Below the pieces are notes generated by a model. The model saw nothing but the letters and a program-made list of their open reading frames with translations, did not search any database and had not been told where the DNA came from. A DNA stretch of 64,000 bases, from NCBI GenBank assembly GCA_011523365.1, contig WTGY01000157.1, forward strand, positions 1-64,000, read 5' to 3'. Of this stretch, positions 1-64,000 are shown one piece after another. This DNA comes from Caldilineaceae bacterium. Its GTDB lineage: Bacteria; Chloroflexota; Anaerolineae; Caldilineales; Caldilineaceae. Numbering within the stretch: the stretch's first letter is position 1; every line of letters starts with the position of its first letter. The position numbers were made by a program, and so were the translations under genes.

Positions 1-54
1 CGTTGCGGGGGCGGAGCCCCCGCACAAGGGAGGGCCGAATAGGCCCGACCGCCC
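1..54. repeat. 54-base dispersed repeat, copy 1
   Basis: These 54 bases recur without change at 35090-35143. The unit holds a perfect 8-base stem (GCGGGGGC at 5-12, loop GGA, GCCCCCGC at 16-23) and a second short hairpin (GGGCC, loop GAATA, GGCCC). It resembles REP-like extragenic palindromes. The copy starts at the first base of the window, so the true left edge cannot be seen. It lies upstream of a binding-protein operon, as does copy 2. Confidence 0.9.
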
Positions 55-61
55 TGAACTG

Positions 62-110
62 CAGTGGTCAGTGGTTAGTGGTCAGTGGTCAGTGGTCAGT
101 GGTCAGTGGT
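62..110. repeat. Tandem heptamer array, 7 x CAGTGGT
   Basis: Seven head-to-tail copies of CAGTGGT; the third reads TAGTGGT. The matching place after repeat copy 2 (about 35149-35162) has only two units, so the array has expanded or contracted between the copies. It is short, has no spacers and encodes nothing visible. It is similar in kind to the short tandem heptamers seen between genes in filamentous bacteria. Confidence 0.9.
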
Positions 111-227
111 CAGAGAAGGCGCTTGTTCTGGCGGAAACTGGAAAGGGAACTGACAGTGGCTTGGGTGCCTCCAGAGGTATAGGAAAATTCGCCCTTATTT
201 TGGGATACGCGCGTTGAAATTGGCGTT

Positions 228-256
228 TTGACATGCATTAGATGTAGTGCTATAGT
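228..256 (+). promoter_or_regulatory. Sigma-70-type promoter for block A
   Basis: A consensus -35 box TTGACA (228-233), a 17-base spacer and the -10 box TATAGT (251-256, five of six). It precedes the first binding-protein gene by about 180 bases of leader. The -35 box starts 22 bases after a 33-base stretch (174-206) that also occurs, imperfectly, at 35226-35258, and the spacing to the second promoter at 35280 is the same. Both promoters therefore seem to belong to one duplicated module. Confidence 0.75.
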
Positions 257-437
257 GCCGCCCAATCACATCGCTGAGCAGCTTGACCCTGACCCATTTG
301 CCACTTTCAAACACAGATTTCAGCACCTCCTGCGCGTTAGGTTTCTGTTGATCTGTACCCTAACGGTACAGTTCGAACATATTGGAAACAGTCCTTCCCT
401 TTTCTCATTTAACAGCACTTTCAAGGAGGAGACGTAG

Positions 438-2120
438 ATGTTGTCGACACGCAAGATCCCCAAGAAGTGGATCATTCTGATGGCGTTGATGGCGATGGTC
501 CTTGCCGTCTCGGCCTGTGCGGCACCTGCAGCGGCGCCGGCGGCCGATTCGGGAGAGATGGCCGCTGACAGCGGTGACGAGATGATGGAAGAGAAGCACT
601 TCCGTGCGACGATTCCGTTCTTCGCGCAGGACTGGTCTCCGCTACGTGGCGGCGGCTGGAATATGCATTACCTGGCGTTCTGGAATGCCGGGCCGATGTA
701 CATTGACGAGCATGGCGAACTGCATCCTTATGTCTTCAACGAGTGGACGCCCAACGAAGACATGACGCAGTGGACCTTCAAGATCGATCCGGATGCGGTC
801 TATTCGGATGGCAGTGCGATCACGGCGCAGGATGTTGTAGCGACGTGGAACCTGATCGCCCATCCAGCCACCACGCACCAGCGCGTTACCCTGTTCCTCA
901 CGGGCGTGGTTGGCTTTGAGGACGTGTTCAACGGAGAGGCGATGACGATGCCCGGTGTGGTCGCACTGGACGACAGCACCGTGCAGGTAACGCTTGAGGG
1001 TTCCGACCCGCTGTTTCACAAGAAGATTGCGACCAACCTGATCGGGCCGGTCAAGGCTTCAGTGGCAATCGGTGAAGACGGATTCGAGGTGGCGGAATGG
1101 TGGCACCCGAAGAACAATCCTGTGACGAGCGGACCGCTGATGCCGGACACGATGGACTTGAACAGAGGCGTTGTCTCCTTTGTCAAGAATCCTAATTTCT
1201 GGGTTGCGGAGCCAAAGCTGGACCGGTTAACGGTTACGTCGATTGAGGATACAACGATCGTTACGACGATGCTGGCCAATGGCGAACTGGACCAGGGTTG
1301 GCCGCCCAATGACGCCACGTCACAGGCGCTGCTGGGAGAGGACTTCTTCGAATGCGGGCTGGCGCCCGGCATTGGCGGTTTCTTCCTGAACCCGACGATC
1401 GAGCCGACCAGCGACATCAATTTCCGCAAGGCGTTAATCCTGGCGGTGGACAGAGAGCAGATCTTCAACCTTTCCAGCCCTGACGGCCGCGGATGGGTTC
1501 CTACGGGCGAGCCTTTGCGGGCGCTACCAGGACAGGATCCGGAATTTGTCCCGCATCCCTACGACCCTGAAGCTGCGAAAGAGGCGATGGCCGCGTCCGC
1601 CTATGCTGATGTGGCGGACGTGCCGAAGATGATCATGGCCGGCGTAAGCAGCCCCGGCACGGAGGTGCTGGCGCAGTACATGGCCGAGCAGTGGCGGCAG
1701 TTGTTTGGCATCGAGGCGATCGAGATGAGCCCGCAGTTTGACAGCTGGGAAGGCCCGGGTGCGCCGGCGCTGTTCCGTGACGGCGCGGGTGTGCGCGTTC
1801 CCGATGCGGCGCTGATGCTGCTCGGTTCGCTGCACTCTTCGTCCAACCTGGCGCGCAACATCATGGGCGGCTATCACGATCCTGAGGTGGACGCGCTGAT
1901 CGAAGAGGCGGTCACCAAAGGCGCCAATGATCCGGACCGCATCGCGCTGGCGCAGCAGGCCCAGCGCCTGTACCACGACCAGTACATGGTCATTCCGATC
2001 GGCACTGGCTGCGGCGGCTCGGCCAAGGGCAACGTGATGCCATGGGTGAAGGGAACGCGCCGCAACGCGGATGCGCAGTTCCTGGAGACGTGGACGATCG
2101 ACATCGTGCATGATGAGTAG
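438..2120 (+). CDS. ABC transporter substrate-binding lipoprotein (family 5)
   Basis: Extracytoplasmic binding protein of the peptide/nickel (SBP_bac_5) family, 560 residues. It captures a ligand outside the cell and hands it to the permeases encoded downstream. The signal peptide has a positive start (RKIPKK), a hydrophobic core and a lipobox ending VSAC with Cys27 as the lipidated residue, followed by an Ala/Pro/Asp linker. Family features include 'WTFKIDPDAVYSDGSAITAQDV' style text near residues 110-130 and a 'FRKALILAVDREQ' type segment near 325-340. A strong ribosome site AAGGAGGAG (423-431) sets the start. The ligand cannot be told from sequence: relatives bind peptides, sugars or nickel. 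It is first in a five-gene transporter operon. Confidence 0.93.
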   Translation: MLSTRKIPKKWIILMALMAMVLAVSACAAPAAAPAADSGEMAADSGDEMMEEKHFRATIPFFAQDWSPLRGGGWNMHYLAFWNAGPMYIDEHGELHPYVFNEWTPNEDMTQWTFKIDPDAVYSDGSAITAQDVVATWNLIAHPATTHQRVTLFLTGVVGFEDVFNGEAMTMPGVVALDDSTVQVTLEGSDPLFHKKIATNLIGPVKASVAIGEDGFEVAEWWHPKNNPVTSGPLMPDTMDLNRGVVSFVKNPNFWVAEPKLDRLTVTSIEDTTIVTTMLANGELDQGWPPNDATSQALLGEDFFECGLAPGIGGFFLNPTIEPTSDINFRKALILAVDREQIFNLSSPDGRGWVPTGEPLRALPGQDPEFVPHPYDPEAAKEAMAASAYADVADVPKMIMAGVSSPGTEVLAQYMAEQWRQLFGIEAIEMSPQFDSWEGPGAPALFRDGAGVRVPDAALMLLGSLHSSSNLARNIMGGYHDPEVDALIEEAVTKGANDPDRIALAQQAQRLYHDQYMVIPIGTGCGGSAKGNVMPWVKGTRRNADAQFLETWTIDIVHDE

Positions 2121-2128
2121 AAGTTTAC

Positions 2129-2188
2129 CGTCGCGCAGGTTGCGACGATAGGCCGGCAAAGGCGTCAAGAAGGATTTGGCGCCTTTGC
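2129..2188 (+). promoter_or_regulatory. Intercistronic stem-loops after binding protein
   Basis: Two stem-loops in the 170-base gap to the permease. The first is CGTCGC (2129-2134) with GCGACG (2142-2147). The second is GCAAAGGCG (2156-2164) with CGCCTTTGC (2180-2188), a perfect 9-base stem. Neither is followed at once by a good T-run. They probably protect the upstream message or give partial termination, so that more binding protein than permease is made. Confidence 0.6.
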
Positions 2189-2290
2189 TCGCGCTGTTTT
2201 TCAGAGACGCGCTGCTTCACAAATGGCGCGCAGATGTCCTGAGAAGGGTTTCGGGCCTGGGTTGCCGACTCCAAGGGCGAGGGAAGAGCA

Positions 2291-3256
2291 ATGGGTCAAT
2301 ACATCCTGAAGCGCATTGTATACTGGATTCCGGCATTGATTCTGCTGGCGATGTCCGTCTATGCGATGGCCTTTTTCGGCGCCGGCGATCCGATCAAGCT
2401 GATGTTTCTGCGCGAAGAGGGTGATGTGACCTATGACGCCCAGCGTTTAGACGCCATCCGCCGTGAGAAGGGACTGGACCGGCCGTTCCTGGTGCAGTTC
2501 GGGGAATACACCTGGCATCTGGTGCAGGGCGATCTGGGAATGTCGGTGATTTCAGGTCGTTCGGTCAATGACATGGTGGGTGCCACTGCGCCTGTTTCGT
2601 TCCAGATCGGGATCGCCACGGTGATCCTAGTCTCGATTATCGGAATCCCCTTAGGTATAATAGCCGGGCTCAACCACAACAATTGGATAGACAACTCGAT
2701 ACTCGGCTCCGCGCTGTTTATCAGCGGTATTCCCAGCTATGTCGTGGGGCCGATGCTCATCGTCTTTATGGTATTGGGGCTGGGCGTCATGAAGACGACA
2801 CCGTATGGTTGGGATGGTCTTTTCAGTTCCAAGGCGATCCTGCCCATGTTCGTTATGGTTTTTGGCTCGATTGCAATCATTATCCGTCAGACGCGGTCGG
2901 GCGTATTGGAGGTGTTGTCGGAGGACTATGTACGAACGGCGCGGGCGAAAGGCGTACCGGAGTTTATGGTAATTGTCCGCCACATGTTGAGGCCGGTGCT
3001 GACGCCGGTTGTCACCGTTCTGGGTCAGATGCTAATCGGAATCGTAAACGGGGCGATTATTGTAGAAAAGATATTTGGCATACCGGGCCTCGGCCGTCTG
3101 ACGATCGACTTCACTTACGGTGTAGACTATCCTGTCATCGTGGCGATCACATTAATCGGCGCGCTTCTGGTGATGGTATTGAACCTGGCGGTTGATATTA
3201 CCTATCCGCTATTGGATCCGCGTGCGGCCCAAGCCATGACCGGCGTAGAGGAATAG
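2291..3256 (+). CDS. ABC transporter permease, DppB type
   Basis: Inner-membrane permease of the binding-protein-dependent family, 321 residues. It starts in the usual way (GQYILKRIVYWIPAL) with a first membrane helix near residues 9-30, and about five more helices follow between 100 and 310. The ATPase-contacting EAA loop is visible as EDYVRTARAKGV near residue 210. It is preceded by GGGAAGAG at a good distance. It shares a 'GWDGLF-SK' loop with the permease at 40871, which marks the two as close paralogs. It pairs with the DppC-type permease downstream. Confidence 0.93.
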   Translation: MGQYILKRIVYWIPALILLAMSVYAMAFFGAGDPIKLMFLREEGDVTYDAQRLDAIRREKGLDRPFLVQFGEYTWHLVQGDLGMSVISGRSVNDMVGATAPVSFQIGIATVILVSIIGIPLGIIAGLNHNNWIDNSILGSALFISGIPSYVVGPMLIVFMVLGLGVMKTTPYGWDGLFSSKAILPMFVMVFGSIAIIIRQTRSGVLEVLSEDYVRTARAKGVPEFMVIVRHMLRPVLTPVVTVLGQMLIGIVNGAIIVEKIFGIPGLGRLTIDFTYGVDYPVIVAITLIGALLVMVLNLAVDITYPLLDPRAAQAMTGVEE

Positions 3257-3334
3257 ATGAACTGAGGAAAGGGTGAACCTATCCCATTGCACTGTGAATC
3301 AGTTCGCACTGAACAGACAGGCTCTTGACTAAGC

Positions 3335-4306
3335 ATGACGACCCAGGATCTTGCAGTAGCCAGCGAAGTCGATATCGTAGAGGCCAGCCGCACCAACCTG
3401 TGGAAGGACGCTGTCGCGCGTCTGGTGGCCAATAAACTTGCGGTCATCGGTATTATCCCGATCGTTCTCCTCTTTTTCATCGCCGTGTTCGGGCCATACC
3501 TGACGCCATACGATTTCCTGGCGCAGGACTTTACGGCACGGCTGGCGGCGCCATCGAGCGAACACTGGCTGGGCACCGACGAGCTGGGAAGGGACGTCCT
3601 TAGCCGCATTCTTTATGGGGCGCGCACCGCAGTCTCGGTTGGTTTGGTATCGACTGCGATAAGCCTGATCGTTGGCCTGATCATGGGTTCGCTGGCCGGA
3701 TACCTGGGCGGGCGGGTCGATTTCATGGTGGTATGGCTGACCGATGTGACGCGCTCGATGCCGGCGCTGCTGCTGGCAATCGTGATCAACCTGACGCTCA
3801 AGACGCCGCTTGAAGCGTGGATGGAGGAGATGTACCTGGCGACGAAGAACGGATTCTTTCGGCAGACGATGTGGGTGGACCTGGTGCTGGTGTTCGGGGC
3901 TCTGGCGCTGATCCAGTGGCCCGGCTACGCCCGTCTGATCCGGGGGCAGATTCTATCGATTCGCAGCCGCAACTATGTGCTGGCGGCGCGCGCCCTGGGC
4001 ATGCCGACGGGAAGAATCCTCACCCGCTATGTGATCCCCAACGCGATGGGACCGCTGATTGTTGCGGTAAGCGCCGGGCTTGGGGGCGCGATGGTGCTGG
4101 AATCGGCATTCAGTTTTTTGGGCGTCGGAGTACAGTTGCCCATCCCCAGCTGGGGCAAGATGATAAGCGACGGACTGCGCATGTACCGGACGCATCCCCA
4201 CCTATTGGCCGGGCCGGCGGTGATGATGGCCATAATTACGGTTTCGTTTGCCTGGCTTGGCGACGGCCTCAACGATGCCCTCAACCCCCGTCAGTGGGGC
4301 GGTTAG
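3335..4306 (+). CDS. ABC transporter permease, DppC type (long-loop form)
   Basis: Second permease of the block A transporter, 323 residues. It has the DppC-type cytosolic N-terminus (LWKDAVARLVANKLA), a first helix near 28-50, the family motif HWLGTDELGRD near residues 75-85, and an EAA loop around 210 (RNYVLAARALGM). Compared with the 292-307-residue DppC types in this window it has an extra segment between helices (about residues 150-185, containing LEAWMEEMY). The permease at 41908 shares that insert. No strong ribosome site is seen before the ATG. Confidence 0.93.
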   Translation: MTTQDLAVASEVDIVEASRTNLWKDAVARLVANKLAVIGIIPIVLLFFIAVFGPYLTPYDFLAQDFTARLAAPSSEHWLGTDELGRDVLSRILYGARTAVSVGLVSTAISLIVGLIMGSLAGYLGGRVDFMVVWLTDVTRSMPALLLAIVINLTLKTPLEAWMEEMYLATKNGFFRQTMWVDLVLVFGALALIQWPGYARLIRGQILSIRSRNYVLAARALGMPTGRILTRYVIPNAMGPLIVAVSAGLGGAMVLESAFSFLGVGVQLPIPSWGKMISDGLRMYRTHPHLLAGPAVMMAIITVSFAWLGDGLNDALNPRQWGG

Positions 4307-4389
4307 TACTCCTGGTTGGAGGCCGGCCCAATTTCCGATCTTTGATTACATTCGCGTGACTACCATCACTGGAAACGACGACGGCAACC

Positions 4390-5409
4390 ATGTCCGTTCT
4401 TCTTGAGGTGCAGGGTTTACAGACCCGATTCAGGGTGCGTAAGGGCTACGTGTACGCGGTCAACGGTGTCTCCTTCAGCCTGGAAGAGGGCGAGACGCTA
4501 GGGGTTGTCGGCGAAAGCGGCTGCGGTAAGAGCGTTACGATGCTTAGCCTTGTACGACTGTTGCCGCCTGCTGCCAGCATTGAGAACGGGCAGGTGTTGC
4601 TGCGGGGCGAAGATCTGCTGCAGCTTGACCTGCGCCAACTGCGCGACGTGCGCGGGGGCCAGATCGGCATGATCTTCCAGGACCCGATGACCTCGCTCAA
4701 CCCGTTCATCAACATCGGCACACAGATGGCAGAACCGCTCATCTATCATCGGGGTATGAGCAAGAGCGAGGCGCTGGCCCGCAGCGCGAAACTCCTGGAG
4801 ATGGTGGGCATACCAGATGGTGAGGCGCGGTTGCGCGAATATCCTCACCAGTTCTCAGGCGGCATGCGCCAGCGGGTCATGATCGCCATGTCGATGTCGT
4901 GCGAACCGGCGGTCCTTATCGCGGATGAGCCGACGACGGCGCTGGACGTCACGATCCAGGCGCAGATCGTCGAGCTGGTCAAGGAGCTGCGCGACCGGTC
5001 GGGCGTGGCGGTGATCTGGATTACGCACGATCTGAGTGTGGTGGCGGGCATCGCAGACAGGGTCATCGTCATGTATGCCGGCTACATCGTGGAGGAGGCG
5101 CCGGTTGACGCGCTGTTTGAAGATCCGCGTCATCCTTACACGGTCGGACTGATGGGGGCGTTGCCCAGCCTGGAGGGTGAGACGGGCACTCGCCTGACGA
5201 CGATCGGCGGATCGCCGCCCGACCTGGAGGACCTTCCTGATTATTGTCCCTTTCACACGCGCTGCCCGTATGCCATTGACCGTTGCCGGACGGAAAATCC
5301 GATGCTGGAACTGGTCGCTGACGCCAGTGACAGGGGACATCGGGCAGCCTGTTGGGTTGATATTCGTGAGGTAGAGGTGCAGTCAAATGGGGCCGGCGCC
5401 AGCAGTTAG
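4390..5409 (+). CDS. ABC transporter ATPase, DppD/OppD type
   Basis: ATP-hydrolysing subunit, 339 residues, cytosolic, powering import through the two permeases. Walker A is GESGCGKS near residue 40, the signature is FSGGMRQR near 155, and Walker B runs into LIADEPTTALD near 175. The C-terminal oligopeptide-transporter extension has the cysteine pattern CPFHTRC...C near residues 280-295 that is typical of this family and in relatives can bind an iron-sulfur cluster. This and the next gene are the only transporter ATPases in the window, although there are five or six binding-protein/permease modules. Confidence 0.95.
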   Translation: MSVLLEVQGLQTRFRVRKGYVYAVNGVSFSLEEGETLGVVGESGCGKSVTMLSLVRLLPPAASIENGQVLLRGEDLLQLDLRQLRDVRGGQIGMIFQDPMTSLNPFINIGTQMAEPLIYHRGMSKSEALARSAKLLEMVGIPDGEARLREYPHQFSGGMRQRVMIAMSMSCEPAVLIADEPTTALDVTIQAQIVELVKELRDRSGVAVIWITHDLSVVAGIADRVIVMYAGYIVEEAPVDALFEDPRHPYTVGLMGALPSLEGETGTRLTTIGGSPPDLEDLPDYCPFHTRCPYAIDRCRTENPMLELVADASDRGHRAACWVDIREVEVQSNGAGASS

Positions 5410-5457
5410 GGGAACGCCATCTGCATGCTCTTCGACACGTGACCGAAAGTCCAATTC

Positions 5458-6450
5458 ATGAGCCAGACTGACAACGGCAACAGCGCCCCTCTTGTTCGGG
5501 TGGAGAATCTGACAAAGCATTTTTCGGTGCGTATAGGCGCCTACGGGGAAACCAAGGCGACGGTACATGCATTGGACGATGTCTCCTTCAACGTACAGCG
5601 GGGCGAGACATTAGGGCTGGTGGGCGAGTCGGGATGCGGCAAGTCGACCGCCGGGCTGACAATGCTGCAACTGCATCGACCAACATCGGGGCAGGTGTTC
5701 TTCGACGAGAGCGAGGTGACCGGTCTTTCGGACAAGGAGCTGCGCCCGCTGCGCAGGCGGATGCAGATCATCTTCCAGGACCCCTATTCGACGCTCAGCC
5801 CGCGTATGACGATTGGGAACGCGATCGGCGAGCCGCTGTGGCTGCACGAGCTGGCGACGGGCCAGGAGGCACAGGAACGGATCGCCAGGCTGCTTGACGA
5901 CGTCGGCCTGAACCCGGCCTTCGCGTTTCGCTACCCGCACGAATTCTCGGGCGGCCAGCGCCAGCGGGTGTGCATTGCGCGGGCGCTGGCATGTGAGCCG
6001 GAGTTTATCGTCTGCGACGAACCGATCTCGGCGCTGGACGTTTCGATTCAGGCGCAGATCATCAATCTACTCCAGGACCTGCAGGAAGAGTACCATCTTA
6101 CCTATCTTTTTATCGCCCATGATCTGGCGGTGGTGCGCCATATCAGCGACAGAGTGGCGGTGATGTACCTGGGCCGCGTGGTGGAGATGGCGCCAAAAGA
6201 GAAACTGTTTGACAACCCCCTGCATCCCTACACAAACGCGCTGTTGCTGTCGGTGCCTGTGCCCAACCCTCGCCAGGAACGGCAGCGCGAACACACTGTC
6301 ATTCAAGGCAACGTGCCGAGCGCGATCCGTCCACCCAGCGGTTGTCGTTTTCATCCCCGCTGTCCACTTGCCTTTGAGCCGTGCGATCACGAGGTGCCTG
6401 AGTGGCGGGAGGTAGAAGCCGGCCACTGGGTCGCATGCCACGCGGTATGA
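5458..6450 (+). CDS. ABC transporter ATPase, DppF/OppF type
   Basis: Partner ATPase, 330 residues. Walker A is GESGCGKST near residue 57, the signature FSGGQRQR near 163, and Walker B runs into IVCDEPISALD near 183. The C-terminal extension contains GCRFHPRCPLA, the cysteine-containing segment of the DppF/OppF family. It follows the DppD gene by 48 bases and closes the five-gene transporter operon. By family precedent the two ATPases work as a heterodimer, and they may also serve the ATPase-less modules in this window. Confidence 0.95.
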   Translation: MSQTDNGNSAPLVRVENLTKHFSVRIGAYGETKATVHALDDVSFNVQRGETLGLVGESGCGKSTAGLTMLQLHRPTSGQVFFDESEVTGLSDKELRPLRRRMQIIFQDPYSTLSPRMTIGNAIGEPLWLHELATGQEAQERIARLLDDVGLNPAFAFRYPHEFSGGQRQRVCIARALACEPEFIVCDEPISALDVSIQAQIINLLQDLQEEYHLTYLFIAHDLAVVRHISDRVAVMYLGRVVEMAPKEKLFDNPLHPYTNALLLSVPVPNPRQERQREHTVIQGNVPSAIRPPSGCRFHPRCPLAFEPCDHEVPEWREVEAGHWVACHAV

Positions 6451-6591
6451 CCCGAATGTAGTTGGCATCATGCGTGAAGCTGCTGGCTACTCAACTTCAC
6501 TGGGAAGGCAGACGGCACCGGCAGGCACAACCCTGAGAGTCTGCGACAATCCCATCTCTCTCCTTCTCCACGAGACCATTTGGGTAACCAG

Positions 6592-7776
6592 GTGAGTAAG
6601 ATACTTGCGGGCGACTATGTGATTCTGGCAGAGTCTCCCGAACCTGAGACCTTGTATACCGGCTCGCCGTGCCTGGCGCAGTTGCCGTCTGGCCGTCTTA
6701 TTGCCAGTTTTGAGTGGTTCCGCCCACAGCCGCTGGTGGAGAAGATCCCCGATCAACTCGAGATTCTTGTGAGTGACGACGACGGCGCAAGCTGGCGCAA
6801 GACGGCTGTGCTGGACATCATCTGGCCGTCGCTGTTTGCCGTGGAGGAGACGCTTTACTGTATCGGAAACGGCAGACTGAGCCGGGAGATCGTCATTGCC
6901 CGGTCGGAGGATGGGGGCGAAAGCTGGAGCGAACTGTCGGAACTGTTTGGCGGACGTCATCACAACGCACCCACGAGCATACTCTTTCGCCGGGGTCAGG
7001 TTTACCGGGCGTTTGAGACCTGCCCTGTCGGAGACGACGCCGTTGGCCGGAGCCAGTGGGAGTCGCTGGTGGTGGCGGGCGACCTGTCGCGAGACCTGCT
7101 CGATCCGGCGGCGTGGCGAATGTCCAACAGTGTGCCTTTTCCAGGTGTGCCGGACGTGCTCAGCCAGCGGCGCTACGAGGCGAGTGCGGCGGACAAGGTG
7201 GTGGAGGACTGCTTCATCGAGGGCAACGTCATCGAAGTGCGGGGGGAGATGCGGGTACTGCTGCGCACGATCATTGACGGTCATACAACGGGGGGCATGG
7301 CCTCAGTTTGCAGCTTGGAGGATGACGGGAAGAAGCTGGAATACCGCTTCGTGCAGTTCTATCCGATGCCGGGCGCGCAGTGTAAGTTTCACATTGTTCA
7401 TGACGAGGAGAGCGACCTGTTCTGGACGACGGTCTGCCTGCCGACAGATACTTGGCAGGAACGCGAGCCGCTGCGCGCGGCTGGCTTCGCCAGCCCGCCG
7501 GGTAACGAGCGGCGCATCCTGATGTTGATGTACAGCCTGGACGCATTGAACTGGTTCCAGGCGGGCTGTGTGGCGATGAGCAGTAGCATTTTTGAAGCGT
7601 TCAGCTATGCATCGCAGCTGATCCGGGGCGAGGACCTGCTGGTGATCTCGCGCACGTCGCAGGGCGGGTTCAACCAGCATGACACGAACCTGGTGACATT
7701 GCACCGCATCGAGAAGTTTCGAGAGCTGGCTCTCGATTTGAAGCCGACCTACAGCAGGGGTCCGCGGCCGCACTAA
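6592..7776 (+). CDS. Sialidase-like (BNR/Asp-box) beta-propeller protein
   Basis: Predicted cytosolic six-bladed propeller of the exo-sialidase fold, about 394 residues. Two Asp-boxes of the S-x-D-x-G-x-x-W type are readable in the 398-residue reading from 6580: SDDDGASW at residues 65-72 and SEDGGESW at 109-116. There is no signal peptide, so any substrate would be intracellular. The start is uncertain: TTG at 6580 and GTG at 6592 are both possible and neither has a strong ribosome site. GTG gives a natural N-terminus (MSKILAGDYV). Sialidase activity itself is not shown, since the fold also occurs in other glycan-acting and non-enzymatic proteins. Confidence 0.75.
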   Translation: MSKILAGDYVILAESPEPETLYTGSPCLAQLPSGRLIASFEWFRPQPLVEKIPDQLEILVSDDDGASWRKTAVLDIIWPSLFAVEETLYCIGNGRLSREIVIARSEDGGESWSELSELFGGRHHNAPTSILFRRGQVYRAFETCPVGDDAVGRSQWESLVVAGDLSRDLLDPAAWRMSNSVPFPGVPDVLSQRRYEASAADKVVEDCFIEGNVIEVRGEMRVLLRTIIDGHTTGGMASVCSLEDDGKKLEYRFVQFYPMPGAQCKFHIVHDEESDLFWTTVCLPTDTWQEREPLRAAGFASPPGNERRILMLMYSLDALNWFQAGCVAMSSSIFEAFSYASQLIRGEDLLVISRTSQGGFNQHDTNLVTLHRIEKFRELALDLKPTYSRGPRPH

Positions 7777-7807
7777 AGGATCACGCAATGAGAGAGGGAG
7801 GAAGAAA

Positions 7808-8878
7808 ATGAAACTGGGCACATTCATGATGCCGCTCCATCCGCCGGAAAAGGACTACACGCTGGGATTCGAAGAGGACATCGAGTTTGTGGTGCGTGCG
7901 GACGAGCTGGGATTTACGGAGGCCTGGATCGGACAGCACCACACGCTGGCATGGGAACCGATTCCGTCGAATGATGTCTTTATTGCCAATGTACTGCCGC
8001 GCACGAAGAACATTCGGCTCGGCAGTGGCGTCTCGATCTTGCCGCAGCATCACCCGGTCAATGTAGCGGTGCGTTTGGCCTATCTGGACCATCTGTCACG
8101 CGGACGCATCAACGCCGGTTTCGGCCAGGGGGGTGTGCCGACTGACTGGGAGCTCTTCGACCTGCCCGATCCGGGCACGCAGGGCCTTATGACGGTCGAA
8201 AGCATCGACATGATCCTCAAGCTATGGCAGACCGATCCGCCCTTTGATTTCAAGGGCGACTTCTACCATATCAAGCTCGAAGGTGGAAACCCAGAGCTTG
8301 GAATCGGCGTGATGTTGCAGCCCTACCAGAAGCCACATCCGCCTGTCGGGATGAGCATAATTCGCGGCCGGTCACGCGCCGCTAACATGGCGGGCGAGCG
8401 GGGCTACATTCCCATCAGCACGAACGTGGTTAGCGGCTCGACGCTCGCCGAACACTGGCAGACCTACTGCCAAGGCGCCGCGAATGCCGGCCGGCCGGAG
8501 CCGGACCGCGAGATCTGGCGTGTGTCGCGCAGTATTTTCATTGACGAGACTACTGAAGCTGCCTGGGAGCGGGCCAGCACCGGCGCGCTGGCTGGATCAA
8601 TGGCTTATCTGCGCTGGCTGATCGGATCGGCAGACATGGTAGAAGTTCTGAAGGACGACCCGGAGATGTCTGACGAAGATGTCACGGTAGAGTACATGCT
8701 GAAAAAGCTGTGCATCATCGGCGACAGGGAGGAGTGCTTGCGCCGGCTGCATGAACTGTATGAAGAGACAGGGGGCTGGGGCACACTGCTCATGATTGCG
8801 CACGACTGGGACGACAAGGAGAAGTGGCTGGCCTGCATGGAGACGCTGGCTAACGAGATAGTGCCTGCGCTGCCTTAA
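7808..8878 (+). CDS. Luciferase-like flavin-dependent oxidoreductase (LLM class)
   Basis: A 356-residue TIM-barrel flavoprotein of the bacterial luciferase family, which uses reduced FMN or F420 for oxygen insertion or hydride transfer. The N-terminus MKLGTFMMPLHPP, the EAWIGQHH segment near residue 40 and GSGVSILPQHHPV near 75 are typical of the longer FMN-type members. AGGGAGGAAG just upstream supports the ATG. It sits 31 bases after the sialidase-like gene and before a ThDP enzyme, so it probably belongs to the same catabolic operon. The substrate is unknown. Confidence 0.88.
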   Translation: MKLGTFMMPLHPPEKDYTLGFEEDIEFVVRADELGFTEAWIGQHHTLAWEPIPSNDVFIANVLPRTKNIRLGSGVSILPQHHPVNVAVRLAYLDHLSRGRINAGFGQGGVPTDWELFDLPDPGTQGLMTVESIDMILKLWQTDPPFDFKGDFYHIKLEGGNPELGIGVMLQPYQKPHPPVGMSIIRGRSRAANMAGERGYIPISTNVVSGSTLAEHWQTYCQGAANAGRPEPDREIWRVSRSIFIDETTEAAWERASTGALAGSMAYLRWLIGSADMVEVLKDDPEMSDEDVTVEYMLKKLCIIGDREECLRRLHELYEETGGWGTLLMIAHDWDDKEKWLACMETLANEIVPALP

Positions 8879-8956
8879 AGACCTCATTCAAGAGGACCGA
8901 ACAGGGTCTAAAGTACGCTAGTTGATTCGAGAAGACACCGTCAGGAAACCTGATTT

Positions 8957-10549
8957 ATGGCGAGAATGAATGGAGGAGAGGCCCTCGTGCGGTCGCTGGC
9001 CGCGGAAGGGCTGCGCGTCGTATTTGGTGTGCCCGGCGCTGGGCAGTACGAGGCCATCGATGCGCTCTATACGACGCCAAGGGTCCGCTATATCGCGGTG
9101 CGGCATGAACAGGCCGCGAGCTACATGGCGGACGGCTATGCGCGTGCCAGCGGGGAGGTTGCCGCGGCGCTGGTGGTTGAAGGGCCTGGGCTCTTCAATG
9201 CTCTATCGGGAGTCGCCACTGCCTATGCTACATCTTCACCCATACTGGTCGTCAGCGGAGGGCACCACCACCGCAAGAAGGGTTTAGAGCTCGGTGAAGA
9301 GGCCTGGCTCGGCCCATTAACAAAGTGGGTTGGCCGCGCCAAGCGCCCTGCGGACATTCCCTTCCTAGTACAGGAGGCATTTGTGCAGTTGCGTTCGGGG
9401 CGGCCCCGCCCTGTGGGAATCGAGGTGCCGCCGGCCGTGTTTGCAGCGAATGAGGAGGTCAGCCTCGTCGAGCCGAAGGGCGGTTCGGCGGCCTCTGTTG
9501 ACCCCGACCCGCGGGCAGTCCAGCGGGCGGCGGAGCTGCTTACGTCGGCGCGGCGGCCGGTGATTTGGGCGGGCGGGGGCGTGATGCGCGCAAAGGCGGC
9601 CACTCTGGTGGCTGAACTGGCCGACTATCTGCAGATCCCGATCGTGACTACGAGACAGGGCAAGGGAACCATTTCGGAACTTCACCCGCTCTCCCTGGGC
9701 ATGGCTGAGATGCGCTTTCAGCCGTTGCGGCACTGGCTGGCTGGCCGGGATCTGATCCTGGCGATAGGGACGAGCCACTACTCAAGCAGGGACGGTCAGC
9801 AGGTCATCCGTATCGATGTTGACGAGGAGGAGTTCGGCGATGGCGATTATGCGGTGGCAATCCAAGGCGATGCCTATCCGGCAGTGATGGCGCTCAACCA
9901 GGCGGTTGCGTCTGCCGGACCGGCGCGAACAGATAAGGCAGAGGCGGTACGGGCCGAGGTCGCGGAAATCAGCGGGGCGCGCTTCGATCCTTCCCGGCAG
10001 TTGCAGCCGCAGTGGGGATTCATGGAGGCGATCCACGCGGCACTGCCGGACGACGCGATCGTTATCCAGGGCATGAACCAGATGGGATACTACAGCCGCA
10101 ACTATTTCAGAGCAAAGGGGCCGCATTCGTATTTGACCAGCTCTTCGCACGGGACACTAGGCTGCGCGTACCCGATTGCCTTGGGCGCGAAGGTGGGGTG
10201 TCCGGACCGGGTCGTCGTGTCGCTGTCAGGGGACGGCGGGTTTCTGTACAACGCGCAGGAACTGTCTACGGCTGTTCAGTACGGAATAAACGCAATTGCC
10301 GTCGTATTCAACGACAACGCCTACGGGAACGTTCTGCGCGCGCAGATGGAGGAGTTCGACGGGCACGTGCTCGGCACCCGACTGCACAATCCCGATTTTG
10401 TGGCGATGGCGGAGAGTTTCGGGGCGCACGGCGTGCTGGCAGAGGACGCGGATGCGCTGGAAAGGGCACTGGAGGGAGCGGTCGCCGGGGAGAGTGGTAA
10501 GCCGGTGTTGATCGAGGTCCCGGTGGGGATGTTGGACAGGGAGTTCTGA
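8957..10549 (+). CDS. Thiamine-diphosphate enzyme, acetolactate-synthase-like
   Basis: A 530-residue enzyme of the pyruvate oxidase/acetolactate synthase family with the three usual domains: pyrimidine-binding, central and ThDP-binding. The activating Glu is visible in VRHEQAASYMADGYA near residue 50. The ThDP/metal motif is GDGGFLYNAQE near 425, ending FNDNAYGN. A 2-oxo acid or similar carbonyl compound would be decarboxylated or carboligated. It is not evidently the biosynthetic IlvB: no small-subunit or ilv gene is near, and the surrounding genes look catabolic. The next gene begins 13 bases later, which suggests co-translation with the aldolase. Confidence 0.88.
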   Translation: MARMNGGEALVRSLAAEGLRVVFGVPGAGQYEAIDALYTTPRVRYIAVRHEQAASYMADGYARASGEVAAALVVEGPGLFNALSGVATAYATSSPILVVSGGHHHRKKGLELGEEAWLGPLTKWVGRAKRPADIPFLVQEAFVQLRSGRPRPVGIEVPPAVFAANEEVSLVEPKGGSAASVDPDPRAVQRAAELLTSARRPVIWAGGGVMRAKAATLVAELADYLQIPIVTTRQGKGTISELHPLSLGMAEMRFQPLRHWLAGRDLILAIGTSHYSSRDGQQVIRIDVDEEEFGDGDYAVAIQGDAYPAVMALNQAVASAGPARTDKAEAVRAEVAEISGARFDPSRQLQPQWGFMEAIHAALPDDAIVIQGMNQMGYYSRNYFRAKGPHSYLTSSSHGTLGCAYPIALGAKVGCPDRVVVSLSGDGGFLYNAQELSTAVQYGINAIAVVFNDNAYGNVLRAQMEEFDGHVLGTRLHNPDFVAMAESFGAHGVLAEDADALERALEGAVAGESGKPVLIEVPVGMLDREF

Positions 10550-10562
10550 GGGAGGAACAGGG

Positions 10563-11312
10563 ATGGCAGAAGTTTCCAATCTGAAAGAGCGAATTCACAG
10601 CGGCGAAGTGATCTTTGGTGTGGGCGCGCAGGTGTATTTCAACCGAACCCAACTGGAAGATCTGTTGGCCCAGGGCGACTATAGCTTTGTCTACGTGGAC
10701 AGCCAGCATACAGCGTTTTGCGAAATTGACCTGGAGAACTTTTGCGGTCACGCGGAACAGTTGGGGATTCCGGTGCAGCTGCGCATCCCGCACACGCGCC
10801 ACACTTACCTGGTGGGTCGCTATCTCGACCTGGGACCGACCGGCATTATGGTGCCGGAGGTGGAGGATACGGCGGCGGTGGATGAGGCGATCAAGTATTT
10901 CTACTATCCCCAGGTAGGCCGGCGCAGTTCGGGCGGGGTGGCGCGGCGTAATCTGGCGGCGTTTGGGGAGCCGACGAACCCGGGGTCTGTCGACAGGCTG
11001 GCCTATGCCGATTGGTGGAACAGCAACGGCTTCCTGGCGCTTCAGCTGGAGTCGGTGGAGGCTGTGATCAATGCGGGGAAGCTGGCCAAGCCGGGTGTCG
11101 ACCTGCTGGCGTTCGGGCCGAACGATCTGCGCTTCAGTATGGAGAGTCTGCCGCACAGTCCGTTCAAGACGGTGGACGAGTGTATCCGGCATGTGCTGGA
11201 GCAGATGAAGGACAGTAGGGTGCAGGTTAGTTTGGGGGCGTCAAGTGAGGAGGAGCGGGACAGGTTGATAGAGATGGGGGTGACGGTGTTGCAGGTGGCG
11301 CCGGGGATGTGA
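10563..11312 (+). CDS. HpcH/HpaI-family aldolase
   Basis: A 249-residue class II pyruvate-type aldolase, which splits or joins 2-oxo acids and aldehydes with a divalent metal. Visible family features are YVDSQHT near residue 45, the barrel strand QLRIPHTRHTYLVGRYLDLGPTGIMVPEVE (around 75-105, including the metal-binding Glu region), QLES near 160 and the terminal FGPNDL near 190. AGGGAGGA ends 6-8 bases before the ATG. With the ThDP enzyme just upstream it suggests breakdown of a sugar acid to a 2-oxo acid and an aldehyde; this is inference. Confidence 0.88.
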   Translation: MAEVSNLKERIHSGEVIFGVGAQVYFNRTQLEDLLAQGDYSFVYVDSQHTAFCEIDLENFCGHAEQLGIPVQLRIPHTRHTYLVGRYLDLGPTGIMVPEVEDTAAVDEAIKYFYYPQVGRRSSGGVARRNLAAFGEPTNPGSVDRLAYADWWNSNGFLALQLESVEAVINAGKLAKPGVDLLAFGPNDLRFSMESLPHSPFKTVDECIRHVLEQMKDSRVQVSLGASSEEERDRLIEMGVTVLQVAPGM

Positions 11313-11338
11313 GCGATTTCAGTGCCAAGCCAATCGCT
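11312..11338 (+). terminator. Weak stem-loop after the aldolase
   Basis: AGCGATT (11312-11318) pairs with AATCGCT (11332-11338) around a 13-base loop. There is no T-run, so it is a weak terminator candidate at the end of block A. Confidence 0.35.
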
Positions 11339-11592
11339 GAACTTCCCCTTCACCTAACAATGCCCGTTTATGCTTCTCCACCCGCAGCCTTCTCCAATTT
11401 GGTTCCGATTTAAGGTCGGCCAGATTTCTCCTGAATACTGGGCCTGGGTTACAATCCGCACGATTCCCCCTGCCGTCTCCTGCGACTCAAGTTTTCTTAC
11501 CGAACGCTCCACCTGATCCTCGCTATGGAGCGCGTCGTTCCATATCCAGCAGCTTACCAACCAATACATCACTTTCAACAGGAGAACATGCC
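11339..11592 (+). other. Leader region of block B
   Basis: The space between blocks A and B. No gene is supported. A -10-like TACAAT lies near 11450, but only a poor -35 (TTCTCC, 18-base spacer) is placed correctly, so no promoter is called. AGGAGA shortly before the ATG is the ribosome site for the next gene. Confidence 0.4.
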
Positions 11593-13269
11593 ATGAAGCG
11601 TTACTCAATTTGGATGGCCATCCTCATCTTCAGCCTGCTCATCGTCGGCTGTGTCGCGGCGGCGCCTGCCGGCGAAATGATGGAAGATGAGGGCCCCAAA
11701 GTACTGGTCGTAGGCACCTCGCAGGAGCCGGAAAACGTATTTGTCATGTGGGGCTCGACGCGCACGGGCTCGGACGTGATGTCGTTCATGTGGCGCAAGC
11801 CGATCGCATTCGGCGGGGATAACCAGCCCTTCGCCGAAATCCTGGAGTCGCTGCCGAGCCAGGCAGACGGCACCTGGGTCGTGGACGAAGAAGCGGGCAA
11901 GATGCAGGTGACCTACAAGTTCAGGCAGGGGCTGAAATGGTCCGACGGCGAGGAGATAACCGTTCACGACCTTGCCATGGCTTTCGAGATCACCTCGGAC
12001 CCCAACTACATCTACTTTTCGGAGAGTTTCCCGGTCGAGAGCATTGAAATTGTTGACGACTACACGGCTATTCTCCACTACAAGGGGATCAATCTGTTCC
12101 CCGACCAGGAAGTGCGCACGCACGTGATTCCTGAGCATGTTTACCGGCCGCTGTGGGAAGAGGCCAAGGCCAAGGGCGGCAACGTATGGGAAAACTTCGG
12201 CAACATCGAGCAGGTTGCCATCAAGCCGGTCGTAAACGGCCCTTACATGTTGGAAGAGTGGGTGCCGGGCAGCCATATCCGCCTGGTCCGCAACCCGCAC
12301 TTCAACGTTGGTGAAGAGCCTTCAATTGATGAGGTCCTTTACCGCATCATCCCCGACCTGAACAGTCTGGCAGTGAGCGTCGCCAGCGGCCAGGTGCATT
12401 TGACCGACGGCTGGCTTTCGCTGGAGCAGGCGAACGCCATGGAATCGGCCCCAGAGGTCGACCCCATTTTTGTGCCGGCGCTGTGGCTGGAACATGCCAC
12501 CATTCAGGTCAACCGCCCACCGCTGAGCGACAAGCTGGTGCGTCAGGCCGTCCTGACCGCCATCGACCGGGAGGGCATTAACGAAGCCCTGTTCAAAGGG
12601 CAGCAACCGCCGGCCCATTCGTGGATCAATTCAGCGCATCCCGCCTACAACCCGGACGTACGCCAGTATAACTACGATCCTGACGAGGCCCTACGGCTAC
12701 TGGCCGAGGCCGGTTACACGCCCAACGCCGACGGTCAGCTGGCGGACAGCGACGGCAACCTATTGGAGATCCCAATTATTACGATCTCCGGAGACCGAAC
12801 GCGCGAGCAGGTTTCAGCGCTGGTTCAGGCGCAGTGGCAGGAAATTGGCATCACGACCGAGGTGAAACCGGTTTCGGCGCGGCTACTTTTCTCCGAGACA
12901 CTGTTTGATCCGCCCAACTTCGAGGGCATCGCGATCTGGCGCTGGGTCTTCAACGCCAGAGTCGAGCCCCGCGGCTTCTGGTACCCCGGCGAGTCGGCTG
13001 CGCAGTTGGACCAGCTCTTCGCGGAGGGCAACACCTGGGCAGAGAATGAGCGCAATAAGGAGTTGATCGACATGATCGACGCCGAACTGGACCAGGAAAA
13101 GCGCTACGCGCTGTTGCAGGAACAGCAGGCGATCTGGGCGGAAGAGTTGCCCGTGTTGCCGATCTACTGGCACGTACGCGTGGCGACCGTGAACACCGCA
13201 CTGGAAGGCTACCAGCCTGCGGACCAGGCCATGGTCGGCTGGAACGTAGAGACCTGGGAACTGGAGTAG
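11593..13269 (+). CDS. ABC transporter substrate-binding lipoprotein (family 5)
   Basis: A 558-residue binding lipoprotein. The signal peptide MKRYSIWMAI... ends in the lipobox IVGC with Cys20. Family-5 landmarks include KFRQGLKWSDGEEITVHDLAMAFE near residue 110-135 and LVRQAVLTAIDREGI near 315. It heads block B and is followed by two permeases and no ATPase. It differs enough from the block A and block F binding proteins to suggest a different ligand, which cannot be named. An ATG at 11588 lies in another frame, so 11593 is the start. Confidence 0.93.
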   Translation: MKRYSIWMAILIFSLLIVGCVAAAPAGEMMEDEGPKVLVVGTSQEPENVFVMWGSTRTGSDVMSFMWRKPIAFGGDNQPFAEILESLPSQADGTWVVDEEAGKMQVTYKFRQGLKWSDGEEITVHDLAMAFEITSDPNYIYFSESFPVESIEIVDDYTAILHYKGINLFPDQEVRTHVIPEHVYRPLWEEAKAKGGNVWENFGNIEQVAIKPVVNGPYMLEEWVPGSHIRLVRNPHFNVGEEPSIDEVLYRIIPDLNSLAVSVASGQVHLTDGWLSLEQANAMESAPEVDPIFVPALWLEHATIQVNRPPLSDKLVRQAVLTAIDREGINEALFKGQQPPAHSWINSAHPAYNPDVRQYNYDPDEALRLLAEAGYTPNADGQLADSDGNLLEIPIITISGDRTREQVSALVQAQWQEIGITTEVKPVSARLLFSETLFDPPNFEGIAIWRWVFNARVEPRGFWYPGESAAQLDQLFAEGNTWAENERNKELIDMIDAELDQEKRYALLQEQQAIWAEELPVLPIYWHVRVATVNTALEGYQPADQAMVGWNVETWELE

Positions 13270-13283
13270 AACTCGTATCTCGC

Positions 13284-13320
13284 GAGCAGGGCAGGTGGTT
13301 TGGCACCGCCTGCTCTGCTC
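13284..13320 (+). promoter_or_regulatory. Strong intercistronic hairpin after binding protein
   Basis: A 16-base stem, GAGCAGGGCAGGTGGT (13284-13299) with its partner at 13305-13320, closed by a five-base loop and interrupted only by two G-T pairs. There is no T-run. It probably stabilises the binding-protein message and lowers permease expression. Confidence 0.7.
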
Positions 13321-13389
13321 CTGGCACGATGCCGGCGACCGTGTCCTCATGCGTCCGTCGGGTAACGATGCCGCCACAGTTTACCGCCC

Positions 13390-14346
13390 ATGAGCCAGTA
13401 CATCCTGCGCCGCTTTCTTCAGATGATCCCCACAGTGTTGATCATCACAGTGGCCGTATTCTGGATGCTGAAGCTGGCTCCGGGTGATCCTCTCGACCTA
13501 CTTCTGGCCGGCAACCCGGACATATCACCCGAGCACGTCGAACACATCAAGAAGCTGTATGGCTACGACCGACCGATCTATGAACAGTACGGAAGGTGGC
13601 TTTGGCAGGTGGTGCAGGGTAATCTGGGCTACTCGCGCATTTACCATCGTCCCGTTCTCTCGATCATACCGGACCGGCTGGTGAACACGCTGGTGCTGAC
13701 CGGTTCGAGCCTCTTGCTGAGCCTGCTGGTTGCCATCCCCATCGGCGTTTACACCGCCCTGCGCCAGTATTCGCTACTGGACTACCTGTTCTCATTTCTG
13801 TCCTTCTTCGGGATCGCCATGCCGGTGTTCTGGTTTGGCTTGATCCTGATCCTGCTACTATCCGTTCAATTGAAACTGCTGCCGCCAGGGGGCCATTACT
13901 CGCTGGAACAGGACGTAGGTGTCTTTACCGTCCTGCGCTACTCCATCATGCCGGTTATTGTGCTCAGCCTGTTCAGCATGGCGAGCTGGATGCGGTATAT
14001 GCGGTCGGGGATGCTGGAGGTAATCCACGAGGACTATGTGCGAACAGCCCGCGCCAAAGGCCTGGCGGAGGGCAGAGTGGTCGTCCGACATGCACTAAAG
14101 AATGCACTGATTCCCATGGTGACGCTGATTGCGTTGAGTATACCCGGCCTGATCAGCGGCGCGGTGCTGACGGAGACGATCTTTTCGTGGCCGGGCATGG
14201 GGCGGCTGATCTACGATTCGCTCATAAATAATGATTTCAACATTGCCATGGCAGTCTTTCTGATCTTCGCCTTCCTTGTAGCTCTCTTCAACCTCGCGGC
14301 GGACATTCTTTACGCCTTCATTGACCCAAGAGTAGTCTACACATGA
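13390..14346 (+). CDS. ABC transporter permease, DppB type
   Basis: A 318-residue inner-membrane permease. It begins SQYILRRFLQMIPTV, has a first helix near residues 9-30, the APGDP segment, and an EAA loop EDYVRTARAKGLAEG near 215. The following VVRHALKNALIPMVT and the FSWPGMGRL segment are family-typical. It ends in TGA that overlaps the ATG of a 28-codon frame (ATGA), which in turn runs up to the next permease. Confidence 0.93.
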   Translation: MSQYILRRFLQMIPTVLIITVAVFWMLKLAPGDPLDLLLAGNPDISPEHVEHIKKLYGYDRPIYEQYGRWLWQVVQGNLGYSRIYHRPVLSIIPDRLVNTLVLTGSSLLLSLLVAIPIGVYTALRQYSLLDYLFSFLSFFGIAMPVFWFGLILILLLSVQLKLLPPGGHYSLEQDVGVFTVLRYSIMPVIVLSLFSMASWMRYMRSGMLEVIHEDYVRTARAKGLAEGRVVVRHALKNALIPMVTLIALSIPGLISGAVLTETIFSWPGMGRLIYDSLINNDFNIAMAVFLIFAFLVALFNLAADILYAFIDPRVVYT

Positions 14347-14429
14347 GCGATCACGGTCTGGATTCTGCGAAATTGGTTGAGCCAGAAGAAGTGGAAGGCC
14401 ACGTAATGTTCTTCGGAACCAAGGACTGA
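14343..14429 (+). CDS. Possible 28-residue peptide between permeases
   Basis: An ATG overlaps the stop of the upstream permease by four bases (ATGA). The frame stays open for 28 codons and stops one base before the ATG of the next permease. The peptide would begin MSDHGLDSAKL and end FFGTKD: acidic, no membrane segment. It could be a real small protein, a translational-coupling leader that carries ribosomes from one permease to the next, or chance. Its fit to both neighbours makes coupling attractive, but no homolog is known to me. Confidence 0.35.
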   Translation: MSDHGLDSAKLVEPEEVEGHVMFFGTKD

Positions 14430-14430
14430 C

Positions 14431-15309
14431 ATGGCGAGCGAGTTAATCCAAGAACAGCAGACCCGCACTTACTGGCAGGATGTCTGGCAGCGCCTGCGCC
14501 GTCACCGCGTTGCGCTGGTGGCGCTTATCGTGTTCGGGCTGATCATTCTTTACTCGACGGGGGGCCCGCTGTTTTCCTCCTACTCTTTTTCCAAGACGGA
14601 TCTGCGGTCGCGCCTTATTGCGCCGTCTACGGAGCATTACTTCGGAACCGATGAATTGGGAAGGGATATCGCCTTACGCATCATGGTAGGCGGTCGCGTT
14701 TCGCTGTTTGTGGGATTCAGTGTTTCGCTGGTCAGCCTGTTGATTGGTGTGGTAATCGGTTCAACGTCCGGGTATTTCGGGGGCCATCTTGACAGCGTCC
14801 TCATGCGCTTTACCGACATAATGCTATCGATTCCCAGCTTACCTCTGCTGCTCATACTTTCCCGTTACGGGGGCGGATCAGTGTGGAGCATCATCCTGAT
14901 CCTCTCGGTGTTCAGTTGGATGGGGCTGGCGCGCATCGTGCGCGGCACGATCCTTTCAATTAAGCAGCGCGACTTTGTGGAGGCGGCGCGGATGACCGGG
15001 GCCCGCAACGGTCGTATTGTGTTCCGCCATATCCTGCCCAGTACGCTGGCTCCCGTCATCGTCAACGCGACGCTGACGCTGGGCTTTGCCATTATTGCCG
15101 AGTCGAGTCTCAGCTATCTCGGATTGGGCGTGCAGCCGCCGACACCGACCTGGGGGCAGATGCTGATCGGCGCTCAACAGTTCATGGAGACCGCACCGTG
15201 GCTGGCTCTGATTCCCGGACTGTTTCTCTTCGTGACCTTGTTGTGTATAAACTTTCTGGGCGACGGGCTGCGCGACGCGCTTGACCCTAAGATGACACTG
15301 CAGAACTGA
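14431..15309 (+). CDS. ABC transporter permease, DppC type
   Basis: A 292-residue permease. The N-terminus TYWQDVWQRLRRHRVALVAL precedes a first helix near 30-50. The family motif HYFGTDELGRD is near residue 69, and the EAA loop is RDFVEAARMTGARNG near 185. It is the short form, without the extra loop seen in the permeases at 3335 and 41908. It completes the block B membrane complex, for which no ATPase gene is present nearby. Confidence 0.93.
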   Translation: MASELIQEQQTRTYWQDVWQRLRRHRVALVALIVFGLIILYSTGGPLFSSYSFSKTDLRSRLIAPSTEHYFGTDELGRDIALRIMVGGRVSLFVGFSVSLVSLLIGVVIGSTSGYFGGHLDSVLMRFTDIMLSIPSLPLLLILSRYGGGSVWSIILILSVFSWMGLARIVRGTILSIKQRDFVEAARMTGARNGRIVFRHILPSTLAPVIVNATLTLGFAIIAESSLSYLGLGVQPPTPTWGQMLIGAQQFMETAPWLALIPGLFLFVTLLCINFLGDGLRDALDPKMTLQN

Positions 15310-15395
15310 AATTCCTCTTACTCGTCACCATACGGTCGTTTCGTCCACCGATCAGACGCTTAAGGGCGTTGAATCCATTACAGGAGCTCCCATCA

Positions 15396-17666
15396 GTGTC
15401 TTTCAAAAGACCCGAACTCTTTTCCAACATCGGGATTCTGTGGAGTGAGCGCACGCGGCGCGCCAACGCAGAAGAGGCGCAACGCGCAGGAGCCGTTTAC
15501 ACTTTTGAAGACGCTTGGGGTCAAGAGAAGAGCTGGCTCAAGGGGCAGTACGCTTATCTGGCGCCGAGCACTGTCTCAGCCTGCCTAAACCGCTTCAACC
15601 TCAAACACAGTTTTATCGAAGATGAAGGGCTTGCCGACTGCCTGGCCGAGGTATCGCTCCTCTTTTTGCCCAGTGCACACAGCCTGACGTCTGCGGCGAT
15701 CGAGGCAGTCGGTTCCTGGCTGGAAAGAGACGACACGTTTCTGTGCGTATCAGGGCCCACCAATTTGCCGCCTGAACTGCTCGGCCTGACGCACCTGGAA
15801 CTGGGGCAGATGGATGGCTATACAGCCTGGCAGTGGCGGAACGACAGCCCTTTCGGAGACCGCGCCAAGTGGGAAGAGTGGTACATTTCAGGCTTTAGGG
15901 GCTTTTCTACATGTATTGCTGAACCAGCAGCGGGCGCCACAGTTTTTGCTGATCTGCTGGAGATCAGTGGGGACTTGTCGGGACCGGAGACAGCTACCCG
16001 CCAACGTATAGGCGCCGGCATTGTTCAGACGGAGAAAAGCCTCTTTGTTGCCAACGCACTCTTTGAATATATGGGTGGCGTTTGGCAGGCGCACCTGAAT
16101 GCTGAGGAGGTGCGACGCTGGTTCAACGCGTTCAACTGGGCCGAGACATTGCTCTATCAATTGCGCGGCGTACTTTGGGCTTGCGGCCAGGAGGGCCATT
16201 GGGGAACGCGGCTGCGGACGTTTGGCAGCTACGACGGGGTCATGAACATCCGCCACGACCCGGACAAGTCATTGGACATGACGATGCTCCGCTACCAGGG
16301 AGAGCATTTGATTCCAGCCACGCATACGTTGCTGGATGCCAACGTTTCACCTGAGGCGACCACAACGGAGATGGACCAGGAGTGGGTACGAGAGATTTCA
16401 AAGTTCCCTTTCATCGAGATCGGTCTGCACAACGATGCCATCCAGGAGAGTCCGCCCAAGTGGATGATGGGGGCAAATCTCGCCCGGCACGTGACCGAGT
16501 CCGAGAAAAATCTGGGGGTTCGACTTTACACCGGCGGGCGCCACGGCGGTTACAGTGTCTATCCGGAAATGATCGACGCTATGGACTATCTTTACCAGAA
16601 CGTGCCGCACTTCCTGGGGCTGGGCACCTTCCACTTTCACTTGATGGCCGAGTATGGAGACAGGACGCCCGATCCGGAGAAAGGTGACATGGTGGTCACC
16701 TACCAGACCCTGACCTCGCCGACGATCGCCAGCCCCGGATTCTGGTTTCCCTTCCATGGCGTGGTCAGTACAACTGAAGAGTGCCGACAGCTGCGCGGCT
16801 GGGACATGACACATGAGTACGACCCACCGCCTGACGTGATCGACGCGGTTTACGAACGTTCGAACAGCAGGGACCAGGACCCGGAAACCGCACTAGCGGA
16901 CGGCGTCTACCAGTTGCAGTATCACCCCCTGTTCACAGTGGATCCCAGCTACAATAACGGCCGCGGGACCTTTGACTGGATGTGTTATGGCATCAGGCAG
17001 GCCGAGCGTCTCAATTTTTGGCAGGCGACGCAGAGAGCGATCTACCAGCGGCTACAGGACTACGAGGATATCCAGTTCCGCGTTGCCGACGGAGGAAGAT
17101 CCATACAGGCGCACAACCCGACCGGACGCACGATCGAAGAGCTCATGGTCGAAACGTCTGTCCTGCTGGGGGCGCCGGAGCAGGAGGGGCCGGACGCACT
17201 GGGTGCGGGCGCGGTTGCCGATGAAGTCGAGTTTACGCAGAAGGTGGAGTACTCTTCGCTGCGCCTTGAGAGGGGCGAAGGCTCGGATGGTGAAGCGCGC
17301 TACCTGGCGCACATTGTCAGGAATCGCTTCTTTACCTTCCCGCGGATGGCGCCGGGAGCATCCTGTTCGGTCAGATTGGAAGGCGGCGGCCCCCAACATC
17401 CTTTCGTAGCCCAGGCCAACAGCAAGAGTATGCGTTTTGTCGACGTGAGCTTCGCACAAGAGTCTGGCGAGCTCACGATTCGGGCATACGTGATCCGCTA
17501 TCATGGCTTGGTGGTGCAAGGGTATGCGCCGGGCGACCGCGTTCACGTCGAGGTGGACGGGGTGGAGCGGCAGCCGCTGGAGTCGGAGGATGGCCGCCTG
17601 ATACTGTACTTGCAGGGCCCGGAGAATCACTTCGCCGAAAGCACAATCGTGTTGCGGAAGCTATAG
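15396..17666 (+). CDS. Large protein of unknown function, possible amidotransferase-like plus deacetylase-like regions
   Basis: About 756 residues, no signal peptide. I do not recognise a precise family. The first third has alternating strands and helices with LLFLPSAHSLTSAAIEAVGSW, as in the class I amidotransferase-like domain of some glycoside hydrolases. The middle contains NIRHDPDKS and FIEIGLHNDA, reminiscent of the NodB/polysaccharide deacetylase barrel. The last 150 residues look beta-rich. These resemblances are impressions, not domain hits. The GTG at 15396 is preferred because AGGAG (15382-15386) lies 9 bases upstream; a TTG at 15369 would add nine residues. Twelve bases separate it from the class V PLP enzyme. 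Confidence 0.6.
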   Translation: MSFKRPELFSNIGILWSERTRRANAEEAQRAGAVYTFEDAWGQEKSWLKGQYAYLAPSTVSACLNRFNLKHSFIEDEGLADCLAEVSLLFLPSAHSLTSAAIEAVGSWLERDDTFLCVSGPTNLPPELLGLTHLELGQMDGYTAWQWRNDSPFGDRAKWEEWYISGFRGFSTCIAEPAAGATVFADLLEISGDLSGPETATRQRIGAGIVQTEKSLFVANALFEYMGGVWQAHLNAEEVRRWFNAFNWAETLLYQLRGVLWACGQEGHWGTRLRTFGSYDGVMNIRHDPDKSLDMTMLRYQGEHLIPATHTLLDANVSPEATTTEMDQEWVREISKFPFIEIGLHNDAIQESPPKWMMGANLARHVTESEKNLGVRLYTGGRHGGYSVYPEMIDAMDYLYQNVPHFLGLGTFHFHLMAEYGDRTPDPEKGDMVVTYQTLTSPTIASPGFWFPFHGVVSTTEECRQLRGWDMTHEYDPPPDVIDAVYERSNSRDQDPETALADGVYQLQYHPLFTVDPSYNNGRGTFDWMCYGIRQAERLNFWQATQRAIYQRLQDYEDIQFRVADGGRSIQAHNPTGRTIEELMVETSVLLGAPEQEGPDALGAGAVADEVEFTQKVEYSSLRLERGEGSDGEARYLAHIVRNRFFTFPRMAPGASCSVRLEGGGPQHPFVAQANSKSMRFVDVSFAQESGELTIRAYVIRYHGLVVQGYAPGDRVHVEVDGVERQPLESEDGRLILYLQGPENHFAESTIVLRKL

Positions 17667-17677
17667 AGGAAGAGAAA

Positions 17678-18826
17678 ATGCAACTGTCCGACGTCCGCCG
17701 GCTTACTCCCATAACGCAGGAATACGCATACTTTCAGAGCAGCGGATTTTCGCCGAAGATGGAGCCGGTGATCGAGGAGACGAGCCGCTGGGCGCAGTTC
17801 CAGAACGCCGGTGGGGCCGCGCCCGGAATCCACGAAAAAATGCTGGAAGGGTTCGAAACGACACGTGAAAAGGTCGCGCAGTCGATGAACGCTGATGCCG
17901 ACGAGATCGTGCTGGGCGAGAACACGACGATCGGAATCAACATCGTGGCCAATGGGATCAACTGGCAATCGGGTGACAACGTCATTTTGAGCGACAAGGA
18001 GCATCCGGGCAATCGAATAACATGGTACAGCCATGTTCACCGGTATGGCATCGAGCTGCGTTTTCTGGAGGTGGTGCACGATGAGGAGCAGATGCTGGAG
18101 CAGTTTGAGCGGCTGCTGGATGAGCGTACGCGGGTCGTTTCGATCAGCCATGTCTGCCGGCGAACGGGCCAGCGGCTGCCGGCGCGGGCGCTGGTTGACA
18201 TCGCACATGATCGGGGGGTTCCGGTGCTGCTGGACGGTGCCCAAGCTTATGGTGCCGTTCCGGTTGACATGCGCGAGCTGGACTGCGACTTCTATGCCTT
18301 CAGCGGGCACAAGTACATAATGGCGCCGCAGGGCACCGGCGGCTTCTACGTAAGGCGGGACATGATTCCCTGGGTGCAGCCGAGCTGGATCGGGTCTCAT
18401 TCGCAGAAGGACTTCGATTTGGTGGGCGGTCTCACGCTGCTGGACGAGGCAAAGCGTTTCGAGTTCGGGACGCGGAACCTGGCGGACCAGATCGGTTTTG
18501 GCAAGGCGCTCGACTTTTGGACGGAGATCGGGTGGGAGAACGTGTTCTCCTATATCGCCGGCTACACGGACCGTCTCAAGGCGGCCCTGCAGGAGGTCCC
18601 GAGCCTTAAGCTGCATACACCGCCGGCCTACGGGAAGTCGTCGGGAATCGTCACATTCAGTCTTGGAAGCTATACGTCTGCGGAGATACAGGAACATTTG
18701 AAGGAGAGAAAAGTCCTTGTCGCGCCGCTGGAGTTGGACGGCAGGATGATTCGCGTGTCTACGCACGTATTCAACAACGAGGAAGATTCAGAAAGGCTGG
18801 TCAGTGGTCTGCGGGCCATGAATTGA
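17678..18826 (+). CDS. Class V aminotransferase-fold PLP enzyme
   Basis: A 382-residue pyridoxal-phosphate enzyme of the cysteine desulfurase / isopenicillin-N epimerase family. The cofactor-binding region is readable: GENTTIGINIVAN near residue 87, VLLDGAQAYG near 188 with the Asp and Gln that hold the cofactor, and the Schiff-base Lys in FSGHKYIMAPQGTGG near 209. GAGGAAGAG supports the ATG. The reaction could be desulfuration, epimerisation or transamination; sequence alone does not decide. A second, more distant class V enzyme (22828) also directly follows a transporter module. Confidence 0.88.
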   Translation: MQLSDVRRLTPITQEYAYFQSSGFSPKMEPVIEETSRWAQFQNAGGAAPGIHEKMLEGFETTREKVAQSMNADADEIVLGENTTIGINIVANGINWQSGDNVILSDKEHPGNRITWYSHVHRYGIELRFLEVVHDEEQMLEQFERLLDERTRVVSISHVCRRTGQRLPARALVDIAHDRGVPVLLDGAQAYGAVPVDMRELDCDFYAFSGHKYIMAPQGTGGFYVRRDMIPWVQPSWIGSHSQKDFDLVGGLTLLDEAKRFEFGTRNLADQIGFGKALDFWTEIGWENVFSYIAGYTDRLKAALQEVPSLKLHTPPAYGKSSGIVTFSLGSYTSAEIQEHLKERKVLVAPLELDGRMIRVSTHVFNNEEDSERLVSGLRAMN

Positions 18827-18939
18827 CCTGGCCGTCCAATCCAAGGAGGGACTCTCGCTCCCCGAATACCGGCGTTGCGGGCGTTACATGAGGTTGGTAT
18901 ACGCCTTACAGAAGAAACTCTGCGCGAGGGCCTCAGATT

Positions 18940-18968
18940 CTTGACCGGATGAGCCCCAAAAGATATAC
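18940..18968 (+). promoter_or_regulatory. Sigma-70-type promoter for block C
   Basis: The -35 box TTGACC (18940-18945), a 17-base spacer and the -10 box TATACT (18963-18968); each box matches five of six. It is about 80 bases upstream of the binding-protein ATG at 19050. Confidence 0.7.
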
Positions 18969-19049
18969 TTGCTGCGATTTCTCGATGTATCCCAACGACA
19001 ACAACCAAATTACCATCCAACCCATAACCCATTGAGGAGACTTACAGTT

Positions 19050-20738
19050 ATGAACAGATTTGCCCCATTGATCGCGCTGTTGGCAGTCCTGATCATGGTG
19101 ACCGCGGCCGGTTGTGCGCCGGTGGCGCCAGCGTCAGAGATGGCCGGAGAGGAAATGATGGAGGTTGTCAGCACAGGCGGCGTTACACTGCCTGACGACG
19201 CTGCGCCTCTTGACCAGCAGGTGTTCCGCTCTGCCGGTATTGAAGGCAAGCATTTTGACACGATGCGCAATGAGTACGAAGGCTTCGCCTATGAGGCAAC
19301 GATCGAGCAGCTGGCCAAGATGGGTCCGGAAGGCGACTGGCACCCGGCCGCGGCCGACAGCTGGGAGCTTTCGGAGGATGGCCGAACGTGGACATTCCAT
19401 CTGCGGCAGGACGCCATGTGGAGCGACGGCACGCCGGTCACGGCCGAGGACTGGGTGTACAGCTTCCGCCGCTACCTTAATCCGGAGATGGCCAACGTCT
19501 ACGCCTGGTTCCTGTTTGACCTCGAGAACGGTGAGGCGTACAACAAGGGAGAGGTTGGCGTTGAAGAGCTTGGTGTCGAGCTGATCGACGAATACACCTT
19601 CTCGCTCACAACCACGGTGCCGATTCCCTACTACATGTTCAAGATCAACTGGCACGCGGCGCCGGTTCCCCGCCACATGGTGGAAGAGCATGGTGACGAC
19701 TGGGCCAACGATCCGGCAACGGCGCCCAGCAACGGCCCGTACCGCATCGCTGAGTGGAACCGGGGCAAGAACGTGATCTTCACGCCCAATCCCTACTACA
19801 CGGGACGCTACCCGGCGACATTTGAACAACGGATTCAGGTAATCATCCCTGAAGTCGGCGCGCCGCTTCTGCAGATGTACCAGGCCGGCGATATCGACGG
19901 CGGGGTCGGTGTGACCGGTGATGACCTTGTACAGGTGCTTGCGGATCCGCAGCTGAGCAAAGAGGCCAATATCAGCGTGATGAACCGCGGCGTCTACATC
20001 TACATGAACCAGCGCACACCGCCCTTCGACAACATGCTAGTGCGTAAGGCGTTCGCGCACGCGGTTGACCGCACGGCCCTGTGCGACAACGTCATGCGGG
20101 GAACGTGCATTCCCGCGCACGGCTTTCTGCCCAAGGACTTCCCGTGCGAGCGCAATGACGACCCCGAGTTGATCGCGTACCAGAATTACGATCCCGAACT
20201 GGCTGCGGATCTGATGGCGCAGGCCGGCTACCCCGGCGGCGAGGGCTTCCCCGAGCTGACCCTCTACACCAAGGAGGGTGAATTCATCCGCGAAGCCGAA
20301 GCGATCCAGCGTATGCTGGCCGATAACCTGGGGGTCAAGCTCACGCCGCAGAACGTCGAGCGCGCATTCTACGTCGACCAGATGCGCAATGGCGAGCTGA
20401 AAGTCGCCCTCAATCGCTGGGGCGCGGACTTCATCGATCCGAGCAACTTCGTGGACTGGTGGGACGATCCCGCTGCTTCTTACTTCACCGGCTGGACCGA
20501 CGAAGAGTACCGAAATCTGATCGACACGGCCCGCCCGATGGCGATGTCGACTGAACGCTGCGACCTCTACCACGAGGCTCTCAAGATCCTAGCGCGTGAC
20601 GCGATCGGCGTATTTGTAATGAACCCGGTACAGGCTGTTCTGTACAAGGACTATGTCTCAGGGCTGACCCTCACAGACGACGGGACCCTTGGCGTCTATA
20701 ACATGATGCTCCTGGACAGCGCCTACATTAAAGAATAG
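19050..20738 (+). CDS. ABC transporter substrate-binding lipoprotein (family 5, OppA-like)
   Basis: A 562-residue binding lipoprotein. The ATG at 19050 is chosen over an in-frame upstream start because GAGGAGA lies just before it and the signal peptide begins there: MNRFAPLIAL, hydrophobic core, lipobox AAGC with Cys22. Text such as WTFHLRQDAMWSDGTPVTAEDWVYSF and RYLNPE near residues 105-135 is closer to oligopeptide-binding OppA than to the other binding proteins in this window. The ligand is unknown. It heads the block that leads into three sulfatases. Confidence 0.93.
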   Translation: MNRFAPLIALLAVLIMVTAAGCAPVAPASEMAGEEMMEVVSTGGVTLPDDAAPLDQQVFRSAGIEGKHFDTMRNEYEGFAYEATIEQLAKMGPEGDWHPAAADSWELSEDGRTWTFHLRQDAMWSDGTPVTAEDWVYSFRRYLNPEMANVYAWFLFDLENGEAYNKGEVGVEELGVELIDEYTFSLTTTVPIPYYMFKINWHAAPVPRHMVEEHGDDWANDPATAPSNGPYRIAEWNRGKNVIFTPNPYYTGRYPATFEQRIQVIIPEVGAPLLQMYQAGDIDGGVGVTGDDLVQVLADPQLSKEANISVMNRGVYIYMNQRTPPFDNMLVRKAFAHAVDRTALCDNVMRGTCIPAHGFLPKDFPCERNDDPELIAYQNYDPELAADLMAQAGYPGGEGFPELTLYTKEGEFIREAEAIQRMLADNLGVKLTPQNVERAFYVDQMRNGELKVALNRWGADFIDPSNFVDWWDDPAASYFTGWTDEEYRNLIDTARPMAMSTERCDLYHEALKILARDAIGVFVMNPVQAVLYKDYVSGLTLTDDGTLGVYNMMLLDSAYIKE

Positions 20739-20750
20739 TAATTCGGTGAC

Positions 20751-20793
20751 GAGGAGAGGGGGGAGGAGCAGGTCCTCTCACCTCTCCTCTTTT
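20751..20793 (+). terminator. Terminator-like hairpin after binding protein
   Basis: GAGGAGAGG (20751-20759) pairs perfectly with CCTCTCCTC (20781-20789), followed by TTTT (20790-20793). An inner stem may shorten the loop. It probably terminates part of the transcription before the permeases. Confidence 0.6.
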
Positions 20794-20834
20794 CGATTCT
20801 CCTCGCCCACTCTTCCACAAGGACGGAAGCACGG

Positions 20835-21776
20835 ATGACGCGCTATGTTCTGGGACGCTTCGCCGGCATCATTGGCGTCCTGTTTATTGTATCGATCATG
20901 ATCTTTCTCATGATCCACACCATTCCGGGCGGCCCGTTCGACGCCATGCCGACGACATCCGAGTTCCGGGATATCCCTGAACACATCCGCGAGAAGCTGA
21001 TGGCCAAGTACGGCCTCGACAAACCGCTATACGTGCAGTATTTCCGCTACATGTGGGCAGCACTGCGAGGTGACTTCGGCATCTCCTTTCGCTATGGGGA
21101 GCCGGTCACGGATTTCATCAGCCGTTCCTGGCCCGCGACTGCGCAACTAGGACTGTCGGCAATGGCGATTGGCATACCGATCGGCATCGGTCTGGGAATC
21201 CTGGCCGCGCTGCGTCCCAATACCTGGTTGGACTATCTCACCAACGTTGTTGTGATCACCACTTTTGTCACTCCCGTCTTTGTTATCGCGATTATGAGTA
21301 TCATCATTTTCGCGGTGATTTTGAAGTGGCTGCCGTCGGGTGGATGGGGGGAACCTAAGCAGTGGATCCTGCCCACTTTCGTCTATGCGGTCGGCCAGAT
21401 CGGAGGCATGGCGCGCTTCACGCGGGCCAGCATGGTGGACGCGATGCAGGCGGAGTACGTGCGTACGGCCCGGGCGAAAGGGCTGCGAGAGAGCGCGGTC
21501 GTGATGCGGCACGCCTTCCGTTCGGCGTCATTGCCGCTCGTCACACTGTTGGGGCCGATGGTAGTAAACCTGCTCCTGGGGTCATTTTTCATTGAAGCGA
21601 TCTTTCGCATACCGGGCATTGGCGGTCAGATTACACTGGCCCTCTATAACCGGGATTATCCGGTGATCATGGCGCTGATCCTGCTTTGGACCTTTGCCAT
21701 TGCCATTGCCTACCTCGTCACCGACCTGCTCTACGGCGTTGTCGATCCGCGCATACGTGTCGGCGGCACCATGTAA
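20835..21776 (+). CDS. ABC transporter permease, DppB type
   Basis: A 313-residue permease beginning TRYVLGRFAGIIGVL. It has about six membrane helices, the PGGPFD segment after the first, and the EAA loop AEYVRTARAKGLRES near residue 210 followed by VVMRHAFRSASLPLVT. It lies between the binding protein and the DppC-type permease. Confidence 0.93.
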   Translation: MTRYVLGRFAGIIGVLFIVSIMIFLMIHTIPGGPFDAMPTTSEFRDIPEHIREKLMAKYGLDKPLYVQYFRYMWAALRGDFGISFRYGEPVTDFISRSWPATAQLGLSAMAIGIPIGIGLGILAALRPNTWLDYLTNVVVITTFVTPVFVIAIMSIIIFAVILKWLPSGGWGEPKQWILPTFVYAVGQIGGMARFTRASMVDAMQAEYVRTARAKGLRESAVVMRHAFRSASLPLVTLLGPMVVNLLLGSFFIEAIFRIPGIGGQITLALYNRDYPVIMALILLWTFAIAIAYLVTDLLYGVVDPRIRVGGTM

Positions 21777-21816
21777 GACGCGCCTGAGGTCGGAATAGGC
21801 GCCAAGGAGATTTACC

Positions 21817-22740
21817 ATTTCCACCTCTCCAGCGAAGCAGAATGGTGACCAGCCCAGCGCCGCCGCGAAAGCCGCCGCGCTGGCCCACGATCTGAACTCT
21901 AAGCCTCGAAACCTGTGGGGGGACGCGGCGAGACGATTTTCACGCAATCTGCTGGCCATGGTTTCCCTGTCTTTCGTCGTACTTCTGATATTCCTGGCCC
22001 TGTTCGCCAACGTGCTTGCGCCGGAGGGCTATGACAACCAGCAGTACGATAAGACATGGCTCTTTCCCTCGCTTGAACATCCGATGGGCACCGACCCATT
22101 CGGTCGCGACATTCTGACACGTGTCATCTACGGGGCGCGTATCTCGCTGGCGATTGGCTTTATCAGCAATATCATCGCACTTGCCATCGGCCTTCCTTAC
22201 GGGGCGGCCGCGGCCTGGTACGGCGGCGCCGTCGACTTTGTACTCATTCGTATCATTGAAATCATCAACTCGGTTCCCAACCTGTTGCTGGGCATTCTGA
22301 TTATCAGCGTTCTGGGGCCGGGCTTTCGCAACGTTCTCTTCGTCTTCGCAGTCACCGGCTGGATGGGTATTGCGCGCCTAGTGCGGGGGCAGTTTCTCTC
22401 CTTGCGCGAACAGGACTATGTTCTGGCAGCGACCTGTATTGGCGTACCCAACTATCGCATCATTATCCGCCATCTGTTGCCGAACACCTTGTCGCCAATA
22501 ATCGTCAGCGTGACGCTGGGCATCCCCGGCGCGATTTTGGGCGAGTCCGGCCTGAGTTTTCTGGGGATTGGCATAAACCCGCCGCTTCCCAGCTGGGGGC
22601 GTATGCTCAATGACTATCTCAGCGCGATCCAGTCGCACTGGTATCTGGCCTTTTTCCCGGGCCTGATGATCGCGCTGGCGATGTACGCTTTCACGCTGAT
22701 GGGAGATGGGCTTCAGGATGCACTGGACCCAACAAAGTAG
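21817..22740 (+). CDS. ABC transporter permease, DppC type, probable ATT start
   Basis: DppC-type permease, 307 residues if read from ATT at 21817. The ATG at 21958 falls inside the first membrane helix (NLLAMVSLSFVVLL) and has no ribosome site. Upstream, the frame stays open to a stop at 21796-21798, encodes a normal DppC N-terminus (KPRNLWGDAARRFSRN), and contains no ATG, GTG or TTG. AAGGAGA (21804-21810) is six bases before the ATT. The body shows HPMGTDPFGRD and the EAA loop QDYVLAATCIGVPNY. ATT initiation is rare (known for infC), so a sequencing error is the alternative. Confidence 0.8.
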   Translation: MSTSPAKQNGDQPSAAAKAAALAHDLNSKPRNLWGDAARRFSRNLLAMVSLSFVVLLIFLALFANVLAPEGYDNQQYDKTWLFPSLEHPMGTDPFGRDILTRVIYGARISLAIGFISNIIALAIGLPYGAAAAWYGGAVDFVLIRIIEIINSVPNLLLGILIISVLGPGFRNVLFVFAVTGWMGIARLVRGQFLSLREQDYVLAATCIGVPNYRIIIRHLLPNTLSPIIVSVTLGIPGAILGESGLSFLGIGINPPLPSWGRMLNDYLSAIQSHWYLAFFPGLMIALAMYAFTLMGDGLQDALDPTK

Positions 22741-22827
22741 GTCTTTGGCAGACGGACGAGACGCGGCGACGCGGAATGCCTCCCAGCAGCAAGAGCAGCC
22801 CCCTTCCACATTCAAACGGGTATTTCA

Positions 22828-24048
22828 ATGGACAGCGAACAAGGCGGGTCCGACGGTTGCCCCTTCAGCCAGCTGCGCGCCGATATTCCTCTGGCTAGCC
22901 AGTACATTTATTTGAACAGCTGTACGTTCGGGCCTGTGTTGCAGTCGGTCCAGCGTTGCATGGCGGAGGCGCTGCGGGAGGAGAACGAGGAGATCATCGC
23001 GATTCGCGTGAAGGAGGCGGGGGTCCGCTTTTATGAGCGTGCCGAGAAGGCGCGTCAAAGTGTCGCAGATCTGTTGGGCGTCTCGGCGGCGAATGTTGCG
23101 TGGGTCTACAATACGACGACGGCTTCGCGACTGGCAATTATGAGCGTGGACTGGCATGCGGGCGATAAGCTGGCGGTGACGGACGTCGAACATCTCAGCA
23201 CGCACCGGGCGGCGCGGGGACTTGCGCAGGGTCGGGGCGTGGAAGTAACGGTTATTCCCACGGCAGAGCCGCTTGAGGGAACATACCGAGGGCCAACTTA
23301 CTTCCTGGAACAATTGGACAAGATGCTGACGACTTCGCACCGGCTGTTGGTGATCAGCCATGTTTCCAACATTGACGGGCGCCGGTTGCCGGTAATGGAA
23401 GCGACGCGCCTCGCGCGGTCGCGGGGGGTCAAGACGCTGGTGGATGGGGCGCAGTCGGTCGGTATGTTTGGGGTCAATGCGAAGGAGATAGGCGCGGAGT
23501 TTTTCAGTGGATCGGTCCACAAATGGCTGATGGGGCCGCCAGGGATCGGATTTCTGGTGGTTTCCGACGAGGGCAAGAAGGACTACAATCCTTTTAGTCT
23601 TCCTCTGCCAACGAGAGCCGGGGGGCGACCCGACGGCAGTCTGATGGCAGCGGGGGCTCTGAATGAGTTGGGTACGCAGAACTATGCTTTGCGCATCGGT
23701 GCGGGCGCATGCTTGAAGGCAGTGCAGAGAATAGGACTGAACAAGATTGAAGAGCAGTGTCGTTCGTTGACTGAGCGGCTGCGAGCCGGTTTGCTCAGTG
23801 TACCCGGGATCCGCGTCGCCAGCACGGCGATGTGGGAACACTCGTCGAGCGTTACGACAGTCCAGCTGCAGGATGGGACACCTGAGCGCTGTCTGCAGCT
23901 GGTTGAACGCTTGTTGGAAGAATATCGGATCGTCGTAAAATACCGACCGGAGATCTGCGGCGTGCGCATCGGCGTTGCCGCATTCAATACGGCTGCAGAG
24001 ATCGAACAGCTTCTTACCGCACTGGGCCACCTTGCACCTCAGGTCTAA
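22828..24048 (+). CDS. Class V aminotransferase-fold PLP enzyme, isopenicillin-N-epimerase-like
   Basis: A 406-residue PLP enzyme. Visible landmarks are YIYLNSCTFGPV near residue 28, VYNTTTASRLA near 93, TLVDGAQSVGMFG near 204 and the Schiff-base Lys in FSGSVHKWLMGPPGIGF near 230. It is clearly diverged from the class V enzyme at 17678. It follows the permease directly and precedes the block's hydrolases. Cysteine-desulfurase, epimerase or lyase activity are all possible. There is only a weak ribosome site before the ATG. Confidence 0.87.
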   Translation: MDSEQGGSDGCPFSQLRADIPLASQYIYLNSCTFGPVLQSVQRCMAEALREENEEIIAIRVKEAGVRFYERAEKARQSVADLLGVSAANVAWVYNTTTASRLAIMSVDWHAGDKLAVTDVEHLSTHRAARGLAQGRGVEVTVIPTAEPLEGTYRGPTYFLEQLDKMLTTSHRLLVISHVSNIDGRRLPVMEATRLARSRGVKTLVDGAQSVGMFGVNAKEIGAEFFSGSVHKWLMGPPGIGFLVVSDEGKKDYNPFSLPLPTRAGGRPDGSLMAAGALNELGTQNYALRIGAGACLKAVQRIGLNKIEEQCRSLTERLRAGLLSVPGIRVASTAMWEHSSSVTTVQLQDGTPERCLQLVERLLEEYRIVVKYRPEICGVRIGVAAFNTAAEIEQLLTALGHLAPQV

Positions 24049-24076
24049 ACAGCTAGAGAGGAAGATTGAACGAACC

Positions 24077-25843
24077 ATGTCAGAGACAAGCAACCGCACG
24101 CCTATTATTTCGATCAACACGCCGACGCCCCCTCCTTATTGGGCGCTGCTGCAGTGGGAACTGATCCGAAGCCAGACAGAGGCCGTCGAGGAGTTCTATG
24201 CCCGTTATTTTGATGAGCGCGGCTATCTTCTTTGCGTTCCCCGCTGGGGCGGCGATGACGGACCGGATGACGCAGCCGAGAATCTGGCGGGATGGACCAT
24301 GCTGCACGCGCTGGGTGCGTCCGACCGTGTTCTGGAGCTCTATAAGAAGGGCTGGGAGGGTCATCTGCGCCAGTACACCGAGGCCAAGACGGTGGAGGTG
24401 CCGTTTGCCCGCGACGGGATGTATTACAAAGAGTTTCCGGTCATGTTCGACTGGATGCACAACGGCGAGGGCTTCTCGGTTTTCTTCCTGCAGCCGCTGT
24501 CGGACCCGTATGACCACCTGGCGCGGCAGCGGATGGAACGCTTTGCCGGCTTCTATATGGGCACCGATCCGCAGGCCCACAATTATGACCCGGAGCACAA
24601 GGTCATTCGCAGCATGTTTAACGGCAGCCGCGGCCCGTTGATGCGCAAGTCGACGGGGCTGGACTGGGCAGGCGATTCGCTTGAAATCGAAGGGCGCTTC
24701 AAGCCGGGGCACGGCGAGAGAAACTATGCCGAAATGGTGGCCCACTTTGAGGAGTATAACGACGTGGTCGGCGACCACCCGCTCAATTTGTCGACGACGA
24801 CGCTGGCTTTCAACGCCTATATGCAGACCGGGGACGCCAAGTACAAGGAGTGGCTGGTCGATTACATCGATGCATGGTGCGAACGGACGGAAGCGAATGG
24901 AGGCATCACCCCCACGAACATCGGGCTAGACGGCAGCATTGGGGGCGCCTGTGACGGCAAGTGGTACGGCGGCGTCTATGGCTGGGGGTTTACGGTGACA
25001 GTGCCGCAGACGGGAGAACTGGCGCACCGGCCTTTTTTCCTGAACAGGGTTCACTACGGCTTCGGAAACGGGTTGCTGATGACCGGCGACCAGAGTTATG
25101 TGGACACGTGGCGCGGCGTCATCGACAATGTAAATGCAAACAGCAAGACGAGCGGCGGGCAGACACTCTACCCTCACATGTACGGAGACGAAGGCTGGTA
25201 TGACTACACGCCGGAGCCGTTCAACACGGGGGCGCTGGAAGTGTACTACTGGTCGATGGACCGGTCAGCGGATTTGCCGCGCGTGCAGGAGAACGAGTGG
25301 GTACGTTTTCTGGAAGGAGACAACCCTGATTATCCGGTCACCGCGCTGCTGGAGGATCTGAAAGAGGTACGGGAGAGAATCGGCAAGGTGCGCGGAGACA
25401 GCAGCTCGCCGGATACGCGCATGTCAGACGACATGAACGGCTTCAATCCCGCAATGGTGAGCCGGCTGACGGAGCTTATGCTGGGCGGCCTGCCGACGGA
25501 GCGGCTGGGCTTTCCTCTCCACAGTCGTGTGCGCTACTTCAGTCCGACGCGGCAGAGGGCCGGCATTCCGGAGGATGTTGGCGCGCTGGTTGAAAATATG
25601 AGTGATGATAAGATGACGCTGACGTTGGTCAATACCGACCAACTCAAGTCACGCACCGTCGTGGTCCAGGGCGGCGCGTATGCAGAGCATCAGTTCCTGA
25701 GTGTTACGCAGAACGGAGAAACGACTACCTTAGATGGCGACAACTTCACCGTGCGGCTAGGGCCGGGGTGCGGCAGCAGACTGCAGATTCGGATGGCGCG
25801 CTATGCCAACCGACCCACCTGCGCCTTCCCCTGGGCTCGTTAG
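24077..25843 (+). CDS. Unknown protein, likely alpha/alpha-toroid fold
   Basis: A 588-residue protein without a signal peptide. I do not recognise the family. The sequence has repeating helix pairs with Trp/Tyr/Gly-rich loops (CVPRWGGDDGPDDAAEN near 50, KWYGGVYGWGF near 295, MYGDEGWYDYTPEP near 370), as in alpha/alpha-toroid glycan-active enzymes such as unsaturated glucuronyl hydrolases and lyases. The ATG at 24077 is preferred over an in-frame start at 23975, which would overlap the upstream gene. Its place between a PLP enzyme and three sulfatases is compatible with work on sulfated glycans or glycoconjugates, but this is inference. Confidence 0.6.
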   Translation: MSETSNRTPIISINTPTPPPYWALLQWELIRSQTEAVEEFYARYFDERGYLLCVPRWGGDDGPDDAAENLAGWTMLHALGASDRVLELYKKGWEGHLRQYTEAKTVEVPFARDGMYYKEFPVMFDWMHNGEGFSVFFLQPLSDPYDHLARQRMERFAGFYMGTDPQAHNYDPEHKVIRSMFNGSRGPLMRKSTGLDWAGDSLEIEGRFKPGHGERNYAEMVAHFEEYNDVVGDHPLNLSTTTLAFNAYMQTGDAKYKEWLVDYIDAWCERTEANGGITPTNIGLDGSIGGACDGKWYGGVYGWGFTVTVPQTGELAHRPFFLNRVHYGFGNGLLMTGDQSYVDTWRGVIDNVNANSKTSGGQTLYPHMYGDEGWYDYTPEPFNTGALEVYYWSMDRSADLPRVQENEWVRFLEGDNPDYPVTALLEDLKEVRERIGKVRGDSSSPDTRMSDDMNGFNPAMVSRLTELMLGGLPTERLGFPLHSRVRYFSPTRQRAGIPEDVGALVENMSDDKMTLTLVNTDQLKSRTVVVQGGAYAEHQFLSVTQNGETTTLDGDNFTVRLGPGCGSRLQIRMARYANRPTCAFPWAR

Positions 25844-25942
25844 ACGGCTCTGGAAGACTGGTAAGTCGACAGTTTCGAGGATTGTTCCACCTTCGGAGTC
25901 TACTGGTGCGCGCTTGACCCTATGGAAGAGAAAGGCAAATTC

Positions 25943-27445
25943 ATGGCAGACGAGAGTAGACCCAATGTCCTAATCTTTCTCTGCGACCAGTTGCGTTTGG
26001 ATTTGCTGGCCTGCTATGGGGAGACGCTTGTGCGTACACCAAACATCTCGGCCCTGGCGCAGGATTCCTGTGTTTTCGAACGGGCCTATACGCCCTGTGC
26101 AATCTGCTCGCTTGCGCGCGCCAGCCTGCTAACGGGGCTCTACCCTCATAGCCACCACATGTTTAACAATTCGACGCCGCGCTATTCCTACTGCGAAAAC
26201 CTGCGACCCGGCGTCGCAATGATACAGGACTGGATTGACGAGGAGAGCGACTACGAGTCGGCCTGGTTTGGGAAATGGCACGTCGGCCCTGCTCAGGACC
26301 TGTTTGACTCCCGCTTCCATCATACTCAAAAGCCTTACGAAGGCGGCCCCGAGTTTCTAACCAGCTCCCACTGGCATCCCAGCACGCGCATCGCGCCCCT
26401 GGTGGAAAGCGTCGGGCGGAGTACGGCAGGTACGCTGGATGTGGGGCTGGAGGGATTCCCCGATGTTGTTGCGGCCCGCTACTCCCAAGAGTTCCTGCAC
26501 AACCGCGACGGGACGAGGCCCTTTTTCATGACCTGCTCATTTCCCGGGCCGCACAGCCCGTGGATGGTCCCAGACGAATGGGGCATTCGTTACGACGCGG
26601 CTGACATCGAACTGTGGCCCAATCGCTTTGACAACTTTGAGGGAAAGCCGATCAACCAGAGGAAGTTGCGCCTGATGCAGGAGGTTCGAGGGAAAGAACT
26701 CCTGCGGTCCGCTGCGCGCCCGCTGCCGGAGGGGGATTCCCGGCAGACTCAGGAGACGAAGGACAGGGAGTTGCGGGAGCTGCTGGCCTGTTGCTTCTCC
26801 TATCTGGAGCTGATCGACCAGATGGTTGGCGAAGTTTTGGCAACGCTCAAGGAACTGGATCTATATGAGGAGACAGCAGTCGTCTTCACTGCGGATCACG
26901 GGGATATGGCGGGCTCCCATGGCATGATGAGCAAGGGCGCGTATATGTATGACGAGATCTACCGCATTCCCCTGTTGGTAAAAGGCCCTGGAATGCCCCA
27001 ACCCAGGCGCAGCGGCGCGTTTGTGCATTTGATGGATGTGACCGCGACCTGTCTGCACTTGATGGCGGGGGATAAACAGGAGAGCATGATGGGGCAAGAC
27101 CTGCACGGCGAGTCACTGCTTCCTCTCGTGCAGGAGAACGACAGTCGGGGCCGGGCAATGCACTACGCTGAGTACCACGGCGACTGGTACGGTCACTACT
27201 CGGCGCGGATGGTGACGGACGGCCGCTGGAAGCTGGTCTGGAATCTGACGGACCTGTGCGAGTTGTATGACTTGGAAAACGATCCCCACGAGCTACGCAA
27301 TTGCTTCTACGATCCCGATTATGAAGATGTGCGCGCCACCTGTTTCGACAATCTGATGGCGGAGGCGCAACGCACGGACGACGCGCAGTTGCGGCTGCTG
27401 CTGCCGCAAGTCGAGATTGCGGCACAGGGAACGGCCGGCCTCTGA
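25943..27445 (+). CDS. Sulfatase-family hydrolase with atypical CSLAR motif
   Basis: Alkaline-phosphatase-superfamily sulfatase, 500 residues, cytosolic. The N-terminal metal region is NVLIFLCDQLRLD (8-20), GKWHVGPAQD lies near 110, and TADHGDMAGSHG (316-327, Asp318-His319) is the second metal region. The catalytic Cys55 is in C-S-L-A-R rather than C-x-P-x-R: residue 57 is Leu (codon CTT) where both neighbours have Pro. The Pro is part of the signal read by the formylglycine-generating enzyme, so maturation may be impaired. The start follows the aligned starts of the two paralogs; an earlier ATG at 25922 is possible. It is about 12 residues longer than the next sulfatase, through an insert near 250-275. 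Confidence 0.88.
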   Translation: MADESRPNVLIFLCDQLRLDLLACYGETLVRTPNISALAQDSCVFERAYTPCAICSLARASLLTGLYPHSHHMFNNSTPRYSYCENLRPGVAMIQDWIDEESDYESAWFGKWHVGPAQDLFDSRFHHTQKPYEGGPEFLTSSHWHPSTRIAPLVESVGRSTAGTLDVGLEGFPDVVAARYSQEFLHNRDGTRPFFMTCSFPGPHSPWMVPDEWGIRYDAADIELWPNRFDNFEGKPINQRKLRLMQEVRGKELLRSAARPLPEGDSRQTQETKDRELRELLACCFSYLELIDQMVGEVLATLKELDLYEETAVVFTADHGDMAGSHGMMSKGAYMYDEIYRIPLLVKGPGMPQPRRSGAFVHLMDVTATCLHLMAGDKQESMMGQDLHGESLLPLVQENDSRGRAMHYAEYHGDWYGHYSARMVTDGRWKLVWNLTDLCELYDLENDPHELRNCFYDPDYEDVRATCFDNLMAEAQRTDDAQLRLLLPQVEIAAQGTAGL

Positions 27446-27537
27446 TCCCAACGAAGGGCAAATTTCAGCACAGCCGTCACTGTTTTTTTGTGCTAGCCTG
27501 CGCTCGTTCGACGATGCATACGGAACAGGCAGTTTGT

Positions 27538-29004
27538 ATGGCCAACGCGAGCAAACCCAACGTCCTGATCATCCTTTGTGACCAGTTGCGGCTCGATCTG
27601 TTGACCTGTTACCGCGAGACACTGGCACGAACGCCGAACATCACGAAGCTGGCCGGGGATTCCTGTCTGTTCGAACGGGCGTATACGCCCTGCGCGATCT
27701 GCTCGCCTGCCCGCGCCAGCCTGCTGACCGGCCTGTACCCCCACGGCCACCATATGTTCAATAACTCTACGCCCCGATATTCCTACTGCCAACACCTGCG
27801 GCCGGACGTGACGATGCTTCAGGACTGGGTCGACGACGAGAGCGACTATGAGTCGGCCTGGTTTGGAAAGTGGCACATCGGTCCGGCGCAGGACCTGTTC
27901 GACTCCCGTTTTCACTACACGCACGACGAGCCTCATGAAGGCGGGCCCGTCTTTCTGGAGACCACGAACTGGAACAACAAGAGGCAGGTAGGCCCCCTTG
28001 TTCAAAGTGTGGGGCGCGGCGCCGCGGGCACGCTGGACGTGGGGATGGAGGGTTTTCCCGACGTGGTCGCGGCTCGGTACACGCAGGCGTTTCTGCGCTC
28101 ACGCGACACGACGAGGCCCTTTTTCGCGATTTGTTCCTTCCCGGGTCCGCACTTTCCCTGGATGGTTCCGGAGGAATGGGGCATTCGCTATAGTCCGGCC
28201 GACATCGAAATGTGGCCGAATCGGTATGATACGTATGAGGGAAAACCGATCAACCAGAGAAAGATACGGCTTTTGAACGAGGCGAACGCGGGTGGTCTTT
28301 CTTCTGAGGAGCAGGACCAGGAGCTTAAGGAGATGCTGGCCTGCTGCTTCTCTTACATAGAGTTGATCGACGAGATGGTAGGCGAGGTCGTGTCAACGCT
28401 CAAGGAGCTCGGCCTCTATGAAGATACCGCTATCATTTTCACAGCTGACCACGGCGACATGGCCGGGTCACACGGGCTGATGAATAAGGGCGCGTACATG
28501 TATGACGAAATCTATCGCATTCCCTTGCTTCTGAAAAGGCCTGGGGCGTCCTGCGGATCTCGCAACAGTTCCTTTGTTCATCTGATGGACGTGACAGCCA
28601 CCTGTCTGCATCTTATGACGGGTACGGAGCAGGACAGTTTGGCGGGCCGGAGCCTTCACGGTCAGTCTCTGCTGCCGCTGGCCGAGGGCGAGGCGGACTG
28701 GCCGCGCAGTATGCATTACGCAGAATATCACGGCGACTGGTACGGTCACTATTCGACGCGAATGGTGACGGACGGGCGCTGGAAGCTGGTCTGGAATCTG
28801 ACGGATCTGTGCGAACTGTATGACTTGGAGAATGACCCCCATGAGTTGCACAACCGCTTCTACGACCCCGGCTTGGAAGCGATGCGTGCCACCTATTTCG
28901 AATTTCTGACAGTTGAGGCGCAGCGCACGGGCGACGGCCAGCTGCGGTTGCTGAAACCGCAAATCGAAATTGAAGCGCAGGGAACGGCGAGGCTCCGGGT
29001 CTGA
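27538..29004 (+). CDS. Sulfatase
   Basis: A 488-residue sulfatase with the full motif C55-S-P-A-R, the Cys being converted to formylglycine in active members. The N-terminal metal region is NVLIILCDQLRLD, then GKWHIGPAQD and FTADHGDMAGSHG. The C-terminus (RWKLVWNLTDLCELYDLENDPHEL) is typical of the type I sulfatase/choline-sulfatase-like branch. No signal peptide, so it acts in the cytosol, presumably on an imported sulfate ester. It is closest to the next gene: long stretches between about residues 140 and 330 are almost the same. Maturation requires an FGE or anaerobic equivalent not present in the window. Confidence 0.93.
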   Translation: MANASKPNVLIILCDQLRLDLLTCYRETLARTPNITKLAGDSCLFERAYTPCAICSPARASLLTGLYPHGHHMFNNSTPRYSYCQHLRPDVTMLQDWVDDESDYESAWFGKWHIGPAQDLFDSRFHYTHDEPHEGGPVFLETTNWNNKRQVGPLVQSVGRGAAGTLDVGMEGFPDVVAARYTQAFLRSRDTTRPFFAICSFPGPHFPWMVPEEWGIRYSPADIEMWPNRYDTYEGKPINQRKIRLLNEANAGGLSSEEQDQELKEMLACCFSYIELIDEMVGEVVSTLKELGLYEDTAIIFTADHGDMAGSHGLMNKGAYMYDEIYRIPLLLKRPGASCGSRNSSFVHLMDVTATCLHLMTGTEQDSLAGRSLHGQSLLPLAEGEADWPRSMHYAEYHGDWYGHYSTRMVTDGRWKLVWNLTDLCELYDLENDPHELHNRFYDPGLEAMRATYFEFLTVEAQRTGDGQLRLLKPQIEIEAQGTARLRV

Positions 29005-29090
29005 TAGCGGGCTTATCCAGTGCGGTCGCCACGGCTTCCTTGGTTGCCGCCTTTGCCCACTCGACAATGAACGCGTGAAAGGCAAATTGT

Positions 29091-30560
29091 ATGGCCAGCC
29101 TGAGCAAACCCAACGTACTGATCTTTCTCTGTGACCAGCTGCGGATCGATCTGTTAACCTGCTACCAAGAGACTCTGGTGCGGACTCCCAACATAACCGC
29201 CCTGGCCAACGACTCCTGCCTCTTCGAACGAGCATATACGCCTTTGGCACTGTGCTCGCCGGCCCGCGCCAGCCTGCTCACCGGCCTCTATCCGCACGGC
29301 CACCATATGTTCAACAACTCGACCCAGCATTATTCCTACTGCGAACACCTGCGGCCGGACATGACGATGCTGCAGGACTGGGTCGACGACGGGAGCGAAT
29401 ATGAGTCGGCCTGGTTTGGCAAGTGGCACATTGGGCCGGCGCAGGACCTGTTTGACTCCCGTTTCCACCATACGCACGACGAGCCACACGAAGGAGGCCA
29501 CGCTTTTCTGGATAGCTCGCACTGGCACCCGAACACAAGAATCGCGCCGCTGGTTCAAAGCGTGGGGCGCGGGACAGCGGGTACGCTGGACGTGGGGATG
29601 GAGGGTTTTCCCGATGTGGTCGCGGCTCGGTACACGCAGGCATTTCTACGCACGCGTGACACAACGAGGCCCTTTTTCGCTACTTGCTCCTTCCCGGGCC
29701 CGCACTTTCCATGGATGGTGCCGGAGGAATGGGGAATTCGCTACGACCCGGCTGACATCGAAATATGGCCCAATCGGTATGACACGTATGAGGGAAAACC
29801 GATTAACCAGAGAAAGATCCGCCTTTTGAACGAGGCGAATGCCGGTGGTCTTTCTGCTGAGGAACAGGACCAGGAGCTGAAAGAGCTGCTGGCCTGCTGC
29901 TTCTCCTACATAGAGCTGATCGACGAGATGGTGGGCGAGGTCGTGTCAACGCTCAAGGAGTTCGGACTCTATGAAGATACCGCTATCATCTTCACTGCGG
30001 ATCATGGCGACATGGCAGGGTCACATGGACTGATGAATAAGGGCGCGTATATGTATGACGAAATCTATCGCATCCCTATGCTTCTGAAGAGGCCCGGGGC
30101 GACCAGCGCTTCACGAAACAGTTCTTTTGTTCACCTGATGGACTTGACGGCCACGTGCCTGCACCTGATGACGGGTAAGGAGCAGGACAGTTTGTCGGGG
30201 CGGAGCCTTCACGGGCAGTCTCTTCTGCCACTGATTGCGGGAGAGGCGGAGTGGCCGCGCAGTATGCACTACGCGCAGTATCACGGGGACCCGTGGGGGC
30301 ACTACTCTTCGCGAATGGTTACCGACGGGCGCTGGAAGTTAGTCTGGAATCTTACCGATCTATGTGAACTCTACGATCTGGAAAACGATCCTCACGAGTT
30401 GAATAACCGCTTCTACGATCCCGATTGTGGTGAGGTGCGCGCTTCATGCTTCGAATACCTCCTGGCGGAGGCGAAGCGTACCGGCGACGCCCATGTCTTC
30501 CTGCTGAAGCCGGAACATGAAATGGCCATTCAAGGGATCCCTGTCCCTGGAAGCTCTTGA
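29091..30560 (+). CDS. Sulfatase
   Basis: A 489-residue sulfatase, third of the tandem set, with C55-S-P-A-R intact, NVLIFLCDQLRID, GKWHIGPAQD and FTADHGDMAGSHG. The segments just before this gene and the preceding one resemble each other (both end in a GGCA-TTTGT-ATGGCC pattern), which suggests that gene plus leader were duplicated together. It differs from its neighbours around residue 51-53 (LAL instead of CAI) and in the C-terminal tail. Cytosolic; the substrate is unknown but probably related to that of its neighbour. Confidence 0.93.
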   Translation: MASLSKPNVLIFLCDQLRIDLLTCYQETLVRTPNITALANDSCLFERAYTPLALCSPARASLLTGLYPHGHHMFNNSTQHYSYCEHLRPDMTMLQDWVDDGSEYESAWFGKWHIGPAQDLFDSRFHHTHDEPHEGGHAFLDSSHWHPNTRIAPLVQSVGRGTAGTLDVGMEGFPDVVAARYTQAFLRTRDTTRPFFATCSFPGPHFPWMVPEEWGIRYDPADIEIWPNRYDTYEGKPINQRKIRLLNEANAGGLSAEEQDQELKELLACCFSYIELIDEMVGEVVSTLKEFGLYEDTAIIFTADHGDMAGSHGLMNKGAYMYDEIYRIPMLLKRPGATSASRNSSFVHLMDLTATCLHLMTGKEQDSLSGRSLHGQSLLPLIAGEAEWPRSMHYAQYHGDPWGHYSSRMVTDGRWKLVWNLTDLCELYDLENDPHELNNRFYDPDCGEVRASCFEYLLAEAKRTGDAHVFLLKPEHEMAIQGIPVPGSS

Positions 30561-30656
30561 CCGGCCAGCATCTCCCTTGCAGGCGCGGCGCCTCTGAACC
30601 CAACCCAAATTGTCCAGAGAATTGAAGAGAACCAGAAGGAAAAGAGGAGGTCAACG

Positions 30657-31526
30657 ATGAAATTTGGTGTCTTTCTTCCCAGCCATGGACCGGCGAAGTC
30701 GCCGCAGGCGGTCCATCAGGTGGCGCGGGCGGCTGAGCAGGCCGGTTACGATTCGCTGTGGGCGGCAGATCATGTGCTTGTCCATAAGCGGTTCAGCGAT
30801 TTCTGCCTGATCGAGACGTTTGTCACGTTGGGCTATGTGGCGGCGATCACCGAGACGATCACGCTGGGCACGACGGTACTGGTGCTGCCGCAGCGCGATC
30901 CGATCCTGGCGGCCAAGCAGGCGGCGGCGGTAGACCAGTACTCTGACGGGCGCTTGATCCTGGGGCTTGGCGTGGGATGGATGGATGATGAGTACCGCTA
31001 TCTGCGCACCGATTTCAGTAAGCGCGGGCGCATGATGGACGAGTGGATGGATGTAATGCGCGTGCTGTGGAGCGAGGATGAGCCATCATTCCAGGGAGAA
31101 TGGATCAATTTCGAGGAGAGCGCGTTCGAGCCGAAACCGGCGCAGAAGGGAGGACCGCCGTACACGATAGGCGGGCTGAGCGATGCGGCAATTCGACGCG
31201 CGGCGACGAAGGCGAGCGGTTGGCATCCGATTCAGATCGAACCTGAGGAAGTTACCGCCGGGGTGGCCAAGCTGCGCGCGTGGGCGAACGGGGAGCCGCG
31301 TACGGTCGTTTTCCATGCCCGTACTGAGTTAGGTGATCAGGCGGACCCGGAAGTGTCCATTCTCAGAGGGTCGATATCCGAAATCAGCGACCGCATCGGG
31401 CGTTACGCTGAAGCCGGCGTTGAGCACATGCTTTTCGACTTCAACACGACGCCTACGGCCGACGCGATTCAGGATCAGATGGAGCGGATCGCGTCTGAAG
31501 TGTTTCCGGTCCATAAGACCGCTTAA
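30657..31526 (+). CDS. Luciferase-like oxidoreductase, F420-type
   Basis: A 289-residue LLM-class flavoprotein. MKFGVFLPSHGPAKSPQAVHQVARAAEQAGYDSLWAADHVL is the classical start, and GLGVGWMDDEYRYLRTDFSKRGRMMDEWMDVMRVLW (near 100-140) is the pattern of the F420-dependent subgroup. GAGGAGG precedes the ATG at good distance. The cofactor (F420 or FMN) is assigned by resemblance only. It is the last plus-strand gene before the minus-strand pair, 29 bases from the convergent Gfo/Idh/MocA gene, and may belong to the sulfatase operon. Confidence 0.88.
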   Translation: MKFGVFLPSHGPAKSPQAVHQVARAAEQAGYDSLWAADHVLVHKRFSDFCLIETFVTLGYVAAITETITLGTTVLVLPQRDPILAAKQAAAVDQYSDGRLILGLGVGWMDDEYRYLRTDFSKRGRMMDEWMDVMRVLWSEDEPSFQGEWINFEESAFEPKPAQKGGPPYTIGGLSDAAIRRAATKASGWHPIQIEPEEVTAGVAKLRAWANGEPRTVVFHARTELGDQADPEVSILRGSISEISDRIGRYAEAGVEHMLFDFNTTPTADAIQDQMERIASEVFPVHKTA

Positions 31527-31555
31527 GGGTTCGTGGGCTTCGGGGCACTCGCTGC

Positions 31556-32614
31556 TTACAGGGAGTCAATCTCCTCAATCTTCGCCCAGCCGCCGCTATC
31601 CTTTGAAGCTTCCGCTGCCAGTCCTATCAAGTGGAGTTGGGCGACGGAGTTTGCGTCGGCGGGAAGCGGCGCGGTCCCAAGCAATTCTCTGAGTGTGTCG
31701 ATACCACTTGCGGAGGGGGCTGGTTCGGTAAGCGGTTCACCTGTGACAGCGTTGAGAAACGCGGCGACGCATTCGTTCATGCCGGGCCAGCCGGCGCGCG
31801 GTTCGGATTCTGCTACCCTTTCGATCGACCAGTCACTCTGGCTGCGCGTGCGCTGGCGCAGTTCGCCGGAGAAGATGTCCACAACCAGGTCGCCCTCGTC
31901 ACCGTTTACTTCGATGGTTGTCTCCAGGTCGACGACCGCTCCGAGATTGACTTGAACGGTGCCCCAGGCGCCATTGTAGTCGAAGAGGCCCTGGCATTGG
32001 CGCTGTGCGCGGCCGGGCAGGCCGTCGCCTTCGAGGACGAGTACGCGAGTGGGTGTTGCGCCGAGGATTCGGTTGAGAGCATCCACGTACCAGGGGGCGA
32101 GATGGTTGATCGTGCTCAGTTCGGACGCGGGGTCCGCGTCCCAGTTTGACTGCAAACGGATGCGGGCCGTGCGAGGTTGGCCTATGGCGCCGTCACGTAC
32201 TCGTCGGGCAGCCTCGATGAAGGCGGGAATGAACCCGATTTCCAGGTCGGCGTGGGTCACTTTAGGGGCGTTAAGCAACTTGGTGACCATCGGGCGAATC
32301 CGGTGGCGCTGGTTGGCGAGGGGCGGTTCATAGAATGTGGGGACGCCGGCGCCGAGCGCTGCTGAGAGTGTTTCCTCATGCGCGGCTTCGGAGACGGCGA
32401 TGAAGACGGCGTCGACGGGAGGGCCGCTCAACAGTTTGGCGGCATTTGAGTGAATTGAGATGTCTGGGCCGAGTTCAGAGGCTATGCGCTGCTGCGTTGT
32501 GGCGCTTGGTGCGGCTGCGGAGACGATTTGGGCGCGGCCGTCGCGTTGCAGTGCGGGTATGTAGGCAATGCGGGTCCAGTTGCCGTAGCCGATGAGTCCG
32601 ACGCGAAGATCCAT
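31556..32614 (-). CDS. Gfo/Idh/MocA-family oxidoreductase lacking the EKP lysine
   Basis: A 352-residue protein with an N-terminal nucleotide-binding fold (VGLIGYGNW, residues 5-13) and the C-terminal alpha/beta domain of NAD(P)-dependent sugar dehydrogenases. Active members carry Glu-Lys-Pro at the end of the fifth strand. Here the text is FYEPPLANQ, with Glu96-Pro97-Pro98, so the conserved Lys is missing. It may be inactive as a dehydrogenase or act by another mechanism, as in the hydrolytic glycosidase branch. GGGAA lies upstream of the ATG. It follows the nuclease gene by 33 bases on the same strand. Confidence 0.85.
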   Translation of the reverse strand: MDLRVGLIGYGNWTRIAYIPALQRDGRAQIVSAAAPSATTQQRIASELGPDISIHSNAAKLLSGPPVDAVFIAVSEAAHEETLSAALGAGVPTFYEPPLANQRHRIRPMVTKLLNAPKVTHADLEIGFIPAFIEAARRVRDGAIGQPRTARIRLQSNWDADPASELSTINHLAPWYVDALNRILGATPTRVLVLEGDGLPGRAQRQCQGLFDYNGAWGTVQVNLGAVVDLETTIEVNGDEGDLVVDIFSGELRQRTRSQSDWSIERVAESEPRAGWPGMNECVAAFLNAVTGEPLTEPAPSASGIDTLRELLGTAPLPADANSVAQLHLIGLAAEASKDSGGWAKIEEIDSL

Positions 32615-32647
32615 TGCAATTCCCTTTTTTCGTTCCCAATTTCAAAA

Positions 32648-33370
32648 TCAAAACAACGGGTCGGGCCAGCGGACGAAGGCCAGTGCGCCCGCGAGCCGGT
32701 TGAAGTCTGCCTCGGACAGGTCTTCCCGGTAGGGGAGCGCCTTCTGGATCGCCTCCGGTTGGCCGGCATAGCGACTGACGATCTTTTCGGCGTTGATTAG
32801 GGCGTCGCCGTATTGCAGGACGAGAAGGCAGAGGCATTTATAGCCGTGCTGGCGGGCGTACCAGGAACCGACATCGATCAGGCGAATCACTTGGTCGCGG
32901 TTGCGGTCGAAATTTGTGAACTCGCTTACACCGGAGTGGCACTTGGCTTCAACCAGCACAACCGCGCTCTTCCCCAGGGTGATCATCAGGTCCGGTTCCG
33001 AATCTCCTTCCACTTTTTGCCGGCTGGGAGGCGGAGGTAGCTTTGGCCAGAACTCCAGCCTTGCCGCCTTAATGTCCTTAAAGACCTGGGGAGGCACTGA
33101 GCCAAAGAATGACTGCCGAATGAGCTGAGTCAGTATGCGTGTCCTCTGCGGCTCGTCGTTGAGCAGCGGACTGAAATAGTGCCAGGTGCGGGCATCTTCG
33201 GAGTTCTCGCTGAGGACTTTGGGCAGTCCTTCGGCGATTGACGGCGGGAACTTCTCGGTCAATTTGCCCTGAAGCGCCGGGTGCGCGGTATCGGTCTGTT
33301 TCAGTAAAGGATGGTTTTCCGGCCGTCTCCAGACCCTGACTCTGGAGGAGCTGACGACGAACTCGCTCAA
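32648..33370 (-). CDS. PD-(D/E)XK nuclease-like protein
   Basis: A 240-residue protein with a clear PD-(D/E)XK signature: EPD at 125-127, a 13-residue gap, then VEAKCHSG with Glu141 and Lys143. That core is shared by restriction endonucleases and repair nucleases. A helical N-terminal half precedes it and a helical tail (NRDQVIRLIDVGSWYARQHGYKCLCLLVL) follows. The start is TTG at 33370, with AAAGG seven bases upstream. No methyltransferase or helicase lies nearby, so it is not an ordinary restriction module. It may be an orphan defence or housekeeping nuclease; the target is unknown. Confidence 0.75.
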   Translation of the reverse strand: MSEFVVSSSRVRVWRRPENHPLLKQTDTAHPALQGKLTEKFPPSIAEGLPKVLSENSEDARTWHYFSPLLNDEPQRTRILTQLIRQSFFGSVPPQVFKDIKAARLEFWPKLPPPPSRQKVEGDSEPDLMITLGKSAVVLVEAKCHSGVSEFTNFDRNRDQVIRLIDVGSWYARQHGYKCLCLLVLQYGDALINAEKIVSRYAGQPEAIQKALPYREDLSEADFNRLAGALAFVRWPDPLF

Positions 33371-33444
33371 TTTCCTGCCTTTCTTGCTTTTCCGAAAAAG
33401 GTTAAAGGTTTCCGGTCAGTTTGCGAGCAGAACAGGCTCTCTTT

Positions 33445-33473
33445 ATTGTACGGATACCATGAGTTCCTGACAA
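33445..33473 (-). promoter_or_regulatory. Minus-strand promoter for the nuclease pair
   Basis: Read on the minus strand: TTGTCA (33473-33468), a 17-base spacer, TACAAT (33450-33445). Each box matches five of six. The -10 ends about 75 bases upstream of the TTG start of the nuclease gene. Confidence 0.65.
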
Positions 33474-33540
33474 TTCCTGGACGGTCACTCTTACAGTGGC
33501 AAAGTTCAGTAGGTGGCCAGGACGGTCGGAGAAAGCTCGG

Positions 33541-33569
33541 TTGGCAGGAGGGTCAAGGCGTGATACTCT
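33541..33569 (+). promoter_or_regulatory. Candidate promoter for the FAD oxidase
   Basis: TTGGCA (33541-33546), a 17-base spacer and TACTCT (33564-33569) with an extended TGA before it. The -35 is good and the -10 weak. It faces away from the nuclease promoter, about 70 bases upstream of the oxidase ATG. Confidence 0.4.
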
Positions 33570-33637
33570 GTGGCGCAGTTTGAGGTGCGGTACTGCCCAC
33601 TGAATCCATTCCACAAGAGAAAGTCAGAACAGAAATC

Positions 33638-34846
33638 ATGCCCAGATTCATCGTTATCGGCGGCGGCGCGATTGGCCTGAATGCCGCCTACCAGTTGACG
33701 CGCATGCAGGCTGGCAAGGTGACGCTGTTGGAGAAGGGTCAGGTTGGCGACGGTTCCAGCAGCCGCGCAGGCGGCATCATCACAGGGCTGCTATGGTCGG
33801 AGACGGGCGTGCTGGCGCGCATGATCAGCCTGCGTCTGTACCAGGAGTTGAGCGCAGACCTGGAACGGTACGGCTACTGTTTCCAGGACGTTGGGTGCCT
33901 GAATCTGTTCGACCCGGCGTCGTGGGGGGAGCGTGAGGAGCTGCTCCCCTTGTACGACCGCCTCGGGTTTGGATACGAGATCCTCGACGCGGCGCAGATG
34001 CGGCGGCGCTGGCCCGATCTGACGCCCGAGGCCGATCTGATCGGGCTGCATGACGCTGTGGGCGGCTATAGTGAGCCGCATGAGTTCGTGCCAGCGCTGG
34101 CCAGGCGCTGCCGCGATCTTGGTGTCGAGATTCGAGAGAATGCGCGCGTCGACGGTCTGCAGATCGACAATGGGCGCGTGGTTGGTGTGCAGACGGGGCT
34201 GGGTGTGCTGGAGGCGGATGTGGTGGTCTGTACGGTCCACGCCTGGACCGCAGCGTTCATGGAAGGCTGCGGTGTGCGGCTGCCGATCAAGTCCTTTGTC
34301 CACCAGCGGTACGTTTCTTCGAAGCTGCCAGAAAGGGCATCGATTCCGGCAATCAACGCCAACCCTTATGGAGGCTATATCCGGCCGGCGCGCCTGGGTA
34401 CAACGGACTTCCGTATTCTGGCGGGAGGGGAGACCGAAGACAGGGAGGAGGAGAGCGTCGACGGTCCTTCATTCCATATGGCGGGCCTTTCGGCTCCGAG
34501 GAATCTGCGGAGTCAGCTTTCTGAGAATCTGACGCCCCTTGTGCCAAAACTGGCCGCAACCCGCTGGGAGACCGAGCAAGTCGGGTTGATATCCTTCTCT
34601 CTGGACAGTGAGCCCGTCCTGGGGCATCTGCCTGAATTGCCTGGGCTGGTGGTGGGGGCCGCCTTTCATTCCGGTGGGTTTGCCTACAGCCCGGTGGCAG
34701 GGTTGCTGCTGGCAGAGTTAGCGGCCGGTGATTCGCCGAGTGTCGATATCTCCTCTTTCTCGCCGGGTCGATTCACCAAAGAGGAAACGGAAGACTACCT
34801 AGCGACGACCGTAGTGCAGGCCGAAGCGTTTCGGCGCCGCCACTAA
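33638..34846 (+). CDS. FAD-dependent amine/amino-acid oxidase (DAO family)
   Basis: A 402-residue flavoprotein with the FAD-binding start FIVIGGGAIGLNAAYQL and a C-terminal FAD segment FHSGGFAYSPVAGLLLAELAAG near 340-365. The layout matches D-amino-acid/sarcosine/glycine oxidases, which oxidise an amine or imino acid to an imine, passing electrons to oxygen or another acceptor. No signal peptide. It stands alone with its own candidate promoter, divergent from the nuclease pair. The substrate cannot be chosen from sequence. Confidence 0.87.
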   Translation: MPRFIVIGGGAIGLNAAYQLTRMQAGKVTLLEKGQVGDGSSSRAGGIITGLLWSETGVLARMISLRLYQELSADLERYGYCFQDVGCLNLFDPASWGEREELLPLYDRLGFGYEILDAAQMRRRWPDLTPEADLIGLHDAVGGYSEPHEFVPALARRCRDLGVEIRENARVDGLQIDNGRVVGVQTGLGVLEADVVVCTVHAWTAAFMEGCGVRLPIKSFVHQRYVSSKLPERASIPAINANPYGGYIRPARLGTTDFRILAGGETEDREEESVDGPSFHMAGLSAPRNLRSQLSENLTPLVPKLAATRWETEQVGLISFSLDSEPVLGHLPELPGLVVGAAFHSGGFAYSPVAGLLLAELAAGDSPSVDISSFSPGRFTKEETEDYLATTVVQAEAFRRRH

Positions 34847-35089
34847 ATTGGCAGCGAGCCGCAGCTGGGGTACATCCCAGGTTTGGCGTGGAAACAGTCT
34901 GGCGGGAATTCGTGCGGGCGGTGGTTGGCGTTGCTCACCGGATTCTGGAGGGATGCAGGGCAAGCACAGGGCAGGCACCTACGGTGATTTGGTGGGACTG
35001 GCGGGACGTGGCCTGGTTAGATACCTTCGATTAGGCATTTGTCACCAATGTCGACACCCGGTCGATGAGGCATGTTGTAGGAGAGGGGG
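34847..35089. other. Intergenic stretch between oxidase and repeat module
   Basis: No gene supported. A short inverted repeat (CTGGG, six-base loop, CCCAG near 34865-34880) may be a weak terminator for the oxidase. A 128-codon frame runs through this stretch and into the repeat, but its composition is not protein-like and it has no ribosome site. Confidence 0.5.
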
Positions 35090-35143
35090 CGTTGCGGGGG
35101 CGGAGCCCCCGCACAAGGGAGGGCCGAATAGGCCCGACCGCCC
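35090..35143. repeat. 54-base dispersed repeat, copy 2
   Basis: Identical over 54 bases to positions 1-54, with the same 8-base stem (35094-35101 and 35105-35112). It is followed by two heptamer units and, at 35226-35258, by a 33-base stretch with 27 matches to 174-206. The unit again stands upstream of a promoter and a binding-protein operon. Confidence 0.92.
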
Positions 35144-35279
35144 AACTGCAGTGGGCAGTGGTCAGAGTAGGCATTTTCCTTGGCATGGAGTTGATGGCGG
35201 ACTGGAAACGGCTCTGTTACTATCTGAGGTTTAGGAAAGTTCGCCCCTAATTCAGGATGTACCCCGCGGCATCTCTACT

Positions 35280-35308
35280 TTGACAAAACGGCAACAGTTT
35301 GGCATAGT
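35280..35308 (+). promoter_or_regulatory. Sigma-70-type promoter for block F
   Basis: TTGACA (35280-35285), a 17-base spacer and CATAGT (35303-35308, four of six). The -35 starts 22 bases after the end of the 33-base similarity, exactly as at position 228. A leader of about 230 bases separates it from the first binding-protein gene. Confidence 0.7.
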
Positions 35309-35537
35309 TGCGGCGTCCGCACGGGCCGCCCACAATGGCACGCGCGCAGCCGTGCGAAACTTCGCTGGCGCTCACCCGATGGCGGACCTGATTGGCGCAA
35401 AAGAGCCCATTTTCCTGGGAAAGCGAAAGTCAGCGAGACAGACGGCTTGCACAAGCCAATTCTGTCCAGTCCACCGTTGCCCCCAAATGGGGGCGAAGTC
35501 AACCACAGTTCCATCAACTTCATAAGGGGAAACACAC

Positions 35538-37214
35538 ATGAGACAATTGCATCTCCGATTCGCAATATCTGCGCTTCTCTTGGTAACGGTTGTTCTGGGC
35601 GCATGCGCGGCCCCGGCGGCACCGGCTCCCGCCGATTCAGGGGCGGCCATGGCCGAAGAGGGCGAAATGATGGGCCGTCCGTTGCCGGATGACGCAGCGG
35701 AAGAGCAGGTCATTCGCTACGTCGCGCGCGGCTTCGGGAGGCTGAACCCTGCGGCTGAGGGTGGGTTCGGGCGTTTCATTATTTCCCACATGTTCATGCC
35801 CTTCTTCATCCGCGATGCGGAGCACAATCTGTCACCCTGGCTGGCTACGGGGATTGACGCCAACGAAGATCAGAGCGTCTACACGATTCATATCCATCCG
35901 GACGCGGTGTGGAATGACGGCTCGCCCGTGACCGCGCAGGAGGCCAAGGCCTACTGGGAGTATGGACTGCATCCCGCCAAATGCGTTGGTTGCTACCTCT
36001 CCCGGTTTACGGGTTTTGACCTGATCGAGGGTGCGCAGGCAGTGATCGACGGTGAGGCCGACGAGGTATCCGGCGTCGTGGCGGTGGATGACAAGACGTT
36101 GGAGGTCCGGCTGGTTGGACCCGACCCTCTGTTCCCGCAGCGGGTGGCACTGTTTGACACCGGCTTCGTCAAGGTCGAAGACATCACTGGGGAGGACTTC
36201 TCGGCGACGTCTGAGACGCGCGTCAACGGTCCCTTCATGTTGCAGGATTGGGACGTCGACGAGCAGAAGTTTGAGATCGTTCAGAATCCCAACTGGTGGG
36301 GAGACAAGAAGCCGTTCATCGAGCGCATCATCGCCACCCCTTCAGCTGACGAAAATATCTCTTTCATCATGTGGCAGAACGATGAGGTGGATATCGCCTT
36401 CTTCCTGACCAATGTGCGCGAGCAGTTGGAGGAGGGGACGTTCACAGTGATTCCCTACGCCACCAACCTGTTCTACACGTTCTGGGCCGGCGTGGAACCG
36501 ATAGACGACCTCAACGTGCGGCGTGCGCTGGTACACGCTGTTGACTGGCGGCCAGCGATTTCGGCGGCCTGGGAGGGCACGCGCGACGATCGCTTCATGT
36601 CGACGCTGCTGACGCCCGAGCTGCAGTGTTACAAAGAGGGCAACTGGCCCGACTTTGGCTTTGATCCCGAGCTGGCGAAGGAAGAGCTGGCAGCCTCCAA
36701 GTACGGCGGTCCGGAGAATCTGCCCACGATCCGCATCAGCACGGGCGGCCAGTCCCCGAACTACATCCGTACTGCTGAGATCATGGTGGAGCAGTGGAAG
36801 AACAACCTGGGCATCACCAACGTGGAGATTCGCCCCGGTTGGTTGGATGTTTGGGGCCAGGACGCCGACCTGGTCAACGTTCGCCGCCAGAGCCTGGGGG
36901 CAATTCTGCCTGATCCGCCCAACTTCCTGGCCGGCCACTGGGCCAATTACGGTAACCCGGAGGCAGCGGGGAGCATGGCGGATGACGCTGAGCTTGCCGA
37001 GATGATCGAGTCCCTAAAGGGGATGTCGCGCGACGACCCGGCATTCTGCGACCTGGTGCAGGAGACAGAGGCGCGCATGCTCGGTCACTATCCAATCATT
37101 CCGATGATCTGGGACCCCTACGGTTACAGCGTCAAGCCTCGCATAAAGAACTTTGGAACCAACGTGGACAACAACTGGGCTACCCTGTTGGACATCTACG
37201 TGGCTGAAGAGTAG
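35538..37214 (+). CDS. ABC transporter substrate-binding lipoprotein, tandem copy 1 of 3
   Basis: A 558-residue family-5 binding lipoprotein with lipobox LGAC (Cys23) and the linker AAPAAPAPADSG. After it comes GRPLPDDAAEEQVIRYV, shared almost word for word by the next two genes, then LNPAAEGGFGRFI. The later text NIRVSTGGQSPNYIRTAEIMVEQWKNNLGITNVEIRPG type (near 395-440) is likewise shared. AAGGGG precedes the ATG. The three copies are too different to be an assembly duplicate and presumably bind related ligands for one permease pair. Confidence 0.94.
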   Translation: MRQLHLRFAISALLLVTVVLGACAAPAAPAPADSGAAMAEEGEMMGRPLPDDAAEEQVIRYVARGFGRLNPAAEGGFGRFIISHMFMPFFIRDAEHNLSPWLATGIDANEDQSVYTIHIHPDAVWNDGSPVTAQEAKAYWEYGLHPAKCVGCYLSRFTGFDLIEGAQAVIDGEADEVSGVVAVDDKTLEVRLVGPDPLFPQRVALFDTGFVKVEDITGEDFSATSETRVNGPFMLQDWDVDEQKFEIVQNPNWWGDKKPFIERIIATPSADENISFIMWQNDEVDIAFFLTNVREQLEEGTFTVIPYATNLFYTFWAGVEPIDDLNVRRALVHAVDWRPAISAAWEGTRDDRFMSTLLTPELQCYKEGNWPDFGFDPELAKEELAASKYGGPENLPTIRISTGGQSPNYIRTAEIMVEQWKNNLGITNVEIRPGWLDVWGQDADLVNVRRQSLGAILPDPPNFLAGHWANYGNPEAAGSMADDAELAEMIESLKGMSRDDPAFCDLVQETEARMLGHYPIIPMIWDPYGYSVKPRIKNFGTNVDNNWATLLDIYVAEE

Positions 37215-37218
37215 ATGG

Positions 37219-37260
37219 AAAGGGGTGAGAGCCGCACCGGGTTCTCGCCCCTTTTTGTTT
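37219..37260 (+). terminator. Rho-independent terminator after tandem copy 1
   Basis: A stem of about 14 pairs starting AAGGGGTGAGA (37220-37230) and closing TCTCGCCCCTT (37243-37253), followed by TTTTTGTTTT. It is the best intrinsic terminator in the window, yet it lies inside a run of co-directional binding-protein genes, so it probably attenuates rather than stops the operon. Confidence 0.85.
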
Positions 37261-37308
37261 TGTTGCAGTAGTTACCGAGCCGATCCAACTAAACGGAGGC
37301 AGAACTCG

Positions 37309-38982
37309 ATGAAAGACAGAACGAAACTATTTTATCTGGTCTCACTTTTCCTGGTTGCAGCACTTGCCTTATCGGCCTGTGCCGCGCCTGCCGCACCGGC
37401 TGACACCGGCGGCGAGGCCATGGCGGATGAGGGAGAGGCGATGGAAGGCAGACCGCTTCCCGACGACGCCGCGGAGGAGCAGGTAATCCGTTACGTAACC
37501 CGTGACCTGAGCCGTCTCAACCCGGCCTCAGAATCCGGTTTCGGACGCCCCTGGATTTCGCACATGTGGATGCCCTTCTTCCTGAGGGACCGCAACCACG
37601 ATTTGCATCCCTGGCTGGCGACTGAATGGGAAGTGAACGAGGACAATACCGTCTATACGATTCACATCAATCCCGATGCCACCTGGTCGGACGGCTCCCC
37701 GGTTGTGGCGCAGGAGGCGATCGATTTCTGGTCGTGGGCGCTCAGCCCCAGTTGTATCAGTTGCTGGACCTACCTGCGACTGGGTGTGGTTGAGGGTGCA
37801 CAGGCCGTCATCGATGGAGAGGCCGACACGATTTCGGGCTTGACTGCCATCGATGACAAGACGCTTCAGATCACTCTCGCGGACCCCAGCCCGACCTTCA
37901 TAGCCAGCATGGCCCACTACAACACGGGTTTTGTCAAGATGGAGGACGTGAACGCCGACGAGTTTGCGGCCGATGCCAATACGCGCGTTAACGGCCCCTT
38001 CCAGATCAAGGTCTGGGACCTGGATGAGCGCGAGTATGAGATTGTGCAGAACCCCAACTGGTGGGGGGACAAGAAGCCTTATATCGAACGCATCGTCGCG
38101 CAGTGGTCCAACGACGAGAATATCACCTACATTATGTGGCAGGATGGGGAGGCCGACATCGCTCACTGGTTCACCAATATCCGTGAACCGCTGCGCGCCG
38201 AGAGCCCCGAACTGTTCGTACTCATCCCGTACGCCACCAACTTCTATTTCGCAATCCATGGCAGCAAGCCGCCGATGGATGACATCAACGTGCGTCGAGC
38301 GCTGCTGCATGCGGTTGACTGGGACCTGGCCATCAGCGCCGCCTATGAAGGCTCCCGCGACGAGCGCGTTATGAAGACACACCTCACGCCGGAGTTGCCC
38401 TGCTTCGTAGCCGACAACTGGCCGGACTTCGGGTATGATCCGGAGTTGGCCAAGCAGGAACTGGCTGCGTCGAAGTATGGCGGACCGGAAGACCTGCCCA
38501 AGATCCGCATCTCCAGCGGCGGCCAGTCGCCCAACTACCTGCGCACCGCTGAGATTATGGCGGAGCAGTGGAAGAACGTTCTGGGCATTACCGACGTCGA
38601 GATCCGGCCGGGCTGGAGCGATGCCTGGGGCCAGGAGGCTGATCTCATAAACGTTCAGCGCAACAGTTGGGGCGCGACGATACCCGACCCCGCCGCGATG
38701 ATCACCGGTCTGTGGAAGTATTACAGGGATCCTCACGATGTTGGCTTAGTGGATGAAGAGTTGGACGCGATGATGGCCGAGCTTCCCACCCTTGACCCCA
38801 ACAGCGCCGAGTACTGTGAAAAGGTCTCTGCAGCCGAGAAGCGGTTGCTCAGCCACTACTATTTCCTGCCTATGATCTGGGACCTGTACGAGTACGTTGT
38901 ACAGCCTCACGTAAAGAACTTCGATGCCAACGTCGACAATAACTGGTCCACGTTGCTCGATATCTATATTGCAGAGCACTAA
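37309..38982 (+). CDS. ABC transporter substrate-binding lipoprotein, tandem copy 2 of 3
   Basis: A 557-residue paralog of its neighbours. The ATG at 37309 is preceded by GGAGG (37295-37299) nine bases upstream and starts a clear signal peptide MKDRTKLFYL... with lipobox LSAC (Cys24). An earlier in-frame start at 37153 would overlap the previous gene and is rejected. It shares GRPLPDDAAEEQVIRYV with the other two copies. A pair of Cys in CISCW (near 195) resembles the CVGC and CIGC segments of its paralogs and may form a local disulfide. Confidence 0.94.
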   Translation: MKDRTKLFYLVSLFLVAALALSACAAPAAPADTGGEAMADEGEAMEGRPLPDDAAEEQVIRYVTRDLSRLNPASESGFGRPWISHMWMPFFLRDRNHDLHPWLATEWEVNEDNTVYTIHINPDATWSDGSPVVAQEAIDFWSWALSPSCISCWTYLRLGVVEGAQAVIDGEADTISGLTAIDDKTLQITLADPSPTFIASMAHYNTGFVKMEDVNADEFAADANTRVNGPFQIKVWDLDEREYEIVQNPNWWGDKKPYIERIVAQWSNDENITYIMWQDGEADIAHWFTNIREPLRAESPELFVLIPYATNFYFAIHGSKPPMDDINVRRALLHAVDWDLAISAAYEGSRDERVMKTHLTPELPCFVADNWPDFGYDPELAKQELAASKYGGPEDLPKIRISSGGQSPNYLRTAEIMAEQWKNVLGITDVEIRPGWSDAWGQEADLINVQRNSWGATIPDPAAMITGLWKYYRDPHDVGLVDEELDAMMAELPTLDPNSAEYCEKVSAAEKRLLSHYYFLPMIWDLYEYVVQPHVKNFDANVDNNWSTLLDIYIAEH

Positions 38983-38999
38983 GTCAGACTTGACAGAAG

Positions 39000-39034
39000 G
39001 AGGGGTGGGGGCAATGGGCGCTTCCACCCCTCTT
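39000..39034 (+). promoter_or_regulatory. Intercistronic hairpin after tandem copy 2
   Basis: GAGGGGTGG (39000-39008) pairs with CCACCCCTC (39024-39032), a perfect 9-base stem followed by only two T. Probably a message-stabilising or attenuating element. Confidence 0.6.
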
Positions 39035-39087
39035 CAATGCCCTAGCGTATTGTGCTTCGTCTTGGAGAGAATTGGAGGATGATACCA

Positions 39088-40779
39088 ATGAAAGGCAGAT
39101 TGCAGCCGTATTTGCTTGCTACAGTGCTGCTGGTGTTGGCGCTGTTAGTTACGGCCTGTGCGGCGCCGGCCGGACCGGCCGCGTCGGACTCGGGCGGCGC
39201 CATGGCGGATGACGGGGAAGAGATGGCCGGGCGGCCGTTGCCGGACGATGCAGCGGAGGAGCAGGTAATCCGGTACGTGACACGCAACTTCAGTCGTATG
39301 AATCCGGCCTCTGAGGGTGGTTTTGGCAGGCCATTCGTTTCGCATATCTGGATGACTTTATTCCTGCGAGACTATGAGCACAATCCGCAGCCCTGGCTGG
39401 CCACCGGATATGACGTCAGTGATGATGGCTTGACATACACGATTCACATTCATCCCGACGCCATCTGGTCGGATGGGTCAGCAGTAACGGCCCAGGACGT
39501 GAAGGTGTACTGGGAGTATGCGGTGAGTCCTGAATGCATTGGCTGCCGTATGTTCAACTACAGCGCCATCAAGTTGATCGAAGGCATCCAGCCGGTCGTT
39601 GACGGCGAAGCGGACGAGATTCCGGGGCTGGTGGTCGTGGATGACAAGACGCTGGAGATCAAGCTAGTTGCCCCGAAGCCGATTATTATCGACACGCTGG
39701 CGAACTACAATACGGCGATCGTCAAATTGGAGGACATTCTGGAGGGCGGCGAGTTCTGGGCCGCGGACGGCACGGCGCGTGTAAACGGCCCCTTCAAGGT
39801 GAAGATCTGGGATCCGGACACGCAGGAGTATGAGGTCGAACAGAACCCGATGTGGTGGGGCGACAGAAAGCCCTATATTGAACGCATCATCGGTCAGGCG
39901 TCAGCGGACGAAAACGTCTCCTTCATCATGTGGCAGAACGACGAGGTAGACATCGCCCACTGGCTCACCAACATTCGCGAGCCTCTTCGTGCTGAAAACC
40001 CGGAGAGCTTCACTTTGATCCCGTATGCCACCAATTTCTTCTACACTTTGAATACGTCACTGCCTCCGTTCGACGACATCAACGTGCGGCGGGCGCTTGT
40101 GCATGCGGTGGACTGGGATCTGGCAATCGACGCGGCCTGGGAAGGGGCGCGCAGCGACCGGGTCATGAAGACCCATCTCACGCCGGAAATCCAGTGTTAC
40201 AAGGCAGACAACTGGCCGGATTTCGGCTACAATCCGGAACTAGCCAAAGAGGAACTGGCAGCCTCCAAGTACGGAGGACCTGAAGACCTGCCCAAGATTC
40301 GGATCACCACGAACGGCCAGTCGCCCAACTATATCCGAACAGCCGAGATCATGATGGAGATGTGGAAGAACAACCTGGGCATCACGAATGTCGAAATGCG
40401 TCCCGGTCGAATCGATGCATGGGGCCAGGAGGGTGAACAGGTACAGGTGTTGCGCCGCAGCTCGGGTGCTGTAATTCCGGATTCGGCCGAGTGGATGAAC
40501 GGCTTCTATCAGCGACTGGGCGACCCGGCCAGACAGATCAACATCGTGGATGAAGAGCTGGGTGCGCTGGTGGACGAGATGGCGCTCTACTCATCGGCTG
40601 ACCCCGAATACTGTGACTTCGTGCAGGAGGTCGAGTCGCGCATACTGGGACACTACTACTTCCTGCCCATGATCTGGGATCTGTACGAGTACAACACCAA
40701 GCCCTGGATCAAGGGTTTTGACACGAACGTGGACAACAACTGGATTTCACTGCTCGACATGTATGTAGCAGAACGATAG
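39088..40779 (+). CDS. ABC transporter substrate-binding lipoprotein, tandem copy 3 of 3
   Basis: A 563-residue paralog of the two preceding genes. ATG codons also occur at 39052 and 39079, but GGAGG (39074-39078) is well placed only for 39088, where the signal peptide MKGRLQPYLL... begins, with lipobox VTAC (Cys24). It keeps GRPLPDDAAEEQVIRYV, NPASEGGFGRPF and NGQSPNYIRTAEIMMEMWKNNLGITNVE. It lies directly before the permease pair. Confidence 0.94.
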   Translation: MKGRLQPYLLATVLLVLALLVTACAAPAGPAASDSGGAMADDGEEMAGRPLPDDAAEEQVIRYVTRNFSRMNPASEGGFGRPFVSHIWMTLFLRDYEHNPQPWLATGYDVSDDGLTYTIHIHPDAIWSDGSAVTAQDVKVYWEYAVSPECIGCRMFNYSAIKLIEGIQPVVDGEADEIPGLVVVDDKTLEIKLVAPKPIIIDTLANYNTAIVKLEDILEGGEFWAADGTARVNGPFKVKIWDPDTQEYEVEQNPMWWGDRKPYIERIIGQASADENVSFIMWQNDEVDIAHWLTNIREPLRAENPESFTLIPYATNFFYTLNTSLPPFDDINVRRALVHAVDWDLAIDAAWEGARSDRVMKTHLTPEIQCYKADNWPDFGYNPELAKEELAASKYGGPEDLPKIRITTNGQSPNYIRTAEIMMEMWKNNLGITNVEMRPGRIDAWGQEGEQVQVLRRSSGAVIPDSAEWMNGFYQRLGDPARQINIVDEELGALVDEMALYSSADPEYCDFVQEVESRILGHYYFLPMIWDLYEYNTKPWIKGFDTNVDNNWISLLDMYVAER

Positions 40780-40806
40780 ACTACCGTGTAACCTGCAGCG
40801 GGCTGT

Positions 40807-40832
40807 CGCTGTCCTCTTGAGTTTGGGCAGCG
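40807..40832 (+). promoter_or_regulatory. Intercistronic hairpin after tandem copy 3
   Basis: CGCTGTCC (40807-40814) pairs with GGGCAGCG (40825-40832) with one G-T pair, in the gap before the DppB-type permease. No T-run. Confidence 0.5.
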
Positions 40833-40870
40833 ATGGCTCGTCGTGATAGCAGTCGCCAAGGATACCCAAC

Positions 40871-41821
40871 ATGTTCGTTTACGCCCTGAAACGCCTGGCC
40901 GTGGCTGTTCCCACCTTCATTGCAGTGCTGCTCATCACATTTACGCTCACCGTGGTCAGTCCTTTCGATCCGGTGGCGATGATGATGACCCAGTTTGAAG
41001 GAACGCTCGACACTCTTGCAAGAGAAGAGGTCATAGAGAGAATCCGGGACCAGTACGGCCTGAACGACTCCTACTGGGTCCAGTTTACGCGCTGGATTGG
41101 GCGTCTGTCGCAGGGAGACCTTGGCATCTCTATCAACGGTCAACGCGATGTTCTGCGCATGATCGTGAAAACGTTTCCCATTTCATTTCAATTGGGTCTG
41201 GCCGGTGCCGTTGTCACAACCATATTGGGGATCCCCCTGGGTTGTCTTGCGGCACTCAGACAGAATACCTGGTTAGACTATACGATTGTAGGGGGCACGC
41301 TCGGCTTCAGAACGGTGCCGGTCTTCGTGCTAGCTCCGTTGCTATTGGTCCTCTTTGTTCTTGTGCTCGATATTATGAGAGTGCCGCGCGGGTGGGACGG
41401 CCTTTTTCAGTCGAAGGTGATTCTGCCGGTCTTCATTCTCGCATTGGGTCCTTTGCCTGTGGTTGTCCGCCAGACGCGTGCGGCGGTGCTGGAAGTCTTT
41501 TCGATGGACTATGTTCGCACTGCCAAGATGAAGGGACTGCATATGTGGCGCATCATTCTTCGCCACATCCTTCGCAACGCACTAATCCCCGTTGTCACCA
41601 CGTTGGGCTTCATTGCCGAGGGTTTGATCGTTGGCAGCATTTTTCTTGACAGCATCTTCGCGATCCCAGGGTTTGGAGGCGTGGCGGAAGCCGGTTTTCG
41701 GGGTTTTGATTATCCGGTCATAATGGGCGTAACCATGGTCAGCGCCATCATGATTATTCTCACGAATCTTCTGGTTGATCTGGTATATCCTTTCCTCGAT
41801 CCCCGAATCAAGATCGAGTAG
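40871..41821 (+). CDS. ABC transporter permease, DppB type
   Basis: A 316-residue permease beginning FVYALKRLAVAVPTF, with about six membrane helices and the EAA loop MDYVRTAKMKGLHMW near 210. It shares the GWDGLFQSK loop with the permease at 2291, the only close resemblance among the DppB types here, so blocks A and F are probably sister transporters. AAGGA precedes the ATG. Confidence 0.93.
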   Translation: MFVYALKRLAVAVPTFIAVLLITFTLTVVSPFDPVAMMMTQFEGTLDTLAREEVIERIRDQYGLNDSYWVQFTRWIGRLSQGDLGISINGQRDVLRMIVKTFPISFQLGLAGAVVTTILGIPLGCLAALRQNTWLDYTIVGGTLGFRTVPVFVLAPLLLVLFVLVLDIMRVPRGWDGLFQSKVILPVFILALGPLPVVVRQTRAAVLEVFSMDYVRTAKMKGLHMWRIILRHILRNALIPVVTTLGFIAEGLIVGSIFLDSIFAIPGFGGVAEAGFRGFDYPVIMGVTMVSAIMIILTNLLVDLVYPFLDPRIKIE

Positions 41822-41907
41822 TCAGCCTAGCGATCCTTGCACCGGGGACACCGGGTCCCATGGGTACCCGGCGCCATAGACAGTTGAACTATCAGGAACT
41901 ACAGTAG

Positions 41908-42900
41908 ATGAGCGAAAGCAGCGAGTCAGTAGCTAACGGAAGTTTGGGAGAGGAGCTGGCGGGGGAAGGGGCGCTCCAGACACGGTCGCTCTGGAAGGAT
42001 GCGGTGGGCCGCCTACTGCGCAATCGACTCTCCGTAATCGGTCTCATTATCACTATTATGCTTCTGATTGCCGCCCTTTTTGGCCCTTATATTGCTCCCT
42101 ATACCTATACCGAGCAGGACCTTCTGAATGTGGCCAAAATGCCCAGCGCCGACCACTGGCTGGGCACCGATGAGATCGGGAGAGACCTATTCAGCCGCGT
42201 GTTGTGGGGCGCGCGCACGGCGACGCTCGTCGCGATTTTTACCACATTTATCAGTGTAATCATCGGCGTAATTATTGGCGCAATTGCTGGTTACGGCGGT
42301 GCGCTGGCCGACAACATCACCGGGCGAATCATCGATATCGTAATGTCCGTGCCGGGCTTGCTTCTGGCGGCGCTGATCGCTGTATCCATTAAGGAGCCGG
42401 TCGTATCTTGGGCAGAGAACATATACGATACGACCGGCTTCCCTCTCTTCGCAGATACAACCTGGCTGGATCTGCTGGTTGTTTTCGGGGGTCTCGCGTT
42501 TGTCTCCTGGCCCGGCTATGCTCGCTTGATCCGGGGGCAGATTTTCTCCTTGCGCGAGGAACAATATATAGAGGCTGCCAAGTCGGTTGGCGTCTCGGAA
42601 CTGAAGATCGCGCTCCGGCATCTCCTGCCCAATGCCATCGGACCGGTCATCGTCACCTTGACGTTCAGCTTTTCCAGTGCGATGGTCCTCGAGTCTTCGC
42701 TCAGCTACCTGGGCATTGGGGTTCAACCGCCCCAGGCCAGTTGGGGCAACATGATTGCCTCCAATATCGGCAGTTGGTCATACCGTCCCTGGCTGGTGGC
42801 CGTGCCGGCAATAACGCTGGCGTTCGTCACACTAGGCATCAATTTCCTGGGCGACGGCCTAAACGACGCACTTAATCCCAGGGCGAAGCGCTCGATCTGA
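41908..42900 (+). CDS. ABC transporter permease, DppC type (long-loop form)
   Basis: A 330-residue permease. A long cytosolic N-terminus (SLWKDAVGRLLRNRLS) precedes the first helix; HWLGTDEIGRD is near residue 85. The extra inter-helix segment (EPVVSWAENIYDTTGFPLFADTTWLDLL, shown here only by its ends EPVVSW and TWLDLL) matches in place and character the insert in the permease at 3335. EAA loop EQYIEAAKSVGVSEL near 222. It completes the block F membrane complex, again without ATPases. Confidence 0.93.
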   Translation: MSESSESVANGSLGEELAGEGALQTRSLWKDAVGRLLRNRLSVIGLIITIMLLIAALFGPYIAPYTYTEQDLLNVAKMPSADHWLGTDEIGRDLFSRVLWGARTATLVAIFTTFISVIIGVIIGAIAGYGGALADNITGRIIDIVMSVPGLLLAALIAVSIKEPVVSWAENIYDTTGFPLFADTTWLDLLVVFGGLAFVSWPGYARLIRGQIFSLREEQYIEAAKSVGVSELKIALRHLLPNAIGPVIVTLTFSFSSAMVLESSLSYLGIGVQPPQASWGNMIASNIGSWSYRPWLVAVPAITLAFVTLGINFLGDGLNDALNPRAKRSI

Positions 42901-43020
42901 CGCGCCGATTGAAGAGCGGCAGCAGATCTGCTCTGGCTTCGACATTGCCGAACTCCCTTTATTGCAGAGCCGGATAGATCCCCAACGACAAGCAAAATCA
43001 CACTACGACAAGGAGTTACC

Positions 43021-44049
43021 ATGTCAGAAGCAAAGCTGCGCGCGGCCGTGATTGGAGGCGGACTGGGCGGGTCTCACGGATATGCCTATGCGCGGGCGCC
43101 AGAGTACGAGCTGGTGGCAATTTGCGATATCAACCCCGACGTCTTTCCGCGCTTTTTCGAGAGGGCCGAACTTCCCCCCGGCAGCATCAAGCAGTACACC
43201 GACTACCATGAGATGTTTGCGGAGGAGAGGCTGGACGTTGTCAGTGTAGCGACGCCGGACCACCTGCACACGGATCCGGTGTGTGACGCTTCGAACGCAG
43301 GAATCCGCGGGGTTATTTGCGAGAAGCCTCTGACTACAACCATCAAGGACGCCGACAGGATTATCGAAACGATTGAAGCCAATGGGACAAAGATGTCGGT
43401 GGACCACACGCGCAGCTGGATACCGTCATACCAGAGCGTGAAGAAGGCGGTATGGGATGGTGAGATCGGCGGGCTGACGCGAATCGTCGCCCACATGGGT
43501 GGCCGCCGCTCGATGCTGTTCCGCAACGGCACGCATTTGATCGACGGTGTCTGTTTCTTTGCCAATGCTTCGCCGGTCTGGGTGATCGCCGCGCACGAGC
43601 AGGGCTTTGAGGATTACGGTCCGGTATACGATGGGAAGGGGGGCAAGGACCCGCAATATGACCCGGGCTCGACGATCATCATTGAATTCGCGAATGGTGT
43701 GCGGGGAATCGTGAACAGCGCCAAGTTGACACCTCAGCTGTTTGAGTATGATCTGCAAGGGCCGAACGGCCGCTTCTGGCTTACGGACAGGCACTGTACC
43801 GCCTGGAAGACGGAGGAGAAGGAGGGCACGCCAGTTCAGGTGCCGCCGCCACCGGGGAGGAGCTATGCCGATCCCTTTGGCGCAAATCTGATCCCGGCTG
43901 TCCAGGAGATGGCCAATATGGTACTGCACGACGCCCCCAGCAGCTCCTCCCCCTACCGGGGCAGGGAGTCCCTGGAGATTATGCTGGCGGCCCTGATTTC
44001 GCAGACCAAGGGCAGCGCCAAGATCGAATTGCCGCTGCCACGCGATTGA
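43021..44049 (+). CDS. Gfo/Idh/MocA-family oxidoreductase
   Basis: A 342-residue NAD(P)-dependent dehydrogenase-type protein. The nucleotide-binding start is AAVIGGGLGGSHGYAYA, and the conserved catalytic-lysine segment is intact as VICEKPLTTTIKDAD near residue 100. AAGGAG precedes the ATG. Family members oxidise or reduce sugars, inositols and related polyols. It directly follows the transporter and is followed 11 bases later by another member of the same family. Confidence 0.9.
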   Translation: MSEAKLRAAVIGGGLGGSHGYAYARAPEYELVAICDINPDVFPRFFERAELPPGSIKQYTDYHEMFAEERLDVVSVATPDHLHTDPVCDASNAGIRGVICEKPLTTTIKDADRIIETIEANGTKMSVDHTRSWIPSYQSVKKAVWDGEIGGLTRIVAHMGGRRSMLFRNGTHLIDGVCFFANASPVWVIAAHEQGFEDYGPVYDGKGGKDPQYDPGSTIIIEFANGVRGIVNSAKLTPQLFEYDLQGPNGRFWLTDRHCTAWKTEEKEGTPVQVPPPPGRSYADPFGANLIPAVQEMANMVLHDAPSSSSPYRGRESLEIMLAALISQTKGSAKIELPLPRD

Positions 44050-44060
44050 GGCAGAGAACG

Positions 44061-45161
44061 ATGTCAAGAGACAGACAGCTGGTCGTGGGGGCGATATCCT
44101 CCCACGGCCATGAACTCGGTCATGTCAGCGTACTCGACCAGTTAGAGGAGGTCGGGGAAATTCACGTCTGCGCGGCCACGGACCTGGTCGACGTGGAGGA
44201 ACTGGCGGGCGAGTCGGGGCGGGTGGTCGGCAAGTATACCAGCGTGGATGCGCTGCTGGAGCGAACGGACCTTGACGCTGTGATCATGTGCGCACGCCCC
44301 GATCACGCGCCTCCGATCATGGAAAAGGTCGTAAACGCCGGCCTGCCGGTCCTCTACGACAAACCGGCTTCGACCCGGTCTGACGACTTGCGAAAAGTCG
44401 CCGAACTCGCTCGACAAAAGGGCGTCACTGCCGGGGCCATGCTGCAGTGGCGCTATCATCCGATGACGCTCAGCCTCAAGCGTGCGCTGGTCAAAGGCGC
44501 GCTCGGCGAAGTAATGACGGTCGAAGGCAAGATGCTGAACGGCCTGCTGCGGTACCGGGACACCTCTACCTATTATTTCGATCCGGAGAAGGCGGGACAC
44601 GGCATTCTTTCCTGGCTCGGCTGCCACTGTCTCGATCTTGTCCTCTATCTGATGGAGGAGAGAGTGGTCGAGGTAATGGCGATGGTAGGCAACCTCAACC
44701 CGGAGAAAGTCGCGGTAGAGGATACTGGGTTCCTGATTCTGAAGTTCGAGAGCGGCCGCATGGGTACCTTCCAGGCCGGCTACCACCTGCTGGGCGGAAG
44801 GGCCACGTACGACTTCTACATTGGCATGCGCGGGACAGAAGGATTCGCGATACTGCCATATCTTGAACCCCAAATGGAAACCTCGGGGGGCAGCGAAGTC
44901 GAGCAAACCGCAACCTACTCACTTTTCAGTGAAGCGCGCGGCTGGAATACGGGCGGCGTGCGCAAGGAACGCTTTGCAATACCGCATTCGCCGGTCTACG
45001 GCGGCGTCATGGCGGAAGAGCTTTTCCGTGATTTCTTCGACGCTGCGCGGAGGGGTGCACCGGCCCCGGCGCCGATCGAGGATTCCGTGCATATGCTGGA
45101 GATCATCGAGGCGGCCAAGGCGTCTTCGGCGACAGGCCGCGCCGTGGGTATCCCCAAGTAG
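44061..45161 (+). CDS. Gfo/Idh/MocA-family oxidoreductase
   Basis: A 366-residue member of the same family as the previous gene but distantly related to it. The lysine segment is LYDKPASTRSDD (Asp-Lys-Pro instead of Glu-Lys-Pro, a common variant). The nucleotide-binding loop, AISSHGHELGH, departs from the usual GxGxxG. The ATG at 44061 is preferred over an in-frame TTG at 44046 that overlaps the upstream stop. Two unlike dehydrogenases in tandem suggest successive oxidation and reduction steps on one imported compound. Confidence 0.87.
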   Translation: MSRDRQLVVGAISSHGHELGHVSVLDQLEEVGEIHVCAATDLVDVEELAGESGRVVGKYTSVDALLERTDLDAVIMCARPDHAPPIMEKVVNAGLPVLYDKPASTRSDDLRKVAELARQKGVTAGAMLQWRYHPMTLSLKRALVKGALGEVMTVEGKMLNGLLRYRDTSTYYFDPEKAGHGILSWLGCHCLDLVLYLMEERVVEVMAMVGNLNPEKVAVEDTGFLILKFESGRMGTFQAGYHLLGGRATYDFYIGMRGTEGFAILPYLEPQMETSGGSEVEQTATYSLFSEARGWNTGGVRKERFAIPHSPVYGGVMAEELFRDFFDAARRGAPAPAPIEDSVHMLEIIEAAKASSATGRAVGIPK

Positions 45162-45181
45162 CTACCGAAAGGCTGGGAAAG

Positions 45182-45898
45182 ATGGGCAGCTTGACCTATC
45201 GCGAGACGTTCGAAGATGGGGCGGGGGGATGGATAGCCTGGTCGGGACCCGGCCAGCCGGTACCGGCGGTCATCGAAGACGGGGCGCTGGTCTCGCGCAG
45301 CCCGTGGGGGATCGATTCCAACCACGCTCCGCCCGGGGGCGGCTACCTGCATCTTCTGTTCATTCTGCACACTGCTCCGCAGGATGAACCGAGCGGGGCT
45401 TATGCTCCTCTCCTGGGCGGAAACCGCTTTATTGACGGTGGCTACCCGCGTGATTTCCGCAATGCGCGGCTTACTTTGCGGCTGAAGGGAGACGTTGATT
45501 TGCAGGGTGCCGAGCTGCGGCTGCATTGCCAGTCGCGGGTGGGGGACAGGGCGATCAACTTTGTGCTGACCTCGCAGTCTTTCGAGGTGACACCGGAGTG
45601 GTCGGAGCAGACGATCACGCTGCCGCCCGACCCGGAGCAGTGGCTCTGCCTGGGGGCCCGCCACGATCTGATGGACGTGTACGGCTGGGGCGATATTGAA
45701 AGGGTTCTCAGCGATGTCGACATCGACATCATACTCCTATTGCATCCTCTGCAGATTGTGCCGCTGAGCCCGCAGCCGGGGGGCCCACACATTGGACGGG
45801 CGGAGGTAGACTATGAGGTAGACAGAGCCGTTCTTCCTACGGGAGAGATCAGATTGGGGGAAGTGCAGATTGAATTCAGTGATTCTCATCAGAGTTGA
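45182..45898 (+). CDS. Unknown protein, beta-sandwich (jelly-roll-like)
   Basis: A 238-residue protein without a signal peptide or known motif. The start YRETFEDGAGGWIAWSG and the alternating hydrophobic strands are typical of concanavalin-like or carbohydrate-binding jelly-roll domains. It may bind a glycan or act as a small isomerase/lyase-like sandwich; no function is claimed. It is the last gene of block F, 20 bases after the dehydrogenase. Confidence 0.6.
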   Translation: MGSLTYRETFEDGAGGWIAWSGPGQPVPAVIEDGALVSRSPWGIDSNHAPPGGGYLHLLFILHTAPQDEPSGAYAPLLGGNRFIDGGYPRDFRNARLTLRLKGDVDLQGAELRLHCQSRVGDRAINFVLTSQSFEVTPEWSEQTITLPPDPEQWLCLGARHDLMDVYGWGDIERVLSDVDIDIILLLHPLQIVPLSPQPGGPHIGRAEVDYEVDRAVLPTGEIRLGEVQIEFSDSHQS

Positions 45899-45917
45899 GT
45901 CGACGCCTCAGGTTGTC

Positions 45918-45930
45918 CGAGCCTCATGAA
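45918..45930 (+). repeat. 13-base direct repeat, left copy
   Basis: CGAGCCTCATGAA, repeated at 46350-46362. The pair brackets 419 bases of non-coding sequence that contain the block G promoter. Confidence 0.6.
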
Positions 45931-45944
45931 GCATCGGTGATTCG

Positions 45945-45973
45945 TTGACACGACTTCATCTACATGCTAAACT
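45945..45973 (+). promoter_or_regulatory. Sigma-70-type promoter for block G
   Basis: Consensus TTGACA (45945-45950), a 17-base spacer and TAAACT (45968-45973, four of six). The binding-protein ATG is about 410 bases downstream, so the leader would be long. Confidence 0.6.
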
Positions 45974-46349
45974 GCCGCCAACATTGGCCATGTTGAGCCT
46001 TCCACCATGCCAGCCTCGCCGGTAGCTCAGTGATGCACAGAGGCTATAAGCCAGTAACAGAGTGGAATGCTTCCAGTGCTGATCGTGGACGGCGTACTAA
46101 ACCAGATGGTAGCTGACGCTCTGCCACGGCAATTTCATAAAGATAAGAATACGCCTATGCACCCGACTCGAGTTGTCGGAAGAGCAGCACACGCGATCTA
46201 CATGCATGGCGGGCCAAACTAAAGGAAATCCGGAAATGCTTAAGAACAGATTAGAGAGGGGGTAAACGAAGGTCACGCGATCGGGGGGCTGACACACTCC
46301 CAGTGTATGGTACTTCGGCATTTTCTTATCGTCAGTAACACTTCTCATT
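45974..46349. other. Long non-coding leader of block G
   Basis: No gene supported. The stretch looks more AT-rich than its surroundings. It includes small inverted repeats (AACAT-TGGCC-ATGTT at 45980-45994; ACACT-CCC-AGTGT near 46292-46305) and a short piece, GCCGGTAGCTCAG at 46018, that resembles the 5' end of a tRNA without the rest. A structured leader or remnant sequence is possible. Confidence 0.4.
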
Positions 46350-46362
46350 CGAGCCTCATGAA
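46350..46362 (+). repeat. 13-base direct repeat, right copy
   Basis: CGAGCCTCATGAA, matching 45918-45930. It ends 18 bases before the binding-protein ATG. Confidence 0.6.
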
Positions 46363-46380
46363 CCAAATGGAGTCAAAACT

Positions 46381-48081
46381 ATGAAGAAGACGAGACTATC
46401 TCGCCGTGATTTTCTGAGCGTCTCGGCGACGACGGCGGCGGGTGTCATGCTGACCGCCTGTGTGCCGGCTGCTGTACCGAGCGACGAGCCGGCGCCCATG
46501 GCTGAAGCTGAGGCGGCGGCCGAAGAAGCTGCCCCAATGGACGGCGGCACGCTGACTTTCTCCACAGGATCGCCTTGGGGGACTTTCAGCCCGTTCCGAC
46601 CGACCTACCAGTACGGCTACAGCAGTAACACGCCGGCCATGCTGACCCACAGCCGGCTGTTTGACCTCGACCGCAACAACGACACGCACCCGGACCTTGC
46701 GCTGGAGTGGGAGATATCCGACGACGCCACTGTGTACTCGTTCAGACTGCGCGAAGACGCCAAGTGGCATGACGGCGAGCCGGTCACGGCGAATGATGTT
46801 GTCGAGACGGTCCGGTTCATCCTGAACCAGGATACCAACATCAACCCCCGCCGCTGGATCAGTGCCCTAAAGGGTGGCCAGGACTACTATGACGGCGTAA
46901 CCGACGAGTTGCCTGGCGTTTACGCGACGGACGACTTCAACGTCGTCTTCGAGCTGGAGGAGACAAATGTCGGCTGGCATCTGTCAGCAACAACTGACCT
47001 CCAGATTCTGCCGGCGCACATCTTCAATGACGTTGTGCCAGCAGATATCGTAGAACACCACGCGCCGGCCTGGTACACACCGGAACTGAACATCGGTTCC
47101 GGCCCGTTCAAGTTCGTCCGGGCGGAGCGGGACCAGTTCGTCGAGCTGGTCCGCAACGATGACTATTACGGGGGCGCACCCAAGCTTGAGCGCATCATCT
47201 TCAAGAACTTCGGTGCGGCTGACACCCAGTTCATTGCTTTGCAGAAGGGCGAACTGGATGTATGGAACGTACCGCAGGACTTCTACGAGCAGTCCCTCGA
47301 ACTGGAAAACGTAAATGTCCATCTGGTCAACCGCAACTACATTCGCGTCTTCCTCCTGAACTACGAGTCACCGATTCTTTCAGACAAGCGCGTTCGCCAA
47401 GCCCTGGCATACGCCATTGACCGCGAGGGGATCTGCGAGGGTCTCTATTCCGGCCTGTGCACGCCCTACAACTCCTACATGGAGATGCGCCCGTGGCTGG
47501 CTGACGGCCTCAACCAGTACGAGTACAATCCCGAGAAAGCCAAAGAGCTGCTGGCTGCGGCCGAAGCCGATGGCAACTGGGACCCGAGCAACGTGCTGCG
47601 CGTCAACTGGTACTACAGCGACGCTCTCCATCAGGACATTATGGCCGCCATCCAGCAGAATCTGGCGGCTGTCGGCGTGGAGACACAACTCCAGTACCTG
47701 GAAGGCACTTCTGCCGTAGAGACACAGAGTGCATGTGACTTTGAGATGTACTACCAGGGTTGGGGCTTCTCCTTCCCCGAGCAGTACAACTCCTTCTTCA
47801 CCGATGCGGAACGCTGCCGCACGCCGTGGGGCGACCCGGACGCACAGGCGCTTTTCAATCAGACGGCGACCACGGTCGACCTTGAAGAGCGCATGGCGAT
47901 TCATGAAGAGATCCAGAGGCGCCTAAACGATGAGCTGCCGATGATGCCCTTCCTTCAGTTCATCGGTCCGGTGGCGGTCAACAAGCGTGTACAGGGCTTT
48001 AACGAGGACGCCCTGTGGAACCGCTACTATCCGTGGAGTAACGGCTACGCCAACGCGGTCAACTGGGCTGTTACGGGATAA
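46381..48081 (+). CDS. ABC transporter substrate-binding protein with Tat signal and lipobox
   Basis: A 566-residue family-5 binding protein. Unlike the others here it starts with a twin-arginine motif, SRRDFL at residues 7-12, followed by LTAC (Cys27), so it is probably folded before export by Tat and then lipidated. Body landmarks are YSFRLREDAKWHDGEPVTANDVVETVRF near 120 and VRQALAYAIDREGICEG near 345. GGAG precedes the ATG. Two permeases follow, without ATPases. Confidence 0.93.
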   Translation: MKKTRLSRRDFLSVSATTAAGVMLTACVPAAVPSDEPAPMAEAEAAAEEAAPMDGGTLTFSTGSPWGTFSPFRPTYQYGYSSNTPAMLTHSRLFDLDRNNDTHPDLALEWEISDDATVYSFRLREDAKWHDGEPVTANDVVETVRFILNQDTNINPRRWISALKGGQDYYDGVTDELPGVYATDDFNVVFELEETNVGWHLSATTDLQILPAHIFNDVVPADIVEHHAPAWYTPELNIGSGPFKFVRAERDQFVELVRNDDYYGGAPKLERIIFKNFGAADTQFIALQKGELDVWNVPQDFYEQSLELENVNVHLVNRNYIRVFLLNYESPILSDKRVRQALAYAIDREGICEGLYSGLCTPYNSYMEMRPWLADGLNQYEYNPEKAKELLAAAEADGNWDPSNVLRVNWYYSDALHQDIMAAIQQNLAAVGVETQLQYLEGTSAVETQSACDFEMYYQGWGFSFPEQYNSFFTDAERCRTPWGDPDAQALFNQTATTVDLEERMAIHEEIQRRLNDELPMMPFLQFIGPVAVNKRVQGFNEDALWNRYYPWSNGYANAVNWAVTG

Positions 48082-48109
48082 CGAGTTTGAGGAGAGTAAA
48101 CGGAGAGTT

Positions 48110-48131
48110 GAGAGGCAGGGAACTGCCTCTC
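48110..48131 (+). promoter_or_regulatory. Tight intercistronic hairpin after binding protein
   Basis: GAGAGGCAG (48110-48118), loop GGAA, CTGCCTCTC (48123-48131): a perfect 9-base stem with a four-base loop. No T-run. It probably protects the binding-protein message. Confidence 0.7.
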
Positions 48132-48171
48132 TGCTCCTCCTTCTCTGTCCTCCAGTAGTGAGATCATATCC

Positions 48172-49134
48172 TTGCGAACCTACATCTTGCGCCGTCTGGC
48201 GATCTCAGCACCCATCCTCTTGGGGCTGACAATGGTGACTTTCATATTCACCGAGCTGATGCCAGGCGACTTTGTCGACGCATTGATTCCACCTTTGGCG
48301 GTCGTCAACTACACGCCTGAACAGCTGGAGTCGATGCGAGAGAACTACGGCCTCAATAAACCACCCCACACACGCTACTTGATCTGGTTGCGCGAGTTGG
48401 CGAAGGGCAATATGGGGAAATCGCTCATATCGGGAGCGCCAGTGCGGGACGAAATCCTGCAAAGGATGCCGGCAACGCTTCAACTCACCGCGACTTCGCT
48501 CTTGTTTGGCATCGCTTTTGGCGCGGCCCTTGGGATTCTTTCTGCGGTAAAGCAGTACACCTGGATAGACCAGACGCTGACGCTGCTTGGCTTCATCTGG
48601 ATATCGACACCCGGCTTCGTTTTTGCGATCGGAGCGATTTTTCTGTTTTCATTGAAGATAAGTCTCTTTCCTACCTCCGGCATTACAGACTATGGCGAAG
48701 AGGCGTCGATTCTGACGCGCATTCACCACATGTTTCTGCCGGCGCTGGTGCTGGGGTTGGGAAGTATGGCAGGCTTCATGCGCTATTCGCGCAGTAGCCT
48801 GCTTGACGTGATTCGCCAGGATTACATTACGGTCGCACGCGCCAAGGGGCTGGCAGAAAAGGCTGTCCTCCTGGGACACGCCCTGCGCAATGCGCTCATC
48901 CCCCTGATAACGATAGTAAGCCTGGACATCCCTTTCTTAATTGGCGGTACTGTCATCATAGAGAGCATATTTGCGTGGCCAGGAATGGGAACATACAGCC
49001 TGACTGCCATTTACTCACGCGACTATCCGGTCATCATGGGCGTGAACTTCATGGTTGCGCTCGTTGTTCTGCTGAGCAACCTGCTGGCCGACATTACTTA
49101 TGCGTTTGCCGATCCTCGAATCCGCTACGAGTAA
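48172..49134 (+). CDS. ABC transporter permease, DppB type
   Basis: A 320-residue permease. The start is TTG at 48172, giving MRTYILRRLAISAPILLG, the usual N-terminus; the ribosome site is weak, so translation may be coupled or low. It has about six helices and the EAA loop QDYITVARAKGLAEK near 215, followed by LGHALRNALIPLIT. Confidence 0.9.
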   Translation: MRTYILRRLAISAPILLGLTMVTFIFTELMPGDFVDALIPPLAVVNYTPEQLESMRENYGLNKPPHTRYLIWLRELAKGNMGKSLISGAPVRDEILQRMPATLQLTATSLLFGIAFGAALGILSAVKQYTWIDQTLTLLGFIWISTPGFVFAIGAIFLFSLKISLFPTSGITDYGEEASILTRIHHMFLPALVLGLGSMAGFMRYSRSSLLDVIRQDYITVARAKGLAEKAVLLGHALRNALIPLITIVSLDIPFLIGGTVIIESIFAWPGMGTYSLTAIYSRDYPVIMGVNFMVALVVLLSNLLADITYAFADPRIRYE

Positions 49135-49242
49135 GATGAGGCCCGACGGCGATGCGCGGACTAGCTGAGAATCCCATGATATCCCTTCTTTTCTGTCGTC
49201 ATTGTCCTGGGGAAGTGCGATCAAAATCGGAGAGATTGGGCG

Positions 49243-50136
49243 ATGACCGCTTCTGAACTTTCTGATACGCTGGACGCGCCCCAGAGGGACTCGGTACAGC
49301 AGCGATTCTGGCGCCGACTGTTCCGGCACAAGCTGGGGATGGTCGGTCTGGTCATGCTGGTGCTCCTGGTGATTGCCGCGATCTTCGCGCCCCTGCTGGC
49401 CGGAATCGACCCGGCGGCCATGGATCTGAAGATGAAGAACAAGCCGCCCAGCGCCGAGCACATCCTCGGGACGGACGCCATAGGAAGGGACGTATGGGCC
49501 CGCCTGGTCTTCGGCGCCCGCGTCTCGCTCTCGGTCGGTCTTGTGGCAGTGGGCATCTATACTTCGATTGCACTCATTTTGGGCAGCATCTCGGGATATG
49601 CTGGGGGCCACGTCGACAACGTCATCATGCGTTTCACCGACATCATCATGTGTTTCCCCACGTTTCTGTTGATCATTACAGTGGCTTCGGTGCTGCCCCC
49701 TAACATCTTCAATATCATGGTGATCATCGGCATCTTTGGCTGGCCCGGCATGACGCGCCTGATACGCGGCCAGTTTCTGAGCCTGCGCGGCCAGGACTTC
49801 GTAATCGCCGCGGTTGCGGTTGGCGTCCCGACGCGGCGGATCATCTTTCGTCACATTCTGCCCAACGTTGTCGGGCCGGTGGTGGTGGCCGCCACTCTGG
49901 GACTGGCAGGCGCTATTCTGACAGAGTCGAGTCTGAGTTTTCTTGGACTGGGCGTACAGCAGCCGACGCCGAGTTGGGGGCAGACATTGACGACCGCTCT
50001 GCAACTCCCGATTCTGGAGAACATGCCCTGGCGCTGGCTGCCTTCGGCGACGGCGATTGCCTTCGCGGTGTTGTCGATGAACTTTTTTGGCGACGCCTTG
50101 CGCGACGCATTCGACCCGCGCCAGCATCTGGACTAA
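49243..50136 (+). CDS. ABC transporter permease, DppC type
   Basis: A 297-residue short-form DppC permease. FWRRLFRHKLGMVGLVML leads into the first helix; HILGTDAIGRD is near residue 75, and the EAA loop QDFVIAAVAVGVPTR near 188. GGAGAG precedes the ATG. It is the last transporter gene of block G. Confidence 0.93.
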   Translation: MTASELSDTLDAPQRDSVQQRFWRRLFRHKLGMVGLVMLVLLVIAAIFAPLLAGIDPAAMDLKMKNKPPSAEHILGTDAIGRDVWARLVFGARVSLSVGLVAVGIYTSIALILGSISGYAGGHVDNVIMRFTDIIMCFPTFLLIITVASVLPPNIFNIMVIIGIFGWPGMTRLIRGQFLSLRGQDFVIAAVAVGVPTRRIIFRHILPNVVGPVVVAATLGLAGAILTESSLSFLGLGVQQPTPSWGQTLTTALQLPILENMPWRWLPSATAIAFAVLSMNFFGDALRDAFDPRQHLD

Positions 50137-50231
50137 CCCCACAGGGGACCAGGTCTGCGCATTCGATGGACTCCCCTATCAGACCATTCCTCCCTCTTGC
50201 AAAGTATCTTCATCCCGCATGGAAATGAGCG

Positions 50232-51683
50232 ATGACCGGCGACAAATGCAGGCAGTTTCCAGCGGGAGAACGACAACTCTTCCTAGATGACGACGATATC
50301 GCGAGCGTTAACGGACTGCGTCGCGTGTTCCACCAGCCGCAGAAGCGGGGCGCGGTCATCCGGCGCGAGCCCGCTCTCGGCGGCAACCCGGAGATACGGT
50401 GTGCGCCGGTGTGGGACCCGGAGGCGCGAGTGTGGAAGCTGTGGACAATCTGCATTACGCCGGAAGAGTTGCACGGCATAGCAGGATTGTCGGGCTATCA
50501 CGAGAGCCGGGACGGCCTCCACTGGTATCAGCCCATTTTGAGGGAGGCGGAGTACCTGGGAACGCGCGAGAACAATCTCGTCTACATTCCGATGGGTGAC
50601 GGATGCACGGCCGAGATTCTGGGGGCCGTCTATGACAGGAGCGACCCGGACCCGAGCCGGAGATACAAGGCATTGAGCTTCACGATGGCGCCAGAGCTGG
50701 CGATCCTGTTCGCTACTTCTCCGGACGGTATCCATTGGACGCGGGTAGAGATCCCGCCGATTGCATCGGGCGACGAGCCGAATTTTAGCTTCGATGAGGA
50801 CAGACACCTCTTTATCGCCACTGTGAAGGTCCCAGGTCCGTTCGGCCGGTCCCATGCACTGACGGTCAGCGAGGATTTTGAGAGTTGGAGCGAACCGGAG
50901 CTGGTGTTTCATGCGGACGAAGAGGATCAGGAGCAGGCGCGGCGGATTATCGCTGACCGATTGGCCGATCCGACGCTGCAGCAGCCAGTGTTCAACCACC
51001 CGGAGGAGCACGGGGTTGACGTCTACAACTTCGCCATTTCTCGTTACGAGAGCCGATACATTGGTTTTGCTTCCATGTTCTACCATACGGGGCGGGCGTG
51101 GAATGACCGCAACCATGACGGCTTTCATCACGTCCAGATGACATGCAGCCGGGACATGCGCAGCTGGCGGCGACTCGGGCAACGGGCGCCCTTTATCGGG
51201 CCGTCTCCTCTTGGGAGCGGGGCGTATGACACGATGCAGATTCTGGGACCCTCCTTTCCGGTTGTGAGGGGCGACCAACTCTGGTTCTACTATTCCGGAA
51301 TCCGGCATCGCTGGCAACCACCTAAAGTCAGTCCTGAGCGGGCGGCCATCTGTCTGGCTACCATGCGTCGAGATGGCTTTGTTTCGCTGGATGCCGATGA
51401 AGATGGCGGCGCTGTCACGACGGCGCCGTTTCGCTGGGAGGGGGAGCGGCTCTATCTAAATGCCGAGGCGGAGGCCGGGGAGGTCCGGTGCGAGCTTATC
51501 GGTTCAGAAGGTCAGCCGTTAGAAGGGTACGAGCGGGGCAATTCCATACCTCTGACGGCGGACGACGCTCGCCAGCCAGTGGCGTGGGGCGAAAAGGAGT
51601 TCATGCCCGCTGATAGTGAAAGTCCAGTGACGTTGCGAATCTGGTTACGGAAAGCGCGTCTTTACAGTTACTGGCTCGAATAG
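50232..51683 (+). CDS. Five-bladed propeller, GH32/43-like, copy 1
   Basis: A 483-residue cytosolic protein. Repeated strand motifs (GYHESRDGLHWYQP near 95, FATSPDGIHWTRVE near 160, ALTVSEDFESWSEPELVF near 205, SRDMRSWRRLG near 300) are those of a five-bladed propeller as in glycoside hydrolase families 32, 43 and 117. The last 100 residues form a beta-rich tail. No signal peptide. Hydrolase activity is not shown. A paralog follows 12 bases later, and both end in YSYWLE or FSYWLE. Confidence 0.7.
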   Translation: MTGDKCRQFPAGERQLFLDDDDIASVNGLRRVFHQPQKRGAVIRREPALGGNPEIRCAPVWDPEARVWKLWTICITPEELHGIAGLSGYHESRDGLHWYQPILREAEYLGTRENNLVYIPMGDGCTAEILGAVYDRSDPDPSRRYKALSFTMAPELAILFATSPDGIHWTRVEIPPIASGDEPNFSFDEDRHLFIATVKVPGPFGRSHALTVSEDFESWSEPELVFHADEEDQEQARRIIADRLADPTLQQPVFNHPEEHGVDVYNFAISRYESRYIGFASMFYHTGRAWNDRNHDGFHHVQMTCSRDMRSWRRLGQRAPFIGPSPLGSGAYDTMQILGPSFPVVRGDQLWFYYSGIRHRWQPPKVSPERAAICLATMRRDGFVSLDADEDGGAVTTAPFRWEGERLYLNAEAEAGEVRCELIGSEGQPLEGYERGNSIPLTADDARQPVAWGEKEFMPADSESPVTLRIWLRKARLYSYWLE

Positions 51684-51695
51684 AGGGAGAGCGAA

Positions 51696-53165
51696 ATGGC
51701 AACTGACTCGAATCGCAAGTTCGCGCGCATGGAGAGGCAGCTATTTTTCGACGACGCGGACATTGCCCGAATCGACGGCTTGGAAAGGACCCTGCACCAG
51801 CCCAATAAGAAGGGCGGGGTCATTCGTGTGGACCCACACATGGCGGTTCTTGGTTCTGACGGCGGTCCCATCTACCGGCCTCAGACGCGGACGGCGCCGG
51901 TGTGGGATGCCGAGGCGGAACTGTGGAAATTCTGGACTATCGGGGCAAAGTTGGACTGGAACCATGGGCGCTCCTCCTACCACGAGAGCCGGGATGGGTT
52001 GCACTGGTACCAGCCAACAATTGGGCAGCTGGAGTACGAGGGATCACGTGACAACAATCATGTTGCCATCCCACTGGACGAGACACGCACATCGGAAGTG
52101 CTGGGTGTGATCTATGACGCCAGCGATCCGGACCCGAACCGCCGCTTCAAGGCGATCAGCTTCATCATGGAGCCCGATCTCTCGATCATCTTTGGGGTAT
52201 CTGCGGACGGGATCGTATGGAAGAAGCATGACGCGCCGGCTATCCTGTCCGGCGATGAACCGAATTTCAGTTTTGACGCCGCAGACCACCGTTACATAGC
52301 TACTGTCAAAGTGCGGGGAAAGTGGGGTCGTTCTCACGCTGTAACCACCAGCCAGGATTTCGATCATTGGAGCGAACCGGAGCTGGTATTCCAGGCGGAT
52401 GACGAAGACCAGGAGCTGGCGCGCGAGGTGATCGCGCGGCGGCTCGCCAACCCCGCGCTGCAGCAGACGGTGGTCAACCACCCGGAAGAGCATGGGGTGG
52501 ATGTCTATAATTTCAGCATATCCCGCTACGAGAGCCGTTACATCGGGTTCGCGTCCATGTTCCACCACGTGGGACGATCGGTTGACGGCCGCAATCACGA
52601 CGGCTTCCATCATGTGCAGCTGGCCAGCAGCCGGGATATGTATACGTGGGAGCGGCAAGGCGAACGCCAGCCGTTTATCGACTCATCTCCTTTGGGGGGA
52701 GGCGCTTACGATACGCTACAGATGCTGGGGCCTTCCTCGCCGGTGCGCCGCGACGACGAGCTCTGGTTTTACTACACGGGGGTCAAGTTCCGGCGGCCTC
52801 CTGCGAAGTGGGACCCGGACTACGCGGCCATCTGTCTCGCCGTATTGCGGCGGGACGGATTTGTCTCGCTGGGTGCCGGCGAGGAGGGTGGTTCGTTGGT
52901 GACCGAGCCTTTCACATGGGAGGGGGAGCAGCTCTATGTCAACGCGGTGGCGGACAGTGGCGCGGTTACAGTTGAGCTGCTGGATGTCGACAGCCGACCT
53001 GTGCCCGGTTACGGTGCGGAGGACGCGACCAGCTCGAATGAAGACAGTGTTCGGCAAGCGGTTGTCTGGGGCGAGAATGGCCGGATGCCCGATCCCGCTA
53101 ACGGGCCGATCCGATTGCGGATCAGTCTGACGAATGCAGAGGTTTTCAGCTACTGGCTCGAGTAA
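51696..53165 (+). CDS. Five-bladed propeller, GH32/43-like, copy 2
   Basis: A 489-residue paralog of the preceding gene, similar along its whole length: RQLFFDDADIARIDGLERTLHQP at the start, YHESRDGLHWYQP near 95, NHPEEHGVDVYNFSISRYESRYIGFASMF near 265, SYWLE at the end. AGGGAGAG precedes the ATG. Divergence is spread over the protein, so the two may have split substrate range. The blocks DEPNFSFD and NHDGFHHVQ are conserved and could be active-site regions. Confidence 0.7.
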   Translation: MATDSNRKFARMERQLFFDDADIARIDGLERTLHQPNKKGGVIRVDPHMAVLGSDGGPIYRPQTRTAPVWDAEAELWKFWTIGAKLDWNHGRSSYHESRDGLHWYQPTIGQLEYEGSRDNNHVAIPLDETRTSEVLGVIYDASDPDPNRRFKAISFIMEPDLSIIFGVSADGIVWKKHDAPAILSGDEPNFSFDAADHRYIATVKVRGKWGRSHAVTTSQDFDHWSEPELVFQADDEDQELAREVIARRLANPALQQTVVNHPEEHGVDVYNFSISRYESRYIGFASMFHHVGRSVDGRNHDGFHHVQLASSRDMYTWERQGERQPFIDSSPLGGGAYDTLQMLGPSSPVRRDDELWFYYTGVKFRRPPAKWDPDYAAICLAVLRRDGFVSLGAGEEGGSLVTEPFTWEGEQLYVNAVADSGAVTVELLDVDSRPVPGYGAEDATSSNEDSVRQAVVWGENGRMPDPANGPIRLRISLTNAEVFSYWLE

Positions 53166-53267
53166 GCCCCTGTCGAAGTGATAAGCTGGAATTCGGAATC
53201 TATCTCTTAGCGCGACTTAGTCATAGAATTGATTTAGAAACTTTGGTACAACTGTGAGGAACGGACA

Positions 53268-54596
53268 ATGGGTGAGACTGCGACTGCCGTAGAGAGAACC
53301 TACGCCTCGGAAACTCCGAGCTCGCGAGAGCAGTTCGAAAGGGACCGCAAGTCGATGCCGGGCGGGGCGAAGGGCGCCTATTTTTACGCACCCTACCCCA
53401 TCACCATGCAGCGGGGTGAGGGCTGCTATCTCTTTGACATTGACGAACGGAGACGGGTGGACTTTGCCAACCACCATACCGGTCAGATCCTTGGCCACAA
53501 CAACGCCGGGGTACATGCGGCGGTCGAGGCACAGCTTACGAGAGGCATCGCGCTGGGCGCGCCGACCGGTGCGGAAGGGGCGCTGGCGGAGGAGATGTGC
53601 AGTCGCGTGGCGTCGCTGGAGAAGGTCCGTTTTTGCAACTCGGGAACTGAGGCATCCTTGCACGCGATCCGGCTGGCGCGCGGGTTCAGCGGGCGTCCGA
53701 AGATTGCCAAGATGGAGGGCGGGTACCACGGCAGCCATGACCTGGTGGAGGTAAGCGTTGCGCCGCCGGTGGACAAGGCGGGCCCTGCCGACGAGCCTTA
53801 TTCGGTGCCGACGGCAGGCGGCATGTCTCCGAACGCCCCCTCAGAGGTGATCGTCCTGCCCTTCAACAATGAGGAGGCGCTGGAGCGGCTGGTCCGACGC
53901 CATCGCGACGAACTGGCCTGTGTGATTCTCGATCCCAAGACAGGTATCCTGCCGGTGCGCAAGAATTACATACAGGCTGTGCGCCGGGTGACCGAGCAGA
54001 ACGACGTGCTGCTGGTTCTCGACGAGGTGGTTGCATTTCGCGTCGCGCGCGGCGGCGCGCAGGAGCATTACGGTATCAGCCCGGATCTGACGACGTTCGG
54101 AAAGTTGGTGGGGGGCGGGTTCCCGGTGGGCGCGTTCGGCGGCCGGGCGGACATCATGGATCTGTTCGACAGCAGCGGCGAGCCGACCGGCTTCTTCCAG
54201 AGCGGCACATTCAGCGCGCATGCGGTGGTGATGGCGGCGGGTCTTGCCACATTGCAGCAGTTGACACCGAGTGCGTTCGAGCATCTGAACGGATTGGGGG
54301 AACGACTGCGTGCGGGGTTGGAGGCGCTTAGCGCACGCATCAGTACGCCGCTGCAGGCGGTGGTGCTCGGTTCTCTGTTCAGCGTCTATTTCACGGATGA
54401 GCCGCTGGTGAATTACCGAAGCCTGGCCGGCAACGACGGTGCAATGGCGCACCGCGTTTTCCTTTCTCTCCTCAACCAGGGTTATTTTCTGAGCCAGGGG
54501 CTGTCGATGAATGCGTTATCGCTGCCTATGGAGGATGAGCATATCGACGGGCTCGTGTCAGCATTCGAAAGGGCGATAGAAGAGAGCAAGCTGTAG
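53268..54596 (+). CDS. Class III aminotransferase, glutamate-1-semialdehyde-aminomutase-like
   Basis: A 442-residue PLP enzyme. It carries SRVASLEKVRFCNSGTEASLHAIRLAR (near 110-135), VLVLDEVVAFRVARGG near 245 and the Schiff-base Lys in TTFGKLVGGGFPVGAFGG near 278. The family includes HemL and omega-transaminases. HemL is unlikely because no porphyrin genes are near; a catabolic aminomutase or transaminase for an imported amino compound fits the block better. GAGGAACGG precedes the ATG. Confidence 0.88.
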   Translation: MGETATAVERTYASETPSSREQFERDRKSMPGGAKGAYFYAPYPITMQRGEGCYLFDIDERRRVDFANHHTGQILGHNNAGVHAAVEAQLTRGIALGAPTGAEGALAEEMCSRVASLEKVRFCNSGTEASLHAIRLARGFSGRPKIAKMEGGYHGSHDLVEVSVAPPVDKAGPADEPYSVPTAGGMSPNAPSEVIVLPFNNEEALERLVRRHRDELACVILDPKTGILPVRKNYIQAVRRVTEQNDVLLVLDEVVAFRVARGGAQEHYGISPDLTTFGKLVGGGFPVGAFGGRADIMDLFDSSGEPTGFFQSGTFSAHAVVMAAGLATLQQLTPSAFEHLNGLGERLRAGLEALSARISTPLQAVVLGSLFSVYFTDEPLVNYRSLAGNDGAMAHRVFLSLLNQGYFLSQGLSMNALSLPMEDEHIDGLVSAFERAIEESKL

Positions 54597-54691
54597 CAGT
54601 ACTTTTTGAATGATTCTCCGGGGCTTGTGGCCGGCAAGGACAGAGATCGCAGGTGTCACGCCTCATACCAGATCGGTTGAAAGGACCAACC

Positions 54692-56212
54692 ATGTACGCT
54701 ATCGACGTAATTTCTGAATTCAGTGTCAATCCAATCCCTGAGCCGGATACGACGCTGGCGGCGCTGCTGCGTCAGACGGAGGAGCACGACACGACGTTGA
54801 CCTTGACTACATCGCGACGCGGCCTGGTCAACCAGATCAACCCGGAGGCTGTGGCTGAGACGCTCGAAATCACGGCTCAACATCCCCGTCTCCTGGCCGT
54901 GGGCACGCTCGATCCCAGGTACTTTCTGAACTGGCGGGACGATCTGAAAGCCTGCGTGGACGGGGGCTGCGTGGCGATTCGTTTCGCGCCGGGGCCGCAG
55001 AATTGGAGCCCCGAGACTCTGGTCTTCGAGCAAATGGTAGAGGCGGTCGGTGAGGCTGGACTGCCGATCATCGTTGATTTCAAAGGATCGGATCAGGCGT
55101 TGAGCTGGATCCGGAAGGTGGCGGAGGTCTGCCACCGATATGATGTACAGGTGGTCATGAATGAGGTGAGCTACGCCCATATGGGCGAGCTGATCACGGT
55201 CATGCAGGTTTACGAGAACGTGTTTGCCGCGATTCGCTGGCTGTGCCTGGCGGACGGCATTGAGGTGATGGTCGAGGCGGGGATTGGGGACAGGCTGCTC
55301 TATGGCAGCAACTCGCCCAAGTATTCGATACGGTCTCTGCGCAACCAGATTTTCATGGCGAAGATTTCGGATGAACAGAAGCAGGCGATCCTCGGGGGCA
55401 ACGCCTTACGGTTGCTCGATATGGACATAGAAGAACTGCCCGCGGATCCCCTCATGATCAAGGCAGAGGCTGATCTGCCGAATGAGCCGATTATCGACAT
55501 CCACGCCCATGTGTCCGGCTTCCACTGCGCGGAGCCGTTCAACACGCGCTTTGAGACGAATGTACCGGAGATGACTGAGCGGTGCAACATTCAGTACACA
55601 TTTGTGTCCTCTTACAACGCCATCAACTATGACATGCGCGAGGGCAACGCGGACACGCAGGCCTTTCTCGATCGTTACCCCAACCTGCGGGGCTACATCG
55701 CAATTGACCCGCGCGATCTGGCCGGATCGGTTGAGCAGATGGAGCGCTATTTTCAGGATCCCAGATTCGTGGGGGTAAAGCTTTACTGCCCCTTCGGCGG
55801 CAACATGGCGACGAAACGGATGCAGGACCTGTTGGACGAAATCGCGCGGTTTGGCCGGCCTACCAAGATTCACATGGATGAAGGCGGGTCACCTTATCCG
55901 GGTGTGCGGTCGGCGGCTGAGCGCAATCCGGACCTGGTTATCATCAAGGCCCATGGTGATGACGCTGAGGGCGCGCGTCAGGTCGTGGATCTACCAAACG
56001 TGTACTTTGAGTTCTGCAGCAGCGGCATCAACCCGGGTGTCATCCGCCGGTCGATGGACATTCTGGGGCCGGAGCGGATCTTGTTCGGCACCGACCAGCC
56101 GCTCTTTACGCCCTGGTTCGAGTACGGGGCCTATGCCGATGCGATTCAGACTCAGCGAGAGGCTGACCTGATATTCCGTGAGAACGCCAGACGTATCTTC
56201 CGCCTGGACTGA
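54692..56212 (+). CDS. Tandem-fused amidohydrolase (degenerate N-half, canonical C-half)
   Basis: A 506-residue protein made of two amidohydrolase_2-type barrels. The C-terminal half has the expected metal ligands: HAH (His271, His273), KIHMDEGG, KAHGDD and ILFGTDQPLF. The N-terminal half ends like a complete domain (LLYGSNSPKYS, then AILGGNALRLLDM near 240), but the HxH position reads VISEF and the late Asp is Asn. It is therefore likely a non-catalytic partner domain. The ATG at 54692 follows AAGGACC; an in-frame start at 54653 is less likely. The family hydrolyses or decarboxylates C-N or C-C bonds, including lactones. Confidence 0.82.
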   Translation: MYAIDVISEFSVNPIPEPDTTLAALLRQTEEHDTTLTLTTSRRGLVNQINPEAVAETLEITAQHPRLLAVGTLDPRYFLNWRDDLKACVDGGCVAIRFAPGPQNWSPETLVFEQMVEAVGEAGLPIIVDFKGSDQALSWIRKVAEVCHRYDVQVVMNEVSYAHMGELITVMQVYENVFAAIRWLCLADGIEVMVEAGIGDRLLYGSNSPKYSIRSLRNQIFMAKISDEQKQAILGGNALRLLDMDIEELPADPLMIKAEADLPNEPIIDIHAHVSGFHCAEPFNTRFETNVPEMTERCNIQYTFVSSYNAINYDMREGNADTQAFLDRYPNLRGYIAIDPRDLAGSVEQMERYFQDPRFVGVKLYCPFGGNMATKRMQDLLDEIARFGRPTKIHMDEGGSPYPGVRSAAERNPDLVIIKAHGDDAEGARQVVDLPNVYFEFCSSGINPGVIRRSMDILGPERILFGTDQPLFTPWFEYGAYADAIQTQREADLIFRENARRIFRLD

Positions 56213-56320
56213 TGCAATGCGCGGAAAGCGCGCTCTATTGTCACCATTTGCCGTACCGGTTCGCGCAGTTCGGAAATAGTCGGGAAGCCGCGGCCGAAAC
56301 TTTACAAGGAGAATTCTAAA

Positions 56321-57559
56321 ATGGCCATTGCAATCGAACGCAACTCGCCGCCGGTGCGGAGCGGATCGTTCGGGCCCCAGTGGGACATGGGCGAGGAGGA
56401 GATTAACGAACTGATCGAGGTGATCCGCTCCGGGAAGCTGAACCGGCTGAGCGGCACCAAGGTCGACCAGTTTGAGCGGGACTTCGCGGAGATGAACGGG
56501 GTCAAGTATGCGCAGGCGGTTACGTCGGGGACGGCGGCGGTGCATACGGCGGTCGGCACAATTGACCCCAATCCGGGCGATGAGATCATCACCACTAGCA
56601 TCACGGATATGGGTACGATTATCGGCATTCTTTACCAGAACGCGGTGCCGGTATTCGCGGATATCGATCCCCGGACGGGCAATCTCGACATTGCGGATGT
56701 CGAAGCCAAGATCACGGAGCGCACCAAGGCGATCATCGTGGTGCACCTGTTTGGCAATCCTGCGCCGATGGAGGCCTATGTTGAACTGGCGCGAAAGTAT
56801 AACCTCTATCTGATCGAGGACTGCGCGCAGGCTCAACTGGCCGAGTATGGGGGGCGGCCGGTCGGGACGTGGGGCGACTTCGGCTGTTACAGTTTTGGCG
56901 GCAAGCACATGACCACGGGCGACGGCGGTATGGTGATCAGCAACCGGGGCGATCTGGCCGAACGGCTGAAATGGTTCGCAGACAAGGGCAATCCGCGCAG
57001 CCCGATCTACGAGCACTACTATCTGGCACCCAACTATCGCATGACCGACCTTCAGGGCGCGGTGGGGATCGCACAGCTGAAGAAGGTGACGGACGCGGTG
57101 CGGCACAAGCAGTGGGTCGCCAACCATCTGAACGAGGTCGTCGACGGAGAGGCAGGTCTTTCATTGCAGCCGGTCCTGCCGGAGGCTACGCATTCGTACT
57201 GGGTCTACGGTTTCCATGTGGACGCGGCGGTACTGGGGGCGACGGCAGAACAGTTTGCGGCGGCATTGCAGGCGGAGGGCGTGCCGGCCAACTCGCCTTA
57301 CATGGCGTACCCGGTTTACAAGTACCCGGTGATGGCGCAGCAGCGCGCATATGGGACGGCTGACTTCTCCTATGCGGGCGAGAAGGCGGCTGCCATGGAC
57401 TATGGCTCGATGTCGCTACCGGGCGGGGAGCGTTTCCTGGAGACTACGGTGGTGATGCCGATGAGCCCCTCTTACACCGACAAGGACGTAGACGATTTCA
57501 GCACGGCGATCAAGAAGGTCGGCGACTACTACCGCTCGAAACTGTCGAGCCAGGGCTAA
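56321..57559 (+). CDS. DegT/DnrJ/EryC1/StrS-type PLP aminotransferase
   Basis: A 412-residue sugar-aminotransferase-family protein. Landmarks: LSGTKVDQFERDFAEMNGVKYAQAVTSGTAAVH (40-75), LIEDCAQAQLAEYGG near 168 and the Schiff-base Lys in CYSFGGKHMTTGDGGMV near 195. The family makes or uses amino sugars and related amino-cyclitols. AAGGAGAA precedes the ATG. Only five bases separate it from the next gene, so the two are surely co-transcribed. Confidence 0.9.
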   Translation: MAIAIERNSPPVRSGSFGPQWDMGEEEINELIEVIRSGKLNRLSGTKVDQFERDFAEMNGVKYAQAVTSGTAAVHTAVGTIDPNPGDEIITTSITDMGTIIGILYQNAVPVFADIDPRTGNLDIADVEAKITERTKAIIVVHLFGNPAPMEAYVELARKYNLYLIEDCAQAQLAEYGGRPVGTWGDFGCYSFGGKHMTTGDGGMVISNRGDLAERLKWFADKGNPRSPIYEHYYLAPNYRMTDLQGAVGIAQLKKVTDAVRHKQWVANHLNEVVDGEAGLSLQPVLPEATHSYWVYGFHVDAAVLGATAEQFAAALQAEGVPANSPYMAYPVYKYPVMAQQRAYGTADFSYAGEKAAAMDYGSMSLPGGERFLETTVVMPMSPSYTDKDVDDFSTAIKKVGDYYRSKLSSQG

Positions 57560-57564
57560 GAGAT

Positions 57565-58329
57565 ATGTCTATTCAGTTTACGTTCCGGCCGCGGGTGCCC
57601 GTTTTTGACGCCAATGTGCGGGTTGGCGATCTTCACTATCAGCCATCTCCATGCCGCAACCGGGAACAGTTGCTGGCGGAGATGGACCGGCATGGGGTTG
57701 AGAGGGCGCTGATCTACCACGCGCAGACGGAAGAGGTCAGCCCTCTAGATGGAAATGGATTTCTGGAAGAGTGGCTGGACAGCAGCAGGCTCTTTCCCCA
57801 GTGGTCTGTCACGCCTACGCCCGACTCCCTGGCTCAGGTGCAGGGATTGCACGAGCAGGGGCGCGTGCACAGTGTTCGACTGCACAATGCGCGTAAGGTT
57901 GGGCTGCCCTTCAGGCCGTGGGCATGCGGGACCATGCTCTCGTGGCTGAGCGAGAACCGGATCCCGTTGTGGATTCCGCTGCCCGATGCCGATGCGGACG
58001 AGCTGGCGATGACGCTGAGCGCCTTTCCGGAGCTGGTCACGGTACTGGTGGGCGCTCATTACAGCCACGCGTTGTGGGTGCGACCGCTGATGACAGCCGT
58101 GCCCAACGCGTACCTGGAGCTGAGCCGGATTGAGCCGCTAGGGGAGGTGGAGGCGCTGTGCGAAGAGTATGGGGCAGAGCGGTTTGTATACGGCTCGTGG
58201 TATGACCGCTTGGCGATGGGGACGATGCTCTTCTACCTTCACCATACGGACATCAGCGAGTCGGAGCTGGAACTGATCTGCGCGGGGAATCTGCTACGCA
58301 TTCTGCAGGGAGAGGGTCGACATGATTGA
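57565..58329 (+). CDS. Amidohydrolase-fold protein lacking metal ligands
   Basis: A 254-residue protein with the strand order of the amidohydrolase_2 family: VPVFDANVRVG, RALIYHAQ, VHSVRLHN, VTVLVGAHYSHA, FVYGSWYDR, ICAGNLLRIL. Where relatives have His-x-His it has Asp-Ala-Asn, and where they have the late metal Asp (GSD or GTD) it has Trp. It is probably a non-catalytic subunit. It overlaps the next gene, a canonical family member, by eight bases, so the pair is likely made together and may form a heteromer. Confidence 0.75.
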   Translation: MSIQFTFRPRVPVFDANVRVGDLHYQPSPCRNREQLLAEMDRHGVERALIYHAQTEEVSPLDGNGFLEEWLDSSRLFPQWSVTPTPDSLAQVQGLHEQGRVHSVRLHNARKVGLPFRPWACGTMLSWLSENRIPLWIPLPDADADELAMTLSAFPELVTVLVGAHYSHALWVRPLMTAVPNAYLELSRIEPLGEVEALCEEYGAERFVYGSWYDRLAMGTMLFYLHHTDISESELELICAGNLLRILQGEGRHD

Positions 58330-59071
58330 AGAACAGAGAGTGATCGACTTTCACGGCCATACCGGCCGCTTAGACCTTTACAATGGGGTCGACGATCCCG
58401 ATCTAATCCTGCGTGCAATGGATAAGGTTGGGATCGATGTCTCTTGCGTTTTCAACATATTCCACCCAGACGGCACAACCGGGAATGACATCACGGCCCG
58501 GTTTGTGGCGGAGCATCCGGACCGCTTTGTCGGGTTCGCGTACGTGTCGCCGATGATGGCGGAAGGGATGGTTGACGAACTGACGCGGGCGATCGATGAG
58601 CTGGGGCTGGTGGCGATCAAGCTCTACCCGCCGTATACGGAGTGGGACCTGAACGAACCGATCTGGCATCCAATATACGAGTTTGCGAATGAGCGCGGCC
58701 TGGCGATCATCTTTCACACGGGTTCGGACCCGCATTCACACCCCGGACTGCTTGCAGACTGTGCGGCCAAGTTTCCCAACGCCAATTTCGTATCAGGCCA
58801 CGCGGGAAACGTCGCCGAGCCGCGGGCGGCGGCGATCAGGGCGGCGCAAGAGTATCCCAACATCTATCTGGAGACGTGCTCGACCTTTCGGACGCCGGGT
58901 GTCATCGAGCAGCTGGTGAACGAGGCCGGAGCTGACCGGGTCCTGTTCGGCTCGGACATTGCGCTGATGGATTCGCGGCCGCAGTTGGGCAAGATCATAA
59001 CGGCCGATATTTCCGACGAGGCCAAGCGGCTGGTGTGCGGCGGGAATGCGGCGCGGCTGCTGGGGATATGA
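58322..59071 (+). CDS. Amidohydrolase_2-family hydrolase
   Basis: A 249-residue metal-dependent hydrolase with intact ligands: VIDFHGH near residue 8, AIIFHTGSDPHSHPG near 125, FVSGHAGN near 155 and RVLFGSDIAL near 205. Family members include ACMSD-type decarboxylases and lactone hydrolases (LigI-like). GGGAGAGG lies before the ATG inside the upstream gene. The eight-base overlap with the degenerate paralog indicates coupled translation. Confidence 0.87.
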   Translation: MIEEQRVIDFHGHTGRLDLYNGVDDPDLILRAMDKVGIDVSCVFNIFHPDGTTGNDITARFVAEHPDRFVGFAYVSPMMAEGMVDELTRAIDELGLVAIKLYPPYTEWDLNEPIWHPIYEFANERGLAIIFHTGSDPHSHPGLLADCAAKFPNANFVSGHAGNVAEPRAAAIRAAQEYPNIYLETCSTFRTPGVIEQLVNEAGADRVLFGSDIALMDSRPQLGKIITADISDEAKRLVCGGNAARLLGI

Positions 59072-59179
59072 GGGGTGTTGACGTGAAGCCATTGGCTTAG
59101 CTGAGGAGCCGCCGGGGAGTCAAGCTGGTACAGGCAAGTTGATTGGGATGCGGCTGCTTCGCCTGTGGGAGGTCAGTTT

Positions 59180-60163
59180 ATGGACTACAGTGAATCCGAT
59201 CGCGAGTTCTGGGAAGAGGAGCTGGCGGACTTCGTCCCGCAAAGAGTTTTTGATGCCCATTGCCATCTGTTCGATCCGGCAGATATGCGGTCGGACGCGC
59301 CGGTGCCGACACGATCGTATGCCGACCTGGAGACGCTGCGGGCCTGGGGGCGTCTCATGTTTCCGGGCCGCCAGATGAACTTTCTTCTGCTGGGGATGCC
59401 CAAGGTCGGCATTGACGTGGGAAAACATACGGCAATGCTTGCCGGGCAGGTCGCCCTGGACCCCTCTTCACGAGCCAATCGACTGGTCACACCATCCTGT
59501 GACATCAAATGCGTTGAGAAGGATGTCGAGCGCACGGGCTTCATCGGATTGAAGCCCTATCGGGTCTTTTCCTCGACCGGAGATACGGACTACTGCAGGA
59601 TTCACGAGTTTCTGACGCACGAACAGATGGAGCTTGCCAACGACCGCGGTCTGTGGGTCACGATGCATCTGTCGCGGCCGGGCGGTTGCGCGGATGAGGC
59701 GAACCTGGCAGACCTGGAAGAGTACACGACGCGCCGGTATCCCCGGATCAAGTGGATCCTCGCCCACTGCGCGCGCAGCTTTACCTACTGGCCGATTCGG
59801 GAGGCGATTGATCGCTTGCGCGACATGCCAAATATTTGGTACGATCTGTCGGCGGTTACGACCATGCCTCCCTTTTTGACGTTGTTCCGAGAGGAAGATC
59901 TGAAGCGGATCTTCTACGGTTCGGATGGTGTCGATTCAGCTTTCTTTCACGGCAAATATGTTCCATTCGGGCGATACTGGTATCAGGTGGAGCCGAATGA
60001 AGCACATTTCAGCTTTGCGCACACGGACGCTCGTCCGGTTCTCTGCATATACGAACAGATAATGGCCATGAAACAGGCGGCCGAGATCGCCGGACTGTCC
60101 AAGGACGACATTGAGGGCATCTTCTGGCGCAATGCCATCGAGGCGCTTCAGATCGATTTGTAG
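59180..60163 (+). CDS. Amidohydrolase_2-family hydrolase
   Basis: A 327-residue member with intact ligands: VFDAHCHLFDP near residue 20, LWVTMHLSR near 160, KWILAHCARSF near 195 and RIFYGSDGVDS near 250. GGGAGG (59167-59172) is seven bases before the ATG at 59180; a GTG at 59165 is less well placed. It is longer than the 58322 protein and not its close relative. It could be a decarboxylase or hydrolase acting later in the same pathway. Confidence 0.87.
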   Translation: MDYSESDREFWEEELADFVPQRVFDAHCHLFDPADMRSDAPVPTRSYADLETLRAWGRLMFPGRQMNFLLLGMPKVGIDVGKHTAMLAGQVALDPSSRANRLVTPSCDIKCVEKDVERTGFIGLKPYRVFSSTGDTDYCRIHEFLTHEQMELANDRGLWVTMHLSRPGGCADEANLADLEEYTTRRYPRIKWILAHCARSFTYWPIREAIDRLRDMPNIWYDLSAVTTMPPFLTLFREEDLKRIFYGSDGVDSAFFHGKYVPFGRYWYQVEPNEAHFSFAHTDARPVLCIYEQIMAMKQAAEIAGLSKDDIEGIFWRNAIEALQIDL

Positions 60164-60317
60164 GTCGAGGTCGCGGCTGTACAGAGTTTGAACTGTCTCC
60201 TATGAGTGAATTGACACTGGTCTGGCACAGTGTGGATGTGAAACGAGGAAAAGGATACAGGAGGAAGGAACAGAGAGTAGCGACTGCCCAAACTGATAGC
60301 CCAAATAGGATGAGCCT

Positions 60318-61835
60318 ATGAGCCACGTGCATCAGCGTCCAGAGTTGGGTCCAACACCTGGCCCGAGTATAGCGGAGATGGAGGAGGGGCTGAGACGATG
60401 GGCGGCTGCCCGGCCTGAAAGAATGCAGGTCGAGACCGTAGGTCGAACGCCGAAGGGGCTGCCTGTGCTTCTTTGTCGCATCAGCGATGCTGACGTTGCC
60501 GACGAAGACAAGCAGGTGGCCCTTTTTACTTCGACACACAGCGGCGTTGAGCGGGTAACGACGGCCGGCCTGCTGCAGTTGATCAAGTGGCTTATCGGCG
60601 ACGACTCGCTGGCAGAAGAGATTCGGCGGCGGCAGATTGTCCTCATTATGCCGGCGTGCGAACCGGAGAGCTATGACCGAAAGCTGATCGACGTTGCCGA
60701 GTTTTTCGCCGGCCGCAGCCGCTGGGTCTATGAAGGATGGGGGTGGGACGGCCCCTTGGATCCTGAGAACCAGCCTGAGGCCATGGCGGTCAAGGAGGTC
60801 GTGGACCGGTACCAGCCAGATGTCCACCAGGACGTGCATGGGATCTGGTTTGAGCAGTCGACGATGACGGAGAGCACAGGGATTTCGTGGGCTTCGAATC
60901 TGTACCGCGGGTACTGGCGGGGGATCCCCGATCTGATGAACCAGGCGGCGGAGGATGCCGGCTACCTGACTACCCGAGGCGAGGAGAGCGCGGGGCAGAT
61001 GCTGTCGACGGTGCCGGTCGAGGGCGTCGAGCGCTGGTTCTACGGGAGTACTTCGACGCCTAAGGTCGTTTGCGGGCTTTATTCCTATATCCAATACCAT
61101 AGCATTATACAGACTATGGAGGTGGGATGGGAGGAGAGCACGGTGCTGCGGCTGCGGCGGCTGCTGCAGGTTGGCAATGAGGTGTGGCGAGAGGAGCCCT
61201 ATGCCGGCTACCCTGCCAATCAGGTCAGTTGCCGGTCGTCGGTGGCGATCGCAGGGTGGGGCAGGACAGCAGCGCAACGGCGGGCGAGCCGGGTTGAATT
61301 GTGGCGGAAGTTGCCGCAGATCTCGCATACGTGCGGGTGGCCCGAGGCCCGCGACGGCGTCGTGGCCTTTGTCTCAACTACACCGGAGAGCCGGAACCTG
61401 TATGCGCCGGGCGACGCCTCCTCCGCGCCGAATCTTAACGAGCCAAATCTGGAGCCGATGTTTGCCAAGCTCAAGCAGAATCCTCGTTTTGACGGCGATG
61501 CCCTGGATGAGTTTCTCGGACTGTCGGTATCGCGTCAGGTAACGTGGCCGCAAGTGGAGTATGAAGGCCCGGCAGAGCCGATCCAGAACGGTCTTGCGAT
61601 CCGTCTTCGCCTTCCCCATCCTGACGTAACATTCAAACATCTGAGATTAGATGGGCACATTATGGAACCGTCGGACGTAGACGGCTACTTTGTGTATCAC
61701 AATCCCGGCACCATCGTGCAGGTAAACATTCCGCCGGATAAGGTAGAGGACTTTCACGTGGTGACCGCTGTATTCGATTCCGCTGCGGAGCGGACTTCGG
61801 GATTCCACCCCCAGGACTGGGACCTGAACGGTTGA
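60318..61835 (+). CDS. M14-like zinc carboxypeptidase-family protein
   Basis: A 505-residue protein resembling M14 metallopeptidases. TSTHSGVER (His74, Glu78) is the first zinc motif, DVHQDVHG (His170, His174) provides the later His ligand, and MEVGWEES near 275 may hold the catalytic Glu. The first motif reads H-x-x-x-E, one residue longer than the usual H-x-x-E. No signal peptide, so a role in trimming imported peptides or amide conjugates is more likely than secretion. The C-terminal 120 residues look like a beta-sandwich. Confidence 0.7.
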   Translation: MSHVHQRPELGPTPGPSIAEMEEGLRRWAAARPERMQVETVGRTPKGLPVLLCRISDADVADEDKQVALFTSTHSGVERVTTAGLLQLIKWLIGDDSLAEEIRRRQIVLIMPACEPESYDRKLIDVAEFFAGRSRWVYEGWGWDGPLDPENQPEAMAVKEVVDRYQPDVHQDVHGIWFEQSTMTESTGISWASNLYRGYWRGIPDLMNQAAEDAGYLTTRGEESAGQMLSTVPVEGVERWFYGSTSTPKVVCGLYSYIQYHSIIQTMEVGWEESTVLRLRRLLQVGNEVWREEPYAGYPANQVSCRSSVAIAGWGRTAAQRRASRVELWRKLPQISHTCGWPEARDGVVAFVSTTPESRNLYAPGDASSAPNLNEPNLEPMFAKLKQNPRFDGDALDEFLGLSVSRQVTWPQVEYEGPAEPIQNGLAIRLRLPHPDVTFKHLRLDGHIMEPSDVDGYFVYHNPGTIVQVNIPPDKVEDFHVVTAVFDSAAERTSGFHPQDWDLNG

Positions 61836-62042
61836 AGTACTGGTATCGGCAATGGCCTGCCTACCGCTTCTTTTGAGATTGGAAATCAGGAGGTGTGATG
61901 CCGGTAAGATGTAAAGGTAATGAATCGTGTATTGGGTCTGGGCAGCCTTCGGTCTTTGCGATTCTGTGTATCGGCAGCAAGCGTGTGATGACATCGGGAG
62001 ATTCTTCGATAGACATAGAAAGTTATGGGGGAAATATCCAAG
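61836..62042 (+). other. Gap between blocks G and H
   Basis: A strong ribosome-site-like AGGAGGTG (61889-61896) precedes ATG at 61898, which opens an 83-codon frame running into the next gene in another frame. Its protein is Ser/Gly/Cys-rich and unlike any gene around, so it is not called. No clear promoter was found. Confidence 0.4.
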
Positions 62043-63692
62043 ATGAAACGCTATCCTTTGCCAATACTGATTGTCATTTTGGGGCTGTTCGTTACAGCCT
62101 GTGTGGCGCCGGCGCCGGCCGCTGGGGATGCGGGCGCAGCGGACGCTGAGGAAGCGGCGGAGCCTGCCGTCGAGCAGGTCATTCGCTACGGCATGATTCA
62201 GAGTATGAAGACGTTTGACCCGGCCCGAGAAGGCGGGTTTGGCCGCTTTATCATGCAGCATGTGTGGTTGCCGCCATTCGTTGCCGACCCGGACGCGAAT
62301 CTGACGCCGGGAACGTGCACGTCGTACGACGTCAGCGAGGACGGGACGACCTACACGCTGCACGTGAATCCTGAGGTCAAGTGGTCGGATGGAAGCCAGT
62401 TCACCGCCGGCGATATCAAAGCCTGGTTCGAGTATGTGGTGAATCCCGAGAATCCGGCCGGTTGGGTGCCACCGAACTATGCCGGCATCGTGGGCTATGA
62501 TGCGGTGCGGGATGGCAGTGCCACCGAGATGGAAGGGCTGGTGGTCGTTGACGAGTTCACCCTGGAGATCAATCTGAAAGAGGCCGACCCTCTCTTCGTA
62601 TTCAAGGTGCTTGCCAACTACAACTCGGCCACGGCCAAAGCCGAACAGGCTTGGGCGGACCTGAACGGGGAGTGGTGGACCAACGATCCGCTGGTCACGG
62701 GGCCGTATACGATCGAGTCGTGGGATGATGACGTGATGAGCTACGTCTACGTGCCCAACCCGAACTACTGGGGAGAGAACACGGCATCGATACGGGTCGA
62801 GGTAACGTCGGTTCTTGCTGAGGAAACGCTGAGCCTGATGTATGAGAACGACCAGTTCGACATCGTCATATTCACGGGTGCGGCGGGAGATGCACTGTCG
62901 CTGAAGTATCCTGAAGATGTGGTGCCGATGAACTACCGGTACAGCAACATCTGGGGATTCAATCCGAATCTGCCGCCGATGGACGATCCGTTGGTGAGAA
63001 GGGCGCTGATCCACGCCATTGATCACGAACGCATCGTACAGGTCATCTACGGCGACACGAAGGACCCGGCGGCTGGTCCCATCTACCCGGGCCTGTCGGG
63101 CCACCGTCCGGAGATTTTCGAAGAGGCCGGCGCGCTTCAGTATAATCCCGAACTGGCGAAGGAGGAGCTGGCGCAGTCATCTTACGGCTCGGCCGAGAAC
63201 CTGCCCAAACTCAATCTTGCGCTGGGAACACCGGATGCCGAGTGGGTGCGGGGCATGGAGATGATCCTGGAGATGTGGCGAGACACTCTCGGGATAACGA
63301 ACGTCGAAACAAAGCCGTGGTGGAATGATTGGGCACGCGGCGATGCCAGGGCGGACGTCGTGCACATGGGCGGTTTTGGCTGGGGTACGTTGCCGGACCC
63401 TGGACATGCCGTATGGCGGGCCGCTTACACCGGGAACGCCATGAGCAGAATCAGATACAGCAATCCCGAGGTGGACGCGCTGCTTGACGAGGCGATGTCG
63501 CTGAGTCGGGATGACCCTCGCTTCCTTGAGCTGGTACACGAGGCGGAGCGGATTTACCTGGAAGACTACGTCTGGAAGCCGTTCTTCGTGGTCTCCTATT
63601 CGTGGCATGCGAAGCCGTGGGTGCAGGGCCTGCAGGGCACGTGGTACAACAACTGGTACAACATTGAAGAGGTAACTGTGACGGAACGGTAG
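62043..63692 (+). CDS. ABC transporter substrate-binding lipoprotein (family 5)
   Basis: A 549-residue binding lipoprotein with lipobox VTAC (Cys20). The ATG at 62043 is preferred to 62025 because GGGGGAA lies nine bases upstream and the signal peptide begins there. The early text VEQVIRYGMIQSMKTFDPAREGGFGRFI is related to the three tandem binding proteins of block F, so it is a fourth member of that group, with its own operon. Later features are YTLHVNPEVKWSDGSQFTAGDIKAWFEY and LVRRALIHAIDHERI. It is followed by a permease cut by the window end. Confidence 0.93.
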   Translation: MKRYPLPILIVILGLFVTACVAPAPAAGDAGAADAEEAAEPAVEQVIRYGMIQSMKTFDPAREGGFGRFIMQHVWLPPFVADPDANLTPGTCTSYDVSEDGTTYTLHVNPEVKWSDGSQFTAGDIKAWFEYVVNPENPAGWVPPNYAGIVGYDAVRDGSATEMEGLVVVDEFTLEINLKEADPLFVFKVLANYNSATAKAEQAWADLNGEWWTNDPLVTGPYTIESWDDDVMSYVYVPNPNYWGENTASIRVEVTSVLAEETLSLMYENDQFDIVIFTGAAGDALSLKYPEDVVPMNYRYSNIWGFNPNLPPMDDPLVRRALIHAIDHERIVQVIYGDTKDPAAGPIYPGLSGHRPEIFEEAGALQYNPELAKEELAQSSYGSAENLPKLNLALGTPDAEWVRGMEMILEMWRDTLGITNVETKPWWNDWARGDARADVVHMGGFGWGTLPDPGHAVWRAAYTGNAMSRIRYSNPEVDALLDEAMSLSRDDPRFLELVHEAERIYLEDYVWKPFFVVSYSWHAKPWVQGLQGTWYNNWYNIEEVTVTER

Positions 63693-63720
63693 CCTAGCGT
63701 GTGGCTGGTATGGCGAGAAG

Positions 63721-63751
63721 GGAGGCTGGCTTGGGACACGAGCCAGCCTCC
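63721..63751 (+). promoter_or_regulatory. Intercistronic hairpin after binding protein
   Basis: GGAGGCTGGCT (63721-63731), nine-base loop, AGCCAGCCTCC (63741-63751): a perfect 11-base stem without a T-run, just downstream of the binding-protein stop. Confidence 0.75.
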
Positions 63752-63832
63752 CGGATGCCCGTCATGCGTGTTTGGCAAGCTCCGGTTCCTGCCAGAGGGC
63801 TGAAATGAACCAAGACACAGGTTTCGCCCAGG

Positions 63833-63866
63833 AATCTCGCGCAGGCCGCCGCGAGATTTTTCTTTG
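63833..63866 (+). terminator. Rho-independent terminator-like hairpin
   Basis: AATCTCGCG (63833-63841), eight-base loop, CGCGAGATT (63850-63858), then T-rich TTTCTTT. It is the second hairpin in the gap before the next permease and probably gives partial termination. Confidence 0.7.
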
Positions 63867-63974
63867 GTGCGGCATTCGCGGTTCTTCAGGCGGTGCGAGG
63901 AGAGGCTTCAGGAAAGGCACAAGGTGACAGCTTCAGTTCATCTCGTTTTGCGAGAGTGACGAGGAGAGTACAGA

Positions 63975-64000
63975 TTGTTCAAGTATTTGATCATGCGCGT
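63975..64000 (+). CDS. Start of a DppB-type permease (cut by window end)
   Basis: TTG at 63975 begins MFKYLIMR, the usual opening of a DppB-type permease, with GAGGAGAG (63961-63968) upstream. Only eight codons are visible, so the call rests mainly on the conserved gene order binding protein then permease. Confidence 0.6.

Follow-up and report, generated by a model that had tools for sequence, protein, structure and literature searches.

Two overlapping genes in a 64,000-nucleotide stretch of Caldilineaceae DNA (the window) very probably encode, judging from sequence, the two subunits of a single obligate pseudoenzyme-enzyme heteromer of the prozyme kind. The upstream gene (positions 57565 to 58329, forward strand) codes for an inactive Amidohydro_2-type subunit of 254 amino acids, recognized from its open reading frame, ligand columns, AlphaFold model, Foldseek matches, and dN/dS. 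The downstream gene (58322 to 59071, forward strand) codes for a partner of the active type (249 amino acids; open reading frame, Pfam, and ligand columns). Both sets of positions and the 8-bp overlap between the open reading frames agreed with the first-pass annotation. In a profile-guided alignment, the 57565 protein retained none of the five metal ligands (0/5): the HxH motif was replaced by NxR, the β5 His by Pro, the β6 His by Gly, and the β8 Asp by Trp. In contrast, the 58322 protein had all five, together with a Lys after β4 (H11, H13, K100, H132, H160, and D212). The first-pass description of a barrel without HxH and with Trp for the late Asp, next to a canonical neighbor, was thus confirmed. 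Against PF04909, the 58322 protein scored 132.8 bits (E = 2.7e-38), above the curated Pfam cut-off of 26.4, whereas the 57565 protein remained below it (13.0 bits, E = 0.084) and owes its place in Amidohydro_2 to its fold and profile. No NCBIfam model naming either gene was found.

The AlphaFold model of the 57565 protein (pLDDT 94.3, pTM 0.92) had amidohydrolases as its best Foldseek matches (prob 1.00), and the predicted amidohydrolase TIM-barrel fold is intact. A PDB sequence search with the inactive protein alone returned nothing but noise and was discarded, while a profile search retrieved 3IRS/3K4W. This is the closest solved chain to the profile of the inactive subunits (E = 1.1e-19) and also the top Foldseek match of the inactive subunit. 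3IRS/3K4W (Bordetella bronchiseptica BB4693) is an uncharacterized TIM barrel that is equally close to the profile of the active partners. Its β5 His and β8 Asp positions appear to be lost too in the profile alignment, and BB4693 may itself be a related pseudoenzyme or else serve as a template.

The same combination is present on one chain in a fused gene of the window (54692 to 56212, forward strand). Its inactive N-terminal domain (54692 to 55423, with the domain limit taken from a homologue match) carries I, E, D, E, and N at the ligand positions in the profile-guided alignment and hence none of the five ligands. The C-terminal domain (55469 to 56212, stop codon included, with the start likewise from a homologue match) is of the active type and has all five, as assigned from Pfam, ligand columns, and a two-domain AlphaFold model. 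For the fusion of 506 residues, modeled with 16 diverse fusions, mean pLDDT was 90.5 and pTM was 0.91; in this model the two barrels appear confidently placed relative to each other, the linker alone making contact likely. The two inactive domains of the window share 15% sequence identity. An earlier reading of split pair and fusion as one repeated theme was therefore upheld in part: both belong to the same inactive and the same active clade (see below), but they are old separate branches rather than a recent repeat. Of the two, the fused gene would be the older branch within this enzyme family.

A DegT/DnrJ/EryC1-type aminotransferase gene (56321 to 57559, forward strand; open reading frame and Pfam) lies between the fused and the split system. 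Since its stop is followed after 5 bases by the start of the 57565 gene, which in turn overlaps the 58322 gene by 8 bp, the three genes form one apparent operon. Further genes on the forward strand are a class-III aminotransferase 5' of the fusion (53268 to 54596), which according to Pfam and family models is glutamate-1-semialdehyde aminomutase-like but below the family cut-off, and a third, longer Amidohydro_2 protein (59180 to 60163), which has all ligands, falls outside the paired clade, and lacks an inactive partner. In other genera, too, genes for two paralogous proteins of ∼485 residues, a DegT aminotransferase, and an ABC importer are linked to the fusion, whereas the split pair occurs there without these genes. 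So far as gene order tells, the window's genus has united the two systems at one locus. The ∼485-residue paralogues of the window are adjacent (50232 to 51683 and 51696 to 53165) and have no Pfam or NCBIfam match; their relatives in other genera of the family (∼34 to 36% identity) adjoin the fused gene. Around other pairs, the commonest gene families were DegT aminotransferases, peptide- or sugar-type ABC importers, GFO/IDH/MocA oxidoreductases, and DHDPS-like aldolases. The recurrence near the pairs of aminotransferases, DHDPS-type aldolases, GFO/IDH/MocA oxidoreductases, and peptide-type importers suggests that a small amino- or keto-compound is imported and catabolized. Naming a pathway from the DegT and class-III aminotransferase neighbors was rejected, because the context varies among relatives.

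Within the window's genus, the inactive gene was present in 16 of 16 genomes (79 to 97% identical), as was the fusion gene. Median pairwise dN/dS was 0.07 for the inactive gene versus 0.053 for its active partner, and 0.059 versus 0.026 for the inactive and active halves of the fusion. The inactive gene is thus kept by purifying selection and is not decaying.

Relatives of the inactive gene were collected by their own similarity, without using the neighboring gene as a criterion. Sources were the window's class, MAGs including Spirochaetia, Anaerolineales, Omnitrophota, and Phycisphaeraceae, and 400 Chloroflexota plus 294 Planctomycetota genomes; loci from Omnitrophota, Spirochaetia, and an unclassified MAG were followed as well. 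Genomes were mostly MAGs, and the loci read were the better-scoring matches. Weaker Chloroflexota and Planctomycetota matches, which were examined in part, took in ordinary Amidohydro_2 proteins (e.g., L216 and L220), so that match counts of these two phylum searches do not equal the prevalence of the pair. Among 121 inactive copies, some of them close orthologues within the genus of the window (in the first set, 34 copies were <80% identical to each other), 114 were fused or adjacent to an active partner: 34 were fused, 58 were arranged inactive-then-active, and 22 active-then-inactive. Most split pairs overlapped by 4 or 8 bp. The remaining 7 copies were unlinked; 2 of them were cut by contig ends, 4 belonged to one genus (family f65), and 1 was an orphan. 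In the f65 genus, an unlinked active gene was found in all 5 genomes checked (82 to 100% identical between them). Where it was placed in the tree (two genomes), it was sister to the active gene of a linked pair, and the lone inactive gene mirrored this placement as sister to the inactive gene of that same pair. The linkage across several phyla, in split as well as in fused form, argues for the obligate inactive/active pairing that the first-pass annotation had proposed from the window. Inactive copies were not regularly found alone; the exceptions seen were a single orphan and the genus whose partners are unlinked. The proposed order, inactive first, holds for both systems of the window but not in general: a whole subclade is active-first, which ruled out a fixed order.

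Several loci deviated from the simple pair. The orphan inactive gene lies on a Planctomycetota contig (L265:3935-4675), where it is followed by a heparinase II/III-like gene. Two members of the inactive clade with two ligands left (HYRPHG; L237:2094-2873 and L241:8370-8999) have no adjacent active gene and fall near the other lone inactive gene of the same genus. Triplets were observed in the order active-active-inactive at three loci of genus g108 (L208:4162-7046, L209:2496-5152, and L240:3534-6979) and in the order active-inactive-active in genome G063 (L133:7380-9794). In such triplets, one inactive subunit may serve two active ones.

In the 34- and 31-row alignments, inactive domains had 0 or 1 of the five ligands, whereas their active partners had 5/5 plus the invariant Lys, and the same pattern was seen in 28 more Chloroflexota pairs and 19 Planctomycetota pairs. 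A 57-row alignment (A4) mixing fused and split proteins was discarded, as MAFFT had set split inactive domains on the active half. HxH, Lys, His, His, and Asp were invariant in 62 active domains. In the inactive domains, Asn recurred at the first His position (45/60) and Arg at the β4 Lys position (50/61), indicating that the old pocket keeps some of its character; the other ligand positions were highly variable among 61 domains. Residues of the barrel scaffold were conserved in both kinds of domain. We found no invariant residue specific to the pseudoenzymes that would mark a catalytic role in trans in the alignments of inactive domains, and no invariant Arg of the inactive subunit in the β6-α6 region in alignment A1.

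In a tree of 61 inactive, 62 active, and other Amidohydro_2 domains, all inactive domains formed one clade (FastTree support 0.995). The active partners formed another, sister-like clade (0.949), which included a second active copy beside one pair, and both clades were distinct from other Amidohydro_2 proteins. In control trees, the active-site columns were removed together with 2 positions on either side. The inactive clade was unchanged under maximum likelihood (IQ-TREE) and was joined by two outsiders in FastTree. From the active clade, the active-first subclade dropped out in FastTree, while in IQ-TREE 2 members were lost and 3 outsiders joined. After addition of Planctomycetota and further Chloroflexota sequences, the inactive clade was recovered with a support of 0.978 and included three members with 2/5 ligands. 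All inactive partners thus share ancestry, and the active partners nearly all do. Patristic distances of 58 pairs were correlated between the two sides of the tree (r = 0.77), a value attained by none of 5,000 re-pairings of partners within genomes. These results indicated that the two partners diversified jointly, and that in many cases they did so repeatedly within one genome.

Two other accounts of how the inactive proteins arose do not fit these data. The presence of homologous neighbors, one of them degenerate, is what recent local inactivation would leave, i.e., a duplicate in decay next to the functional gene it came from; the low dN/dS, the conservation in every congener, and an ancient inactive clade common to several phyla refute this reading. 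Independent inactivation of duplicated neighbors on repeated occasions would account for the low identity between the inactive domains of the window and for ligands being replaced by different residues. However, inactive domains group together with or without the active-site columns, also after Planctomycetota were added, and we rejected repeated inactivation as very improbable, although support for the active clade drops once those columns are taken out.

Homodimers are the usual state in the Amidohydro_2 fold family. In the proposed mechanism, which is the most economical one, an ancestral homodimer would have become a heterodimer; catalysis would have stayed with one copy, leaving the second free to act as its partner. 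Based on the fusion model and the genetic linkage, the inactive and active halves would dock as a heterodimer that replaces the usual homodimer. With less certainty than docking, the inactive half may also activate or complete the active half, neither working alone. Candidate roles of the inactive half are that of a stabilizer, of a pocket wall supplying a residue or loop, as a neighboring subunit does in ACMSD, or of a regulator. In a broader form, which we consider about equally apt to hold or to fail, the pairs would constitute a widespread bacterial class of heterodimeric metal-dependent hydrolases or decarboxylases. Here, an ancient inactive barrel would permanently replace half of the ancestral homodimer, reshape the active pocket in trans, diversify with it into many specificities (several pairs per genome), and undergo repeated fusion.

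A somewhat unlikely alternative is that the inactive protein acts as a ligand sensor or allosteric regulator, its vestigial pocket binding a metabolite and switching the active partner, rather than as a constitutive structural subunit. The recurrent Asn and Arg show that the old pocket is non-random, and its residues vary by subclade (PGW in the clade of the window), as different ligands would predict; yet the remaining ligand positions are highly variable, and a structural role explains fusion and co-diversification equally well. That the two proteins are independent enzymes of one pathway, the apparently inactive one having a metal-free activity and not binding its neighbor, would agree with its strong constraint and intact fold. 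We nevertheless regard this as improbable, since near-universal adjacency, two gene orders, repeated fusions, occurrence in several phyla, and partner trees that match within genomes are rarely combined in such enzymes, and the alignments show no obvious alternative set of conserved catalytic residues. A heteromer of inactive and active subunits remains the preferred reading.

Known systems resemble such a heteromer in part. ACMSD, a relative of the active partner with a solved structure, is dimeric, and each active site depends on Arg239 from the neighboring subunit (PMC11650718). It has the same fold and the same HxH/H/H/D ligand set as the active partner, which is set apart from it by the invariant Lys after β4. 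Moreover, ACMSD is a homodimer of identical, active subunits of ∼335 residues, while one barrel of the pair is inactive and both have ∼250 residues. In trypanosomatid prozymes (AdoMetDC-prozyme and DHS-DHSp), an inactive paralogue complexes with and activates its active relative (PMC5201418, PMC3663545). As there, the inactive partner of the pair is paralogous to the active one, but the pair is known from sequence, and activation is a proposal. Prozymes have unrelated folds and are eukaryotic and lineage specific, whereas the pair is bacterial, occurs in several phyla, and is usually operonic or fused. The pseudo-dihydroorotase (pDHO) of Pseudomonas aspartate transcarbamoylase is an inactive dihydroorotase homologue required for the activity of its partner (PMC7053772). 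This partner, ATCase, is not homologous to pDHO, whereas the inactive and active subunits of the pair are homologous to each other. We found no published description of an inactive amidohydrolase subunit or of such a pair in the open-access literature, a weak negative given this scope.

Pseudoenzyme partners are mostly known as scattered, lineage-specific eukaryotic cases. In contrast, the pair family is ancient, bacterial, and spread over multiple phyla. It comprises dozens of diverged pairs, occurs in either gene order as well as in naturally fused form, and thus offers a natural experiment on how an inactive subunit keeps and tunes an active one. Because the inactive subunit falls below the Pfam threshold and neither gene is named by NCBIfam, active genes screened alone may have seemed inactive for want of their partner.

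Two other kinds of Amidohydro_2 gene were noted in the genome of the window. One gene (contig C10, 1444-2202; L026) belongs, together with L218 and L224, to a different degenerate family forming its own clade, which has E-x-Y for HxH, both later His residues retained, and Asn for the last Asp; no partner was found next to these genes. Contigs C118, C137, and C148 (L004, L006, L007, L011, L012, and L016) carry tandem Amidohydro_2 genes of 370 to 390 residues. Nearly all of these have the pattern D-x-H ... H ... E ... D, the first His being replaced by Asn in one copy. They represent another kind of tandem, in which, as far as their residues indicate, both copies are apparently active.
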